From a bacterium (lineage in GTDB: Bacteria; SZUA-182; DTGQ01): a stretch of 64,000 nt of DNA. A program made the translations under genes and the position numbers. The stretch covers positions 1 through 64,000 of the forward strand of contig JBFLZW010000035.1 in NCBI GenBank assembly GCA_040755755.1, in the 5' to 3' direction. The notes beneath the pieces were generated by a model, which saw nothing but the letters and a program-made list of their open reading frames with translations, had not been told where the DNA came from and made no database searches. The first letter of the stretch is position 1, and every line of letters starts with the position of its first letter. Positions 1-64,000 of the stretch are shown here, in pieces.

Positions 1-103
1 TAAAAATTAATAAAACTAAATGCCAATCTAACCATTTAATCTTCTTCCGGCTTCCAACTCTTGATTCCTGGCTCTTCTTGCACCAAAGTTTGAACAAAAT
101 TTC

Positions 104-478
104 TATTGTACGGGCAGTAAGGGCCTAACCTTTTTAACAAATAACTTCATACTTCCTGCCCTTACTATTGCTTTATTTTATAAATGCCGATGGCAAGTAG
201 AATTATTTTTTAAATGGATCAAACAACATCTCAGAATAAAGGTCTTTTACGGAACTTCAGAAAATGCCGTAAGAACTCAAATATGGATAGCAATCTCGGT
301 ATATGTCCTTGCAGCTATCATAAAAAAGCGTCTCAATTTGGATCACAGTCTCTACACTATTTTACAGATTTTAAGCGTGAGTATATTTGAGAAAGAACCA
401 ATTTTACAAATACTTAATAAACAGGAATGTAAAATCCAAGAGACCAGCCCTTATAAGCAATTGTTATTATTTGACTAA
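104..478 (+). pseudogene. IS4-type transposase, 3' remnant
   Basis: The plus strand keeps an open frame of about 120 codons with no start codon of its own. It reads through LTFLTNNF, LPALTIA, YKCRWQVELFFKWIKQH and YGTSENAV to a TAA at 476-478. These blocks are the C-terminal part of the DDE transposase of one IS4-family group (YKxRWxxELFFKWIKQ carries the last catalytic Glu). The N-terminal two thirds is absent, because stops appear upstream of about position 95. A short stretch after the stop (about 480-495, with ACACTAGTG) may be the end of the element. The remnant converges on the response-regulator gene that ends at 504. It cannot be active as seen here. Family is recognised from motifs, not from a search. 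Confidence 0.8.
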
Positions 479-503
479 TAACCGGACACTAGTGATACAT
501 CCT

Positions 504-1397
504 TTATACCTGAGTCCTTCGCCCGGTGATATAATTTTCGAGCATCTTGTTGACTCGCTCAAGCTCGTTTGATTTTTCTTCGGTTTCCTTCAAAAGCTCC
601 TCGATCCTCTGCTCGGCTAGTTTTCGTTCCGTGATATCTTTGAAAACGAGGCCGATTCCCATAGTGTCACCGTGATCGTTTTTAATATGGGAGAAGGAAG
701 CCAGCACAAATTTCTTTTTATTATCCTTGGTAGTGATTTCAAATTCAAGGTCCCGTTTGGATGCAGTGCTTTTTACCATTTCCTGAAAGGATTCCTTCGT
801 GCCGGAAGAATAGAACAGGTGGCCAAGATCAATATTGGCCATCTCATCGCGGGAATAGCCGGTGATTTTCGAGGATGCGGGATTTGCGGACAAAATCTGA
901 GCTTCGGGATTGAGAATAATAATCCCGTCGAGTGATGTTTCGAACAGGTTCCGGTACCGCTCTTCGGATTCCCGGAGTTGACTTTCCAGCCTGGCCTTCT
1001 CCTGTTCAAAAAGCAACCGCTGTAAATTCTCTTTAATTACATAAGGAATGCGTTCAACGTAATTATCCTTCTTGATGACGTAATCGAAAGCCCCCTCTTT
1101 CATAATCTGGACAGCGATATCTTCACTCCCATGAGCAGTGATAATGATAACCGGCAAATCAGGCTTTATCTTCTTCAAGGAGCGCAGGACACTTAAGCCG
1201 TCCATTTCCGGGAGCGAGTAGTCGAGGAGGATAATATCGAATTCGTTTTCATTCTTGATCAGATCCAGGCACTCCTCGCCTGAAGAGACGTGAGTGAAGA
1301 AGTACTGCATGGTGCTTTTGTCCAAAACACGCTTGACCAGCTTGGCCTGAATCAAGTCATCTTCTACCAATAATATCCGGGGATTCTGGACTTGCAT
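504..1397 (-). CDS. Response regulator receiver-PAS protein
   Basis: Cytoplasmic signalling protein of 297 aa. Residues 1-125 form a receiver domain: acidic patch E12-D13-D14, phospho-acceptor D59 in LLDYSLPEMDG, and a Thr/Lys switch (IITAHG, then VIKKD near 112). Residues 145-265 are a PAS/PAC sensor (RYRNLFETS to KDITERK). The last 35 residues are coiled coil and no output domain follows. It is the last gene of a minus-strand operon after a histidine kinase (1869-2978) and a single-domain receiver (1413-1838), 15 nt from the latter. AAGGAGAG precedes the ATG. Receiver-PAS proteins often continue into a kinase. Here the gene stops about 26 nt from the transposase remnant, so truncation is possible, though the short form also occurs naturally. 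Confidence 0.85.
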   Translation of the reverse strand: MQVQNPRILLVEDDLIQAKLVKRVLDKSTMQYFFTHVSSGEECLDLIKNENEFDIILLDYSLPEMDGLSVLRSLKKIKPDLPVIIITAHGSEDIAVQIMKEGAFDYVIKKDNYVERIPYVIKENLQRLLFEQEKARLESQLRESEERYRNLFETSLDGIIILNPEAQILSANPASSKITGYSRDEMANIDLGHLFYSSGTKESFQEMVKSTASKRDLEFEITTKDNKKKFVLASFSHIKNDHGDTMGIGLVFKDITERKLAEQRIEELLKETEEKSNELERVNKMLENYITGRRTQV

Positions 1398-1412
1398 TGA
1401 GGTACTCTCCTT

Positions 1413-1838
1413 TCAGTAAATTATCTCATTGACTGTCAGCCAATAGTACTCGATAGAGCGAATTTTCTGGTTAAATTCATCATAATCCAATGGCTTGATA
1501 ACATAGCTGTTGGCATGGTATTCGGAGCATTTCTCCAAATCGGTCCGGTTGCTGGAAGTAGTTAATATTACCACCGGGATGTGCTGCAACTGCGGTGATT
1601 GCTTGATCCTGCGCAGAATCTCAAGGCCATTGATTTTCGGCAGATTAATATCCAGCAGGATCAGGTGAGGGTAAACAAACTCCTCGCCCGATATCTCGGT
1701 ATTCTGATTGAAAAGATAGTTAAAAACCGCTTCTCCATCTTTGATAACTGTTAACTGATTATTAAATCCACTTTTTTTTATAGCCCGTTCAACCAGTTTG
1801 ATATGAACTGGATCATCCTCAACCAGGAGAATATTCAT
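1413..1838 (-). CDS. Single-domain response regulator (Rcp1-like)
   Basis: A 141-aa stand-alone receiver. VEDDP near the N-terminus gives the acidic pocket, D63 in LILLDINLPKINGLE is the expected phosphorylation site, and LTTSS and VIKPLD supply the conserved Thr/Ser and Lys. The insertion between beta-2 and alpha-2 and the long LxxIPVVILTTS segment are typical of the Rcp1 type that pairs with bacteriophytochrome-like or PAS kinases. It sits between the kinase gene (30 nt upstream) and the receiver-PAS gene (15 nt downstream), so the three probably form one phosphorelay. No DNA-binding domain is present; output is likely by protein contact or phosphotransfer. Confidence 0.88.
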   Translation of the reverse strand: MNILLVEDDPVHIKLVERAIKKSGFNNQLTVIKDGEAVFNYLFNQNTEISGEEFVYPHLILLDINLPKINGLEILRRIKQSPQLQHIPVVILTTSSNRTDLEKCSEYHANSYVIKPLDYDEFNQKIRSIEYYWLTVNEIIY

Positions 1839-1868
1839 ATAATTGTAAATCCTATCCAGGGGGTTGTC

Positions 1869-2978
1869 TTATATTTTTCTTACCGGAAGGGAAAAATAAA
1901 ATGTAGACCCCTTTCCTTTTTCCGATTCAACCCAGACCCGGCCTTTATATCCTTCAATAATACGTTTGACAATGGTTAACCCGACTCCGGTGCTATTTGG
2001 ATCCTTAACCTCATTGAGTGTCTGGAAAATATCGAAAATCTTCTGATGGTATTTCGGCTCGATACCGATCCCATTGTCCTGAACAGAGAAGATGTGGTAA
2101 TTATCGCTGACTGTATGGTTAATGGTGATACTGGGATTCCGGTTATCTTCTCCCATGAATTTGACGGCATTATTCAGCAGGTTGACCAGGGCAAGCACAA
2201 TCATTTCCTTGTCACAGAAAATAGTCGGCATATCTTCACCGATTATCAGCTTAACCCCTTTTTCTTTCAGAGATAATTTAACCTTATCGACCGACTCCTG
2301 AATAATCTTTCTGGCAGGCACCTCCTCACTGCGATTCTGCCCCCTGCCGACGCGGGAAAGATCGAGCAGGTCCCGAACGAGCAGACCCAGGCGATGAACA
2401 CTGTTTTTAATATCCAGAAGAAATTCCCTCCCCTGCTCGTCCAGTCGATCGGAGTAGTCTTCCAGGAGTGCTCCGGCCAGTCCCTGCAGTGAAACCAGGG
2501 GAGATTTCAAGTCATGAGAGACGGTATAGACAAAGTTTTCCAATTCGGCATTCTTGAGCTTCAGCTCCATATTTCTGATCCGCAGTTCCTCTTCCAGATT
2601 CATCCTTTTGGTAATATCCCGGACTATGCCGATAACCGAGCTTGTTGTGCGCTCCTGTCCCTGTATCTCCAGACAGGCGGGGACTGAAGTAATTTCAAGC
2701 CAATGGCCGTATTTATCTTTTTTAACCTGCTGCAGGGCGGATTTTCCCTCTTTCAGAATCTCTTCGATCGGACAGATGTCCTCACAGGGAGAAGTCCGGC
2801 CAAAAAATATCTCAAAGCAATGCTGGCCTACCTGGTCACCATACATATCGAGAAGTGGCTGGTTGAGGAATTCAATCTCTCGCCGCTCATTTTTGATGAT
2901 AATCCCGTCTCCCATATTCAGGAGAGCATTGCTTAAGTTATAATCTTCTAATTTAATGGCTTTTTTCGGGGGGGTCAC
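1869..2978 (-). CDS. PAS sensor histidine kinase
   Basis: Soluble histidine kinase of 369 aa with no membrane segment. Residues 15-125 are a PAS domain with a cysteine pair C65/C69 in a SPCEDICP motif, a pattern common in PAS domains of anaerobes; the ligand is unknown. Residues 145-215 are HisKA with H155 in SHDLKSP. The HATPase domain follows, with N-box LVNLLNNAVKF, G1 DNGIGI and G2 GVGLTIVK. The C-terminal half closely resembles the kinase at 39770-42121. The start is a GTG with AGAGGA upstream. First gene of a three-gene signalling operon with two receivers downstream. Its stimulus cannot be read from sequence. Confidence 0.9.
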   Translation of the reverse strand: MTPPKKAIKLEDYNLSNALLNMGDGIIIKNERREIEFLNQPLLDMYGDQVGQHCFEIFFGRTSPCEDICPIEEILKEGKSALQQVKKDKYGHWLEITSVPACLEIQGQERTTSSVIGIVRDITKRMNLEEELRIRNMELKLKNAELENFVYTVSHDLKSPLVSLQGLAGALLEDYSDRLDEQGREFLLDIKNSVHRLGLLVRDLLDLSRVGRGQNRSEEVPARKIIQESVDKVKLSLKEKGVKLIIGEDMPTIFCDKEMIVLALVNLLNNAVKFMGEDNRNPSITINHTVSDNYHIFSVQDNGIGIEPKYHQKIFDIFQTLNEVKDPNSTGVGLTIVKRIIEGYKGRVWVESEKGKGSTFYFSLPVRKI

Positions 2979-3179
2979 AAGGATTCCTCTTTCTTTGGGC
3001 TGGGATTGGCTCTCTCTTAAGTTATCCGTGCATCCTGTCGGCCAGCAGGTTTTTCATGAAATATCCTTTCGTTGATATACCTCATTAATAGTATTATGCA
3101 AAGAAAGGGCAAAGTCAATAAATAAACAAAAATAACTATCGGTTAATTGCTCAACAAACTGCTCTCAGCGCCTGCAAAA

Positions 3180-4199
3180 CTAACCGCCAAAGCGGCGCGG
3201 CTGGGTAAAGCGGTCAATGAAAAGAGCAATGACATTCATGTGAAGAATAGCCGTGCACATTCCCTCGACCCGGGTTCCATAGTTTCTCACGAAAAAGGTA
3301 AAAATGCCGATGCCGATGCCGTAAATGATTTTCCCCCGGCTGGTCACTGGACTGGTGACCCAGTCAGTGGCCATAAAGAAGGCCCCCAGGATTAACCCTC
3401 CAGCCAGGATTTGAAAGAGAGGGTCCTTGCCAAAAGCGATGGAGAAAATGGCTGTAGTGATCAGAATGCTGCCCGGAATATACAGATCGATATGCTTCCG
3501 GTAAATGAGGTAAGCGGCGCCGATCAGCAGGGCTAACGAGGACCCCCCAAGAACGCCGCCGATATTGCCAAGAAGCAGACTCCCATAGCCCGACAGCGTG
3601 CTGAAGACCGGCGACCCTGCCCGGCTGATAGCCAAAGGGGTAGCGGCAGTAATCCCATCTATCCTTTTCCCTGATACAAGGTCAGTGATAATCACCCCGT
3701 TTTCAAAAAATCTGGCGGTCAGAAGTTGAGTGAATGCATAAGATTTCCACCAGAGAGGTTTAATATATTCTTCCACCAGGGGATGATAGACGGTAAAGAC
3801 AAAGAGAAAAGTCCGGGCAAACAAAGCAGGATTGAAGATGTTTTTCCCCAGTCCTCCAAAGAGCTCCTTGGCTATGGCAATAGCCATTATCCCTCCCAGG
3901 GCTGCCAGCCACCAGGGAGTAGTCGGCGGCAGGGAGAGTGCCAGGAGCAGCCCGGTCACGACAGCGCTCCCATCGGTAAGGCTGAAAGGCCGATGAAGAA
4001 CCGCCCGGATGAAGAATTCGGTCAGGGTGGTTGACAAAATACAGACAAAGGTTACAAAAAGTGCATTGACACCGAAAAAATAGACTGCCAAGAGCAGGGT
4101 CGGGATAAGAGCGATGATTACATCGCGCATGGCTTCGGAAATACCGTCGGAAGTTTTAATGTGAGGAGGAGGGGTGACTATTAACGGATATTCCTTCAT
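3180..4199 (-). CDS. rnfD: Rnf electron transport complex subunit D
   Basis: Integral membrane subunit of the Rnf ferredoxin:NAD+ oxidoreductase, 339 aa with about nine hydrophobic helices. The motif DGITAATPLA (residues 181-190) matches the site where the NqrB/RnfD family carries covalently bound FMN on a threonine (T187 here). The C-terminus FTQPRRFGG is typical of the family and complete. It lies 16 nt after rnfC and two genes after a cytochrome b. The gene ends at 3180 and is followed by about 200 nt of non-coding sequence and then a kinase gene, so rnfG, rnfE, rnfA and rnfB are not next to it. Assignment is firm; whether a full Rnf complex is made depends on genes outside the window. Confidence 0.93.
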   Translation of the reverse strand: MKEYPLIVTPPPHIKTSDGISEAMRDVIIALIPTLLLAVYFFGVNALFVTFVCILSTTLTEFFIRAVLHRPFSLTDGSAVVTGLLLALSLPPTTPWWLAALGGIMAIAIAKELFGGLGKNIFNPALFARTFLFVFTVYHPLVEEYIKPLWWKSYAFTQLLTARFFENGVIITDLVSGKRIDGITAATPLAISRAGSPVFSTLSGYGSLLLGNIGGVLGGSSLALLIGAAYLIYRKHIDLYIPGSILITTAIFSIAFGKDPLFQILAGGLILGAFFMATDWVTSPVTSRGKIIYGIGIGIFTFFVRNYGTRVEGMCTAILHMNVIALFIDRFTQPRRFGG

Positions 4200-4215
4200 G
4201 AAGTTTAACCTCTCA

Positions 4216-5556
4216 TCATTTCATCATAGGTTTTCTCTTTTGGGCCATTATCTGGGCTTTGGCCTTTCTGATAAGCTGAATCATCGGTCTGCGGGACGGA
4301 CAGACAAAGGCACAGGAGCCGCATTCCATACAATCCAGGGCCCCGCATTCATCCGCCTCACGGTAGCGTTCCTTTTCCGAATAATATCCAATCAGGTTCG
4401 GCGTCAGGAACATGGGGCAAATGTCAGCGCATTTTCCGCATTTCAGGCAAGGCCAGTATCTATCGGGATCAGGAACCAGATGCCGGGGAAAGACCACGAT
4501 TCCGGATGTTCCTTTGACGATTGGAATATCAAGGTTTGCAATAGCAAAACCGGTCATCGGCCCGCCAACGACTATTTTCCCCGGCGGGCCATCTTTCCAT
4601 CCGCCGCAGAAAGAGATCAGATGGCTGATAGGAGTTCCCAGTTTGGCCAGGATGTTCTGAGGAGTCTGTATTCCCGGCCCGCTCACCGTCAATACCCTCT
4701 CGATCAGCGGCTTGCCGAACCTGACGGCTTCATAAACGGCCAGAACGGTTCCTGCATTCTGGACAACGGCACCGACCTCGCTGGGAAGTTTCCGGAGAGG
4801 AACTTCCCGGTTGAGCACCGCTTTGATAAGCTGTTTCTCACATCCTTGCGGGTACTTGGTTTCAAGGGCAACTACCTGGATGTTGGAAAATCCGGCTGCT
4901 TCGATGCGCGCACGAACAGCCTGTATAGCGTCAGGTTTATTATCTTCAATGCCGATATAGGCGCTCTGAGCTTCGATGGCCCGCAGGACCAGGTTGACCC
5001 CTTTCAGGATGTCATCCATCCGTTCCAGAAGCAGACGGTGATCACAGGTCAGGAAGGATTCACATTCACAGGCGTTGATAACCAGACTGTCAATCCGCTT
5101 GTCCTTGGGCGGGTACAACTTGACAAAGGTCGGGAAGGCAGCCCCCCCCATGCCCACGATACCGGCCTCTTTGACGAGCGTCTTTATCCTTTCTGCCGGC
5201 TCTTCTTCCGGATTGGCTATCTCCGGAAAAGGGACCGACTCCTGATTCCGGTCCGGAATGATGATAATGCTCATCATATCCACCCCGGTGAAATGAGGGT
5301 GAGGTGCGATCGATTCGACAATGCCGGAAACGCTTGCATGGATCGGTGCAGAGATGAAAGACTCGGATTCGGCGATTTTCTGGCCTGCCTTGACCTGCTG
5401 TCCGACTTTTACCAGAGGCTTACAGGGGGCACCGATATGCTGACTTAAAGGAAGAATTATTTTTTCGGATATCGGTGCGGTAACAATAGCTTTATGTTCT
5501 GTCTCGTGTTTGTGATGCGGAGGATGAATTCCTCCTCTAAAAGATGATAATTGCAT
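4216..5556 (-). CDS. rnfC: Rnf electron transport complex subunit C
   Basis: NADH-side, membrane-associated subunit of Rnf, 446 aa. The N-terminal half carries the barrel-sandwich/flavin-binding region typical of RnfC and Complex I 51-kDa proteins (GMGGAAFPT, INACECESFLTCDHRL, VVGGPMTGF). The C-terminus has two 4Fe-4S motifs: C370-x2-C-x2-C-x3-C (CLKCGKCADICP) and C409-x2-C-x2-C-x3-C (CMECGSCAFVCP). It lacks the long Ala-rich tail of gammaproteobacterial RnfC. It sits 55 nt after the cytochrome b gene and 16 nt before rnfD, so they are probably co-transcribed from the promoter at 6489-6518. Assignment is firm. Confidence 0.94.
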   Translation of the reverse strand: MQLSSFRGGIHPPHHKHETEHKAIVTAPISEKIILPLSQHIGAPCKPLVKVGQQVKAGQKIAESESFISAPIHASVSGIVESIAPHPHFTGVDMMSIIIIPDRNQESVPFPEIANPEEEPAERIKTLVKEAGIVGMGGAAFPTFVKLYPPKDKRIDSLVINACECESFLTCDHRLLLERMDDILKGVNLVLRAIEAQSAYIGIEDNKPDAIQAVRARIEAAGFSNIQVVALETKYPQGCEKQLIKAVLNREVPLRKLPSEVGAVVQNAGTVLAVYEAVRFGKPLIERVLTVSGPGIQTPQNILAKLGTPISHLISFCGGWKDGPPGKIVVGGPMTGFAIANLDIPIVKGTSGIVVFPRHLVPDPDRYWPCLKCGKCADICPMFLTPNLIGYYSEKERYREADECGALDCMECGSCAFVCPSRRPMIQLIRKAKAQIMAQKRKPMMK

Positions 5557-5611
5557 ACCTTTTTCCCGATCGATTAAAGGATAGAAGGATGAGACTTTTT
5601 GTTCATGAGAT

Positions 5612-6361
5612 TCAGTGAGCTGATTCTTCAGCTATTTTGGGTTCGATATTGAAAAGGATCAGCTTAAATAATGGCCACCCCTCCATACAGGCAATATAGG
5701 CATGGATAGTAGTAAAAATAACATAGAACCACATGATGGCGACATGGATGCCGGTAAAAAATTGTTCCGCCTGCTGAACGGACCCAAAATAAACTGCCAG
5801 GCCGGCTAATAAAAATCTGGGCCACAGGATCAAAAACCCGGTTATGCCCTGAATGATTAACATAATCCAGAAAAGGTTGTAGGTCAGCTTTTGCATCGAG
5901 GCATACTTGGCGATATGAGGATAATGGTCCTCAAGGAAAAGATAGTATTTGAGGACTGCGGGCGTATTGAGAATATCCTCCTTCCCGAAGGCGAAATCCT
6001 GATAGGTTTTTACCTGCCCATGGAAGGCATACCAGAATCTGACGAGAAGATTGGCCAGGATAACGATCATGAAACAGTAGTGGTGAATCTTCATCTGAGT
6101 GTGCTGCGGTTTGAGCCAGTCGAACCGAAGGCAGAGGCCGGTAAAAGTAAGGCCTATGATAGATATCAGATGGATCCAGTGCATCAGTCTGACCGGCGAC
6201 AGAATGTATTCCTTTTCCGTTACCGGATTATAGTTACCTTTGAGAAACCGGTTTTGGAAACGGCCACTCAGAATATTGCCCAGGAAGTGAAGAAGGATGA
6301 CAATCAGTGAGAAACCAAAGATACCTACTGCGATGCGATCAATGACAGGATACGCAACCAT
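5612..6361 (-). CDS. Membrane cytochrome b (Cytb561/Ni-Fe hydrogenase type)
   Basis: A 249-aa di-heme-type cytochrome b with four to five membrane helices. Candidate heme-ligand histidines lie in LMHWIHLISI, IHHYCFMIV, TGIHVAIMW and TIHAYIACMEGW. The layout fits the formate dehydrogenase gamma / hydrogenase cytochrome b family (PF01292), which passes electrons between quinones and a partner enzyme. It is the first gene of the operon with rnfC and rnfD; CGGAGGT lies upstream of the ATG. A cytochrome b joined to two Rnf subunits suggests a route between the quinone pool and an Rnf-like module. That role is inference; family membership is well supported. Confidence 0.82.
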   Translation of the reverse strand: MVAYPVIDRIAVGIFGFSLIVILLHFLGNILSGRFQNRFLKGNYNPVTEKEYILSPVRLMHWIHLISIIGLTFTGLCLRFDWLKPQHTQMKIHHYCFMIVILANLLVRFWYAFHGQVKTYQDFAFGKEDILNTPAVLKYYLFLEDHYPHIAKYASMQKLTYNLFWIMLIIQGITGFLILWPRFLLAGLAVYFGSVQQAEQFFTGIHVAIMWFYVIFTTIHAYIACMEGWPLFKLILFNIEPKIAEESAH

Positions 6362-6456
6362 GCCTCTTTTACCTCCGGGAAAGATTATCGGTCCTGATGA
6401 TTAATTATGACACCTTAATTACGAGGTCGTAAAACTGTTGAGGCTTTTAAATTACC

Positions 6457-6483
6457 AAAAGGGCTTGTAAGCACAAGAAGCCC
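6457..6483 (-). terminator. Hairpin in the cytb-rnfCD leader
   Basis: Read on the minus strand, GGGCTT-CTTGT pairs with ACAAGCCC (with a 3-nt bulge) around the loop GCTT, followed by TTTT. It lies between the promoter at 6489-6518 and the cytochrome b start at 6361, so it could act as an attenuator or stabilise the leader. The T run is short. Function is inferred. Confidence 0.4.
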
Positions 6484-6488
6484 CTCCA

Positions 6489-6518
6489 TATATAGCACAG
6501 ATATATTTTTTTTGTCAA
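6489..6518 (-). promoter_or_regulatory. Sigma-70 promoter for cytb-rnfCD
   Basis: Minus strand: a perfect TTGACA (6518-6513), an 18-nt A/T-rich spacer, then TATATA (6494-6489). It points at the cytochrome b start about 120 nt downstream and is the only clear promoter in this 400-nt gap. Confidence 0.65.
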
Positions 6519-6610
6519 GCATAAAGAGGCGCGTTTATGATTAAATCCTGACTTATTGAAGTATGAAGCCTCTACAGATTGAACCGGAATGAGGCAGTAT
6601 TTGCATTTTT

Positions 6611-6633
6611 TCTCCGAAGCAGGCTTTCGGAGA
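6611..6633 (+). other. Perfect hairpin upstream of hydrolase gene
   Basis: TCTCCGAA and TTCGGAGA pair perfectly (8 bp) around a 7-nt loop, 136 nt before the hydrolase start at 6769. No T run follows, so it is not an obvious terminator. It may be a regulatory dyad or leader structure. The rest of the gap 6634-6768 is A/T-rich with no gene. Confidence 0.4.
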
Positions 6634-6768
6634 TAGCGATAAAATCATAGGTGATATTAGCTGCATTTTTAACATATTATTACTATATTTTTACTATGTA
6701 TTAAGCTTCTTTTTTTGCACTTCTTATGCTTCAAGCTCATCATATTGACTTACAGAGGAGATTACCCT

Positions 6769-7845
6769 ATGTCCGCCAAAGCAAAGCTGATAAATAAAAA
6801 CTCTGTGACCAGTTTCCTGAACGGCTGCATTCTTTCTCTCATGCTGCTTCCCATCCTTTTCTCCCTCCCTGTCTCCAGTGTCCGGGCCGCAGCTCCACCT
6901 GCTCAACCCCTCAGCGGACCGGGCGGGTCCGATTACCCGCACACCGGAGTCATCTCCTCTGTCCATGGGCAGGGAGATCTTAAATATTATATCTTTGAAC
7001 CGCATGGACCGAAACCCGAGATTGCGCCGCTCATTGTTTTCGCTCATGGATGGGGTGGCATAAATCCTACCGACTATGGCAGTTGGATCAACCATCTGGT
7101 CAGAAACGGGAATATTGTGGTTTATCCCGTGTATCAGACATATCGAGACATGTTCACGGGATTCTCAGCATATACCGCACATTGCATGACAGCCATCCAG
7201 GATGCCCTGGAAGAGCTCCGGAGGCCAGGGCATGTAACACCGGAGCTTGATAAATTCGCAACGGTAGGACACTCTCTTGGAGGGCTTCTGGCGGCTAATA
7301 TTGCTTCCTCCTGTGCAGCCGCAAGAGCGGCAGGGCGGGCTGATCTGCCTGTCGCCAAAGCGGTTATGTCGGTCGAGCCGGGCGGAACGCCGGTTTTGCC
7401 GCTCGAGGATTTATCCCCGATTCCCGCTGATACGCTTTTGCTTACCGTGGTAGGCGATCAGGACAAAATCGTCGGCAGTTTTGATGCCAGGAAAATTTTT
7501 TCCCGCACCTCGCAAATCCCGCTTGAGAACAAGGATTTCATCACTCTGGTGTCTGACTATCATGGACAGCCTGCCCTGGTTGCAGACCATTTTGCCCCAA
7601 CGTGCGAATCACCTCTGGGCAGCAGCCTGATGCCCAGCTTGAGCGATGTGTTCGGTGGTCAGAAATACGCCTCTAATGCCCTTGATTTTTATGGCACCTG
7701 GAAATTATTCGATGCGCTCACCGATGCCGCCTTTTATGGGAAAAACCGGGAATATGCTCTTGGCAACACTCCGCAGCAGCGCTATATGGGCACATGGAGT
7801 GATGGCAGGCCGGTAAAAGAGATGGAAGTCACCGATACGCCGTAG
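6769..7845 (+). CDS. Secreted alpha/beta hydrolase (paralogue A)
   Basis: A 358-aa protein with a Sec signal peptide (hydrophobic stretch near residues 17-38, cleavage near VRAAA). The fold is the chlorophyllase/dienelactone-hydrolase-like alpha/beta hydrolase: oxyanion region HGWGG, nucleophile S169 in GHSLGG, an Asp in VVGDQD and a His in ADHFAP as likely triad members. The ATG at 6769 was chosen because GAGGAG lies upstream and the signal peptide begins there; an in-frame TTG lies 54 nt earlier. The C-terminal third, including NTPQQRYMG, is nearly identical to the hydrolase at 15686-16690, so the two are paralogues. It is monocistronic and faces the DUF333 gene. Substrate is unknown; an ester is likely from the family. 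Confidence 0.85.
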   Translation: MSAKAKLINKNSVTSFLNGCILSLMLLPILFSLPVSSVRAAAPPAQPLSGPGGSDYPHTGVISSVHGQGDLKYYIFEPHGPKPEIAPLIVFAHGWGGINPTDYGSWINHLVRNGNIVVYPVYQTYRDMFTGFSAYTAHCMTAIQDALEELRRPGHVTPELDKFATVGHSLGGLLAANIASSCAAARAAGRADLPVAKAVMSVEPGGTPVLPLEDLSPIPADTLLLTVVGDQDKIVGSFDARKIFSRTSQIPLENKDFITLVSDYHGQPALVADHFAPTCESPLGSSLMPSLSDVFGGQKYASNALDFYGTWKLFDALTDAAFYGKNREYALGNTPQQRYMGTWSDGRPVKEMEVTDTP

Positions 7846-7892
7846 CAGTTGTCCCGGTTATATGCCTGAAGTATTTCGGATAAAATATAAAA

Positions 7893-7924
7893 CCCGGCCG
7901 ATGCTCTCCTCGTCATCGGCCGGG
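7893..7924 (-). terminator. Rho-independent terminator of the DUF333 gene
   Basis: CCCGGCCGATG and CATCGGCCGGG form a perfect 11-bp stem with a 10-nt loop. On the minus strand it is followed by TTTTATATTTTA, so it terminates the gene ending at 7999. It lies 48 nt after the hydrolase stop at 7845 and may serve both convergent genes. A second GC-rich hairpin (about 7960-7983) lies between it and 7999. Confidence 0.75.
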
Positions 7925-7998
7925 CAACCATAAAGGATGTAATTTTGCAGTGTGGGAAGCCTGCCAGGGGTTTCCCCCGGCAGGGTGCCTTTATGGCT

Positions 7999-9378
7999 TT
8001 AAGGCTGGCACTCACCCCTGAAGTAAGCCCACTCTTCACATTCAGTCTTGTCGCTGAAGATGCAGACTCCGTACTGGCTCCCATCTGCATCGGTTCTGAT
8101 TTCACTGATTCCGCCATTTTCTTTGCAGTAGGCCGAAGCAGGATTGCCTATGCCGACACTTCCTGTCTGGCCGCCGAGTTGAGGAGCTATCTCAGGACCG
8201 CCGTAAAATTCGGGGCCTTCGTAAGACGACTGGCACTCACCCCTGAAGAAAGCCCAGGCATCGCATTCGGTCCCGTCACTGAAGATGCAGACTCCATTCT
8301 GAGAGCCGTCTTCAGCGGTTCTGATTTCATAGATGCCGCCATTTTGTTCGCAGTTGACCGCTGAAGGATTGGGTATGCCGGTATTTCCCGTATTTCCATC
8401 ATAGCGGGGTGCCACGGGCTCCGGCCTGGACGTGGTGTCTTCACAAGACTGGCACTCGCCCTTGAAGTACAGAGAATCGGGGCATTCACATCCATCACCA
8501 TAGATGCAGACCCCGCGCTGGCTGCCGTCTTCATCGGTTATGATTTTGTAAGTTCCGCCATGTTCCTTGCAGAAGGTTGCAGCAGGATTGGCTAAGCCGA
8601 TATCGTTTGTATGGTCATTGGAACCGGCAAGTATGCCGCTGAAGTTGTAATTAAACGGACCGAAGCTGCTGTTAAAAGGATTGGCCGACCAGCTCGATGT
8701 ACCATAGGTACCGAAAGAATTCCTGGACCAGTCAACCGGATTGGAACCGGCAGCAGTAGAGGGGAGCCCAAAGAGGCTGGAATTGCTGATGGAGAAAGAA
8801 TTATTGAACCCGAACAGGTTAGAGCTGCTGGTCGAATTGCTGCCGCTCCAGCCAAAATTGAAGGCATTGGCAGGATAGCTGGACCAGACCGGGGCTGCAT
8901 TGAAGGTGTTGCCATAAGAATTTCCGAAAGAGGCAGCGGTCCTGCTGTATCCGCCAAGGTCGGCAAACGGGCTGTAGCTGGTGAGTCTGCCGAAGCTATA
9001 AGAGCTTGCTGGTGCGATCAGAACCGGCTTGGCAAAGAGCAGCGAGGGCTGCGGCGATATCAGGTATTTGTCAAATATTGGCTCGGGAACTTCTTTACCG
9101 GGGCCGATCGATACTATTCCAACTTCCGCATATGGGTCATCCGGGGCTACGAGATTATCCGGGATATTATTGCCTTCAGATACCCCCTTGCCAATGCCGA
9201 TCGATACTATTCCGACTTCCGCGTGCGGATCATCCGGGGCTGCGACAACGATTTTTTCTTCCCTCGAAAACCCTTTGTCAATCTTCCTTTGGGCAATCGA
9301 CGGGGTAGTAAAAAAGCATACTAAAGCCAATGAGGTTACTGCAAAGAAGAGTTTGTTGAATCCAGTCTTGCGTTTCAT
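7999..9378 (-). CDS. Secreted protein with three DUF333 repeats
   Basis: A 459-aa exported protein. Signal peptide at 1-29 (cleavage after PSIAQ). Residues 48-61 and 79-92 are a direct repeat, PDDP(H/Y)AEVGIVSIG. Residues 110-260 are low complexity, rich in Asn, Ser, Gly, Phe and Tyr. Three copies of a cysteine-bearing module follow (about 265-312, 335-383 and 410-459) with the pattern NPxxxxCxxxGGxxxI, GVCIFxDxxEC and AYFRGEC, recognisable as DUF333 (annotated as putative hemolysin in other genomes). Each has four cysteines suited to disulfides. It is a single-gene unit with a sigma-54 promoter (9522-9537) and its own terminator. Role unknown; the composition suggests a surface or matrix protein. 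Confidence 0.82.
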   Translation of the reverse strand: MKRKTGFNKLFFAVTSLALVCFFTTPSIAQRKIDKGFSREEKIVVAAPDDPHAEVGIVSIGIGKGVSEGNNIPDNLVAPDDPYAEVGIVSIGPGKEVPEPIFDKYLISPQPSLLFAKPVLIAPASSYSFGRLTSYSPFADLGGYSRTAASFGNSYGNTFNAAPVWSSYPANAFNFGWSGSNSTSSSNLFGFNNSFSISNSSLFGLPSTAAGSNPVDWSRNSFGTYGTSSWSANPFNSSFGPFNYNFSGILAGSNDHTNDIGLANPAATFCKEHGGTYKIITDEDGSQRGVCIYGDGCECPDSLYFKGECQSCEDTTSRPEPVAPRYDGNTGNTGIPNPSAVNCEQNGGIYEIRTAEDGSQNGVCIFSDGTECDAWAFFRGECQSSYEGPEFYGGPEIAPQLGGQTGSVGIGNPASAYCKENGGISEIRTDADGSQYGVCIFSDKTECEEWAYFRGECQP

Positions 9379-9521
9379 GATTGATGCTCCTTTCGATATT
9401 CCTCTGTTAGAAACTATCTTACTTAACCTATACTGAAGAAGAGAGATTGGAAAATCTTATAATAATATGCAGCTACTTTACCCTTAAATTTATCTGAACC
9501 TGAATTCTGCAATAGGAGTAA

Positions 9522-9537
9522 TGCAAGGGTCATGCCA
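9522..9537 (-). promoter_or_regulatory. Sigma-54 (-24/-12) promoter
   Basis: Minus strand reads TGGCATGACCCTTGCA, matching the consensus TGGCACGN4TTGCA at all but one position, with exactly 12 nt between the GG and GC pairs. It drives the DUF333 gene that starts at 9378, leaving a leader of about 130 nt. Two sigma-54 activators are encoded in this window, one only 2.6 kb away. Confidence 0.75.
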
Positions 9538-9647
9538 GGACAATTTCTCTTGAATTTTCTGGATACAGGATCAGGAGAGCGGCAGAGGACTGGCAAAAGG
9601 CCCAAAACTTCTGGCTGGTTTGGGGATCGAGGGCATAACGTGGAGGG

Positions 9648-9667
9648 GATACCTGTGCGCAGGTATC
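9648..9667. promoter_or_regulatory. Perfect dyad, candidate activator-binding site
   Basis: GATACCTG-TGCG-CAGGTATC: 8-bp perfect arms around a 4-nt centre. Its centre lies about 145 nt upstream of the start site expected from the sigma-54 promoter at 9522-9537, where enhancer sites of NtrC-type activators normally lie. The rest of the 9379-9771 gap has no gene. Near 9700-9740 a weak hairpin with T5 on the minus strand may terminate the barrel gene. Confidence 0.5.
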
Positions 9668-9771
9668 AGATTTCTGAGAAACCACACTCAAAACCGGGAA
9701 ATTTTATATCAAAAATCTGAGAGTTTCTTTCAGAAATTTGATGATAGCTGAAAACCCCATGAAAAAGCTGC

Positions 9772-10818
9772 TTAAAACAAATAGCTCACCGTCGCGGAGT
9801 ATGATTGCTTCTGATATTTCTCTGATGATGAGGAAGGGTCTGTCCGGGAGAGCAGGTACTTCATTTCCAGAGAATAATTATCTCGAATATCCTTCGAGAG
9901 ACTCAATACCAGGACATTATTCGATTGTTCAATGGTATCATCATCCGGCACCGAGGATATGGTGGGCTCCTGAGAATCGTATTTACAAAGCTGCAATTGC
10001 CCGTAGCATTGCAGGGTCACCTCCCAGCACAGCGGCAATGCAGTGAGAATTGAGAACTGATGGGCGTTGAACGAGTATTCTGCGTGGTCTGAAGTGTTCC
10101 TTTGAAGAGCATAGGCTGGGTTGATAAGAAGGCCATGAATCCACTGACAGCCGAAAGAAAGCTCATAGAAGGTGTCGGCATGTTCCTGAACAAGGGTTCC
10201 CCGATGTTTTTCGAACCGGAAGATCTCCACCTTGGCGCTGAGGCAGCCGGTCAGGGTGCTGGTGAAAAGGGCATTGGTCATGAATTGGATCTGGTGATTT
10301 TTTGAATCAAGAAATTCCCGGTCCACGTAGTTCCGGTGATGGTATAAGTATCTGATGCCACTATCAAAAGCGTTTTCACAGTATTTCAATACTACCCCAC
10401 TGTTCCAATACCGATATCCATATTCGCCCTGAATGGGCACATCTTCAGCGCGAGAGATGCTCTTGTATTTTACCTTGCCGAGGACCTCAGAGGAGACTTT
10501 TGGTGAGATAAGGAGGGAAAGTCCCAGGTCAGCCTGATTGAGGAGAATATTTTCATCCTCGCTTACCATCACCCTGGAACCATTTTGGAAACGAAATACA
10601 CCTCCAAGGCGTTTGGAATGAGGGAATAATGAAATCCTGGAATCCAGGTGGACACTGGGAAACAAATGATTTGTCTTTGATGCGGCCTGGGTGAGCACGA
10701 TATTATCATATCCCAGGGATAATCTGCCCGTAACTTTGCCGTTCTCAGTTCCCGGAGCGGAACGAGGGCAGGAAAATGTTCCGATAAGTGCAAGCAATAA
10801 AATGATAATCCTTCTCAC
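9772..10818 (-). CDS. Predicted outer-membrane beta-barrel protein
   Basis: A 348-aa protein with a signal peptide (MRRIIILLLALIGTFSC; the Cys might be a lipobox, but the +1 context is weak). The rest alternates polar and hydrophobic residues in short strands and ends with YSATVSYLF, a typical C-terminal beta-signal with terminal Phe. No named family recognised. It is the last gene of the operon antitoxin-kinase-regulator-coiled coil-barrel, 26 nt after the coiled-coil gene. With an exported coiled-coil partner it may form an envelope-spanning or surface structure, which is inference. Confidence 0.7.
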   Translation of the reverse strand: MRRIIILLLALIGTFSCPRSAPGTENGKVTGRLSLGYDNIVLTQAASKTNHLFPSVHLDSRISLFPHSKRLGGVFRFQNGSRVMVSEDENILLNQADLGLSLLISPKVSSEVLGKVKYKSISRAEDVPIQGEYGYRYWNSGVVLKYCENAFDSGIRYLYHHRNYVDREFLDSKNHQIQFMTNALFTSTLTGCLSAKVEIFRFEKHRGTLVQEHADTFYELSFGCQWIHGLLINPAYALQRNTSDHAEYSFNAHQFSILTALPLCWEVTLQCYGQLQLCKYDSQEPTISSVPDDDTIEQSNNVLVLSLSKDIRDNYSLEMKYLLSRTDPSSSSEKYQKQSYSATVSYLF

Positions 10819-10844
10819 TGACCCGTAACTTCTTGAGCCCCTGG

Positions 10845-11957
<1,113 letters not shown>

Positions 11958-12009
11958 AATCCCTTTCATGGTATTTTTGCCTCGTTGTATCATGCTGCTC
12001 TATAGAAGA

Positions 12010-13389
<1,380 letters not shown>

Positions 13390-13443
13390 GCAACTTCTCT
13401 CCTTCCTGCAATACCTCGACGATACATCCATGAAGAGTCCCGG

Positions 13444-14886
13444 CTAAACCGGGATCCGGATCGCGGCCGTGGTCAGTCCGCCTTCCCGGCTTTGAATCTC
13501 GATACTCGCCCCATGATCGGACAGGATTTTCTGCACAATAGCCAGCCCCAATCCCGCCCCCTTCTCCCTGGTCGTAAAAAAGGGCTCAAACAGCCGTGAC
13601 AGGTTGTCATGCGGAATCCCCGGCCCATTGTCACTGACCACAACTTCCATCAGGCCATCCTTTTTTTCCGCCCGGACAGTTATTTTCCCCTGGGGAATGC
13701 CACCCTGTTGTATCGCTTGCAGTGAATTTTTTAAGATATTTATGAATACCCGCTTGAATTGCTCCGGGTCAACGGAGACTTTCAGGCGAGGTTCGATCTC
13801 GGACCGGAACTCGATGCTGGCTCCTTCAAATTCCAGGGCCAGCATCGAATAAGCCGCCTGGATCAGCTCCTCCAGGTAAATTTCAACCTTCTGAGGCGGT
13901 TTGGGCTTGGCGAAATCCAGAAACTCGGTAATGATCTGGTTCAGTTTCTTCACCTCTCTGGTGATTTTTTCAAGATGCTCCTTTGCAGGAATAGCAGCCA
14001 TAGCGGAGCTTTGTCCATCCTCCGCCTGCCCAAGCTCCTCTGCCAGAATGCCGGCGAACAGCTCGATGCCGCCCAAAGGATTTCGGATCTCATGAGCCAC
14101 ATTGGCAAGCATCAGTTTCATCTGGGCATCCCTCTTTAAGATAGAAAGGCGCATCTGCTCAATGGTTCTTCCCAAAAACCCTATCTCGTCATTGGCCCGG
14201 ATTTTGATTTCAGTTTTGAAATCCCCGGATCCGATATTCTCGATAGCGGCCACTAATTTGTGAATCGGATTGGTAATCGTCTTCGAGACAATATAGCCGA
14301 TAGCCAGACTTATCAGAATACATGCCAATCCGAAGGTCATGACGTTGCGTTGAAATTTTTGTAAAATTTCCAGAAAGACCGCACTGGCATCTACTCCTAC
14401 TATTGCAATAACCTTGCCATCGAGCAGCACCGGCGCATACCCTGACTTATAATAATTCCCATCCTCACCTAAAAACAGGACCGAAGCCATGCCCTTCTTC
14501 TGCCAGACACTTTCAAGCTCGAGCTGATCAAACTTCAGTTTCAGATACTCGGTTCCGATCGCGATTGCAGGCTGAGTATCGAGCAGGCTGCGGTTATTTT
14601 TATCGAAAACGTAAATCCGATTGGCTGCGGTCGCCTGCCTGATCTGGTCCAGCTGCACAATCAGATTCCGGTAAGTCAGACCGGACTCATTGCCGGGGGT
14701 GAGCTGTTTGACGATATCTCCATCCAGGTGAAGAGCAATGGTCCGGGCGATATCGATCAGACGCTGGCCAAGCTCCTGGTCGAGATAGTGCCGCGTATAC
14801 CCGTAAAAGTACCATCCACAGGCAAGAACCGATAAAAAAATCAATACGCCGAAGATTATAGCCAGTTTATTGCTGATTTTATACAT
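13444..14886 (-). CDS. Membrane sensor histidine kinase
   Basis: A 480-aa inner-membrane kinase. TM1 about residues 8-30; a periplasmic Cache-like sensor about 31-180 (FDKNNRSLLDTQ, YKSGYAPVLLDGKVIAIVGVD); TM2 about 183-203; HAMP about 205-258; HisKA with the phospho-His in VAHEIRNPLGG; HATPase with N-box INILKNSLQAI, DNGPGIP and GAGLGLAIVQ. The NtrB/AtoS-like layout and the sigma-54 regulator just downstream make them a pair. The start codon lies 2 nt after the antitoxin stop and has no Shine-Dalgarno of its own, so translation is probably coupled. Signal unknown; Cache domains usually bind small metabolites. Confidence 0.92.
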   Translation of the reverse strand: MYKISNKLAIIFGVLIFLSVLACGWYFYGYTRHYLDQELGQRLIDIARTIALHLDGDIVKQLTPGNESGLTYRNLIVQLDQIRQATAANRIYVFDKNNRSLLDTQPAIAIGTEYLKLKFDQLELESVWQKKGMASVLFLGEDGNYYKSGYAPVLLDGKVIAIVGVDASAVFLEILQKFQRNVMTFGLACILISLAIGYIVSKTITNPIHKLVAAIENIGSGDFKTEIKIRANDEIGFLGRTIEQMRLSILKRDAQMKLMLANVAHEIRNPLGGIELFAGILAEELGQAEDGQSSAMAAIPAKEHLEKITREVKKLNQIITEFLDFAKPKPPQKVEIYLEELIQAAYSMLALEFEGASIEFRSEIEPRLKVSVDPEQFKRVFINILKNSLQAIQQGGIPQGKITVRAEKKDGLMEVVVSDNGPGIPHDNLSRLFEPFFTTREKGAGLGLAIVQKILSDHGASIEIQSREGGLTTAAIRIPV

Positions 14887-14888
14887 TC

Positions 14889-15167
14889 TTAATGTAAGGA
14901 GCGGTCCTCGACCACGATATTCGATACAGGCATCTCTGGTTTGAGATTTTTTACACTCCTGACCTGTCCGATTTTTCCTGTACCACCGCCTAAAATATGC
15001 TTATCCTTCAGGCGATCCAGGACTTCCTGCTCAAAGTTATAGTGTATGGGTCGCAGTTCTACGATATCCTTCCCACGACGACATACTCTTACAATCTCCC
15101 CGTGCTCAACCTTTTTCAGAATAGCGCTCAGATTATCTCTGAGCTGCTTGACCCCTACGGTTTCCAT
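14889..15167 (-). CDS. Phd/YefM-family antitoxin-like protein
   Basis: A 92-aa protein from the ATG at 15167, chosen because GAGGAG lies just upstream and METVGVKQLRDNLS is the family's usual beginning. V(K)QLRDNLSAILKKVEHGEIVRVCRRGKDIVELRP matches the Phd/YefM DNA-binding fold. The C-terminal region (about 55-92), which in antitoxins wraps the toxin, is present. No toxin gene (Doc, RelE or PIN) is adjacent: the next gene, 2 nt downstream, is the sensor kinase. It may be an orphan antitoxin recruited as the operon's autorepressor, reading from the promoter at 15202-15231. Family is clear; that role is inference. Confidence 0.8.
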   Translation of the reverse strand: METVGVKQLRDNLSAILKKVEHGEIVRVCRRGKDIVELRPIHYNFEQEVLDRLKDKHILGGGTGKIGQVRSVKNLKPEMPVSNIVVEDRSLH

Positions 15168-15201
15168 ATCATTCTCCTCATCGGCAATCATTTGCTTTAC
15201 A

Positions 15202-15231
15202 ATAATAGCCACATTTTTCGGCTTCTGTCAA
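15202..15231 (-). promoter_or_regulatory. Sigma-70 promoter of the antitoxin-kinase-regulator operon
   Basis: Minus strand: perfect TTGACA (15231-15226), 18-nt spacer, TATTAT (15207-15202). The start site would fall about 25-30 nt before the ATG at 15167. This is one of the best promoter matches in the window and fits an operon starting with an autoregulating antitoxin-like protein. Confidence 0.7.
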
Positions 15232-15685
15232 TTCACCGGCAGTATCGAGTATGCAGCCTGTGTCTCTCTTCTGATTCTCTGGCATATACTGTCACTTTCC
15301 CCCTTATTCAGCAATGAGTTATTTCATCCTGCACGAAATAAATATATTAAACAAGTAAATTTATCATAAAATTACTGCAAAACAAGATAAAAAAAGCGTG
15401 ACAAATTGAAACTTATATCGTATGATACCGCGCATTCGTTACTAACCTATCAGTAATCTTTATTATCATATTTTATAACCTATTTACTTATAAACCTAAT
15501 ATACCAAGAAAGGAGGAATGTTCTCGGAAATATCGTGTCTTACCCTGCAAATTGAGGCTCATGAGGTATCGATTCCATTTGGTTCAGGAGACAGCATAGA
15601 ATTCAAAGATTACCGGAACAGCAAAAAATAACAGCAATGCTCGAACCTTACCGTTATTAATTTTAGCCTGAAATAGGAGATTGTA
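15232..15685. other. Non-coding gap, A/T-rich
   Basis: Between the divergent antitoxin operon and hydrolase B. Strongly A/T-rich from about 15340 to 15510. An AAAGGAGGAATG occurs at about 15509-15520 but opens no frame of note. No convincing promoter, RNA gene or repeat was found. Confidence 0.6.
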
Positions 15686-16690
15686 GTGTCATTACGGCGT
15701 CAAACCATAAGCAATACTGTCATGAGCGGTATGTTCTCGAAAATTGTGCAAGCATTTCTCATTTTATTGTGTACAGGTCTTGTTTCCACTTCCACTGCTA
15801 CTGCTCTGGCTGCCTCATTGCCAGCACAGCCATCAACCGGGCCTGGGAGTACGGATTATGCCCACAGCCAGATTATCAGCAGCAGTCATGGTGCAGGTAC
15901 CCTGCAATACTATATTTATGAACCGGACTCGCCAAAGCCGAGCCGTGCACCCCTGATTGTCTTCCTGCATGGATGGGGAGGAATGGATCCGAGTAATTAT
16001 GAAGCATGGATCCGCCATATTGTTAGAATGGGCAATATAGTTGTTTATCCTGTATATCAGACCATGGCCACTACATCCACGCACTATAATTCCAATTCTC
16101 TTGAAGCAGTGAGGAACTCTCTGGAAACACTGCACAGCGGAGGGCATGTAGTGCCTGATCTTGGCAGATTTGCCATAGTAGGTCACTCAGTCGGCGGGAT
16201 ACTCGCCGCCAATATGGCTGCTTTGGCCGAAGCTGCCGGACTGCCTGCTCCCAAGGCAGTCATGTCTGTTGAGCCGGGCATCAGCACCATGTTTAATCTG
16301 GAAGACCTTTCGACCATTCCTTCCGATGCCCTGCTTCTCAGTGTAGCTGGCGACCGTGATAGCGTTGTCGGTGATTCGGACGCCAAAAGCATTTTCCGGA
16401 ATACCCCGCAGATTCCTCCTGAAAATAAAGATTATATCACCATGGTTTCGGATAACTACGGCTCTCCCTCCCTGCTGGCTGACCATTTTGCCCCCTGTTG
16501 TTCAAATTCCAATAATGTAGACCCCCTTGACTATTACTGCCTCTGGAAACTGTTCGACGCTCTGACCGATGCGGCTTTTTATGGGAGAAACCGGGAGTAT
16601 GCCCTCGGTAATACACCGCAGCAGCGGTACATGGGCAAATGGAGCGACGGGACCCCCGTGAGGGAGTTGATCGTTACCGATAATCCCTAG
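15686..16690 (+). CDS. Secreted alpha/beta hydrolase (paralogue B)
   Basis: A 334-aa exported hydrolase and paralogue of the protein at 6769-7845. GTG start with AATAGGAGA upstream. Signal peptide about 1-43 (cleavage near TALAA). Oxyanion region HGWGG, nucleophile S168 in GHSVGG, Asp in VAGDRDSVVG and His in LADHFAP. Compared with paralogue A it lacks an insert between ADHFAP and the conserved LDxYxxWKLFDALTDAAFYG block. The two copies face the same way about 8 kb apart, with minus-strand genes between. Monocistronic, with a strong terminator at 16739-16773. Substrate unknown; polyester, lipid or feruloyl-like esters are possible for the family. Confidence 0.85.
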   Translation: MSLRRQTISNTVMSGMFSKIVQAFLILLCTGLVSTSTATALAASLPAQPSTGPGSTDYAHSQIISSSHGAGTLQYYIYEPDSPKPSRAPLIVFLHGWGGMDPSNYEAWIRHIVRMGNIVVYPVYQTMATTSTHYNSNSLEAVRNSLETLHSGGHVVPDLGRFAIVGHSVGGILAANMAALAEAAGLPAPKAVMSVEPGISTMFNLEDLSTIPSDALLLSVAGDRDSVVGDSDAKSIFRNTPQIPPENKDYITMVSDNYGSPSLLADHFAPCCSNSNNVDPLDYYCLWKLFDALTDAAFYGRNREYALGNTPQQRYMGKWSDGTPVRELIVTDNP

Positions 16691-16738
16691 CCAGGAGAGG
16701 GATTATCAATACCCTCGCCGGGTAGAGAAACCAGATAA

Positions 16739-16773
16739 AGAGCGGGGAGGAGCTATTCCTCCCTGCTCTTTTT
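16739..16773 (+). terminator. Rho-independent terminator after hydrolase B
   Basis: AGAGCGGGGAGGA pairs with TCCTCCCTGCTCT (13 bp, one G-U) around GCTAT, followed by TTTTT. It lies 48 nt after the hydrolase stop. Confidence 0.9.
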
Positions 16774-16799
16774 GCATAACTGACGCCAGTCCAAAGAAA

Positions 16800-17749
16800 T
16801 CACAACAGGTAGCTCGCCAGAACGTCCACATGGCTGATAGCCGAAGATATGGTTGAAGACATCGCATATCCCCCGCCATGAACAGAGAGAACCGGACAGG
16901 ATACCCGCTTTGCCAGATCGAGCACGTATCTGGTCAATAGCCGGTAATCCTGCACAGACCAATCGGTAATGCCCCTGCCGCAATCATCCCGGTGCGAATC
17001 ATAACCGGAGAAGATGAGAATCAGCTCTGGAGTCCAGGGTATGTGCTCTACAGCGGACTGAAAAGCAGGCAGGCTTTCAGGGGCACGATAAAACCTGCCA
17101 GGCAGACCTGTTCTTTCGATAAAATCATCCTTATAGAATTCGTCCAAAAGAGGAATGTTACACTGTCCAACCGCCTCAGCCGCTGTGGTTGTACCCTGCT
17201 CCACGACCCGCATCGTCATCATGTAAAGGTCTAATGCGCTGTGGATGCTGATGCAGTAAACGCTCTGGTCATTGGCGAAGATGGATTGAGTGCCGTCCCC
17301 ATGATGGATATCCCAGTCTACAATCACCACTCTTGTAAAACCCTGGGCTTGGGCATAGCGGGCTGCGGCTGCCAGAGGATTCAAAAGACAGTATCCATGT
17401 CCCCAATCCACATAGGCATGCTGCCCGCCCAGACTCCAAGTCCGTACAGATATCCCGGCAGGCAGTATTCAAGCCCCGTACATTCAAGGCTTAACCTGGG
17501 CAATTCTACTCCAGGTTCACCGCAGGCCATCATTCTGAGCCTATTGAGATAGGATTCGGCATGCACCCGAAGATAATCCCGATCTTCGGCCTGTCTTATG
17601 ACAAGTGCAGGATAGTGTGCCAATTCCTTTGCCAATTCTTCTCTGATCCGGCTAAAGTGAGGATAGGAGTGGCCGATAAACCTGATCTGCTCGGCAGGCT
17701 TTGATAGATAACAGGTATGGAGATGGAGATAGGTGGCAAATCCTGACAT
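16800..17749 (-). pseudogene. Histone deacetylase-family amidohydrolase, frameshifted
   Basis: Two minus-strand frames make one broken gene. The first (17749 to about 17430) carries the N-terminal part from FATYLHLHTCYLSKP to LSLECTGLEYCLPGYLYGLG. The second resumes near 17435 with SLGGQHAYVDWGHGYCLLNP and runs to 16800 with the catalytic blocks DWDIHHGDGT, SIHSA, FSGYDSHRDD and VHGGGY. The family normally has about 20-25 residues between YGLG and GGxHA, which are missing, so a small deletion that is not a multiple of three probably broke the gene. The family covers zinc-dependent deacetylases of acetylpolyamines, acetoin or proteins. The remaining zinc ligands look intact, so decay may be recent. 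A sequencing error cannot explain missing residues but could contribute to the frame change. Confidence 0.75.
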
Positions 17750-17781
17750 TGGTATATTATAGCAGTTTTCGCTTGAATAAA

Positions 17782-18061
17782 CTACAGTAATAGGAAAGTG
17801 CCGATAAGTATTGACCCTACGATAGCCCGGAGGAAAGAAACTAACAGGCCGTCCTTCACCCCATACAGAACGATGACCACCATGATGATGATATTGGCCA
17901 GTCCCAGCCTCAGCCAGGGCACAGGATTGGGAATGGCCGACTCGACAATGAAAAAGATGACGGCCAGGCTCGACAGCAGGGAAAGGAATACGGTGCGGTT
18001 GATTTTCTTCCGATTGCTGTGATCTTCAATCCTTTCCAGCCAATCTAAAGCGGGAAAAACC
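17782..18061 (-). pseudogene. Gx-transporter (heptaprenyl diphosphate synthase component I-like) fragment
   Basis: A minus-strand open frame of about 90 codons begins right after the amine oxidase stop and ends at TAG 17784-17782. It contains no ATG, GTG or TTG before its middle. The translation includes FLSLLSSLAVIFFIVESAIP, LRLGLANIIIMVVIVL and LLVSFLRAIVGSILIGTF, which match the N-terminal membrane half of the Gx-transporter / Hpre_diP_synt_I family (PF07456), normally about 170 aa. The second half is gone. Together with the broken gene downstream it marks a decaying segment. Recognised by pattern; a profile search would settle it. Confidence 0.65.
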
Positions 18062-18073
18062 CCCTTGAAGCAG

Positions 18074-19435
18074 TTAGAAGTATGTTTCTACGAGCTTTTT
18101 AGAGTATCTCAATACTCTTTCGGTGCCTTCGAGGCACATAATTCCTCCTGCATAGTAAGTACCATTTTTCCCCTGGGAAGCCTCTATTCTGTCGTAGAAG
18201 CCATCATGCAGGGTCTGGGTCTTGACATGAGGGAAGAAGCTCCACTGTTTTTGTATGATTATGCTTTCAACCTGTCCGCCTAATTGCTTCACGTCTTCTT
18301 TAACGAAGCTTATGAGCTCGTCAGAAGGAGTTCCCCAGGGAGCTATTTGGTACGATTTCCAGACTCCTGGAGAATCCTCTCGATTGAGAAGGCCTAAAAC
18401 ATGTCCATTCCTTTCCGGCACATTATTGGCCATGAGTACCACCAGGCTTCCATTCCTATAGTTTATGCCATGAGCGTGAAAAAAATGGACATCATAGTTA
18501 TAACTTTGCACCTGGGAAAAAAGTTCCTGTTCCTCTTCGGTAGCATCGAGGAATTTTAAAGATTCTTTAAGGTCACAGGTAATAATGATGCGGTCGAAGG
18601 TCTCTGTAACTCCATTGGCGGTTACTTCGATCGACACTGAATTGCTGTCACTCTGCCGCTTCACTTTTTCTACGGTGTGGTTGAGACGAACATCATCCAG
18701 GTCTTCCGCAATCTTCTCCCACAACCTTTGATAACCGTCCGGGACCCTGTGGAGCGTAATGAAAACAGAGTCGAGATCCCTCATAGCAGGCATCAGGGCT
18801 TTGAGAACGTACAGAGCAGGCACTTCGTTATAATAACCAAATCCGCCGTTTGTCCACCATGTTTTAAAGCCATAGGCAATCGGCTCGATCTGATACTTCT
18901 GGGAAAATTTATCAAAGGTCATGAAAAGTTCCGGATCTGCCCCTGCGAAACCTGTCTTATTGAGGCTTCTGAATTTTATTTGAATCTTCTGGAAATTGGC
19001 CAATGCTGCGTTGGTTTCAGATGAACCATACTTTGCAATAACATATTCCTGTGCACTTTTATAATTCGTGTTATTGGCGTCGCGAAAAATAAAATCAGCT
19101 TCATCCAGTTGCAAATCGATATCATATTTGAAGGCCAATCCGTAAATATTACGATAGTATTCTTCGATCCACATGGCCCCGAGTTCATGGGTATGACCAT
19201 CGTACGTAAAGGAATGAACCTTGCCTCCAACCTGGGGCTCCTTTTCATAAACGGTGACATTTTCGTAACCTGTATCTTTCAGATAATATGCCGCAGACAG
19301 CCCGGCAACTCCGGCTCCTACGATCGCTATGCGCAGATCCTTTGGTTGTTTTGTTTCGGCTTCCGCTATGCCCCCAGTTACAGGCTGGATAGTAATAACT
19401 AAAAGTAATGTGATTAAGTATGCTATCTTCCTCAT
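18074..19435 (-). CDS. Exported FAD-dependent amine oxidase-like protein
   Basis: A 453-aa flavoprotein with an N-terminal signal peptide (IAYLITLLLVITIQPVTGG, cleavage near EAE). The dinucleotide-binding motif IAIVGAGVAGLSAAYYL at about 33-49 is followed by VYEKEPQVGGKVHSF, and the C-terminus has YYAGGIMCLEGTERVL, the flavin-closing motif of the amine oxidase / protoporphyrinogen oxidase superfamily. Substrate cannot be told. Export of a flavoprotein of this family is uncommon; TAT-type RR is not seen, so it may be flavinylated after export or stay membrane-anchored. The ATG at 19435 has AGAAGG upstream, and a good promoter with a dyad lies at 19509-19536. Confidence 0.82.
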   Translation of the reverse strand: MRKIAYLITLLLVITIQPVTGGIAEAETKQPKDLRIAIVGAGVAGLSAAYYLKDTGYENVTVYEKEPQVGGKVHSFTYDGHTHELGAMWIEEYYRNIYGLAFKYDIDLQLDEADFIFRDANNTNYKSAQEYVIAKYGSSETNAALANFQKIQIKFRSLNKTGFAGADPELFMTFDKFSQKYQIEPIAYGFKTWWTNGGFGYYNEVPALYVLKALMPAMRDLDSVFITLHRVPDGYQRLWEKIAEDLDDVRLNHTVEKVKRQSDSNSVSIEVTANGVTETFDRIIITCDLKESLKFLDATEEEQELFSQVQSYNYDVHFFHAHGINYRNGSLVVLMANNVPERNGHVLGLLNREDSPGVWKSYQIAPWGTPSDELISFVKEDVKQLGGQVESIIIQKQWSFFPHVKTQTLHDGFYDRIEASQGKNGTYYAGGIMCLEGTERVLRYSKKLVETYF

Positions 19436-19508
19436 ATTAATGTGCCTTCTACTGTTATTATCTATAGATTAAAATAATATAATATATATCATATTTAGCT
19501 TATATTAT

Positions 19509-19536
19509 ATTCTATTCAGTTTGACATACATGTCAA
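19509..19536 (-). promoter_or_regulatory. Promoter with dyad over the -35 box
   Basis: Minus strand: TTGACA (19536-19531), 16-nt spacer, TAGAAT (19514-19509), upstream of the amine oxidase gene. The -35 is half of a dyad, TTGACAT-AC-ATGTCAA (19521-19536), which could be a repressor site. Positions 19540-19800 hold no gene. Confidence 0.5.
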
Positions 19537-19816
19537 TCGGTGCAGTTGCCTCCATGCAACTACCATGATCAAGCAGCTCCGGCATTTTCAACAGACTGAA
19601 ATGAAAAACCCGGCCAATGCAAGCTGCCCATTTTCACTATTCCACCCCCCTGTTTAAATTAATAGACAGTGCTAGCCATTGATTTTTTTGCTGATCATTC
19701 AAAAAACATACCTCCTTCCGGGCAAAGTGTGGTAGTTTTATCACAAAAATAGCAGCCATCTTTTTAACCATAACCTAACATAATGATTTATCGAAAGAAA
19801 ATTACTCCAGCCATAC

Positions 19817-19832
19817 TGGCACGCAAAATGCA
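19817..19832 (+). promoter_or_regulatory. Sigma-54 (-24/-12) promoter upstream of lpxC
   Basis: TGGCACGCAAAATGCA: a perfect TGGCACG block and ATGCA where TTGCA is consensus, with 12-nt GG-to-GC spacing. It points at lpxC, which starts at 20003, leaving a leader of about 160 nt. Stops close the leader frames, so nothing else is coded before lpxC. Confidence 0.6.
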
Positions 19833-20002
19833 TTCCTATCAGTGGATAGAGTATTCAGCAAGCTCCTGAACTAAACCGAGAACCCAGTAACAGAACCAGG
19901 ATTCTTTGACCGAGTACGAGAACAGGTTAAAAGATAGCGAGTTGGGAAGATTGGAAGATCACAATTTCAAGCCAACTCGGGCGAAAGAGGCAGGGCACGA
20001 GA

Positions 20003-20959
20003 ATGATTTCTTACCAGAGAACAATCAGAGAGAGAATCAGTTGTACCGGCATCGGCCTTCATTCCGGAAAAAAATCAAAAATGACGCTCGTTCCGGCTGA
20101 GCCTGACAGCGGAATTCGATTTCAGCGTACCGATGTGCCGGGAAAGGGTTGTTTGATCGAGGCATCATACCGGAATCTGGCAACCGTGAACTATGCAACT
20201 ACATTATCAAAAGACGGGCAGAGCGTTCAGACAGTTGAGCACCTGCTGGCTGCTGTGGCTGGCGTGGGTATCGACAATCTGCTCATCGAAATCGATTCAG
20301 AAGAAGTGCCGATCATGGACGGTAGTTCGGCACCATTTGTCTTCCTGCTGCAGGAAGCGGGAATTTTAGAGCAGCCGGCGCCTAAAAAATATCTCAAGAT
20401 CAAAAAAGCCATTCAGGTAGGTGCGGACGATAAATTTATCAGAATTCTCCCCGCGAAAGAGCTGGAAGTTACCTACACCATCAATTTTAATCATCCGCTC
20501 ATTAATACCCAGCAGGCACATTACGTCATTACCGAATCCTCCTTTATCAAGAAAATATCCCGCGCCCGTACATTCGGCTTTCTCCACGAAGCCAAACAGC
20601 TCCGGGAAGCGGGATTGATCAAGGGAGGATCTCTGGACAATGCGATTGTGGTCGGTGATTATCACATTCTGAATGGAAGCTTGCGGTTTGAGGATGAGTT
20701 TGTCTGCCATAAGATCATCGATTTCATTGGCGACCTCTATCTGCTTGGACGCCCGATAATCGGCCATGTCATTGCTTATAAGGCGGGGCACGGGCTTCAT
20801 TCCCTGCTGGTTAAGGAAATCGCCCAATATATCCATACATGGGAGTTTATTCCTGAGCTTGAAGAGACAACCAGCCTTCCTGAAACGATTATATCTCCTC
20901 AGGAGATCGTTTACTCCTGCTCCACCAAGCCAAGCCTGGCAGCTACAACAGCCTCCTGA
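20003..20959 (+). CDS. lpxC: UDP-3-O-acyl-N-acetylglucosamine deacetylase
   Basis: Zinc enzyme for the committed step of lipid A synthesis, 318 aa, full length. Zinc ligands are H80 (VEHLLAA), H236 and D240 (CHKIIDFIGD); H263 (KAGHGLH) is the general acid/base. The opening QRTIRERISCTGIGLHSG and VPIMDGSSAPF are diagnostic. It stands alone on the plus strand, not in an envelope gene cluster, and converges with speB (63 nt). The Shine-Dalgarno is weak (GGCACGAGA). The sigma-54-like promoter at 19817 suggests unusual control for an essential gene, which is inference. Confidence 0.95.
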   Translation: MISYQRTIRERISCTGIGLHSGKKSKMTLVPAEPDSGIRFQRTDVPGKGCLIEASYRNLATVNYATTLSKDGQSVQTVEHLLAAVAGVGIDNLLIEIDSEEVPIMDGSSAPFVFLLQEAGILEQPAPKKYLKIKKAIQVGADDKFIRILPAKELEVTYTINFNHPLINTQQAHYVITESSFIKKISRARTFGFLHEAKQLREAGLIKGGSLDNAIVVGDYHILNGSLRFEDEFVCHKIIDFIGDLYLLGRPIIGHVIAYKAGHGLHSLLVKEIAQYIHTWEFIPELEETTSLPETIISPQEIVYSCSTKPSLAATTAS

Positions 20960-21022
20960 GGTCAAAAGGGAACCGCACGAGGCTGTATCATCCGGCCAAG
21001 GGAAATCTCAAAATTGAGACAG

Positions 21023-21895
21023 TCAGGAGGAAGCGAAGTACAGCAGCAGGGCTTCCCGGATAATTTTGGCTGCCACAATACTGCTCACCTGATGAGGGGT
21101 CTGATACGGCAGAAGCTCTACCACATCCATACCAACCACCCGTGCGGCACGAAAAATGGATAAGACCTGCATCAATTGATGAAAACTGAGCCCGCCGGGC
21201 TCAGGTGTACCGGTTCCCGGCAGGGCCGAAGGGTCCAGGACGTCTAAATCAAGACTGATGTAGACAGGCTGCGCCTGAATTTTTCGCTCTATGATCTCAA
21301 GGTCGGCCTGAGAAGTTTTATGGTGAGTTTTATATTCACCGCCAATCCGGCGGGCAATCAGAAACTCCTCCTGGCATCCTGACCGGATGCCCACCTGAAT
21401 CAAACGGGAGTCTCCGATCATCTCCAGAACTCTGCGCATAACCGTGCTGTGCGACAGCCGCTCTCCCAGATATTCATCCCGCAAGTCTGCATGAGCATCG
21501 AGGTGAATCACCAAAAGGTCAGGATAATGCTTCCGAAAGGCCGTAATGACAGGCAGACTGATCAGATGCTCTCCTCCCAGGGTGATGGGAACTTTATGGT
21601 CGTTGAGCACCTGATCGATGGCCTGATTGATGAGGTCAAGGGCCCGCTGGGTATTCCCGAACGGCAATTCCAGATCGCCGAGGTCACAGAAGGCGACTTG
21701 CGACAGGTTCCTGTTTAAATCCGGGCTGTAACTTTCCACGGCCCAGGATGCTTCGCGGATAGCATTGGGTGCGAATCGTGATCCGGGCTGATAGGTTGAA
21801 GTGCCATCAAAAGGGCAGCCGAGAAGCACCAGAGAAGCATCGGCATATTCTGCGTTGGCATCGAGAAAGTGCAGGCGGTTAAAGCGAGCTTCCAT
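21023..21895 (-). CDS. speB: Agmatinase
   Basis: Agmatine ureohydrolase of 290 aa: agmatine + water gives putrescine + urea. The dimanganese-binding motifs are all present: GGEHLISLP, HLDAHADLRDEY and SLDLDVLDPSALPGTGTPEPGG. It is the last gene of the polyamine operon and overlaps the end of speE by 17 nt. With pdaD and speE upstream it completes arginine to agmatine to putrescine to spermidine. Arginase-superfamily members with other guanidino substrates exist, but the context strongly favours agmatine. Confidence 0.92.
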   Translation of the reverse strand: MEARFNRLHFLDANAEYADASLVLLGCPFDGTSTYQPGSRFAPNAIREASWAVESYSPDLNRNLSQVAFCDLGDLELPFGNTQRALDLINQAIDQVLNDHKVPITLGGEHLISLPVITAFRKHYPDLLVIHLDAHADLRDEYLGERLSHSTVMRRVLEMIGDSRLIQVGIRSGCQEEFLIARRIGGEYKTHHKTSQADLEIIERKIQAQPVYISLDLDVLDPSALPGTGTPEPGGLSFHQLMQVLSIFRAARVVGMDVVELLPYQTPHQVSSIVAAKIIREALLLYFASS

Positions 21896-22739
21896 TCGGC
21901 AGCATTTCCCTTATGAAATTCGGCAGGCTGAAGGATGCGCGGTGAATCTGCGGATTATAATACCTGGGTCTGGGCTGGAGCTTCTCATACCGCTCTCCAT
22001 CGGGGTGCTCGCTGTTATCGGTCCCCTTCGAACACCAGGCAAAGCTCCAGCAACCGGCCGGGTAGGTAGGGATAAAGGCCAGGTACATTCTGGAAACCGG
22101 GAAGACATGCCTGAGTTTCTGATGCATGGGGCGGATTATCTTCTCATGCAGGAACGGTGATTCCGACTGGGCTGCCATAATACCGTCCTCCCGGAGTGCA
22201 TGAGAAATATCCCGATAGAAAGACTCGGTAAAGAGACCCTCTCCCGGACCGATAGGGTCGGTCGAGTCAATGATAATCACGTCATACTCGGGCCGGGAAT
22301 CTTTAACGAATTGTATCCCATCGGCTACATGAATGGTAACCTTCGGGGAACTTAATAATCCCTGGCTGAGGCCAGGGAAATACTCCTTACATTTTTCAAT
22401 AACCATTTCGTCGATTTCAACCAGGTCAATGTGCTCAACACCGGGGTGCTTCAGGGCTTCGCGGACAGTTCCCCCATCGCCCCCTCCGATAATCAGAATC
22501 TTCCGGGGGTCGGGATGAGAAAGCAGGGGAACATGAGCGATCATCTCATGGTAGACAAATTCATCCCGCTCGGTTACCATGACCAGACCATCCAGCAGGA
22601 GGATTTTCCCGTAGTGCGGTGTCTGAAGAATCGCGATGTCCTGATATCTGGTTCTTCCCTGAAACAGGCAGTCGGTAACCTTAATTGTAATTCCGGTATT
22701 CTCGGTATGTTTTTCCGTATACCAAAGTTCCATAGTCAA
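21879..22739 (-). CDS. speE: Spermidine synthase
   Basis: Aminopropyltransferase of 286 aa that moves the aminopropyl group of decarboxylated SAM to putrescine. It opens with a small beta-strand domain (ELWYTEKHTENTGI), then the Rossmann core with IIGGGDGGTVREALKH, VEIDEMVIEKCKEYF and the catalytic DSTDPIGPG motif. It lies 7 nt after pdaD and overlaps speB. Length and motifs are standard for the bacterial enzyme. The donor is made by speD at the head of the same operon. Confidence 0.95.
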   Translation of the reverse strand: MTMELWYTEKHTENTGITIKVTDCLFQGRTRYQDIAILQTPHYGKILLLDGLVMVTERDEFVYHEMIAHVPLLSHPDPRKILIIGGGDGGTVREALKHPGVEHIDLVEIDEMVIEKCKEYFPGLSQGLLSSPKVTIHVADGIQFVKDSRPEYDVIIIDSTDPIGPGEGLFTESFYRDISHALREDGIMAAQSESPFLHEKIIRPMHQKLRHVFPVSRMYLAFIPTYPAGCWSFAWCSKGTDNSEHPDGERYEKLQPRPRYYNPQIHRASFSLPNFIREMLPNGSSL

Positions 22740-22746
22740 CAGCTCC

Positions 22747-23214
22747 TCAATCCCATAAGACTACTGCGGCAAACGCAGCCCCGATCTTTTTAACCTGATA
22801 TTCAATGGAAATACTCTGGATTTCTCTGATGTCCTGCCGCCGAAGCTTCATTCCCTGCTCAGCCATATGCCGGACAATGATTTCAATATCATGCTTCCTC
22901 CCTTGAGCGGAGTACTCCATGATCAGGCCGGGATAATCCGGGTCGGCAGGGAAAGCGGCAGCTACAGCAGCGGAGATAAACTCATCCTGCATATCGCTGC
23001 TGATCGAGGCATAGGCCACGGGGACGAGTGAGCCAGCCGGAATGGAACAGGGGGGAATCTTCACGCACCTTGGAGGAACGATGCTGCTCATTTTCACCAG
23101 GTTCAGATTCCCGATACCGGCGTCCAGGAGAGCACCGTCAAAGGCATTCAGGGGAGTATATCCTTCAGATGCTCCGGCAACGAAAAAATATTTGGTCGGT
23201 GTTTTAATGATCAT
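22747..23214 (-). CDS. pdaD: Pyruvoyl-dependent arginine decarboxylase
   Basis: A 155-aa proenzyme that self-cleaves between S43 and S44 ([10 protein letters not shown]) to give a pyruvoyl cofactor and then decarboxylates arginine to agmatine. The conserved [13 protein letters not shown] and [10 protein letters not shown] blocks are present. This type is common in archaea, chlamydiae and some anaerobic bacteria, in place of the larger PLP enzyme SpeA. It lies 8 nt after speD and 7 nt before speE. With speD it makes the first two decarboxylases of the operon both pyruvoyl enzymes, so the pathway needs no PLP. Confidence 0.93.
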
Positions 23215-23222
23215 CCTACTCT

Positions 23223-23642
23223 CTAACCTTGCTTATTGCCAGATGAATTAAGGGTTTCTACCAATGGCTTGTAAGGGAGATGCTGATTGGGTAAATCGAG
23301 CTGTCCTCTTTTCATTTCCATTGTAGTAGCATAGGAAGCTTTGAGCTTCGTTTTCAAAAATTCAAAGGCTTTCCATGGATCTACCGTATCGCCGCAGGTG
23401 AATATATCAACCGCTGCATAGCCATACTCCGGCCAGGTATGAATGGCCAGATGCGACTCGGCAATAACGACTACTCCGCTGATTCCATGCGGATTAAATA
23501 AATGAAACACACTTTTCACGATGGTGGCGTTGCAAGCCTCGGCAGCGCTTTCCATGTATTTCTGAATAAGGTTACAGCTATTCAATATGCTATGATCACA
23601 GTCATAGTATTCAGCAAGTATTTGGCGGCCTAGCGCTATCAT
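23223..23642 (-). CDS. speD: S-adenosylmethionine decarboxylase proenzyme
   Basis: A 139-aa class 1B AdoMet decarboxylase. Self-processing gives the pyruvoyl group at S63 ([19 protein letters not shown]); H68 and C83 match the processing and proton-donor residues known from the Thermotoga enzyme. It supplies decarboxylated SAM to SpeE. The C-terminus carries about 15 residues beyond the usual core. First annotated gene of the operon: AAGGAGG lies 8 nt before the ATG but is embedded in a short upstream ORF (23646-23666) whose stop is 3 nt away. Confidence 0.94.
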
Positions 23643-23645
23643 AAG

Positions 23646-23666
23646 CTACCCTCCTTCTTTGCCCAT
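23646..23666 (-). CDS. Short upstream ORF before speD (MGKEGG)
   Basis: Minus strand: GGGAGG, then ATA, then ATG at 23666, reading MGKEGG and TAG at 23648-23646, three nt before the speD ATG. An in-frame ATG at 23684 would extend it to MSKGGIMGKEGG. The codons GAA-GGA-GGG contain the Shine-Dalgarno of speD, so a ribosome on this ORF would cover that site. That layout could make speD translation depend on uORF translation or on stalling at its end. Eukaryotic AdoMet decarboxylase mRNAs use a hexapeptide uORF for polyamine control, and SpeFL does so for E. coli speF. Expression here is unproven. Confidence 0.45.
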   Translation of the reverse strand: MGKEGG

Positions 23667-23714
23667 TATACCTCCCTTGCTCATTAATAAGCAGTCCACA
23701 AAAAGAAGAGGACT

Positions 23715-23743
23715 ATTCTACCCTATTTAATGCGGAATGTAAA
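23715..23743 (-). promoter_or_regulatory. Sigma-70 promoter of the polyamine operon
   Basis: Minus strand: TTTACA (23743-23738), 17-nt spacer, TAGAAT (23720-23715). The predicted start lies about 65 nt before speD, so the uORF is inside the leader. From 23744 to 24006 there is no gene. Confidence 0.65.
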
Positions 23744-24006
23744 GAATTATTTTTCCAAAAAAACATTTGCTATGTGCATGATTTTATGGTAATTTTAACT
23801 GAACAGGCAGAAGTTGAAAGAGAATAGGGAAGGTCCGAAATCATCATAAGGTGAAATTACACCGCAGAAAGCTGCCAGCATGCAGTCTGGAAAATCATAT
23901 TGACAATCGGTTTGATTTATGAGATTCTGTCTGCTGATAAGTATCTCTAAGATATTTAAATTTAATCGATTTTTTATTACAATCTCAGTTTCAAGGAGAA
24001 GAGAAA

Positions 24007-24225
24007 ATGTTTGACGAGGTAAAAAAAGCCCTGGAAGAAATTCGCCCCATATTGCAGGCCGATGGAGGGGATGTGGAACTGATAGGGGTTTCCGATGGTG
24101 TGGTCAGGCTGAAGCTGATCGGGGCCTGCTCCGGATGCGCCATGGCTAAAATGACCCTGAAGATGGGTATCGAGAGAAAATTGAGAGAAAAGGTGCCTCA
24201 GATCAAGGGAGTGGAAGAGGTATAG
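24007..24225 (+). CDS. NifU C-terminal-domain Fe-S scaffold protein
   Basis: A 72-aa stand-alone Nfu domain. C41 and C44 in GACSGCAMA are the pair that binds a 4Fe-4S cluster between two subunits. The opening EIRPILQADGGDVEL is diagnostic. It acts as a cytoplasmic Fe-S carrier. Monocistronic, with AAGGAGAAGAG upstream, between the divergent polyamine operon and rng. Its length is normal for the single-domain type. Confidence 0.92.
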   Translation: MFDEVKKALEEIRPILQADGGDVELIGVSDGVVRLKLIGACSGCAMAKMTLKMGIERKLREKVPQIKGVEEV

Positions 24226-24334
24226 GTGTGGCAGGGAAGGGAATGATCCGGTGGTATCAGTTCTGAGGCGGCCGGTTGGAAATTGAACCGTCAAGGCCGT
24301 ACCGATTAAAATTATCATTGCCGCGATAAAATAA

Positions 24335-24363
24335 TTGACAAGTACGCCTTTTTTTCATAGAGT
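24335..24363 (+). promoter_or_regulatory. Sigma-70 promoter of rng and the ribosomal-protein operon
   Basis: TTGACA (24335-24340), 17-nt spacer, TAGAGT (24358-24363). The start site would be near 24370, about 65 nt before the rng TTG start. Confidence 0.6.
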
Positions 24364-24434
24364 AATATACTTCGCTCTGCTTTGTTGTCTGCGGATCACG
24401 GAAACTATCAAAATTCTAATTCGGGTATACGAAT

Positions 24435-25958
24435 TTGAAAGAGATTATTATAAATGCTAATCCTTACGAAAAACGAGTCGCTTTACTGGAGAACCGCCTC
24501 TTAACGGAAATTTATATTGAACGACGAAGAAGCAAAAGGATAAATGGTAATATCTATAAGGGAAGAGTAGCCCGGGTTCTACCCGGAATGCAGGCGGCTT
24601 TCGTTGATATTGGCATTGGACGGGATGCTTTTTTATATGTAGTGGATGTTACCGATCCATCACTGGACTATGATAAGGTCATGCTGCCTGACGATGTCGA
24701 TGCCCTTGACACTGCCGAAGATATCATCGAAGAAAAAAGCCCTTCTCACTACAACGGCGCAGCCATTGAAGATTTGCTGAAAGAGGGGCAGGAGGTGCTG
24801 GTCCAGGTTTCCAAGGAGCCTCTGGGAACAAAGGGAGCACGGGTTACAACCAATATTACCCTTCCCGGCCGGTATCTGGTGTTTATGCCGACCGTGGACC
24901 ATATCGGGATTTCCCGGAGGATTGAGGATAAAACCGAGCGGTCCAGGCTGCGGGATTTAATTACCCGGCTGAAAAAGCCCAATGTCGGCTATATTGTCCG
25001 GACCGTAGGTGAAGGAAAAGATGAAAAGCACTTCCGGGCTGACATGGATTATTTATCGAAGCTCTGGGAAAATATCCTTATTAAAAGCAATAGCTGCTCC
25101 GCTCCCTGCCTGGTTCACCGGGAATTGGATATCCTGCTGAAGACCTTACGCGATATTTTCAATAATGACGTTGACCAGTTGGTTATCGACTCCCGAGAAG
25201 AATATGACCGGTGCAACGAATTCCTCGAATCATTTCTTCCCAGTCTGACTGACCGGGTTAAATTCTATGCCAAGCCGAAGCCCATCTTTGATGAATACGA
25301 TATCGACCGCCAGATCGAGGATGCCCTCTCGCCAAAAGTCTGGCTCAAATCCGGCGGGTACATCGTTATTGACGAGACCGAGGCATTGATTGCCATTGAT
25401 GTCAATACCGGAAAGTTTGTCGGTGAAACGAGCCTTGAGGAAACCATCTTCAAGATCAATATGGAGGCCATTCAGGAAATCGTCCGCCAGGTGCGGCTCA
25501 GAGATCTGGGGGGAATTATTGTTATCGATTTCATCGACATGGAAAGTGAGGAAAACCGCTCCAGAGTCCTTCAGGCCCTGGAAGAGGAATTGAAGCGCGA
25601 CCGCATGCGAACCAAGGTCCTTCAACTGACCGAACTGGGACTGGTTGAAATGACCCGCAAAAGAATCAAGCAGAGCCTGTCGAACATCCTCACTACCCCC
25701 TGCCCCTATTGCAAGGGAACCGGGCGGGTAAAATCGGTTCTCACCATCTGCCGGACCATCCAGCGGGAAATCGACCGGCTGGCACCATCCTGTAAAGGAG
25801 ATGAAATTCTCATTAAAGCCCATCCCAGCATCGCCGCTTTCTTCTATAAGCAGGAGGATGCCCTCCTGGAATATCTGGAAGGAAAATATAACAAACGGAT
25901 TACCGTGCGGAGTGATCCGGAACTTCATTATGAACAGTATGACATCGTTGTCTTGTAA
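24435..25958 (+). CDS. rng: Ribonuclease G/E family endoribonuclease
   Basis: A 507-aa single-strand-specific endoribonuclease for rRNA maturation and mRNA decay. An S1 RNA-binding domain lies near residues 37-125 (NIYKGRVARVLPGMQAAFVDIG). The catalytic core has AIDVNTGKFVG and IVIDFIDM, whose Asp residues hold the magnesium ion, and TPCPYCKGTGR is the zinc-link region. There is no long disordered tail, so it is RNase G-sized rather than RNase E. Start is TTG (MKEIIINANP) with poor Shine-Dalgarno. It precedes rplU by 23 nt, a common arrangement. Confidence 0.94.
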   Translation: MKEIIINANPYEKRVALLENRLLTEIYIERRRSKRINGNIYKGRVARVLPGMQAAFVDIGIGRDAFLYVVDVTDPSLDYDKVMLPDDVDALDTAEDIIEEKSPSHYNGAAIEDLLKEGQEVLVQVSKEPLGTKGARVTTNITLPGRYLVFMPTVDHIGISRRIEDKTERSRLRDLITRLKKPNVGYIVRTVGEGKDEKHFRADMDYLSKLWENILIKSNSCSAPCLVHRELDILLKTLRDIFNNDVDQLVIDSREEYDRCNEFLESFLPSLTDRVKFYAKPKPIFDEYDIDRQIEDALSPKVWLKSGGYIVIDETEALIAIDVNTGKFVGETSLEETIFKINMEAIQEIVRQVRLRDLGGIIVIDFIDMESEENRSRVLQALEEELKRDRMRTKVLQLTELGLVEMTRKRIKQSLSNILTTPCPYCKGTGRVKSVLTICRTIQREIDRLAPSCKGDEILIKAHPSIAAFFYKQEDALLEYLEGKYNKRITVRSDPELHYEQYDIVVL

Positions 25959-25981
25959 CCTTCGAGGAGGTGTAAGCGTTA

Positions 25982-26299
25982 ATGTATGCAGTGATTGAGA
26001 CAGGGGGGAAACAATATAAAATTTCCCCGGGCGATACTATCGCCGTTGAAAAACTTGACGGAGAAAATGGCACCCAGGTAGAGTTCGATCAGGTGCATCT
26101 GATTGCCGACAATGAGAAAATCTGGTGCGGGCAGGGAGTAAAAGGTGCCAGGGTGCGGGGGACGATCATGGGCGAGAAAAAAGGGAAAAAAGTGATCGCC
26201 TTCAAGTATAAAAGAAGGAAAAGTTCCCGGAAAAAAATCGGACACCGGCAGCATTATACCAGCATCCGGGTGGATGAGATTCTGCCTGCGGCGGTTTAG
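25982..26299 (+). CDS. rplU: Large ribosomal subunit protein bL21
   Basis: A 105-aa 50S subunit protein. [18 protein letters not shown] at the start and [12 protein letters not shown] near the end are diagnostic. GAGGAGGTG precedes the ATG. It lies 23 nt after rng and 26 nt before rpmA in the conserved rplU-rpmA-obgE order. Confidence 0.97.
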
Positions 26300-26325
26300 C
26301 TGAACGGGAGAAAGGAGGTGCGATC

Positions 26326-27614
<1,289 letters not shown>

Positions 27615-27633
27615 TGCGACCAAAAACAATTTG

Positions 27634-27703
27634 AACCACGAAATACACGAAACACACGAAAAATACAAAAAATACTTTCGTGTATTTCGTGTATTTCGTG
27701 GTT
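27634..27703. repeat. Near-perfect 28-bp inverted repeat (ACGAAATAC element)
   Basis: Arms 27634-27661 and 27676-27703 pair at 27 of 28 positions around 14 nt of A-rich loop. The unit is (A)CACGAAAT repeated in each arm. It fills the obgE-proB gap. It resembles dispersed intergenic hairpins seen in many bacterial genomes and could stop or slow transcription between obgE and proB. Confidence 0.9.
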
Positions 27704-27733
27704 AATATTCTTTTCTCAGAGGTAAAAAAACCT

Positions 27734-28888
27734 ATGGACACAGATCAGGAGCAACTTGAGCGCAAGCGGAAAATTCTGGAAAATGCCAGGCGGATCGTCG
27801 TCAAGGTGGGCAGTGCGGTTCTGGCTGAAAATGGTTTTGCCTTAAATCGCCAGGCTGTTGCCGACCTGGCCGGTGAAATTTCGGCCCTCACGCAGAATTC
27901 TCACGAGGTAGTCCTGGTTTCCTCCGGAGCCGTTCTGGCCGGGATGGAGCGGCTCGGCATGAAAACCCGGCCGCGGGTTATCCCCCACAAGCAGGCCATT
28001 GCGGCCATCGGGCAAAGCTCTCTGATGCGGGCCTACGAAGAGTGCTTTGGGGAAAACAACCGCACCGTGGCCCAGATTCTGCTGACTACCGATGATATCA
28101 ACCACCGGCAAAGGTACCTGAATGCCCGGAATACGATTTTCACCCTGTTCCGCTATGGAGTAATCCCCATCGTCAACGAGAATGACACCGTAGTGACCAA
28201 TGAGATAAAATTCGGTGACAATGACCGGTTGTCCGGTCTGGTTGCAAGCCTGATCGGTGCGGACCTGTTGATTATCCTCTCCCACGTCGAAGGGCTCTAC
28301 ACCAGTGATCCGACAGAGCAGCCTGCCGGCGAGCTTATTCCTTTCGTGGAGAAAGTCACCGAGAAAATCAGGGGGCTGGCCAGAGGCAAAACCTCGTTCA
28401 TCGGCACCGGCGGCATGCAGACGAAAATTCTCACGGCATATGAGGCGGCCAAATCCGGCATCGCCACCTGGATAGTCAATGGCAAGTCTCCGCATATCCT
28501 TTCCCGGATTTTGCAGCACCCCGACCGGAAAATCGGAACCTTTTTCTTCCCGGAAAAAGATAAACTGGCCAGCCGAAAAATCTGGATCGGCTATGCCCTG
28601 CGGCCCAAGGGAAAAGTGGTGGTCGATGATGGAGCCCGGCATAAGCTGATCGTCGAGAAGAAGAGCCTTTTATCGAGCGGAATCGTGCAGATCGAAGGGA
28701 CTTTCGGAGCTGGAGATCTGGTGCAGTGCGTGGGGCTCGATGGCCGGGAATTTGCCCGTGGGCTGGTAAATTACAACTGTGAGGAGCTGCAAACCATCAA
28801 GGGGAAAAAAACCGGGGAAATCGAAAACCTTCTCGGCTATAAGTATTACGATGAAGTGATTCACCGGGATGATCTGGTAATTCTTTAG
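27734..28888 (+). CDS. proB: Glutamate 5-kinase
   Basis: First step of proline synthesis, 384 aa. The amino-acid-kinase fold has VVKVGSAVL, VSSGAVLAG, IVNENDTV and the GTGGMQTK motif; a PUA domain follows (about 290-384, KGKVVVDDGA onward). The ATG at 27734 gives the normal N-terminus; an in-frame TTG 54 nt upstream lies inside the repeat hairpin and is unlikely. ProA follows after a 92-nt gap holding another repeat. Confidence 0.95.
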   Translation: MDTDQEQLERKRKILENARRIVVKVGSAVLAENGFALNRQAVADLAGEISALTQNSHEVVLVSSGAVLAGMERLGMKTRPRVIPHKQAIAAIGQSSLMRAYEECFGENNRTVAQILLTTDDINHRQRYLNARNTIFTLFRYGVIPIVNENDTVVTNEIKFGDNDRLSGLVASLIGADLLIILSHVEGLYTSDPTEQPAGELIPFVEKVTEKIRGLARGKTSFIGTGGMQTKILTAYEAAKSGIATWIVNGKSPHILSRILQHPDRKIGTFFFPEKDKLASRKIWIGYALRPKGKVVVDDGARHKLIVEKKSLLSSGIVQIEGTFGAGDLVQCVGLDGREFARGLVNYNCEELQTIKGKKTGEIENLLGYKYYDEVIHRDDLVIL

Positions 28889-28915
28889 GAGCCATTCATG
28901 AATAACTTGATGCTT

Positions 28916-28942
28916 TTCTCTGTGCCTCTGTGTCTCTGTGGT
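28916..28942. repeat. CTCTGTG repeat, inverted partner of 31385-31411
   Basis: A 27-nt CTCTGTG-type microsatellite in the proB-proA gap. Its reverse complement matches 31385-31411 at 26 of 27 positions, so the two copies face each other around proA, nadD and rsfS. Confidence 0.85.
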
Positions 28943-28980
28943 GTCATTTGTCTTTTTCTTTTAATGAGGGAGGAACCATT

Positions 28981-30237
28981 ATGGACATCAAGCAGGCAGT
29001 CTTAGCCCAGGCCAGGCTGGCCAGACAGTCAGCCCGGAAGCTGGCCACGCTGTCTTCGTCGGTTAAGGATCAGGCACTGTTATTAATGGCTGCCAGGATC
29101 GAGGGGCAGATGGAGGATATTCTGAGTGCAAACCGCAAGGATGTCGAGGCGGGAGAGCAGAAAGGGCTTTCCAGAGCCATGATTGACCGGCTGACCCTGA
29201 CCCCTGCACGAATTGCGGCTATGGCCAGGGGCCTGCGTGAGATCGCCGCTCAACCGGACCCGGTCGGTGCGGTTGACCGGATGTGGAAGCGGCCGAACGG
29301 GCTTGAAATCGGGCGGCTTCGGGTTCCCATCGGGGTGATTGCCATTATTTACGAGGCCCGGCCCAATGTGACCTCCGATGCGGCAGGACTCTGTCTGAAG
29401 GCTGGCAACGCGGTAATTCTGCGGGGCGGATCGGAGGCCATTCATTCCAATCTGGCCATTGGCGAAATCATCGGCCAGGCGCTCGTGCAGTCAGGTCTTC
29501 CCAAAGAAAGCGTTCAGTTGATATCGCTCACTGACCGGCAGGCTGTCCTGGAGCTTTTGACGCTCGATGATTATATCGATGTGGTCATCCCCCGCGGAGG
29601 GGAAACCCTGATCAGGACCGTTGTCGAAAACTCAACGGTTCCGGTTATCAAACACTATAAGGGGGTATGCCATACCTATGTTGATGATCAGGCAGATCTT
29701 GCCATGGCCAGCCGGATTGTCATGAATGCCAAGGTGCAGCGACCGGGTGTGTGCAACGCCATGGAAACCCTGCTGGTGCACAGAGATATAGCCGCCCAAT
29801 TCCTGCCGCCGATGATCGCCGAGCTTCGCCAGGCGGGGGTCGAGATTCGCGGCTGTCCAAAGACAAAGCTTCTTGTTCCCGATGTGATTCCGGCTACCGA
29901 AGATGACTGGTATACCGAGTATCTGGACCTGATTCTCGCTGTCCGGGTGGTGGATGACCTGGAGGCGGCGATCGATCACATCGCCCAGTATGGATCCATG
30001 CACTCGGATGCCATTGTTACCCGGGATTACAGCCGGGCGCGGAAGTTTTTGCACGAGGTTGATTCGGCAGCCGTTTATGTCAACGCTTCAACCCGGTTTA
30101 CCGATGGTGGAGAATTCGGCCTTGGTGCCGAGATCGGTATCAGCACGCAGAAGCTCCATTCCAGGGGGCCAATGGGAGCGGAAGACCTGACCACCACCAA
30201 ATACATCATCTTCGGTGACGGCCAGATTCGCGAGTAA
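28981..30237 (+). CDS. proA: Gamma-glutamyl phosphate reductase
   Basis: Second step of proline synthesis, 418 aa, reducing glutamyl 5-phosphate to glutamate semialdehyde. Aldehyde-dehydrogenase-like motifs: [28 protein letters not shown], and the catalytic Cys in [10 protein letters not shown]. The ending [13 protein letters not shown] is typical. The ATG at 28981 has GAGGGAGGAACC upstream. It lies 11 nt before nadD. Confidence 0.96.
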
Positions 30238-30248
30238 GAGGAGCGGCT

Positions 30249-30938
30249 GTGCTGAAATTTGCCCTCTACGGGGGAACTTTTAATCCTGTGCATTATGGTC
30301 ATCTGACTATTGCGGAAGAGATCCGGCAGCGGTTCCAGCTTGACCGGATATACTTCATCCCCTCGGCTCTTCCGCCCCATAAGAGCACCGAGCGGGTTGC
30401 TTCCCCGTTTGACCGCCTGGTGATGGTGACTCTGGCTACGATATCAAACCCCGCTTTTTTTGCTTCCTCCGTAGAGATAGACCGGGGGGGGAAATCGTAC
30501 TCCATTGAAACGGTGCAGCAATTTCGGCAGCAGTTTGGTCAGGAAGCGCAGATTTACTTCCTCATGGGCCTCGATGCCTTCTGGGAAATTTCGAGCTGGA
30601 AAAATTTCGGCGACCTCCTGACATCCTGCAAACTGATCGTTACCAGCCGACCGGGCCTTGATCTGCAAGCTGCGGTGAAAAATTTACCGAAGATTCTGGT
30701 AAACCGGGATCGAGGGTTACGCTTTTCTCTCTGGGAGATGAAAGCTCCACGGGAGATAACACCGGTGGTGGATACCGGAGAAGAGCTTTTTTTTGTTGAG
30801 GTTACCGGAATCGGTATCTCATCCACCATGGTCCGCAATCGGGCGTCTCGGGGTCAGTCTTTACGCTATCTGGTCCCTCAGGCGGTGGAGGACTATATCA
30901 GGAAACACAGCCTTTATAATTACAGCAAAGGAGAGTAA
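30249..30938 (+). CDS. nadD: Nicotinate-nucleotide adenylyltransferase
   Basis: NAD synthesis enzyme of 229 aa, joining AMP to nicotinate mononucleotide. The nucleotidyltransferase motif GGTFNPVHYGHL at the N-terminus and ISSTMVRNR near the C-terminus are diagnostic. GTG start, preceded by AGAGGAGCG. It sits in the usual nadD-rsfS pair, 6 nt before rsfS. Confidence 0.95.
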   Translation: MLKFALYGGTFNPVHYGHLTIAEEIRQRFQLDRIYFIPSALPPHKSTERVASPFDRLVMVTLATISNPAFFASSVEIDRGGKSYSIETVQQFRQQFGQEAQIYFLMGLDAFWEISSWKNFGDLLTSCKLIVTSRPGLDLQAAVKNLPKILVNRDRGLRFSLWEMKAPREITPVVDTGEELFFVEVTGIGISSTMVRNRASRGQSLRYLVPQAVEDYIRKHSLYNYSKGE

Positions 30939-30944
30939 CGTTAC

Positions 30945-31331
30945 ATGCACCGTCCCAGTGCTGAAGAAAAGGCATTACAGGGGAGCCGGGCGGCACTTGA
31001 AAAGAAAGCTTCAGACCTCGTGGCCTTCGATCTGCGGGGAATCTCCGACATGGCCGATTTTTTTCTCATTTGTACCGGAACAACCGACAGGCACGTGAGG
31101 GCCATCGCCGATGCCATCGAGGAGGCTCTGTTGCAGATCGGCGTCAGAATGGACCATCGGGAAGGGTACCTGGAGTCAACGTGGATTCTTCTGGATTATG
31201 GAGACCTGGTGGTTCACATCTTCACCGAAGAAAAAAGGCGCTACTACGATCTTGAGCGCCTGTGGGGAGATGCACCCAGACTGGACCTGTCCGTGAAGCC
31301 CCAACCTCCCTGGATGCCCAAGCTTAATTGA
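30945..31331 (+). CDS. rsfS: Ribosome silencing factor
   Basis: A 128-aa Iojap-family protein that binds L14 and blocks subunit joining under starvation. FDLRGISDMADFFLICTG, the GYLESTWILLDYGDLVVHIF block and YYDLERLWGDAP are family hallmarks. GGAGAG precedes the ATG. It lies between nadD and rlmH, as in many genomes. Confidence 0.95.
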   Translation: MHRPSAEEKALQGSRAALEKKASDLVAFDLRGISDMADFFLICTGTTDRHVRAIADAIEEALLQIGVRMDHREGYLESTWILLDYGDLVVHIFTEEKRRYYDLERLWGDAPRLDLSVKPQPPWMPKLN

Positions 31332-31384
31332 GGATGAGTGATCGACCGCAGGGGGAATGATGACAAGAACCTCAAAGCAAAGAA

Positions 31385-31411
31385 ACCACAGAGACACAGA
31401 GACACAGAGAA
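31385..31411. repeat. ACAGAGA repeat in the rsfS-rlmH gap
   Basis: ACCACAGAG followed by two ACACAGAG units, 27 nt, matching the inverse of 28916-28942 with one mismatch. It fills most of the 139-nt gap before rlmH, which otherwise shows no feature. Confidence 0.85.
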
Positions 31412-31470
31412 AAGCTCAGGAGAGCGGTCTTTGTTCTTTTGTTCCTTGAGTGGTTATCCTTCACCTTGGG

Positions 31471-31905
31471 ATGCGGATCAAGGTCATTTGTATTGGAAAA
31501 ACCGAAGAGTCCTACCTTCGGGAGGGAATTCAGAAGTTCCTGAAAAGAATTTCTTTTTTCGTCAATGCAGAAATAATTGAATTAAGGCCGGAGAAAAACC
31601 GGGATCTTGCCGAAAAGATAAAGAAGATTTCCAAGGGGTATAAAATTCTGCTGGATGTCGGAGGCAAGGAGCTCAGCTCGGAAGAGTTTGCAGCTCTGAT
31701 CCAGGATGGAATGAATCGAGGATATCCTGAAATCGATTTCCTGGTAGGAGGGCCTTCCGGATTTCCTCTTCCGTCAGAAGCGGTGGCCGATCTGTCAATC
31801 TCTCTGTCACGCTGCACTTTCACTCATCAAATGATCCGATTACTCCTGCTCGAACAGATATACCGGGCCTTCACTATTCTGAAAGGGCATCCCTATCATA
31901 AATAA
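31471..31905 (+). CDS. rlmH: 23S rRNA (pseudouridine-1915-N3) methyltransferase
   Basis: SPOUT methyltransferase of 144 aa that methylates the pseudouridine at 23S position 1915. The SAM-binding knot has FLVGGPSGFP, and the C-terminus TFTHQMIRLLLLEQIYRAFTI..HPYHK is nearly invariant in the family. Start set at the ATG 31471 (MRIKVICIGK), the family's usual N-terminus; the Shine-Dalgarno is weak. Confidence 0.95.
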   Translation: MRIKVICIGKTEESYLREGIQKFLKRISFFVNAEIIELRPEKNRDLAEKIKKISKGYKILLDVGGKELSSEEFAALIQDGMNRGYPEIDFLVGGPSGFPLPSEAVADLSISLSRCTFTHQMIRLLLLEQIYRAFTILKGHPYHK

Positions 31906-31954
31906 CCTTTGCAGTAAAAAAAAACAGGCTTTCGGAAAGGGGTTAATTGAGGAT

Positions 31955-33157
31955 ATGAGTAAGGATCTTATAAAGGATTTGGCTATCACATCCAATTCCA
32001 AAATCGTTCTGATTGTCTTTGACGGGTTGGGAGGATTGCCCCGGAACGCCGGAGAAAAGACGGAGCTTGAAACAGCCTATACACCTAATCTTGACGCTCT
32101 GGCTGCCCGGTCAATCTGTGGTCTTATGGATCCCATTGCGCCGGGCATAACACCAGGCAGCGGGCCGGCCCATCTGGGGCTGTTCGGGTATGATCCGGTC
32201 CAGTATGAGATTGGCCGGGGCATTCTGTCAGCCCTTGGTGTGGACTTTGATCTTCAGCCAAGTGACGTGGCGGCACGGGCAAATTTTGCCCAGATCGATG
32301 CCCGCGGCAATGTGATTGACCGCAGGGCAGGGAGAATTTCGACTGACAAGAACCGGGAGCTGTGCGGCCTTCTCTCCCAGATCAAGGTTCCGGGAGTTGA
32401 AATTTTCATCCGGACAGAAAAAGAGCACCGGGCGGCTATCGTTTTCCGGGGCCAGGGCTTATCGGGTCGCCTGAGTGACACGGATCCGCAAAAGGTTGGC
32501 GTTCCTCCACTCAAAGTGGAACCCCTGGCCGAAGAGGCCCGCAAGACCGCTGACATTGTTAATCAGTTTGTGGATCAGGCAAAAGAGTTGCTTTCCCGCG
32601 AGGAGCGGGCCAATATGCTTCTTTTGCGGGGTTTTGACAAATACGAGGCCCTGCCAAGCTATGCACAGCGCTACCGGCTGAATGCGGCGGCCATTGCCAA
32701 CTATCCCATGTATCGGGGAGTGGCCCGGTTACTCGGCATGACCATTTTGCCCACCGGAGATACAATTCAGAGCGAATTCGAAACCCTGGCCAGTCATTTT
32801 CAGGACTTCGATTTCTTTTTCCTGCACATCAAAAAGACGGACAGCATGGGTGAGGATGGAAATTTCGAGGGGAAGGTCAAGATCATCGAAGAGGCTGACC
32901 GATCATTTCCCACGCTGCTGAATCTGCAGCCTGATGTCGTAGTCGTGACCGGGGATCATTCGACTCCGGCAGTGCTGAAGGCTCACAGTTGGCATCCGAA
33001 TCCGGTATTGCTCTTTTCGAAGTATTGCCGGCCAGACCAGGTAAGGGCCTTTTCCGAATCCGACTGCCTGCATGGCGGCCTTGGGCGATTTGAGGCTGTA
33101 CATCTCATGACCCTGATGATGGCCAATGCCCTGAAGCTGAATAAATATGGGGCCTGA
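31955..33157 (+). CDS. apgM: 2,3-bisphosphoglycerate-independent phosphoglycerate mutase (ApgM type)
   Basis: Glycolytic mutase of 400 aa from the archaeal-type ApgM branch of the alkaline phosphatase superfamily. VFDGLGGLPR and PGSGPAHLGLFGYDP carry the metal ligand and catalytic Ser; HIKKTDSMGEDGNF and GDHSTP hold further metal ligands. It replaces the GpmI often found at this place after rlmH. It fits with gap, pgk and tpiA just downstream as the triose part of glycolysis. GAGGAT lies before the ATG. Confidence 0.93.
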   Translation: MSKDLIKDLAITSNSKIVLIVFDGLGGLPRNAGEKTELETAYTPNLDALAARSICGLMDPIAPGITPGSGPAHLGLFGYDPVQYEIGRGILSALGVDFDLQPSDVAARANFAQIDARGNVIDRRAGRISTDKNRELCGLLSQIKVPGVEIFIRTEKEHRAAIVFRGQGLSGRLSDTDPQKVGVPPLKVEPLAEEARKTADIVNQFVDQAKELLSREERANMLLLRGFDKYEALPSYAQRYRLNAAAIANYPMYRGVARLLGMTILPTGDTIQSEFETLASHFQDFDFFFLHIKKTDSMGEDGNFEGKVKIIEEADRSFPTLLNLQPDVVVVTGDHSTPAVLKAHSWHPNPVLLFSKYCRPDQVRAFSESDCLHGGLGRFEAVHLMTLMMANALKLNKYGA

Positions 33158-33174
33158 CCGGAGGGTATTCAGCA

Positions 33175-33960
33175 ATGGGGATTGCCAGCCGAGAAGAAAT
33201 ACTCCTTAATCCGATCAGGCTGCTGCGCGACCTTGGCCTTTCGATTCTCTTTCCGGCAACCTGCGCAATCTGCGGCTCACATCTGGGGTGGCGGAGCGAG
33301 AATCCGGTTTGTGCAACCTGCTGGGAGGAAGTGCGCCTGATTCAGCAGCCGATCTGTCCGATCTGCGGGCAGCCTTTTTCCGATGAAGCCGGCACAGATG
33401 TATCCAAAAAGACCTATTGTAACTCCTGTCAAGAGTGCTCCCCGGCATTTATCCAGGCCAGATCGATCTTCTTTTATGAAGGGGCGATCCGCCACCTGAT
33501 TCATGAGTTCAAATACCAGGGAAATATACGAATCGGAAAATTCCTGGCCCGGTCGATGGTGAGCTGCTGGGACAGCAGTGAAGCCGATATTTCCTCCGTG
33601 GACTGCATCGTCCCGGTGCCGATCGGAAGAAAAAAACTCCGGCAGCGGGAATTCAACCAGTCCTTGATTCTGGCCAGGCAGATCGGAAAGAAGCTGAAAG
33701 TGCCGGTATATCCCTTTGGCCTGGAAAGAGTGAAGGAAGTAGCTCCCCAAATGAAATTATCCCGACTGGAAAGAATGCGGAATATCCAAAATTCCTTCCG
33801 GGTGAGAGATGGCCGTAAGGTTTGCGGCCGGAAGGTCCTTCTGGTAGATGATGTGTTTACCACCGGAGCCACCGCCCGTGAATGCAGCCGGGTTCTCCGC
33901 TATTCCGGCGCGGAAGAGGTCCGGGTATTGACGCTGGCCAGAAGCGTTCGGACCCGGTGA
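33175..33960 (+). CDS. ComF family phosphoribosyltransferase-like protein
   Basis: A 261-aa protein. The N-terminal third has paired CxxC knuckles (CAICG, CATCW, CPICG, CNSCQ) that form a zinc ribbon; the C-terminal half is a type I phosphoribosyltransferase fold with PRPP motif VLLVDDVFTTGAT. The family includes ComF/GntX, involved in DNA uptake; the reaction is not known. It lies 17 nt after apgM and ends the operon, with gap starting 125 nt later. Confidence 0.9.
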   Translation: MGIASREEILLNPIRLLRDLGLSILFPATCAICGSHLGWRSENPVCATCWEEVRLIQQPICPICGQPFSDEAGTDVSKKTYCNSCQECSPAFIQARSIFFYEGAIRHLIHEFKYQGNIRIGKFLARSMVSCWDSSEADISSVDCIVPVPIGRKKLRQREFNQSLILARQIGKKLKVPVYPFGLERVKEVAPQMKLSRLERMRNIQNSFRVRDGRKVCGRKVLLVDDVFTTGATARECSRVLRYSGAEEVRVLTLARSVRTR

Positions 33961-34082
33961 GCAAGCGGGAGTGAGATTGAGATATTGAATGCCTGTTTCA
34001 GGAGATAGAGGCTCCCTCATTTTCCTGCGGAAAGATGCGGGGAGCATGGGGTTTATCTTTTCTAACCGAGAGAGGGGGATAA

Positions 34083-35093
<1,011 letters not shown>

Positions 35094-35138
35094 TCACGGG
35101 ATAATAATCCTGGAATCGGAAGCAGGGGAGGGTTGGTC

Positions 35139-36332
35139 GTGAATAAATTATTCGTTGATCAAGTCAATGTCAAGAATAAGAGGGTTCTGGTCCGGACGGA
35201 CTTCAATGTCCCTCTCGACAGCATGGGGGAAATCAGCGATGACACCCGGATCCGGTCGGTATTGCCGACCATAAATTATCTGCTGGACGAGGGTGCCAAG
35301 GTCATTTTGATGTCCCACATGGGAAGGCCGAAGGGGAAAAGAGACTCCAAGCTGAGCTTGTCCATTGTGGCCAGGCGGCTGCAGCGGCTGCTTCAGAAGG
35401 ATGTCCTGTTCGTAAATGACTGCATCGGCAATGAAGTTAAAGCCGCTGTCCAGAGAATGCGCAGCGGCGATGTGATCCTGCTGGAAAACCTTCGCTTCTA
35501 TATTGAAGAAGAGAAGAACGATGAAAACTTTTCCCGCCAGCTCGCCGAGCACGGCGAGGTATTTGTCAACGATGCCTTTGCCACTGCCCATCGGGCGCAC
35601 GCCTCCAATGTCGGGGTGACGAAATTTATCTCTCCCTGTGTCGGGGGATTCCTGATGAAAAAGGAGATCACCTATTTTCAAAGCGCCATGGAAACTCCGA
35701 TTCGTCCCCTGGCGGCCATTTTCGGCGGGGCCAAGGTTTCCGGTAAAATCGAGGCTTTGAAAAATCTGATCGATAAGGTAGATAAAATCGTTATCGGCGG
35801 CGGCATGGCCTTTACCTTTCTCAAGGCCAATGGATTCGAAGTCGGCAAATCCATGGTTGAGGAAAACATGATCGAGGTGGCTCTGGATATCATGAAGTCA
35901 GCCAAAAAACAGGGGGTAAAGCTCTACCTGCCGGTCGACGTGGTCATTGCCGAGGAGGTTGATCCCCGGGCTGTCACTAAAGTCGTACCGATTCAGGATA
36001 TCCCGGCCAACTGGATGGGGCTGGATATTGGCCCGGCCACGACATCACTTTTTGCCGAAGCCCTTGAAAACGCCAAAACCATTGTCTGGAACGGGCCGAT
36101 GGGAGTGTTTGAAATCGATGCTTTCAGCCGCGGCACCTTTGCCATGGTCAATACGGTAGCCAATTCCTACGCCATGACCATTGTCGGCGGCGGCGATACC
36201 GATGTCGCCGTCCACCGGGTCGGTGAATCCTATAAGATATCCTATATCTCGACCGGAGGCGGGGCATTCCTGGAATTGCTCGAAGGAAAGGAATTGCCGG
36301 GTATTGCCGCCCTGACTTCCAAGGAAGATTAG
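35139..36332 (+). CDS. pgk: Phosphoglycerate kinase
   Basis: A 397-aa kinase transferring phosphate from 1,3-bisphosphoglycerate to ADP. VLVRTDFNVPL, SHMGRPKG, the hinge/nucleotide motif GPMGVFE and GGGDTDVAV are diagnostic. The start was set to the GTG at 35139, which has GGGGAGGG 5 nt upstream; an in-frame TTG at 35133 is less likely. Between gap and tpiA. Confidence 0.96.
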   Translation: MNKLFVDQVNVKNKRVLVRTDFNVPLDSMGEISDDTRIRSVLPTINYLLDEGAKVILMSHMGRPKGKRDSKLSLSIVARRLQRLLQKDVLFVNDCIGNEVKAAVQRMRSGDVILLENLRFYIEEEKNDENFSRQLAEHGEVFVNDAFATAHRAHASNVGVTKFISPCVGGFLMKKEITYFQSAMETPIRPLAAIFGGAKVSGKIEALKNLIDKVDKIVIGGGMAFTFLKANGFEVGKSMVEENMIEVALDIMKSAKKQGVKLYLPVDVVIAEEVDPRAVTKVVPIQDIPANWMGLDIGPATTSLFAEALENAKTIVWNGPMGVFEIDAFSRGTFAMVNTVANSYAMTIVGGGDTDVAVHRVGESYKISYISTGGGAFLELLEGKELPGIAALTSKED

Positions 36333-36379
36333 GGGTTCCAGTTAACCGGGGCCTTCGGTTGAAGTTAAGGGGAGAACGT

Positions 36380-37156
36380 ATGCGAAAACTTATCATTGCC
36401 GGAAATTGGAAGATGTACAAAACCGTGGCCGAGTCTGTGGACCTGGTAACCAGGCTGAAAGCTTCTCTTGCGGAAGTGTCTCCCCTGGATATCGATGTCG
36501 TGGTAGCGCCGGTCTACACCTCTTTGTATGCAGTTTCCGGAGTATTGCGCGGCCACTGGATCGGCTTGAGTGCCCAGGATGTCTTCTGGGAAAAGGAGGG
36601 TGCCTATACCGGAGAAGTTTCTCCAGCCATGCTCAAGGATTGCGGCTGCAGCTACACCATCATCGGCCACTCGGAAAGGCGGCAGTATTTTGGCGAGACT
36701 GATGAAACCGTGAATAAAAAGCTGCACGCTTGCCTGCAGGCCGGGCTGTACCCCATTGTCTGCGTCGGAGAAACACTCTCCGAACGCGAGCAGGGGGAAA
36801 CCTTTCAGGTCGTGGACAGGCAGATCAGAAGGTGTCTTATGGAGATCAGTCCTGCTATGATGCACAAGGTCATTATCGCCTATGAGCCGGTCTGGGCCAT
36901 AGGAACGGGAAAGACAGCAACCCCTGAGCAGGCGAATGAAGTCCATGCCTTCATCCGGGACCTGGTGTTCCGGCTCTATGGCACGCAGACTGCCGATGAG
37001 CTTCGCATTCAGTACGGCGGAAGCGTCAAGCCCGCCAATACGAAGGGATTAATGGAACAACCGGATATCGACGGCGCCCTGGTCGGCGGGGCCAGCCTGG
37101 AAGCGGATTCCTTTACCGCTATTGTCACGGGAGCCCTGGCTGCAGCCAGAGGGTGA
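36380..37156 (+). CDS. tpiA: Triosephosphate isomerase
   Basis: A 258-aa TIM barrel. Catalytic residues: Lys in AGNWKMYKT, His in IGHSERR, Glu in AYEPVWAIGTGKTA. The ATG at 36380 has GGGGAGAA upstream and gives the normal N-terminus. It ends the glycolytic set and is followed by a terminator at 37191-37218. SecG often follows tpiA in related genomes, but here mobile-element debris does. Confidence 0.96.
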   Translation: MRKLIIAGNWKMYKTVAESVDLVTRLKASLAEVSPLDIDVVVAPVYTSLYAVSGVLRGHWIGLSAQDVFWEKEGAYTGEVSPAMLKDCGCSYTIIGHSERRQYFGETDETVNKKLHACLQAGLYPIVCVGETLSEREQGETFQVVDRQIRRCLMEISPAMMHKVIIAYEPVWAIGTGKTATPEQANEVHAFIRDLVFRLYGTQTADELRIQYGGSVKPANTKGLMEQPDIDGALVGGASLEADSFTAIVTGALAAARG

Positions 37157-37190
37157 TGAAGCTGCCTGCTGATAAGCAGCAATCTGGCGG

Positions 37191-37218
37191 GGCAGGCAGG
37201 ATGCTCCTGCCTGCCTTT
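37191..37218 (+). terminator. Rho-independent terminator after tpiA
   Basis: GGCAGGCAGGA and TCCTGCCTGCC form a perfect 11-bp stem around TGC, followed by TTT, 35 nt after the tpiA stop. Confidence 0.85.
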
Positions 37219-37377
37219 GCCTTGATATCGTCTGAAGGCGTAGTTTTGCGCAGGTTATTTTGCGTGTATAGTAAGTCCAAGTTTGATTTTTCAGGGCATA
37301 TAAATTGCATGAGTTACATTAAATACTTTCTGATACTTCTTATGGCTTATAACTACCTCTACGAATGGGACTGGACT

Positions 37378-38013
37378 ATGGATATAGCAAGCTACCAATT
37401 TCAAAGTGATGAAATCCAAATGCTCAACAGATACCGAGATGAACAACAGGACGTTTTCCTTAAGGTACGCTCTATTGCCCTGCCCATGCTCGCCCAAGGG
37501 GTTAGGTGTTGAGATCATTGCCTCTTCAATTGGCAAGTCAGTGAGAACCATTGAGAACTGGTTTCAGCAATATAGAGTGAAAGGAATCGACAGCTTAAAT
37601 TCTTTCAGCTACAAGCCCAAGCAAGCATTTCTTAATAAAGAGCAAATCGAACAGTTAACCACATGGGTAAAAAGAGAAAACCCTGCAAAGGTTAAGCAAA
37701 TCAAAGCCTATATCAAAGAGCACTTTGGTGTAGACTATAGTGTTGAAGCCGTAAGGCAATCGCTCCATAAGCATGGACTGGAATTACTCCGCCCTAAACT
37801 TATCCCTGGCGATCCTCCCAGTGAGGAGGAGCAGAGAGAATTTATTGAAAAATATCACACTATGAAGTCCTCCAGCGAATCCGGAACCGTGACCTTATTT
37901 ATCGATGGCATGCATTTGATTCATCAGCTCATTGCCGGTCTTTGCTGGGGAGATCCCCTTGATCCACCAGTGATGGAAACCAATACTGGTCGCAAGAGAC
38001 TGAATATCTTAGG
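37378..38013 (+). pseudogene. IS630-type transposase, frameshifted and truncated
   Basis: The ATG at 37378 opens MDIASYQFQSDEIQ and runs to ALPMLAQGV, then stops at 37512. The next frame continues the same protein from about 37500: VEIIASSIGKSVRTIENWFQQYRVKG, a helix-turn-helix region, then a second HTH and FIDGMHLIHQ, the start of the DDE domain. At 38013 the frame is cut by a 180-bp inverted-repeat element. The N-terminal two thirds of an IS630-family transposase remain; the rest is gone. The frameshift lies in GGGGTTAGG. Non-functional. Confidence 0.8.
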
Positions 38014-38193
38014 GGCTGTCTGAAAAATACCAGGGCTTGATTGTCTAATTTTACTAACCGGCTATAGCAAAGAGTTCCTTCTATCTTTTTTTATATTTTA
38101 TATCCCACAAAATTTTCATGTCTTACACCTTATTTCGGAGCAGTCCTACTTATAAATCACCTCAAGATACTCCCACTTATTTTTCAGACAGCC
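38014..38193. mobile_element. 180-bp MITE with 16-bp perfect terminal inverted repeats
   Basis: Both ends carry GGCTGTCTGAAAAATA (38014-38029, and its complement at 38178-38193). Inside, reading from the right end on the minus strand, a short frame starts ATGAAAATTTTGTGG and soon stops, so the element looks like an internally deleted insertion sequence. It interrupts the IS630-type transposase. The right 76 bp recur in inverted orientation at 39446-39521. No clear target duplication was seen. Confidence 0.85.
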
Positions 38194-38229
38194 TCTAACA
38201 GGTTGGTTTTCAGGTATGAAAGCAGAGGG

Positions 38230-38279
38230 AAAAAGATCGGGGGAGTTTCGTGTGTTCATGATCTCTCCTCCCCCTATCT
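38230..38279 (-). terminator. Rho-independent terminator of the porin-like gene
   Basis: Minus strand: AGATAGGGGGAG pairs with CTCCCCCGATCT (one mismatch) across a loop of about 25 nt and is followed by TTTTT, just after the stop at 38293. Confidence 0.7.
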
Positions 38280-38292
38280 TATTCCTGATATT

Positions 38293-38895
38293 TTACATAT
38301 GGACAGCAAAACCGATCATCAGAGAAAGATTGGTATAATCCGCATCATCCCCGTCAAAGCTAAACTTGCCCATGGTATACCGGAGTTCCGGATTGATGGA
38401 AACGCTGTCGGCAAGGAAGTAATCCAAGCCTGCCTGGGCTCCATATAAAAATGTGGAATCGTCAGTTGAATATCTGACCGGCTGTTCATATTCGTATTCC
38501 CGGTTAGCGAAAGCCAGATTTGCTCCGATATAGGGGCATACCTTGCCGGTGGGATTAAAATGTGCATTGACCCTTGCACCGAGCGCATAATCAGTGAACT
38601 TCGCTTCATCATGACCACCATTACTGGTCTCTATCTTAGATTGTCCATAAGAGATTTCAGGGCCAACCTCAAACATACCGCCCATAAAAAAACCAGCTCC
38701 ACCCAGTATATCGTATCCGGTAAGTTTTAACTCACCACCAGAATCATAATCAAACTTTTCATTAGCCACATCAACCTGCATATTTATCCTCAGCTTCCGG
38801 GTAGCCGGAGCTTGAGCCAGTGATGGCATGGAGAAAAAAATGATCATCACTACAGATAAAATACCTGCTCCCAACACCTTCAAAATTCCTTTCAT
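38293..38895 (-). CDS. Opacity/OmpA-like outer-membrane beta-barrel protein
   Basis: A 200-aa small barrel. The signal peptide ends at PSLAQA; the rest has eight or so amphipathic strands, with YDILGGAGFFMGGMFEVGPEISYG, YIGANLAFANREY and AQAGLDYFLADSVSINPELRYTMGKF typical of the OMP_b-brl family. It ends LSLMIGFAVHM, lacking the terminal aromatic residue usual for barrels. The ATG at 38895 has AAGGAGGT upstream. The gene lies between an intact MITE and an inverted half copy, so it may have been moved as cargo. Role unknown. Confidence 0.75.
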   Translation of the reverse strand: MKGILKVLGAGILSVVMIIFFSMPSLAQAPATRKLRINMQVDVANEKFDYDSGGELKLTGYDILGGAGFFMGGMFEVGPEISYGQSKIETSNGGHDEAKFTDYALGARVNAHFNPTGKVCPYIGANLAFANREYEYEQPVRYSTDDSTFLYGAQAGLDYFLADSVSINPELRYTMGKFSFDGDDADYTNLSLMIGFAVHM

Positions 38896-38949
38896 GGTTA
38901 CCTCCTTAGAGTACAAGGTCCTCGATAATAAAAGAATATCCATAACCAA

Positions 38950-39445
38950 ATCTCCTCCTCCCTGGTCTCAATCAAAGATCGATAGGAGGCAGTTCAAACA
39001 GGATATCTGCCCCTTTTCTTTTCATGTAATTTCCTCCTTATTTTTGGGTATCCATCGGAAGTAATCCAAACCACATGGAAAAGGGCAATCCCTCACCACC
39101 TCCTCATTGAGTAAATGAATAATTGACCGCCGTATATACTCGGCCATAGTGACTCTCTCCTTGAGCCTATTTTCCGCAATAATCATCCGTTTCCTTTATG
39201 TATGGGAAAGTCCCTTCTCAAGCTAATCCGACCAAAACCAGGTCCCGCACCTTGGGCGAGGTTATTAATATATCGTGGTTTTTCTGTATTATCTAGTAGG
39301 AGGGAAATAATTTTATTCAAGGAAATGAGGATTCAATTCCCTCTCCCCAGAGAGGCGAGGGAGAAGAGGTGCCCTCAGAGAGGGCAAGGAAGGCAAGTGG
39401 TACTCTCCCTCAAGGGGAGAATTCACAACCTGTAACATTTCCTGA
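38950..39445. other. Non-coding gap with GC-rich hairpins
   Basis: No gene seen. From about 39337 to 39420 a purine/pyrimidine-rich stretch holds several small hairpins (GCCCTC-AGA-GAGGGC at 39371-39385; TCTCCC-TCAAG-GGGAGA at 39404-39420). This resembles a dispersed intergenic repeat. Two AGGAGG-like motifs near 38990 and 39030 open no meaningful frame. Confidence 0.5.
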
Positions 39446-39521
39446 GAGGCTGTCTGAAAAATAAGTGGGGGTATCTTTGAGGTGATTTATGAGTAGGACT
39501 GCTCCGAAATAAGGTGTAAGA
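39446..39521 (-). mobile_element. Half copy of the 38014-38193 MITE, inverted
   Basis: GGCTGTCTGAAAAATAAGTG at 39448 starts a 76-nt block that matches the reverse complement of 38118-38195 with about four differences. Homology ends at GGTGTAAGA. With the intact copy it brackets the porin-like gene in inverted orientation. Confidence 0.8.
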
Positions 39522-39551
39522 GCCTGTTTGAAAAACAGGCTCTGAATTTTT
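39519..39551 (+). terminator. Strong hairpin with T run at the MITE junction
   Basis: AGAGCCTGTTT and AAACAGGCTCT pair perfectly (11 bp) around GAA, then GAATTTTT. It fits a rho-independent terminator, but the arms (GAGCCTGTTTGAAAAA) also look like the two ends of an insertion element brought together. Confidence 0.6.
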
Positions 39552-39577
39552 AAGCTGGAAGGTCTCCTGTTTAAAGG

Positions 39578-39606
39578 TTGATTAACATATTATAGTATGC
39601 TATATT
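39578..39606 (+). promoter_or_regulatory. Candidate sigma-70 promoter for the Cache-PAS kinase
   Basis: TTGATT (39578-39583), 17-nt spacer, TATATT (39601-39606), leaving a leader of about 155 nt to the kinase at 39770. Confidence 0.4.
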
Positions 39607-39769
39607 CCGAAAGCAGGTGTTTTTCACCTGATAGACTTTTTTCTCAATTTACTATGACTTCATGATCAAAAAGCCTTACCTGGATAAGGACGTGAAAACA
39701 ATTCGTTAAGTTCATACATAACAGATTTTCATGCTCAGCTTAACCTGGCGGTAAACTAAAAACTTCTCG

Positions 39770-42121
39770 ATGAAGCAATCCCCAACCATCCCCTGGCGGG
39801 ATAAGATCAAAAATAAACTTATCGTTTCCCTCTCCACCGTTCTTATCCTCTCCCTTGTCCTCTTTGGCCTGATTTGCACTTTCTCCTTCAAAAACCAGGT
39901 AATTCAGCAGATTGGAAGCAAAAATGTACAATTGGCAACCAGTATTCAAGAAGATGCGCAAAGCTTTCTCTCGGTGATCATGAATGACCTCTCCTCCCTG
40001 GCCGGCAGCCTGGGAGAGGGCGGGGAATTGATAAGCCAGCAGGAAATGATGGACCGCTATTTACACAAGATACCTGATGTCCATCGACTGGCTCTTCTTG
40101 ACAATTACGGTAAGGAATATCTGGTTGTGATCAAGCAGCCCGCTGACCTCGGCGGTGGCCGATCAGCCAACAGCCAGCATGGTCAGAATAAAGTTTCCTT
40201 TCGTGAAAACCTGTTTGTCAGCCCGGTATATCCATCCTACCAGGCTGTACCGATGGTTGATATTTCGATTCCCATCGGGAATTTTTCTGATAATAACGTC
40301 AGCGGGACTATCAAGGCCGGGGTATCACTTTCCGGGCTCTGGTCAAAAATTTCGGCCATCAAACTGAGGCCGGAAACAACGGTCTATCTGATAGATAAAA
40401 ATGGGAAATTGATTGCCCATTCCGATATCGGATTGGTTTCGGCTGCCATTGATTTCAGTCACATCAGAAAGGTACGGCAGTTTATTTTCGGGGCCAAAGA
40501 GAGCGACCTCCAGATACCGTTGATCTATGTCGGTAATAAAAACACCAAGGTCATTGGCGTGGCGGCTTCGATCGAGAAGGTAAAATGGGGAATCGTGATC
40601 GAAGAGTCGGTGGATTCGGCTTTAGCTTCTTACCGTCATACTCAGGGTATTGTCTTATTCTCTCTGGCCGGACTTATTATTCTGGCAGGCATTACCCTTG
40701 GCTGCTGTGTCACCCGGCTCACCCGGTCGATCGATGCCATCACCAGACAGGCAGAGGCCCTGAATGGCGAAGAGCATGCCCCAATGATTCAGGTGGATTC
40801 AAAGGATGAAATCGCTCATCTGGCCGGAATCATCAACCGGATGCAAAAACAGCTTTTTGAGAAAAATGAAAACCTGAAGCGCCGGTACAAGGAACTGGAA
40901 TCCATCCATGACGAATTCCGGGAATCATATGAAGAACTGGAAGAGGTCAGCGAAAAACTGCAAGCATCGCAATCCGAGCTGAACAAGCAGAAGGAATTCG
41001 AGAAGCAGCTTATCGAAACGGCCAATGTCCTGATTGTGGTTTTAAACCGTAATGGCGAAGTTATCCTCTCAAATAAAAAATGTGAGGAAATAACCGGATA
41101 CAGCAAAAATTTTATCCTTGGCAAAAGCTGGCTCCAATTGATGACCCCCGCGGAAGTGAGAGAGGAGTATACCAGCCGGTTTACTGCCTCTCTCAGCAGC
41201 AAAACTCCTTCTTCCTGCGAGTGCCCGATAGTAACTCACGATGGGGCCATCAGGATAATATCCTGGCATAGTACCCCTGTGATCGATCAGACCGGCAATA
41301 TCATTGGTATCATCAATGTCGGAGAGGATATCACCGAAGAAAAAAACCTCCAGCAGGAGCTGGAAGCCAAAAACAAAGCCCTGGAAGAGAAAAATGAGGA
41401 GTTGCAAAACTTTGTTTCCATTGTCTCCCATGATTTGAAATCCCCGCTCTATATTCTGCAGGACTTTACGGCTATCCTGCTGAATGATCATAAAAATGAA
41501 TTCGGTGAGGATGTGATTTACTATCTTGAGCGAATCAGGAAAAATGCGGAGAATATGGAAAAGTTAATCATCGATATCCTGGAATTCTCGAAAATCGGAA
41601 CCACGGAGGGAGACTACCAGAGCTTTCCCATCACCCAGATCGTTCAAAGAGCTGTCGATGAATTGAAACCCAAAATCGATGAGAAAAATATCCGGGTGAC
41701 TATCAGCAGCGAATTTCCAACCCTTTTATGTGACCCAGGCAGGATATTGCAGGTCTTCACCAACCTTATCTCAAATTCGGTCAAATTCATGAACCCGGAT
41801 GAAGCGGCCCCGATGATCGAAATCGGATGTCGTGCGCGAGAGGGGGAATATGAATTTTTCGTTAAAGATAACGGCATCGGAATTGAAAAAGAATATCACG
41901 AGAAGGTTTTCAAAATTTTTCAACGGCTGAAGGAATTAAAGCACGTGGAAGGAACCGGCGTAGGTCTGGCCATTGTTAAAAAGATCATTGAAAATCACGG
42001 TGGAAAGGTTTGGGTTGATTCCGCAAAGGGAAAAGGGGCAACCTTCCATTTTACTCTGCCAGCATCAAAACCAGCCCCCACCGGCAGAAAGCCGCTGATT
42101 TCCTGTCAGAATTCAGAATAA
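39770..42121 (+). CDS. Cache-HAMP-PAS sensor histidine kinase
   Basis: A 783-aa membrane kinase. TM1 about 18-43; periplasmic double-Cache-like sensor about 44-290 (LALLDNYGKEYLVV, VDISIPIG, TVYLIDKNGKLIAHSD); TM2 about 293-315; HAMP about 316-370; coiled coil 365-420; PAS about 420-525 (LIVVLNRNGEVILSNKKCEEITGYS); HisKA with SHDLKSP; HATPase with NLISNSVKFM, DNGIGI and GTGVGLAIVK. Its kinase core is close to that of 1869-2978. It converges with a sigma-54 regulator ending at 42155, its probable partner in a phosphorelay, though the genes are not co-transcribed. Signal unknown. Confidence 0.92.
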   Translation: MKQSPTIPWRDKIKNKLIVSLSTVLILSLVLFGLICTFSFKNQVIQQIGSKNVQLATSIQEDAQSFLSVIMNDLSSLAGSLGEGGELISQQEMMDRYLHKIPDVHRLALLDNYGKEYLVVIKQPADLGGGRSANSQHGQNKVSFRENLFVSPVYPSYQAVPMVDISIPIGNFSDNNVSGTIKAGVSLSGLWSKISAIKLRPETTVYLIDKNGKLIAHSDIGLVSAAIDFSHIRKVRQFIFGAKESDLQIPLIYVGNKNTKVIGVAASIEKVKWGIVIEESVDSALASYRHTQGIVLFSLAGLIILAGITLGCCVTRLTRSIDAITRQAEALNGEEHAPMIQVDSKDEIAHLAGIINRMQKQLFEKNENLKRRYKELESIHDEFRESYEELEEVSEKLQASQSELNKQKEFEKQLIETANVLIVVLNRNGEVILSNKKCEEITGYSKNFILGKSWLQLMTPAEVREEYTSRFTASLSSKTPSSCECPIVTHDGAIRIISWHSTPVIDQTGNIIGIINVGEDITEEKNLQQELEAKNKALEEKNEELQNFVSIVSHDLKSPLYILQDFTAILLNDHKNEFGEDVIYYLERIRKNAENMEKLIIDILEFSKIGTTEGDYQSFPITQIVQRAVDELKPKIDEKNIRVTISSEFPTLLCDPGRILQVFTNLISNSVKFMNPDEAAPMIEIGCRAREGEYEFFVKDNGIGIEKEYHEKVFKIFQRLKELKHVEGTGVGLAIVKKIIENHGGKVWVDSAKGKGATFHFTLPASKPAPTGRKPLISCQNSE

Positions 42122-42154
42122 CCGCTTTTCCTCCCCCAGGCTCCCACCCTAAGC

Positions 42155-43588
42155 TCAAGCCAAGCCGATGTCTCGGTGTTGTTTCAGGAGTGCATACAGG
42201 CGGGACCGGGAGAGACCGGACATGCGGCAGGCATCTCTGATATTACCTCTGGAGAATGACATAAGATCGTGGAGATAGCGGCGTTCTGCTTCGGCCAGCA
42301 TGGCGGCGCGAAAATCTCCCAGCTTGGGAAACTCTCCGGTAAAACTGCTTCCTGTCCCTTCCGCTTTCTCCTCCCCGGCCTGAACCTCCTCGCCGGTCCG
42401 GGCCTCCTTTCCGATTGCAGCCCGGGCTGCATGGACTCGGATATAGGTTGGCAGATGTTTAGGGAACAGAAAGCGGTCGTGGCCTGCTGCGGCCAGGGTT
42501 CTCTCCAGTGTATTGACCAGCTCCCGGACATTTCCTGGCCAGGGGTAGGTGTCCAGAACATCGAAAAATTCCGGAGAGAGCTCCTTTATGGCCATCCCGT
42601 AGCGGTTGCAGAGCCTGTCGAGATGATACCGAACCAGCTCTCTGATGTCTCCGGAGCGGTCCCTGAGAGGAGGGAGCTCGATTACGAAAGAGCGAAGCCG
42701 AAAGAGAAGATCCTTCCGGAACTGCCCATTCTGGACCATCTGGTCGAGATCCCGATTGGTCGCGGCCACCAGTCTGAAATCACTCGCTATCTCCTGTTTG
42801 CCGCCCAGCGGGCGAAAATGGTGTTCCTGCAGAACCCGCAGAAAGGTTTTCTGCAGGGAGAGCGGAAGCTCACCGACCTCATCGAGAAAGAGCGTACCTC
42901 CATCGGCCTGTCTGATCAGACCGTCCCTGGTCTTATCCGCTCCGGTAAAAGCCCCCTTCTCATACCCAAACAGCACGCTTTCCACCAGGGTTTCCGGGAG
43001 TGCGGTACAATCGACCACCACGAAATTGTTCTGGGCTCTTCTGCTGTTCTCATGAATGGCGCGGGCGAAAAGCTCTTTACCGGTGCCGGTTTCACCGATA
43101 ATCAGGATGCCTGCTTCACTGCCCGCTGCCTGGGCCAGAAGATCGAAACAGGCCCTCATCTGCGGGCTGTTTCCGATAATACCTTCCAGTTTCAGTGCTG
43201 CCGCAGGCTTTGCGGCCTTCTTCTCCTGCCGGTATTGGAGGGCACGAAAAAGCGGGGCAGTTATGGTATTGATCGCGGAAGGCTTTTCAAGGTAATCCCA
43301 GGCACCGCATTTAATGGCCAGCTCAGCTCCATCAGGATCACCTGCTCCGGTAATGACAATGACCTCGGGAGAGGAGGGTGTCGCCCGAAGCTTGGGCAGC
43401 ACATCCAGCCCGTTGCCATCGGGCATCTGGACATCGAGAAAGGCCACGTCAATCGCTTCGGATGCGGCCTTTTTCAAACCATCCTCAAGGGTATTGGCGC
43501 AGGTGACCTTACACCCTTTGCGCCTGACCACGCAGGAGAGCATCTCACAAATCTTCTGGTCATCATCAATGATCAGCACCTTAGCCAT
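42155..43588 (-). CDS. Sigma-54-dependent response regulator (NtrC family)
   Basis: A 477-aa activator. Receiver 1-120 with D8-D9-D10 and phospho-site D52 (VAFLDVQMPDG); AAA+ domain with Walker A GETGTGKELFA, an intact GAFTGA loop (YEKGAFTGAD) and Walker B GGTLFLDEVGE; a C-terminal Fis-type HTH (IRDACRMSGLSRSRLYALL). It lies 9 nt after the PocR-receiver gene, which with the upstream PAS protein forms a signalling operon. Unlike the regulator at 12010-13389, its sigma-54 contact loop is canonical. Target promoters are unknown; the sigma-54 sites at 9522 and 19817 are candidates. Confidence 0.93.
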   Translation of the reverse strand: MAKVLIIDDDQKICEMLSCVVRRKGCKVTCANTLEDGLKKAASEAIDVAFLDVQMPDGNGLDVLPKLRATPSSPEVIVITGAGDPDGAELAIKCGAWDYLEKPSAINTITAPLFRALQYRQEKKAAKPAAALKLEGIIGNSPQMRACFDLLAQAAGSEAGILIIGETGTGKELFARAIHENSRRAQNNFVVVDCTALPETLVESVLFGYEKGAFTGADKTRDGLIRQADGGTLFLDEVGELPLSLQKTFLRVLQEHHFRPLGGKQEIASDFRLVAATNRDLDQMVQNGQFRKDLLFRLRSFVIELPPLRDRSGDIRELVRYHLDRLCNRYGMAIKELSPEFFDVLDTYPWPGNVRELVNTLERTLAAAGHDRFLFPKHLPTYIRVHAARAAIGKEARTGEEVQAGEEKAEGTGSSFTGEFPKLGDFRAAMLAEAERRYLHDLMSFSRGNIRDACRMSGLSRSRLYALLKQHRDIGLA

Positions 43589-43597
43589 GAAGATTTC

Positions 43598-44902
43598 TCA
43601 TCCCCTTTCCGATAATACGGTCCGGATAGTCCGAGCCACCTCCTGCATATCGATCGGCTTGATGATCAGATCCCTGATGCCGAAATCCCTGATCCTTTGC
43701 CGTGATGCATCCTTATGGAATCCGGTGCACAGGATGATCGGGATATCAGGCCGTATGGCTATGAGCTCCCTGGCCAGTTCCGTACCGGTCATGTTCGGCA
43801 TGGACTGGTCAACAATGACCAGATCAAATTGCTGCGGCTGAGCACGGAAGGCTTCCAAAGCCTCAAGGCTGCTCGTTCTCGAAAAGACCTTGTAGCCGAG
43901 ATGACTCAGTATCTTCTGCCCGACGAAGATGACCGCTTCCTCATCGTCAACAAGGAGGATGCTTTCCTCTCCCCGGAGAAAGGGAGCGGACCACCCGCCC
44001 TTCGGCTTCATTGGTTCCTGCTCCTGCCCCTTCTGAACATTGCAGTCAAGAGCCTGCCTGAGCAGCTCCCTGGCCTGCTGAATAGCTTTGAGCATGGCAT
44101 GAAGGTGGGACAGGGCCGGATTTTTCTCGGATAGGCCATCGATTATCTGCTCTGCATAGCCCATCATGGATGCCAGGATATTATTTAAATCATGGACAGT
44201 CCGCTCGGCCAGAGCATGATCAGCCTTCCGCAAAGCTTCTTCGGTCAGCCTGCATTTGACGATTTCCCCGATCAGACCGGCTGAAATACCCAGATAACGC
44301 TTGACAAGATCAATCAGAAGGGGAGACCAGTTGCTGGACGAAGATACCTGCAGGGCGAGACAGTCGGCTTCAAGACCATACTTTTCGGCAATTTTCCGAA
44401 GCCTCTCACGGGACCGGGGCGGATTTCCATACCCCAGGCTGATGCTCCCGGCGATTTCCCCTCCCGCCAGGATCGGAACTGCAAACAGGTGAATGCCACC
44501 CTGACAATTGCTGTCAACCGGACGGCCTGTTTCCATGGCCTGTTTTGCAGCTTCCCAGCACGATTCATGACAGTGCCACCTGCCGCTCTTCAGTGCTTCT
44601 TTATTGTCGTCGGTATTGCAGAGATTGCGGGATGCCTGGTCAAGCAGGCGACACCAGCCCGAAGAGAAAATACCCAGAACATAATCTCCATTTTTTTCGT
44701 AGATGGCTACTGAAGCTCCAATCAAGTCAAAGAAAGGATTTACAATATCAAAAAGCAGGTCCTCTCCTACCGAATCCGCCAGCAGTCGGCAGGTATTGAG
44801 CTCTCCGAGGTTACCATAGGGCGGTTCGTAAATTCCCCTGTGCTTTCTCCGCTGAGATGATTCGGGCTCTCCTTGTATGGCTGATATCACTTGATCTTCC
44901 AC
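43598..44902 (-). CDS. PocR-HisKA-receiver protein lacking an ATPase domain
   Basis: A 434-aa soluble signalling protein. Residues about 40-200 are a PocR ligand-binding domain (LFDIVNPFFDLIGASVAIY, GRWHCHESCWEAA, with several cysteines). Near 225-270 is a HisKA-like dimerisation helix with a plausible phospho-His in TVHDLNNILASMMGYAEQ. The HATPase domain that normally follows is missing: about 30 residues later a receiver begins (ESILLVDDEEAV, phospho-Asp in LVIVDQSMPN, Lys in IIKPID). The GTG at 44902 was chosen because AAGGAGA lies 6 nt upstream. It overlaps the preceding PAS gene by 92 nt. It may be a receiver of phosphate from another kinase. Confidence 0.8.
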   Translation of the reverse strand: MEDQVISAIQGEPESSQRRKHRGIYEPPYGNLGELNTCRLLADSVGEDLLFDIVNPFFDLIGASVAIYEKNGDYVLGIFSSGWCRLLDQASRNLCNTDDNKEALKSGRWHCHESCWEAAKQAMETGRPVDSNCQGGIHLFAVPILAGGEIAGSISLGYGNPPRSRERLRKIAEKYGLEADCLALQVSSSSNWSPLLIDLVKRYLGISAGLIGEIVKCRLTEEALRKADHALAERTVHDLNNILASMMGYAEQIIDGLSEKNPALSHLHAMLKAIQQARELLRQALDCNVQKGQEQEPMKPKGGWSAPFLRGEESILLVDDEEAVIFVGQKILSHLGYKVFSRTSSLEALEAFRAQPQQFDLVIVDQSMPNMTGTELARELIAIRPDIPIILCTGFHKDASRQRIRDFGIRDLIIKPIDMQEVARTIRTVLSERG

Positions 44903-45845
44903 ATCGCGTCTCCTTATGCTGCTCCACTTCAGCAATCTCTATCCACCGACCGATAATTTCCTGCGGTCTGCTGTCACTGTCTCTCATCAATCCAAGCACA
45001 TTATGCACCAGGTGATAGGTGCCATCCTTATGTCGAAACCTGTAACTGAAGGTATAATATTCCTTTTCTGCCAGACGGGTCAGGAGGGTGAGGATGCGGG
45101 TAACATCCTCCGGATGAACATGATCGATCCAGAACCCCGGATCGCTCAGGAATTCCGCTGGTTCATAGCCGAAAAGAGCCTTTACTTTCCGGCTTACAAA
45201 GGTAAAGGGATAACCACCTGTCGGCTGGCAGGCGTATATAACCGGCGAGCTGATAAGGGGAAGACATTTTGATCGCCTTCGGCCACCCCTGTTTACCTGC
45301 CGCACCTTCCGGCATTCATTACTGATATCAGTAATAAATGCATAATAATACTGGATATTCCCTTCAAAATCACAAACCGGATGAATGAACACCTCTACGA
45401 TAACTCTCGATCCGTCCTGGCGGATACACTCTTTCTCGTAGAGCTGCGGCTGGCCCGTAAGGTGCAGATATTCCAAGGCCCTGGTTTCCGTTTCCCGCCA
45501 CTCGGAGGGTGTAAGATCCATAGCCCAGTCCATACTTCGTAATTCCCGTTCAGGGTAGCCAAGAAGCTCACAGCACGGGCGGTTGAAAGCGATTATACGT
45601 CCATCAAGATAACCCACCCAAAAAGGTTGTGAGGTACGCCTGCTGATATCAGCCAGATACCGTAACCGTTCCTGATCATCTTCCTCCCGATCGGGGGACC
45701 AGATTGGCAGCCTCTTTTTTTCATTTTGCATTTCAGATTGCATTTTAGATGGTTCACACTTCACAACATTCACCTGCCATGGATCAGGTTTTCTATCATC
45801 TGTTTGAGAAAGGCTCTGTGATGGCTCCATTATCGTTATCGGCAT
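44811..45845 (-). CDS. Double PAS/PAC sensor protein
   Basis: A 344-aa protein with two PAS/PAC modules: about 65-185 (QPFWVGYLDGRIIAFNRPCCELLGY to YYYAFITDISNE) and about 205-310 (PVIYACQPTGGYPFTFVSRKVKALFGYEPAEF, then a PAC segment ending GRWIEIAEVEQ). The last 30 residues are basic and read out of any known fold, because the DNA there also codes for the next protein in another frame. It has no output domain of its own. Either it is a free sensor or it was once the N-terminus of one long PAS-PAS-PocR hybrid that a frameshift split. The ATG at 45845 lacks a clear Shine-Dalgarno. Confidence 0.7.
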   Translation of the reverse strand: MPITIMEPSQSLSQTDDRKPDPWQVNVVKCEPSKMQSEMQNEKKRLPIWSPDREEDDQERLRYLADISRRTSQPFWVGYLDGRIIAFNRPCCELLGYPERELRSMDWAMDLTPSEWRETETRALEYLHLTGQPQLYEKECIRQDGSRVIVEVFIHPVCDFEGNIQYYYAFITDISNECRKVRQVNRGGRRRSKCLPLISSPVIYACQPTGGYPFTFVSRKVKALFGYEPAEFLSDPGFWIDHVHPEDVTRILTLLTRLAEKEYYTFSYRFRHKDGTYHLVHNVLGLMRDSDSRPQEIIGRWIEIAEVEQHKETRCGRSSDISHTRRARIISAEKAQGNLRTALW

Positions 45846-45900
45846 GGTGGGCGGTTAAATTTGGATAATGAGGGGAGTGAGTGGGAATTGGAAACTTATT

Positions 45901-45935
45901 CAGGCACACAGGGACAAAGGCACAAAGGGATAAAG
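45901..45935. repeat. CACA(A/G)GG microsatellite-like repeat
   Basis: GGCACACAGGGACAAAGGCACAAAGGGATAAAG-type stretch in the 107-nt gap between mfd and the PAS gene. Similar in style to the ACAGAGA elements at 28916 and 31385 and to part of the MITE at 62044. Confidence 0.6.
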
Positions 45936-45952
45936 AAGATACAATAGTTGGT

Positions 45953-48900
45953 TTATGATTCCCGCTCCCCTCTTCCTTCCGCCCCCGTCGCCGCCTTTTC
46001 CAGAACCTGGAAAAAATCCTGGACCTCCCGCATCAGGGCTTCTCCATGGGTATTGGCTACGGTCATCGAGAGGTCGCCGGGGGGAGAGAGGCGCAAGACT
46101 TTGCCGTTCTTCTGGACAAGCTGAATCAACGCCGGCGGAGAAATCGGGGTTCTCTCGTCAAAGGTAAAGCTGACCTGATCCCCGGCCCGGTGGACGGCTT
46201 TTACCTTCCATTTCTGGCAGAGCAGGCGCAGTTGCAGGTGCTGGAAGAAGAGCCTGGCCGCATCCGGCAGAGCGCCGTATCGGTCTTCCAGCTCCTCTTT
46301 CCATGACTTGAGGGCTTCATCATTTTCGAGCAGGGAGGCCCGCTTGTAGAGGTTCAGCCGCTGATTGGTGTCCGGCACATAAAAGTCGGGCAGATGGGCT
46401 TCGACCTGAAGATCGATGGTAATATCGAGGCTGGTTTCTACCGGCTCACCCTGCATTTCCTGAACAGCCTGGCGGATCAGGTCGCAGTAGAGATCAAAGC
46501 CTACGGCTGCAATCTGGCCATGCTGCTCTGCTCCCAGGAGATTACCCGCACCCCGGATTTCCATGTCTCTGGCTGCCAGGCGAAACCCCGATCCCAGTTC
46601 GCTCAGTTCCTGGATAGCCACCATCCGCTTCCGGGCCTCCTCGGTGAGGGCATCCTCGCCCGGAATGATCAGGTAGGCAAAGGCCCTTCGGCTCGACCGG
46701 CCAACCCTTCCCCGGAGCTGGTACAACTGGGCCAGCCCGTAGCGGTGGGCCTGGTTGATGATAATCGTATTGGCTGCCGGAATATCCAGCCCCGATTCGA
46801 CAATGGTGGTGCAGACCAGGATATCATACTTGTGCTGCACAAAATCCAGCATGATCTTCTCAAGCTGCCGCTCTTCCATCTGGCCGTGAGCAACGGCGAT
46901 TCTGGCCGATGGAACGAGGCCGCGGACATAATCGGCGATCTTTTCGATATTTTCCACCCGGTTATGGACGAAAAAGACCTGCCCTTCCCGCTCCATTTCC
47001 CGGATAATGGCCTGGGTGATAATATCCGGATCGAATTTGATGATATGGGTCTGGATAGCCAGCCGGTCCGCAGGGGGGGTGTCGATAACGCTGAGATCCC
47101 GGACACCGGTCAGGGCCATGTTCAGGGTCCGGGGGATAGGGGTGGCGGTAAGGGTCAGGACATCCACCGAGCTTCGCAGGGTTTTCAGCCGCTCCTTGTG
47201 GGCCACGCCAAAGCGCTGCTCCTCGTCGATGATGACCAGGCCAAGATTGCGAAATTCGATGTCTTTTTGCAGCAGCCGATGAGTGCCGATCACCACATCC
47301 ACCGTACCGTCCCGAAGGCCCTGAATCGTCTCCTGCTGCTGCCTGCGGGAGCGAAAGCGGCTGAGCATCTCGACCTTCACCGGATAGGGGGAGAGTCGCT
47401 GGGAAAATTTCTGGAAATGCTGCTCCACCAGAATGGTGGTCGGAGCAACCAGGGCGACCTGCCTGTTGCCGGTGATGGCCTTGAAAGCCGCCCGCAGGGC
47501 CACTTCGGTCTTCCCGTAGCCCACATCCCCGCAGACCAGCCTGTCCATGGGCCGTGGCTGCTCCATGTCCTCCTTGACATCCCGGATGGCCCTGGCCTGG
47601 TCCGGGGTCTCCTCATATTCAAAGGATGCCTCAAACTCCCGCTGCCAGGGTGTGTCGGCGGGAGCGGCAAAGCCGCTGGCAATCGAGCGGGCTGCATAGA
47701 GCTTCAGCAGATCCTCGGCCATTTTTTTCACCGAATTCTTCACCCGCGCCTTGGTTTTGCCCCAACTGGTGCCGCCCAGTTTGTCCAGCTTGGGAATGGC
47801 ACCGCCCGAACCCGAATACTTCTGGACCATGTTCAGTTTTTCCGGCGGGATATAGAGCTTGTCGCCATCACAATATTCCACCAGCATGAAATCCTTGCGG
47901 ATGTCCCCGACAGCCAGCTTCTTCAGCCCCAGGTAGCGGCCAATGCCGTGCTCCACGTGCACCACATAATCCCCTTCTTTCAGGTCGCGGAAGGTAGAGA
48001 TAACCGCAGCCGGGCGACGGCCTTTGAATGCAGGAATTTTTTTCCGCTCACCGAAAATCTCCTGGTCCGTGATCAGTACCAGCGACAGGCCGGGCAGGTA
48101 GAATCCGTGTGAAACCTCTCCCAGACAGATCAGGGGAGGCAATACTGCTTCATCCCCTGCCGACAGGAGCGGGACCGCATCCTCCTCACCCAGACGCCGT
48201 ACACCCAATTCATATTCCCGGAACAGTTCCTCGAGCCGCTCGGCCTGGCTTTCACTGCCGCAAACCAGAACAATCAATTGATGCTTCCGGTGCCAGGATT
48301 TGATCTCCGAAGTCAGATTCTCAAGGTACGAGGTGCGGTCCCGGCCCATGATTTTCGATTTTCCAACCAGGCCGCTGACCGATTTTACCGTAAAGGAAAC
48401 AGTATCCGGGGCTGATTCCCCGATTTCAGCCAGGGTCGCTGTCTTCAGGGCGCGCAGGGAAAAAACCTGCCGTCCGGGGAAATATTCCTGCTGAATGTCC
48501 GTCCACTGCCGGTACCCTTCCCTGGGAGGGGGATAGGGGAGATTTTCCCGGTGCACCTGGTGGTATCTTCGTTCGACTTCGTTCTGAAAGTCCTCGGCAG
48601 CCCGCTGTACGGCACCGGGTTCGGAGAGAAAAATATGGCCGTCTGCGGGCAAATACTGAAAGAGGGTATCCGTGCGGGAGTAAAGGTAGGGGATATAATG
48701 CACCAGACCCGGAAAAGGAACTGCCTGGTCCAGTTGGGCCTGGAGCAGCTCGATCTTCGACTGGTACAAATACGAATCCCCAAACTCCTGCCTGAGCCTG
48801 AGGGAAAGATGGTGGCAGTGCTCCCGGTTGAGAATGGCCTCCGTCACCGGCAGGACGATCACTTCCTCCAGGAATTTCTCGGACCGCTGGGTCGAAGGAT

Positions 48901-49558
48901 TAAATTGCCGGATCGATTCGATGGTATCGCCGAAAAACTCCAGGCGTACGGGCGATGAATGACCCGGCGGGAAAATGTCCAGCACCCCACCCCGGACGCT
49001 GTAATCGCCAGGATCTTCCACCAGGTCCACCATCCGGTATCCTCCCCGCACCAGCAGGCCGATGATTTCCTCCCGCTCGATGGTCTCTCCGGCCCCAAAA
49101 AATCCTACCGTGCTGTTAAACACCCTCTTGGGCATAAGGTTTTGCAGGGCAGCCTCAACCGGAGCCACCACCATGCCTGCCGGGTGGTTGAGCAGGGCAT
49201 AGAGTGATTCGATCCGGCGGCTGACCACTTCAGGCAGCGGCGACTGGGCCTCATAGGGGAGGATTTCCCAGGCGGGAAACAGGTGAACGGAATACCCGGC
49301 TGCCTGCGGATGGATCATGCGGACAAAAAACTGCAGATCCTGGTAGAGCTTTTCAGCCAGCTCGCAAGAGGGTGCCAGGATGAGAAAATTCCCGGTCAAC
49401 TGCCCCCGCAGGAGAGCGATGAGGAGCTCTTTACTGGTTTCCCACAGTCCCTCGAGATGAATATGTTTTTCTCCCTTCTCCAGGGCTTTTAAAACCGGAG
49501 CAAGGAAGGTATCGAGATTGCTGTTATTTGGCATTTCCCTGCAAAGTGCGCTCGCCAT
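45953..49558 (-). CDS. mfd: Transcription-repair coupling factor
   Basis: DNA translocase of about 1201 aa that removes stalled RNA polymerase and recruits UvrA. The UvrB-like N-terminal module is present ([40 protein letters not shown]), then the CarD-type polymerase-interaction domain ([20 protein letters not shown]), RecG-like helicase motors with Walker [19 protein letters not shown] box [11 protein letters not shown] and [13 protein letters not shown], and a TRCF domain. The start is uncertain: ATG 49558 has GGAGG very close (2 nt), while ATG 49534 lacks a good site; either overlaps the end of the adenylyltransferase gene. Motifs and length are normal. Confidence 0.95.
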
Positions 49559-50051
49559 TTCCTCCAAAACGACTTCGGATGAGGTTGATAATGGTGGTGG
49601 TCGAAACATCGGGAACCAGCGGGATGCGGACAACCCTGCCTCCCCCCGCTTCCACCACCTCACGCCCGATGATCTGATCATATCCCCAATCGGCCCCTTT
49701 GACTAAAATGTCCGGCTGCACCAGGGAGATGAGCCTGAGCGGGTCAGGCTCATCGAAGACAACCACCAGGTCCACACATTCGAGGGCAGCCAGAACCTCC
49801 GCCCGCTGCTCCTGGGGGAGAATCGGACGGCTCTCCCCCTTGATGAGCCGGATAGAGCGGTCACTGTTCAATCCGATCAGGAGACAATCGCCGCAGGCTC
49901 TGGCTTCCTGGAGATAGCGGGTATGCCCTACGTGGAGAAGATCGAAGCAGCCATTGGTGAAAACGATCTTCTCTCCTTTTGCCTTTCGCCCGGTGACGAT
50001 ATCCTGAATCCTGTCAATCGGCTGAATTTTCAGCCTGGGATCTACGAGCAC
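49524..50051 (-). CDS. rfaE2: D-glycero-beta-D-manno-heptose 1-phosphate adenylyltransferase
   Basis: A 175-aa nucleotidyltransferase that activates heptose 1-phosphate to ADP-heptose for LPS core. [17 protein letters not shown] is the HxGH-containing signature; [18 protein letters not shown] and STTTIINLI complete it. It is the stand-alone second half of HldE, without the kinase domain. The GTG at 50051 was chosen for GGAAAGGAG just upstream. It lies between ugd and mfd; its end overlaps mfd. Fits the polysaccharide genes around it. Confidence 0.93.
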
Positions 50052-50146
50052 TTCACTCCTTTCCTTATCTATACTTAAAGCGGACCGACAACCTCCTGCC
50101 AACTGCAGATGTCTTTACTGGCCACTGGCCACTGAGCACTCCTTCC

Positions 50147-51460
50147 TCACGGTCTGCCGATGCCGTAGTAGATAAATCCCCTCTCGCGCATCAGTTTGGG
50201 GTCATAGAGGTTGCGGCCATCGAAAATAACCGGGGTCCGCATGAGTTGCTTGATCCGGTCAAAGTTCGGGCGGCGGAATTCGTTCCATTCGGTGATTACC
50301 AGCAGGCCGTCAGCTCCTTCGAGGCACTCGTAATTACGGGAGCAGAGCTGAATTTTATCCTTGAAAATCTCCCTGGCCCGGTCCATAGCCGCAGGATCGT
50401 AAGCCCGGATACTGGCCCCTTCAGCCAGCAAGTGGTTGATAATATTCAAGGATGCAGCCTCACGCATATCATCGGTCTGGGATTTGAAAGCCAGTCCCCA
50501 CAGGGCCAGGAGCTTTCCCTTCACTCCTTCCTGACCACAGTTCCTGAAATGCTCACATACTTTGAGTCCGAGAAGGTTTTTCTGACAGTTATTGACCTTT
50601 TCCACAGCCCTTAAGATTTCCATGGGATACTGGTACTTTTCAGCGGTACGGATAATGGCCTTGACATCTTTGGGAAAGCACGATCCGCCATAGCCGACGC
50701 CGGGGAAAAGGAACGAGTGGCCGATCCGGGAATCGGTACTGATGCCCATCCGCACCATGTCAATATCCGCGCCCACCCGCTCGCACAGGTTAGCCAGCTC
50801 GTTCATGAAGGAAATCCGGGTGGCCAGCATGGCATTGGCGGCGTATTTGGTCATTTCCGCAGATTTGATGTCCATGATAATGATAGGGTTTCCGGTCCTG
50901 ACAAAGGGGGAATAAAGCTCCCTCATGATATCGGCTACCTTGGGACTATCACAGCCGATAATGACCCGGTCCGGCTTCATGAAGTCCGCGACAGCCGCCC
51001 CTTCCTTCAAAAATTCGGGGTTGGACACTACATCAAACTCAATTGGGGTTTCCCTGGCTATTGTCTGGCGTACCAGTTCGGCTGTGCCGACCGGGACAGT
51101 GCTTTTATCCACAATGATCTTGTAGGAATCCATGATCTGACCGATGGACCTGGCTACAGCCAGCACATGCTGCAAGTCTGCTGACCCGTCCTCGTCCGGA
51201 GGAGTGCCTACGGCAATGATATTGATCAGAGATTCCCTGACCCCTTCAGCCAGATCGGTGGTGAACTGAAGCCGCCCTTCGCGGCTGTTTCGCTGCACCA
51301 GATCCTCCAGGCCAGGTTCGTAGATGGGGATTTTGCCCTGCCTGAGGCCGGCGATCTTTTGCTCGTCAATGTCCACACAAATTACATCACTGCCATTTTC
51401 AGCAAAACAGGCACCGGTTACCAGCCCTACATAACCAGTTCCTATGACACAGATATTCAT
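50147..51460 (-). CDS. ugd: UDP-glucose 6-dehydrogenase
   Basis: Oxidises UDP-glucose twice to UDP-glucuronate for surface polysaccharide, 437 aa. The NAD motif [17 protein letters not shown] opens the protein; the catalytic Cys is in [15 protein letters not shown]; the C-terminal domain has [16 protein letters not shown] and FDGRNLYDP. The UDP-mannose/GlcNAc dehydrogenase relatives differ in these blocks. First gene of ugd-rfaE2-mfd. A 95-nt gap to rfaE2 contains a short TGGCCACTGGCCACTG repeat. Confidence 0.94.
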
Positions 51461-51588
51461 CAGGTATCTCCTTCTGTATCTCTTATGAGTTATTTCCGGG
51501 TTCGGATCCGTTCGTTCGTTGACGCTGGTCCAAACGTGTCAGATAAGTGATGATGCAGACCTTGCTCTCCCTTAACCTCCTTCCAAGA

Positions 51589-51885
51589 TCAGTAAGCTGT
51601 GTGAGGTCCCTGAGCTTCATAGAGAACTTTTTCTTTTTTCTCTATATATCGTGTGAAGCGGGTTGCCGGGCTCAGTGGAACGATGTCAACAGGAGTATGC
51701 AGCTCTTCCTCTAACATGGCTCCGAATTCAAAAATCTTCCACCCTTCCAGGCCATCACAGGCCAGGTCCAAATCATGAGCCTTTTCCAGCTCTTCCAGGG
51801 CGCTTCCAAAAAGAACCAGCTTTCTTACACCATATTTTTTGGCTAAAGTTATGCAAAGCTCTAACTGATTTTGATTAATCCCCAT
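51589..51885 (-). CDS. MNT-type nucleotidyltransferase (antitoxin-like) 2
   Basis: A 98-aa minimal nucleotidyltransferase. The active-site signature is GS-x9-DLD (LVLFGSALEELEKAHDLDL), with a third acidic residue in TPVDIVPL. The family (MntA) AMPylates and silences HEPN ribonucleases in type VII toxin-antitoxin pairs. It is the last of four genes in HEPN-MNT-HEPN-MNT order and starts 10 nt after the HEPN gene 51896-52345. No helix-turn-helix. Confidence 0.85.
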   Translation of the reverse strand: MGINQNQLELCITLAKKYGVRKLVLFGSALEELEKAHDLDLACDGLEGWKIFEFGAMLEEELHTPVDIVPLSPATRFTRYIEKKEKVLYEAQGPHTAY

Positions 51886-51895
51886 AAGACATCGG

Positions 51896-52345
51896 CTATT
51901 TCACCGCCTTAATCCCGGCATCCTCAAGATATTTTTCTATTCTCCCAAGGCTCTCGAAAATCGTCCGGGATTTATTGACGATTTCGTTATAGATATCTTC
52001 CAACTGCTCCGGCAGGTAGACATGGGCTATCTTATTTCGCAGCAGTCTTGCCTCCAGCCAGAATCCGATATCGTCGATGAGTCCCATTTTCTGCATCATC
52101 AGCAACCGGTCCCTGAGCGTGTCGCTGCTTTTGGCATTGATGAAAATTTCCAATCCCTTAAAGAAGCCGAGAATCAGTTCAACGCTTTTTTCAAATCTGA
52201 ACGAAAGGGAGTCGTAATATTCAAGCTCAGGAGGAGTATACAGTTTTTCCGGGTCATAGGGGGAAAACCTCTCTATGGAGGCTTTCAACAGGTTGCATCC
52301 TTTTTTGAGATTCTTAAATTCGTTCAATATCAAGCCGCTGCGCAC
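51896..52345 (-). CDS. HepT-like HEPN ribonuclease (toxin-like) 2
   Basis: A 149-aa all-alpha protein. RNKIAHVY (about residues 107-114) is the Rx4HxY catalytic motif of HepT toxins, in the setting LIDDIGFWLEARLLRNKIAHVY typical of the family. Its start overlaps the end of MNT gene 52314-52604 by 32 nt, and it is followed 10 nt later by a second MNT. Which MNT neutralises it cannot be told from sequence. Substrate in known pairs is tRNA or mRNA. Confidence 0.82.
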   Translation of the reverse strand: MRSGLILNEFKNLKKGCNLLKASIERFSPYDPEKLYTPPELEYYDSLSFRFEKSVELILGFFKGLEIFINAKSSDTLRDRLLMMQKMGLIDDIGFWLEARLLRNKIAHVYLPEQLEDIYNEIVNKSRTIFESLGRIEKYLEDAGIKAVK

Positions 52346-52604
52346 CTTTGATTATCTCCTGGCAAAACGGGTCATCCTCCTTGTATATCACAACATCAAG
52401 CTGCTGCTCGCATATCGAAAAGAATTTGGCTTGGATGCGTAAAGAGAGTTGTAAGGGATTACCCTCTGTCTCTGGCACGAGGAGAATATCGATGTCCCCG
52501 CCTTTTTTCGTATCGTCAAGCCTTGAGCCGAAAAGGTAAACATCACCCTGAAAATCCGCCAGACAGTATTTGAGAGCCCTTTGTTCACACTCGTCTAGTC
52601 GCAT
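52314..52604 (-). CDS. MNT-type nucleotidyltransferase (antitoxin-like) 1
   Basis: A 96-aa minimal nucleotidyltransferase with signature GS-x9-DID (VYLFGSRLDDTKKGGDIDIL) and a third Asp in QQLDVVIYK. It overlaps the HEPN gene upstream by 10 nt and the HEPN gene downstream by 32 nt, so all three are translationally linked. By known pairs it should AMPylate a HEPN toxin. It is only distantly like the second MNT (51589-51885), so the modules are probably not a recent duplication. Confidence 0.86.
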   Translation of the reverse strand: MRLDECEQRALKYCLADFQGDVYLFGSRLDDTKKGGDIDILLVPETEGNPLQLSLRIQAKFFSICEQQLDVVIYKEDDPFCQEIIKGAQRLDIERI

Positions 52605-53095
52605 GACGGGCGATCGATCTCCTTTTCTACGGTATCCAGGAATTGGGCAATATCTTTCTGATAAAGCCCTTTGAGCCTCCTGGCACTGTCGAGTGGTATT
52701 TTCACCTTTTCATAGCGAAGCTCATAGGAGTATGCATGCCGGAAAAAGTACCGGAAGGCACGAAGCTCATCGAGCTCTCGGTAAGCTTCATTCGAGATCA
52801 AGGGGGGCCGTAAGCCCTCCACGGAGAGGGTTATCCTGCGCAACAGCACCTTACACTGAGTGCTATCCTTGGACAGCATCCCCAGGATACGATTCTCAAA
52901 GCAGCAGGCTACTATCTTAAAGAGATACTCAAATGCGCAGTACAGATTGTGCAATTGGTAGCCAAGACTTTCAAGCTTTGCCTTACTTGCTTGTGCTCCT
53001 CTTTCTCTATCTTCCACTTCGTTATAAATTCTCTCTATCTCTTTAACTTGAGCCTCTATTTCGGCTTTGAGAAGGTTGAATTCTATCATCTCCAT
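52595..53095 (-). CDS. HepT-like HEPN ribonuclease (toxin-like) 1
   Basis: A 166-aa helical protein from the ATG at 53095; the in-frame sequence upstream to 53191 is basic and unlike the family. RYFFRHAY (in LDELRAFRYFFRHAYSYEL) is the Rx4HxY ribonuclease motif. The first helix is a long coiled stretch (EIEAQVKEIERIYNEVEDRE). First gene of the HEPN-MNT-HEPN-MNT cluster. No clear promoter was seen; a gap of about 130 nt separates it from the glycosyltransferase gene at 53226. Confidence 0.8.
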   Translation of the reverse strand: MEMIEFNLLKAEIEAQVKEIERIYNEVEDRERGAQASKAKLESLGYQLHNLYCAFEYLFKIVACCFENRILGMLSKDSTQCKVLLRRITLSVEGLRPPLISNEAYRELDELRAFRYFFRHAYSYELRYEKVKIPLDSARRLKGLYQKDIAQFLDTVEKEIDRPSCD

Positions 53096-53225
53096 TTTCG
53101 TCTCTCTGCTGCCAGGTAAAGGTAACTGCCCATAACGCCTGGTCCTTCTCCTCCATACCTGCATTCTAAAGCCAAAAGGGACCATTGTCAAGGATCAGCA
53201 AGGCAAGAGATTCTCCCACTTACCT

Positions 53226-54233
53226 TTAAGACAAAAGGCGTGAGGAAAGCTCATCGGCAAGTTTCTTCCCGACAGCGGGAATGGAAAAATGCTCCTCCAC
53301 CTTCCGGCGGGCATTGGCGCCCATTTCCTTTCTCAGCCCGGCATCGGTGATGAGGGTATTCAGGGTCTGATAAAACCCCCCGGGTGATGAAACCACAAAT
53401 CCCTCACGGCCATGCTCGACAATGTCGCGGTTACTGCCAACATCGGAGCAGACAGCAGGGACTGCAGCAGCCATGTATTGCAGGATCTTGTATCCGCATT
53501 TGCCCTGCGTCCACTGGTTATCGGGCAGCGGCATCACCCCGATATCGAACCGGGCTACCTCCTGGTCCTGGATCTCGAGTGTCCAGGGAATGTGCCTGAC
53601 CGTGACTCCGGGAATATCGATTGCGGCATCACAGACAACATTGACCTGAATATTATGACTGCGCGCCAGAGACTGAAATACCGGAGACAGCATCTTCAGA
53701 TGGTGCAGGTTGCCTTTCCCCCCCACCCAGCCGATAATGACCCTGACAGGATCACCGGTACCGGCATCGTTTTGGTAGCATTTCTGCGGTATATTGCGGG
53801 TTTCCACTGCCGACGGGACTACGGTCACGTTGTGGTTGAATTGACCGGCATAATCAGCCAGAATCCGGTTTCCGGCAACCACAAGGTCAACGCTGCGGAC
53901 AAGGCATTGAAATTTCAGGCTCCTTGTTCTGCTTTCCGCCTGTGCATGCCGGTCATCATGGTAATAGATGGCATCATCGAAATCAAAGACCAACTGTTTG
54001 GCATTGTGCCTGAAAAGCCGGGCCTCAAGCGGCGTAAGCAGCTTCTTTTGCAGGTAAATGATATCAAAATGTCCAAGCTGCCGGAGAATTTTGATCTTTT
54101 CAGGAATTGTTTTTGGATAGGGGACGGCAACCGGATCAATTCCCCGGTTGCGTATTTCCGGTACCAGGTTCAAAACCCTGATCCGGCTGCTTGGCAGCTT
54201 CTCGTCCTGATAGATAAACAAAATCCTGTTCAT
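53226..54233 (-). CDS. GT4-type glycosyltransferase
   Basis: A 335-aa GT-B enzyme. N-terminal RILFIYQDEKLPSSRIRVL; the nucleotide-sugar half holds VIIGWVGGKGNLHHL, then GVMPLPDNQWTQGKCGYKILQYMAAAVPAVCSDVG, the GT4 signature region with a conserved acidic/Gly block. The ATG at 54233 overlaps the TGA of the preceding GT2 gene (ATGA). Likely builds a surface polysaccharide; sugar donor unknown. Last gene of a minus-strand three-gene transferase operon. Confidence 0.88.
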   Translation of the reverse strand: MNRILFIYQDEKLPSSRIRVLNLVPEIRNRGIDPVAVPYPKTIPEKIKILRQLGHFDIIYLQKKLLTPLEARLFRHNAKQLVFDFDDAIYYHDDRHAQAESRTRSLKFQCLVRSVDLVVAGNRILADYAGQFNHNVTVVPSAVETRNIPQKCYQNDAGTGDPVRVIIGWVGGKGNLHHLKMLSPVFQSLARSHNIQVNVVCDAAIDIPGVTVRHIPWTLEIQDQEVARFDIGVMPLPDNQWTQGKCGYKILQYMAAAVPAVCSDVGSNRDIVEHGREGFVVSSPGGFYQTLNTLITDAGLRKEMGANARRKVEEHFSIPAVGKKLADELSSRLLS

Positions 54234-55240
54234 GTCCTTGATTTCCCCTGACCGTGCGGCCTGCTGCCGCACCATAATCTCTCCCTCAGACAGCCGCCCC
54301 CCGGAGGCAACCTTCCCGCTTTTCCCGTGATCCCGTGGAACGCTCCCAGGGCTATGGCATACACCTTGAGCATCTTCCGGTCTTCAAAAAGAAGGATTCG
54401 GGCGATATCCTTGCGGCTTTTTTTGAGCACCCGGACCGTACCCCGGATTTTGCCATACTGCTCGCGTGCCAATATGAGGCGATTCCGGGTCATGTAATAC
54501 CGCCTGAGCGGGTTGTGGTGCGATGTCTCCAGAGTCTGCCAGAGAAACTTATGACTTCTCCGGGCACCCACCGGATGGAGCATGCCGAGAGGGAGCGAGA
54601 GAAGTATCCTGTACCCGAAGTTGCGGAGTCTCAGACAATACTCATGATCAATCTGGTCAATGAATAACTCTTCGCGGAAAGGACCGACTCTGTCAAAAGC
54701 CGCAATGGACAACAGGCTGCCGGAGGTAATCAGGGTTTTTTCTTCTACCCATGATAGCGCAGGCTCACCCGCAACCCTGGCACAGAGCGGTTGCCGGTAA
54801 ACATATCCATTGTTCGGGTCCTGATAATTAGTTCCTATCATGCCTGTTTCTTCCCGGAAGGGGCAGTCCTGATAGGCAGCGGCCAGATTGTCTACCATAC
54901 TTTCCAAAGGTATAGTATCCTGATCGAGCGTTAAAGCCCAGAGGCACCCTTGCGCCCTGGCCCACCGCACACCCTGGTTAAGCGCAGCGGCAACGCCCAG
55001 GTTATCGGCGTTGAGAATCAGGTGAGCGTTCAGGGAGGGAGCAGCTTTATTCAACATGGCAACCGCCGGACTGGAGGAGTGGTTATCGACAATAACCATA
55101 CGGCCGGCCTGTTTTGCTGCCTTTATTGCGCGTTCAGGGAAACCGGCATCGGGATGATAGGTAACGATGATGGCACAAATATTCTCCTTCCTGGGGCCGA
55201 CAGCCTCTTGCATGGTTTTATCAGCAGTATGATCTCCCAT
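54230..55240 (-). CDS. GT2 glycosyltransferase, rhamnosyltransferase-like
   Basis: A 336-aa GT-A enzyme. ICAIIVTYHPDAGF opens it; VIVDNHSS and NADNLGVAAALNQGV lie in the nucleotide-binding region; LTLDQDTIP is the DxD-type metal site; LFIDQIDHEYCLRLR is typical of WbbL/RfbF-like rhamnosyltransferases. The ATG has AAGGA upstream, overlaps the GT4 gene before it by 20 nt, and shares ATGA with the one after. dTDP-rhamnose as donor is only suggested by family likeness. Confidence 0.87.
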   Translation of the reverse strand: MGDHTADKTMQEAVGPRKENICAIIVTYHPDAGFPERAIKAAKQAGRMVIVDNHSSSPAVAMLNKAAPSLNAHLILNADNLGVAAALNQGVRWARAQGCLWALTLDQDTIPLESMVDNLAAAYQDCPFREETGMIGTNYQDPNNGYVYRQPLCARVAGEPALSWVEEKTLITSGSLLSIAAFDRVGPFREELFIDQIDHEYCLRLRNFGYRILLSLPLGMLHPVGARRSHKFLWQTLETSHHNPLRRYYMTRNRLILAREQYGKIRGTVRVLKKSRKDIARILLFEDRKMLKVYAIALGAFHGITGKAGRLPPGGGCLRERLWCGSRPHGQGKSRT

Positions 55241-56480
55241 TGTCCTTATCTTTCATCTTCCCTGCATCCTCATTATCATTGCGGTCTGGTTCCCTTTCCG
55301 AAATCTTGGGTTTCGGCAGGTCAGATTTCAGCACATCGGAAACGATGCTTCTCAAATTTTCAGCAAAATCAAGGTACTGAACGCTGTCTCGAATCTGCTT
55401 TCGATACAGGGGATTTGCTGCCCGTTGCATTACCTGGGTAAAATCCTCGACACTCTTTCTGAGCTGATCGCTCCGGACCGGGAATGACAGAATAACGCCG
55501 GTATTGCCTGGCTGAATGACCTCGGCGCAACCGTTGCGGTCGGTGGTCAATACCGGGACTCCTGCTGCCAATGCCTCCAGAGAGGCGTTGCTGAAGGGAT
55601 CGTATCTGGTCGGCAGGATAAATCCATCAGCCAGGGCTAAATACCGGGAAGCTTCTTCCTGCGGTCCCAAAAAATGAATCCGCTCCGAGATAAAAAGCCT
55701 GCCGGCCATTTTCCGGTAAGGCCCCGTCTCACCCTTGCCGACAATGAGCAGATGGAAGTCCGGCGGCAGATGCTGCATCCCTTCGATTGCATATTCCAGC
55801 CCTTTCCTCTCAAAGCCGGTGCCGGTAAAGAGGAGAAATCGTGAACCTGCCGGAAGCTGGTGCCGTGCCAGAAGCTCTCCCTTTATCTCGTCCTTATGAT
55901 GAAAGAGATATTCAAAAGATTTCCACTCCACCCCGTTATGCACGACCTTGATTTTCTGTGGAGAGATACGGTAACGGGCTGCTATTTCCTGCTTCACCAT
56001 TTCCGAGTTGCAGTAGAGCCTCTGTAACCGGGGGCTCTCAATGGCTTTTTTTTCATAGGTCAGCTTCAGCCGGTGAAACATACTGGCAGAGCGAAGTATC
56101 CGGGCGGGAATACTCCTGGTTTCATCCCGATATTCGAGAAAAGACCGGTGAGTTCCTCCCCCTGCCCGCATATGGGTCTGGCCGTCCGTGTAATCGATAC
56201 CGAACACTACATCATAAGAATGCAGTCGCACATGGCGGCTTACCGCTGTCTGAAAGGCGATGAGCCGTCCGGCCCTCCCCAGGTTTTGATGCCCCAGCGG
56301 GGTTATGGCAAGCCGATCACGATTATGGTCCGGCCAGTCGTCCGGCCATTTTTGTCCCGGCAGCGTAAGGAGGTTGACCGAGCAGCCAGCCTCAAGAAAA
56401 GCGTGGATAAGCCGGACTGAGTATTTTTCAGCTCCACCCGGTGTTTTATACGTAGCCTTGACGAAAGCTACCTGCTTCAT
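55221..56480 (-). CDS. GT4-type glycosyltransferase (WaaG-like)
   Basis: A 419-aa GT-B enzyme. VAFVKATYKTPGGAEKYSVRLI at the start and THMRAGGGTHRSFLEYR are close to LPS core transferases of the WaaG/RfaG type; KVVHNGVEW, LLFTGTGFERKGLEYAI and DGFILPTRYDPFSNASLEALAAGVPVLT are the donor-binding blocks. The start was set to ATG 56480, the family's N-terminus; in-frame sequence further upstream is coded by a GATCACTGACCACTG repeat and is not credible. First gene of the operon. Confidence 0.88.
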   Translation of the reverse strand: MKQVAFVKATYKTPGGAEKYSVRLIHAFLEAGCSVNLLTLPGQKWPDDWPDHNRDRLAITPLGHQNLGRAGRLIAFQTAVSRHVRLHSYDVVFGIDYTDGQTHMRAGGGTHRSFLEYRDETRSIPARILRSASMFHRLKLTYEKKAIESPRLQRLYCNSEMVKQEIAARYRISPQKIKVVHNGVEWKSFEYLFHHKDEIKGELLARHQLPAGSRFLLFTGTGFERKGLEYAIEGMQHLPPDFHLLIVGKGETGPYRKMAGRLFISERIHFLGPQEEASRYLALADGFILPTRYDPFSNASLEALAAGVPVLTTDRNGCAEVIQPGNTGVILSFPVRSDQLRKSVEDFTQVMQRAANPLYRKQIRDSVQYLDFAENLRSIVSDVLKSDLPKPKISEREPDRNDNEDAGKMKDKDNGRSYC

Positions 56481-56506
56481 GGTTCCCTGTGATTCTCCCC
56501 GCCATT

Positions 56507-56538
56507 CAGTGATCAGTGGCCAGTGGTCAGTGATCAGT
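56507..56538. repeat. CAGTG(A/G)TCAGTGG tandem/dyad repeat
   Basis: Alternating CAGTGATCAGTGG and CAGTGGTCAGTGATCAGT units between the divergent transferase operons. A related TGGCCACTGGCCACTG stretch lies at about 50119-50135. The remainder of the gap 56540-56905 has no gene and no clear promoter. Confidence 0.7.
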
Positions 56539-56905
56539 AAAAAACTGGAAATTGGAAACTGATGTTTGGCAACTGACAACTGGTATTTCTTTCCCTGAAT
56601 TATATGGGGATTCGATTCCCTGATGCAAGCGAATTGTTATTGATAAGGCTTATAATAAAACCAGGAAATGACGGTTCAGGCGATTGTAAAATATTCCTTG
56701 CACATCGGAACGGAGATGCTATAAAATATAAGCTTATGATTTTGAGAATTTGTTGGGTTAAGATATTCATCAACAGGGAATTTCTTTATGATTGCATGCC
56801 TCCGCTGCCGCTCAAACCTCTTAATACCCACTCCAAGCAGTGATTTTCTTGAACACCAACCGAATATCTTCTCGTACAAATCAAAAATTTTTAAGGGCTA
56901 ACTAA

Positions 56906-58585
56906 ATGCCGAAGATAAGAGACTATCCAGCAGTAGTCGCCAATTTCACCAGGGATCTTGCCAGGGGAGATTTCCGGGCCATCTGGAACAGGCTGTTCGG
57001 TTACTTCCTGTATAAGCTCCACAAAAACTTGAAGGATGACAGCCCTATCAGATATTCGCTCTGGAAATATTATCATTCCAGGAGACGATGTGAAAGCGAT
57101 AGCTCTGCACAGGTAAGGTTTGCCATTATCTACTTCTTTGACGGAAAACTGGACAGGTCGGCTTATCACAAGATAACGAAACGGTTGCAGAACCAAAACT
57201 ACAAGAATTACAGTCTCTTAGTAGCTGGCCCAGACAGTAATATCGATCAGCTTATCCATGAGCTTGACAGGGGACAGGGAGTGGAGCAGGCAACTGAACA
57301 TGTATTTATTTGCTTCATTGAGCAGGGGGATATGATAGCCCGGCACGCTCTGAGCAGTGTAGCCAAGGCATTTCAGGATGACAGCAGCAGGGAATTATTT
57401 TACAGTGATGAAGATGTCATCAATAAATATGGCATACGGGTGAATCCCTATTTCAAGCCGCAGTATGCTCCCCTGATGCTCATGAGTCATAACTACCTGA
57501 ATGCCTTTCTCTGTATTCGGTTAACCGACCAGGTTATGCAGGGAATCAGGACTATCGGAAAAATCAATCAGGCTTCACTCTACCGGCTGGTGTTAAAGCT
57601 GACCAGAGGCCGGATAAGGATATCGAGAATCGCTGATGTCTTATACCACCGGCACTGGCAGAATGCCATCAGGCTGGAGACTGTTTCAACCCGGCATATA
57701 GTTCAGGATGAGATCATGGCCCGCTCGCTCAAGGCAAGGGTTTTGAGCTATGATCCTGCGGGATTTACTGTTCTGAAATTTTATCCTGAAGGAAATCCCA
57801 GAGTATCGATTATCATCCCCTTCAAAGATAAAATACCGCTCCTAGCCACCTGTATCCAAAGCATTGAGGCAAAATCAACCTATCGCAATTATGAGATTAT
57901 TCTCATTGATAATAGAAGCATTGAAAAAGCAACGCTCGATTATCTCCGAAATACCCGGCACCGGATAATCACGGCGGACATAGACTTCAACTACGCGAAA
58001 TTAAATAACATGGGAGTCCAGGCAACCGAGGGCGAATATATAATCCTTCTGAACAACGATACTGAAATAATCACTCCTGACTGGATAGAAAGTATGCTTG
58101 GTCTGGCCCAGCTTCCCGAAGTGGGAGCAGTCGGGGCCAAGCTTCTCTTCCCCGACAACACTATTCAGCATGCCGGTGTGGTCATGGGCTGCCGTCACAT
58201 AAATAGATTCCTCGGGGCATATGAAGGCGGTTACAAGCATTATAACAACCTGATACGGGAATATGGCTGTGTTACGGGGGCCTGTTTGATGATCTCCAAA
58301 AACAAATACCTTGAGGTGGGTGGGCTTACCGAATCCCTGGCTGTTGAAGGCAATGACGTCGATTTCTGTTTCAAACTGGCCAGGGCAGGGTATTACAATG
58401 TCTATAATCCTCATTGTGTCCTTTACCACTATGAATCGGTATCGAGAAAAGGCAAGTTTCAGGCTGCCGTCCAGAAGGAACGTATCTATATGCAGCAAAA
58501 CTGGAAAGAATTCATGGTCAATGACCGGTTTTATAATCCGAATTTCGCCCCTAACCGACGTGATTACTGTATCAGGATAGATTAA
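56906..58585 (+). CDS. GT2 family glycosyltransferase, two-domain
   Basis: A 559-aa protein. The C-terminal half (about 295-530) is a clear GT-A transferase: VSIIIPFKDKIPLLATCI, ILIDNRSIEK, ILLNNDTEIITPDWIESML with the DxD-like metal site, and EGNDVDFCFKLARAGY. The N-terminal half (about 70-290) resembles a second, degenerate GT2 domain with FYSDEDVINKYG. This layout is known in O-antigen and surface-glycan enzymes. First gene of the plus-strand polysaccharide operon, 28 nt before the methyltransferase; AAGGG lies before the ATG. Confidence 0.87.
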   Translation: MPKIRDYPAVVANFTRDLARGDFRAIWNRLFGYFLYKLHKNLKDDSPIRYSLWKYYHSRRRCESDSSAQVRFAIIYFFDGKLDRSAYHKITKRLQNQNYKNYSLLVAGPDSNIDQLIHELDRGQGVEQATEHVFICFIEQGDMIARHALSSVAKAFQDDSSRELFYSDEDVINKYGIRVNPYFKPQYAPLMLMSHNYLNAFLCIRLTDQVMQGIRTIGKINQASLYRLVLKLTRGRIRISRIADVLYHRHWQNAIRLETVSTRHIVQDEIMARSLKARVLSYDPAGFTVLKFYPEGNPRVSIIIPFKDKIPLLATCIQSIEAKSTYRNYEIILIDNRSIEKATLDYLRNTRHRIITADIDFNYAKLNNMGVQATEGEYIILLNNDTEIITPDWIESMLGLAQLPEVGAVGAKLLFPDNTIQHAGVVMGCRHINRFLGAYEGGYKHYNNLIREYGCVTGACLMISKNKYLEVGGLTESLAVEGNDVDFCFKLARAGYYNVYNPHCVLYHYESVSRKGKFQAAVQKERIYMQQNWKEFMVNDRFYNPNFAPNRRDYCIRID

Positions 58586-58612
58586 GCCTGATAATTACCC
58601 GAGGACTGCACG

Positions 58613-59143
58613 ATGCTCATGCTTCATATCGGTTGCGGAAATGTATACTTCGATAATTGGATAAATATCGACCTTGAGGCAGAGAAAGTGGATTTGCTGC
58701 ATGATCTCAGGAATCCATTGCCCTTCGAGGATAACTCTGTCGATTTTATCTACAATGAGCATTTTATTGAGCACTTGACTGTAGATGAAGGCTTGAGAGT
58801 GATGGCCGATTTCTATAGAGTCTTAAAGAAGAATGGCGTACTCAGGATAGCTACCCCCGATCTTGATTACCTGATCTTCCGGTATCTTTTCTTCTGGAAG
58901 CATCAGGAATGGATAAGGAAATACGGATACCGATGGCTGAAAACAAAAGCTGAAATGCTTAACTTATGCTTTAGAGAGTGGGGACATCAATATTTATACA
59001 ACCGCCAAGAGCTTAAGCGCCGCCTTCAAGAGGCGGGTTTTCAAAAAATTTATCCACAAAAGCTGCACAGGAGTAAGTACCAGGAATTGAGGAATAAAGA
59101 GACAAGGAAGGATTCAAAGTTAATTTTCGAGGCTGTCAAGTAG
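58613..59143 (+). CDS. Class I SAM-dependent methyltransferase
   Basis: A 176-aa short methyltransferase. Motif I LHIGCGNVYFDNWINIDLE, then DLRNPLPFEDNSVDFIYNEHFIEHL and ADFYRVLKKNGVLRIATPD mark the SAM pocket. Such proteins in polysaccharide loci often methylate sugars or act in chain-end capping. GAGGAC precedes the ATG. It lies between a GT2 gene and an acyltransferase gene. Acceptor unknown. Confidence 0.85.
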   Translation: MLMLHIGCGNVYFDNWINIDLEAEKVDLLHDLRNPLPFEDNSVDFIYNEHFIEHLTVDEGLRVMADFYRVLKKNGVLRIATPDLDYLIFRYLFFWKHQEWIRKYGYRWLKTKAEMLNLCFREWGHQYLYNRQELKRRLQEAGFQKIYPQKLHRSKYQELRNKETRKDSKLIFEAVK

Positions 59144-59216
59144 CAGACTTGATGAGGGACCATCCATGGGAAAGTGCTCGATATGATTGGAAAATGCCGA
59201 GGGGTAGAAACAGCTT

Positions 59217-59756
59217 ATGAATAAATACCATATTCCCGGAGTTAAAACTTTTGAGTATACGAAAATCATCGGGCTGGAAAATATCGAGTTTGGCCGGAAT
59301 GTCATAATTGATGATTTTGTCCTGATCTATGCTAAAAGTAAAATAAAGATAGGGAGCTATGTTCATATAGCCTGCTTTACCTCGATAACCGGAGGTGAAA
59401 AATTTGAGATGGGTGATTTTTCCGGAATATCCCAGGGATGCAGAATCCTGACCGGCACGGAAGATTTTAAATCCTGGGGGTTCGGAAATCCAACCATCGA
59501 TGAAAAGTACCGGAACACCGAACGAGCACCCGTTTATATGGGCAGGTTTTGCCTTGTTGGCGCTAATAGTGTTATCCTGCCCGGAGTCACGATCGGAGAA
59601 GGAGCGGTTGTCGGAGCCGGTTCTGTAGTATCCAAAGATTTGCAGCCCTGGGGGATATACCTTGGAAACAGGAAAACAGGAGAGCGTGACAGAGAGAATG
59701 TCCTGAAAACCCATGACCGGTTTTTCCATGACCATGCCGGGAAAAGCAATGGTTAA
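59217..59756 (+). CDS. Left-handed beta-helix acyltransferase
   Basis: A 179-aa hexapeptide-repeat acyltransferase. Repeats of [LIV]-G-x4 type run through IEFGRNVIIDDFVLIYAKSKIKIG and VILPGVTIGEGAVVGAGSVVSKDLQPWGIYLG. The closest known group is the WbbJ/maltose-acetyltransferase branch (O-acetyltransferase of surface glycans). Its TAA lies inside the start of the aminotransferase gene (ATGGTTAA overlap). The aminotransferase next to it suggests it may N-acylate the amino sugar, as FdtC or QdtC do. Confidence 0.85.
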   Translation: MNKYHIPGVKTFEYTKIIGLENIEFGRNVIIDDFVLIYAKSKIKIGSYVHIACFTSITGGEKFEMGDFSGISQGCRILTGTEDFKSWGFGNPTIDEKYRNTERAPVYMGRFCLVGANSVILPGVTIGEGAVVGAGSVVSKDLQPWGIYLGNRKTGERDRENVLKTHDRFFHDHAGKSNG

Positions 59757-60894
59757 AAAGCCTGAACCATTTGCACAGCCGATTTACGTGACCCGGCCAC
59801 TGTTACCTGATTTAGAGGAACTGACTGAAAAGCTGAAAGAAGTGTGGGAATCGAAGTGGCTTACCAATAACGGCCCTCAGCATCAACAGCTTGAGAAAAA
59901 GCTGCAAGAGCTGCTGAAAGTCCCCTTTCTTTCGTTGTTTAATAATGGAACCATTGCTCTCATCACAGCCTGTCAGAGCCTGCGCCTTTCCGGTGACGTT
60001 ATCACCACTCCCTTTACCTTTCCCGCTACCCCTCACGTCTTGAGCTGGAATAATATCAAGCCGGTCTTTTGCGATCTCGATCCGGTCACGATGAATATCG
60101 ATGCCGATAAGATTGAGTCGATGATTACCCCGCAGACAACGGGCATCCTGGCGGTCCACGTTTTTGGCACCCCCTGCGATGTAAGGAAAATTCAGGAGAT
60201 AGCAGACCGCTATGGCCTGAAGGTTATCTATGATGCAGCCCATGCTTTCGGTGTCGAAATCGGAGGCACAGGGATCAGTAATTTTGGGGACATCTCGATG
60301 ATGAGTTTCCATGCCACCAAGCTGTTTCATACGGCAGAGGGGGGGGCTCTGACCTTTCAGGACAAGAACCTCAAGGCCAGGATCGATCTTTTGAAAAACT
60401 TTGGCATCAAGAATGAAGAAGAAGTTGTCATGCCGGGAATCAATGGCAAAATGAATGAGCTGCAGGCTATACTCGGGCTGATAAATTTACGCTACATAGA
60501 TAAAGAACGAGCAAAAAGAAAACTTCTCACCGACACATACCGGGAATGTTTACAGGATGTCGAAGGAGTCAGCTTTCTCAAGGACAGTCCCGGAGTAAAA
60601 AACAGCTACCAGTATTTTGTTATCCGCATCCGGGAAAAGGCCTTTGGGCGAAGCAGAGATACGGTATACGATGAATTCAAGCGCTATAATGTTTTTACCC
60701 GGAAATATTTTTATCCGCTCTGCAGTGACTATACCTGCTACCGGCATCTGCCATCTTCCTCGCCGATGAATCTGCCCGTTGCCCGTGAAGTTGTTCAGGA
60801 GGTTTTATCACTGCCGCTCTATGGTGAGCTTACGCTCAGTGATGTGGAAAAAATCTGTGACATTTTAAAGAGTTTCAGGGGAAACTCTCGATAA
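59749..60894 (+). CDS. DegT/DnrJ/EryC1 family sugar aminotransferase
   Basis: A 381-aa PLP enzyme that aminates a nucleotide-linked keto sugar. The PLP Lys is in SFHATKLFHTAEGGAL; DAAHAFGVEIGG gives the Asp that holds the pyridine nitrogen; KWLTNNGPQ and GINGKMNELQA are typical. The start at ATG 59749 is coupled to the acyltransferase stop; in-frame ATGs up to 36 nt earlier are possible. With the acyltransferase it probably makes an acylamino-deoxy sugar such as dTDP-Fuc3NAc or Qui3NAc; the exact sugar is not deducible. Confidence 0.9.
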   Translation: MVKKPEPFAQPIYVTRPLLPDLEELTEKLKEVWESKWLTNNGPQHQQLEKKLQELLKVPFLSLFNNGTIALITACQSLRLSGDVITTPFTFPATPHVLSWNNIKPVFCDLDPVTMNIDADKIESMITPQTTGILAVHVFGTPCDVRKIQEIADRYGLKVIYDAAHAFGVEIGGTGISNFGDISMMSFHATKLFHTAEGGALTFQDKNLKARIDLLKNFGIKNEEEVVMPGINGKMNELQAILGLINLRYIDKERAKRKLLTDTYRECLQDVEGVSFLKDSPGVKNSYQYFVIRIREKAFGRSRDTVYDEFKRYNVFTRKYFYPLCSDYTCYRHLPSSSPMNLPVAREVVQEVLSLPLYGELTLSDVEKICDILKSFRGNSR

Positions 60895-60925
60895 AGGGCA
60901 AAGCCTTGCCGAAGGACCGAGAACC

Positions 60926-62029
60926 ATGCCACGGGTGAGTGTTGTCATGGCCTCATATAACCACGAGAAATACATCGCCGAAGCCCTGCAAAGCGTGCTT
61001 GACCAGACGTATCAGGATTTTGAAATCATTATTACCGACGACGGATCTACTGACGAGACTGCTGATCAAATAAGAAAATTCAAGGATCCGCGGATCGATC
61101 TATCCTGTTTTGAAAAAAATCAGGGTGCCTGTGTTGCTACCCGGATTAGCCTTGAGAAAGCCAGGGGAGAGTATATTGCTATCCTGAATTCCGATGATGC
61201 CTATTTACCTGACAGGCTTGAAAAACAGGTCCGCTTTCTGGATAATCATCCTGATATCGGTGCAGTCTTCAGCCAGGCACAGATTATTGATGAGCAGGGT
61301 AACGATTTTACCGATGTCAATCATTTCTACTACACTATCTTCCAGCAGGACAACAAGTCCCGTTTTGCATGGCTCAACCACTTTTTCTATAACCGCAACT
61401 GCCTCTGCCACCCCAGTATCCTGATCCGGAGGAAATGTTACGAAACAATAGGATACTATGATGAACGCTATGCTCAACTGCCTGATTTTGACTTCTGGAT
61501 ACGCCTGTGCCTGAAATATGAAATTCATGTACTCCCGGAAAAGCTCATCAAATTCAGGATCAGGACAGGAGAGGCCAATGCAAGCGGGAACAGGCCCGAA
61601 GTCAGAATACGGGATAACTGGGAATTCAGCCAGATCCTTAAAAACTATCTGACGATCAGGACATCCGAGGATTTATTGAAGATATTTCCGGAAGCGGGTA
61701 TATACCCGGAAATTGAGGATGATCTGATTCCTTTTTACCTTGCCATGCTCGCCCTTAAGGTCCATCACCCCGTTTACCAGTCCTTTGCGGTTAACACGCT
61801 CCATGAGCTGATCGGCAACCGGGAAACCGCTGCAAAACTTGCAGGCAAGTACAACTTCAGGTACATCGACTTTATCAGATTGACGGGAAAGTACGATGTA
61901 TTTAACCTGGAAGGGTGGAATGGAATAACAAAGGAAGAGGAAAAGGGGCAGGAAAAGAACAGGGGAAAGAGGGGAATAGTGCAGATTATTTCCAATGCTC
62001 TCAATTTTCAACGGAAGAACGCAAAGTAA
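60926..62029 (+). CDS. GT2 family glycosyltransferase
   Basis: A 367-aa GT-A transferase. VSVVMASYNHEKYIAEALQSVL, FEIIITDDGSTDET and the metal site YIAILNSDDAYLPDRL are classic GT2 blocks; ERYAQLPDFDFWIRL is the ED-type acceptor motif. AAGGA precedes the ATG. Last gene of the plus-strand polysaccharide operon; its stop is 14 nt before a MITE. Sugar unknown. Confidence 0.88.
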   Translation: MPRVSVVMASYNHEKYIAEALQSVLDQTYQDFEIIITDDGSTDETADQIRKFKDPRIDLSCFEKNQGACVATRISLEKARGEYIAILNSDDAYLPDRLEKQVRFLDNHPDIGAVFSQAQIIDEQGNDFTDVNHFYYTIFQQDNKSRFAWLNHFFYNRNCLCHPSILIRRKCYETIGYYDERYAQLPDFDFWIRLCLKYEIHVLPEKLIKFRIRTGEANASGNRPEVRIRDNWEFSQILKNYLTIRTSEDLLKIFPEAGIYPEIEDDLIPFYLAMLALKVHHPVYQSFAVNTLHELIGNRETAAKLAGKYNFRYIDFIRLTGKYDVFNLEGWNGITKEEEKGQEKNRGKRGIVQIISNALNFQRKNAK

Positions 62030-62043
62030 AAAGATATTATATT

Positions 62044-62310
62044 GAATGGCACTTACATAAGCCAAGCTTATAATATAGAGAGGACACAAAGCACACAGGG
62101 AAAAAAGATCTCCCGCAGAAGACGCAGAGAACAACCAATCCGGCAAGGTCCTGATGAAAGTCGGGATATATCGATGTGTCAACGGCCTGGAAGCAAGCAA
62201 AAAGTAAAAAGGCACAAGGAGGAACTTGTTTTACTTTTACTTTTCAATGATATCCTCTGCGTCTCAGCGTCTCTGCGGGAGAATTACTAATTCTTATGTA
62301 AGTGCCATTC
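62044..62310. mobile_element. 267-bp MITE with 18-bp perfect terminal inverted repeats
   Basis: GAATGGCACTTACATAAG at 62044-62061 is perfectly repeated in inverse at 62293-62310. Inside are a second imperfect inverted pair (TCTCCCGCAGA near 62108 and TCTGCGGGAGA near 62273) and ACACAAAG-type sequence. No transposase is coded within. It lies just after the last polysaccharide gene and against a transposase remnant. No target-site duplication was clear. Confidence 0.88.
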
Positions 62311-62620
62311 TATCTAAAGGAGAAACTCTGTTCCTGCAAGGGATATTCCTCACCGGAGAGGACCCCGCTGGACCGGTAAACCTGGCCATGACCTGGAAAG
62401 AGGGGGAGGATGATCCCTGGTATATTGTCACTGACCAGGCGGCTAATCAGGGCACACTGACTGATTATTAAGGTAAGGATGTGGGGATAGAAGAGATACA
62501 CGGTGATATAAAGGGGCTTGGACTGCATATTGATCAGAATCATCTGCGTGAGTCTTCTCGAATCTCTCGCCTCTTTTTAGCTTTGAGCATTCTCATCGCC
62601 GTGATATCAGTATATTCCAT
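62311..62620 (+). pseudogene. IS4-type transposase, 3' remnant
   Basis: Right after the MITE a frame reads GPVNLAMTWKEGEDDPWYIVTDQ, a block typical of one IS4-family group, then meets TAA at 62469-62471. Past the stop the same frame continues with GIEEIHGDIKGLGLHIDQ and RISRLFLALSILIA, which match the catalytic-Glu region (WIEExFGDxKGxGFDLE) and the C-terminus. The N-terminal half is missing and the critical WIEE has become GIEE. It differs from the remnant at 104-478. Confidence 0.72.
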
Positions 62621-62882
62621 ATCGGCTAGCGCTGGCTCCGCCGGCAACTTGCCCAGGCACTCCCTCTCCACAGAGGAATCGTTGACAAGGCACGAGTACC
62701 CTGGTAACTTTATCTGTGAGGGAGAAGAGTCATTAACCCACCACACAACCTGGAGCCGCAAGGCTCACAGAGCCTGTGGCTGCATCACCTTTTGTGCACT
62801 TCAAGCGGGCGCTGCATGCGCTGTGCGCCACTTTTCTCTAACTATCAAGCAGGGATTGAAAACGTACTCGTCAGGAGGAGGA

Positions 62883-64000
62883 GTGAAAAGCCGTTTTTTT
62901 TCAATTCGCCAGAGCATGGCATGGTTTCTTTTGCTCTGCATTTCAGGCTTGTATGGACTATCTCTCAAAGAGGCAGCCGCTATAGAGCTTCCCCCTCAAT
63001 TTGCCTGGATGGTTCCTTTGCCTGGTCCCTGGTGTTTCAACTACCTTACCGGAATAGCGATGGACAAGAGCGGACATATCTATCTGGTTGATTCAGATGA
63101 CAATTGTATCAGGAAGTTTACCCTGGACGGCGCTTTTCTGGCCGAATGGGGAACGAAAGGTGCCGGGGATGGACAATTTGACCGGCCTTCCGGCATAGCG
63201 CTGGATGGAGACGGCTTTATCTATGTTGTGGATACCTATAACCATCGTCTGCAAAAATTTAACCCTGCCGGAGCATTCCTGGCCAAATGGGGAAGTAAAG
63301 GTACAAAGGACGGACAGTTCAATGGTCCATGGGGAATATGCGTGGACAGCAACAATAATATCTATGTTGCAGATGCATGGAATAACCGCATCCAGAAGTT
63401 TACTGCAGCTGGCACCTTCCTGACAAAATGGGGCAAGCAGGGCCAGGAGGATGGACAATTCAACTTCCCTACCGGTGTAGCTGTGGATGGCAGAGGGAAT
63501 GTCTATGTGATTGATACGGATAATGACCGCATTCAGAAGTTTACCTCGCATGGCACATTTTTAGCCAAATGGGGAAGTCATGGCTCAAATGACGGCCAAT
63601 TTTATCATGTTACCGGAATAGCCATAGATAGCGGCGGAAATGTCTATCTTGCTGATAAATATAATCATCGCATCCAGAAGTTTGATTCTTTCGGGAACTT
63701 CCTCGCCGCATGGGGAGGGCAGGGCAGAGAAGATGGACAGTTCAATGCCCCTGCCAGGATAGCCATAGCCAGCGATGGCTCTGTCTATGTTACCGATTCC
63801 GATAACCGTCGCATCCAAAAATTCAGCTCCGCCGGCACCTTTTTGGCCACCTGGGGAGTGGGAAGCGATAGCACAGTGGATGGACAATTTAATTTTCCTT
63901 CCGGAATAGCTGCTGATAGCGGCGGGAATGTCTATGTTGCTGATAAGTATAATAACCGCATTCAAAAATTCAGCTCCGGCGGGGCCTTCCTGGCCAAATG
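62883..64000 (+). CDS. Exported NHL-repeat beta-propeller protein (partial)
   Basis: Open to the window edge, at least 372 aa. A GTG start with AGGAGG 4 nt upstream and a signal peptide (WFLLLCISGLYGLSL, cleavage near KEAAA). Then come at least seven NHL repeats of about 45-47 residues with the pattern GIAxDxxGNVYVxDxxNxRIQKF and FLAxWG-DGQF; the seventh is cut by the edge. Such propellers are often surface or secreted binding proteins. The frame is also open without a stop back to 62472, through the transposase remnant. Function unknown; more domains may follow outside the window. Confidence 0.88.
   Translation, partial: MKSRFFSIRQSMAWFLLLCISGLYGLSLKEAAAIELPPQFAWMVPLPGPWCFNYLTGIAMDKSGHIYLVDSDDNCIRKFTLDGAFLAEWGTKGAGDGQFDRPSGIALDGDGFIYVVDTYNHRLQKFNPAGAFLAKWGSKGTKDGQFNGPWGICVDSNNNIYVADAWNNRIQKFTAAGTFLTKWGKQGQEDGQFNFPTGVAVDGRGNVYVIDTDNDRIQKFTSHGTFLAKWGSHGSNDGQFYHVTGIAIDSGGNVYLADKYNHRIQKFDSFGNFLAAWGGQGREDGQFNAPARIAIASDGSVYVTDSDNRRIQKFSSAGTFLATWGVGSDSTVDGQFNFPSGIAADSGGNVYVADKYNNRIQKFSSGGAFLAK

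Follow-up and report, generated by a model that had tools for sequence, protein, structure and literature searches.

A conserved six-codon open reading frame overlapping the speD Shine-Dalgarno sequence: a candidate translational coupling element in a bacterial spermidine operon

The 64,000-nucleotide stretch of bacterial DNA analysed here (the window) carries, on its minus strand, a six-codon open reading frame (mini-ORF) that ends immediately upstream of speD, the gene for S-adenosylmethionine (AdoMet) decarboxylase. The mammalian gene for this enzyme has an upstream ORF (uORF) encoding the hexapeptide MAGDIS (PMC4505036). The question raised by this locus is whether the bacterial mini-ORF acts on speD translation, by sensing polyamines or by loading ribosomes, or is an incidental product of a purine-rich leader.

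The speD operon and its leader

The genes concerned are the following:

23223..23642, minus strand: speD, S-adenosylmethionine decarboxylase, 139 aa (TIGR03330; ortholog in genome G001 92-93% identical)
22747..23214, minus strand: pyruvoyl-dependent arginine decarboxylase, the next gene of the operon (TIGR00286)
21879..22733, minus strand: speE, spermidine synthase (TIGR00417/NF002010)
21023..21895, minus strand: speB, agmatinase (TIGR01230)

Together they make up a standard arginine-to-spermidine operon; the sequence-only reading had spoken of an operon that makes spermidine. SpeD scores 153.8 bits against TIGR03330 (cut-off, 75.65), which identifies it as a genuine AdoMet decarboxylase, and its start is fixed by homology, reading frame, and Shine-Dalgarno (SD) sequence. 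The leader contains these elements:

23715..23743, minus strand: promoter-like sequence TTTACA-N17-TAGAAT (10/12), kept in three genomes
23667..23674, minus strand: SD1, the SD of the mini-ORF, GGAGGT with flanks (from the sequence and the comparison with G001)
23646..23666, minus strand: mini-ORF ATGGGCAAAGAAGGAGGGTAG, encoding MGKEGG (read from the sequence; identical in G001)
23649..23660, minus strand: SD2, the speD SD AAAGAAGGAGGG, inside codons 3 to 6 of the mini-ORF (read from the sequence)

Read along the minus strand, the leader runs TTTACA-N17-TAGAAT...TTAATGAGCAAGGGAGGTATA-ATG-GGC-AAA-GAA-GGA-GGG-TAG-CTT-ATG, where the codons from the first ATG (23666) to TAG (ending at 23646) form the mini-ORF and the last ATG (23642) is the start of speD. 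SD1, which reads GGGAGGT here and AAGGAGGT in G001, is separated from the mini-ORF ATG by 3 to 4 nt. The TAG codon (23648-23646) is followed by CTT and then by the speD ATG, leaving a gap of 3 nt, and the two ORFs share a reading frame, with their ATGs 24 nt apart and UAG-CUU between them. Most of what the sequence-only reading had described is found as stated: the promoter at 23743-23715, the TAG 3 nt ahead of the speD ATG, and the GAA-GGA-GGG codons serving as the speD SD; its GGGAGG-ATA-ATG opening is more exactly GGGAGGT-ATA-ATG. The 12-codon form that it also offered, MSKGGIMGKEGG from an in-frame ATG at 23684, is present in this genome, but G001 has no ATG at that place, and this longer uORF was rejected because its start is not conserved.

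The mini-ORF lies downstream of a predicted promoter whose hexamers occupy the same positions, with the same 17-nt spacer (TTTACA-17-TAAAAT), in G001 ahead of speD and in G002, a member of the same family, ahead of a speD remnant. Four of the six residues of MGKEGG (KEGG) are simply the speD SD, AAA-GAA-GGA-GGG, translated in that frame, so that the peptide sequence alone carries little information; the peptide is probably a by-product of reading the SD in frame. Readthrough of the UAG as pyrrolysine, which would give SpeD an N-terminal extension, was rejected, as the genome encodes no PylS above the TIGR02367 cut-off (best score, 25.9 bits versus 178.15).

Conservation within the genus

The class is represented by nine genomes in the collection examined, with G001 as the sole congener. 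G001 carries AAGGAGGTATAATGGGCAAAGAAGGAGGGTAGCTTATG, in which the whole succession of SD1, ATG, MGKEGG codons, TAG, CTT, and ATG is identical, with stop and spacing unchanged. Upstream of the speD ATG, the two genomes share 33 nt of uninterrupted identity (34/36 overall), and both this run and the 36-nt identity are the highest among 33 orthologous gene starts, the second-longest run being 14. The starts in this comparison were assigned heuristically, probably with a few errors that leave speD unaffected; the runners-up are wrong or in-gene starts and the leader of RNase G. Third codon positions of speD differ at 25 of 115 sites (∼22%) versus 0 of 33 in the upstream block (Fisher P = 0.001, with the caveat that part of these 33 nt are SD letters, constrained anyway), and 5' of the block the two leaders have drifted apart, with insertions. 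Each of the two congeneric genomes contains the ORF pattern a single time, at speD only.

The mere presence of such an ORF means much less. When this leader is dinucleotide shuffled, 2.9 to 4.4% of the shuffles contain an ATG mini-ORF that has an SD and stops close to the start codon, and 1 of the 39 genes in the window has one, so presence alone is not evidence. As judged from the sequence comparison, it is the exact conservation in the congener that counts as evidence. Since the two carriers are identical at the mini-ORF, selection on the nucleotides, on the start and stop codons, and on the peptide are not separable.

Distribution beyond the genus

Relatives lacking the ORF, named in the sequence-only reading as the finding that would count against it, do exist at the family level and above but not within the genus: the mini-ORF is absent from the 7 other genomes of the class (family, order, and class members, including G002 and G003). 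In G002, the promoter and about 30 speD codons are kept without the mini-ORF. At loci L028 and L112 of that genome, speD is intact for its first ∼30 codons, then stops and runs straight into speB; the rest of speD, the pyruvoyl-dependent arginine decarboxylase gene, and speE are missing at this site, and the genome yielded no other speD.

No such mini-ORF was seen in 100 other speD leaders examined. A general speD-linked uORF was rejected on these counts, as the 2 carriers among 102 homology-anchored leaders both belong to this genus and compare with a mean of 1.4 expected from shuffles in which the SD region is kept. A genome-wide family of such modules was likewise rejected, the two-mismatch pattern search giving 12 matches in G000 versus 10 in the reversed control. 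The leader L046 contains a look-alike, ATGAGGAAGGGAGGGTAG (MRKGG), about 25 nt 5' of speD and without an SD of its own; its relative L047 has ATA where L046 has ATG, indicating that such ORFs arise easily from purine-rich leaders. A search of the available literature found no paper on a bacterial speD uORF.

Translational coupling and its alternatives

With its strong SD1, very short ORF bearing SD2, and stop 3 nt 5' of the next start, the speD leader is laid out like integron ORF-11 and bicistronic design (BCD) cassettes, in which ribosomes that enter at SD1 go on to supply the second start, and translational coupling is favoured for this reason. A mini-cistron confined to this genus and delivering ribosomes to speD has, on the sequence and these analogies, about an even chance of being the right explanation. 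ORF-11, at the attI1 site of class 1 integrons, is also a short SD-led ORF just 5' of a gene, for which termination-reinitiation has been proposed and in which the SD and ATG matter but amino acid changes matter little (PMC8876359). It serves cassettes that lack an SD, whereas speD has a strong one inside the mini-ORF; the MGKEGG ORF is shorter than ORF-11 and is in frame with its gene. BCD cassettes similarly have an SD1, a short first cistron with SD2 at its 3' end, and a stop beside the second start (PMC5995908), but they are synthetic, with a 17-residue leader and a one-base stop/start frame shift, whereas the present element is natural, with 6 residues, a 3-nt gap, and a single frame. The delivery of ribosomes to downstream genes by uORFs has been reviewed (PMC12548453).

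In the proposed mechanism, the speD mRNA would start with a natural mini-cistron: a ribosome would bind SD1 (AAGGAGGT or GGGAGGT), translate MGKEGG, and terminate at UAG. The terminating ribosome, positioned over the speD SD and 3 nt 5' of the speD AUG, could then reinitiate or leave the site accessible to the next 30S subunit, so that speD output would track initiation at the mini-ORF and the efficiency of its termination. A ribosome footprint exceeds 24 nt, and the two starts, only 24 nt apart, therefore cannot be occupied simultaneously; for the same reason, slow termination at the mini-ORF would limit rather than enhance speD expression. Seen directly are the anatomy, the promoter, and the fact that SD1, ATG, stop, and spacing are kept within the genus; beyond these, we infer that the mini-ORF is translated, that it is coupled to speD, and that its effect is enhancing, not limiting. 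The SD-led short ORF with its stop within a few nucleotides of the downstream start is kept in G001, as expected of a mini-cistron. Against coupling stand the short spacing between SD1 and its ATG (3 to 4 nt), the speD SD, which appears strong enough alone, the about 100 other speD genes that do without a mini-ORF, and the restriction of the element to two genomes that are identical there. If coupling is real, a six-codon ORF can set speD translation, and the two-SD mini-cistron layout of synthetic biology has a natural case heading a spermidine operon.

The same purine-rich sequence could instead act as tandem ribosome-binding sites or an extended standby site, both SDs being conserved for recruitment of the 30S subunit to speD and the ATG being incidental or rarely used. 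This alternative, possible but on balance doubtful, agrees with the conservation of both SD1 and SD2, with the derivation of KEGG from AAA-GAA-GGA-GGG, and with purine-rich leaders elsewhere that contain GGAGGGTAG without a conserved start (MRKGG-stop in L046, ATA for ATG in L047), but G001 has also kept the letters outside the SDs, TATAATGGGC and TAGCTT, with the ATG and stop among them. That the mini-ORF has no function at all, as a chance ATG in a purine-rich leader common to two close genomes by descent or through a locally slow rate, is rather unlikely: 3 to 4% of shuffles do give such an ORF, there is a single independent lineage, and third-position divergence is only about 22%, but the block shows 0/33 differences versus 25/115 at the adjoining third positions and the remaining leader has diverged. 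A reading of the TATAAT in GGAGGTATAATGGG as a proximal -10 element, which would give a 15-nt leader and make the conserved block partly a promoter, is very improbable. The hexamer is perfect and kept in G001, but neither genome has a -35 hexamer at 16 to 18 nt or a TG extension, and it is the upstream promoter that three genomes retain, with its 17-nt spacer.

The sequence-only reading had named polyamine-dependent stalling and coupling side by side; coupling fits the anatomy and the nucleotide-perfect conservation in the congener, whereas such stalling finds no support. A sensory leader peptide would work much like MAGDIS: in the presence of abundant polyamines (or another metabolite), MGKEGG would arrest the ribosome at UAG, mask SD2, and shut off speD. 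The gene and the ORF size are right for this and the mini-ORF is exactly conserved in G001; bacterial ribosomes can be arrested by hexapeptides at a stop codon, as in MsrDL (PMC10314930), and E. coli has polyamine-related uORFs (SpeFL, and one suggested for MdtU; PMC7815308). Such a sensor is nonetheless decidedly unlikely, as MGKEGG resembles neither MAGDIS nor known arrest peptides, the SD accounts for the choice of residues, the mini-ORF is absent outside the genus, including all other speD leaders examined, the two genomes share no alternative leader structures, the leader has no Rfam match, and two identical copies cannot demonstrate selection on the peptide. Polyamine-dependent arrest at the mini-ORF is improbable. 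MAGDIS is likewise a hexapeptide ORF 5' of the same enzymatic function, but it has no sequence similarity to MGKEGG and belongs to an unrelated translation system, with a cap-scanning mechanism in mammals; no peptide ending in Asp-Ile-Ser is encoded in the 102 speD leaders. SpeFL of E. coli also is a leader ORF of a polyamine biosynthesis operon, but it is far longer, responds to ornithine, and works via RNA structure and Rho, none of which is seen here, and with the stop 3 nt from speD there is no room for a structural switch or a Rho site between peptide and gene. An AdoMet decarboxylase gene under the control of a hexapeptide uORF that senses polyamines and whose codons double as the speD SD would give bacteria a parallel to the eukaryotic MAGDIS uORF, but this is very unlikely; if the mini-ORF did respond to polyamines, the convergence with eukaryotes would be striking, yet only the gene identity and the ORF size point in that direction.

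Leader RNA structure and neighbouring conserved sequences

The speD leader folds no more stably than its shuffles (z, -0.6 to +1), and no alternative leader structures are common to the two congeneric genomes. A GCUUAUU-type inverted repeat is found 5' of SD1 in both of them, yet the predicted global folds differ, and a conserved leader hairpin was rejected. A known riboswitch or leader RNA was also rejected, as the speD leader has no match in Rfam.

Two further stretches close to speD are well conserved. One, TACCATAAAATCATGCACATAGCAAATG at 23744-23790 (minus strand), precedes the speD promoter, hardly differs in G001, and is possibly an operator or UP element. On the plus strand, the ORF of an RNase G/E family protein (24435-25958) has a TTG start without an SD sequence, and its leader includes a stretch, AAAATTCTAATTCGGGTRTACGAATTTGAAAGAGATTATTATAAATG, that is nearly identical in G001. 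A perfect inverted repeat, AATTCG-GGTATA-CGAATT, abuts this TTG start (within 24405-24440 of the window, plus strand) and may form a hairpin through which the RNase mRNA is autoregulated.
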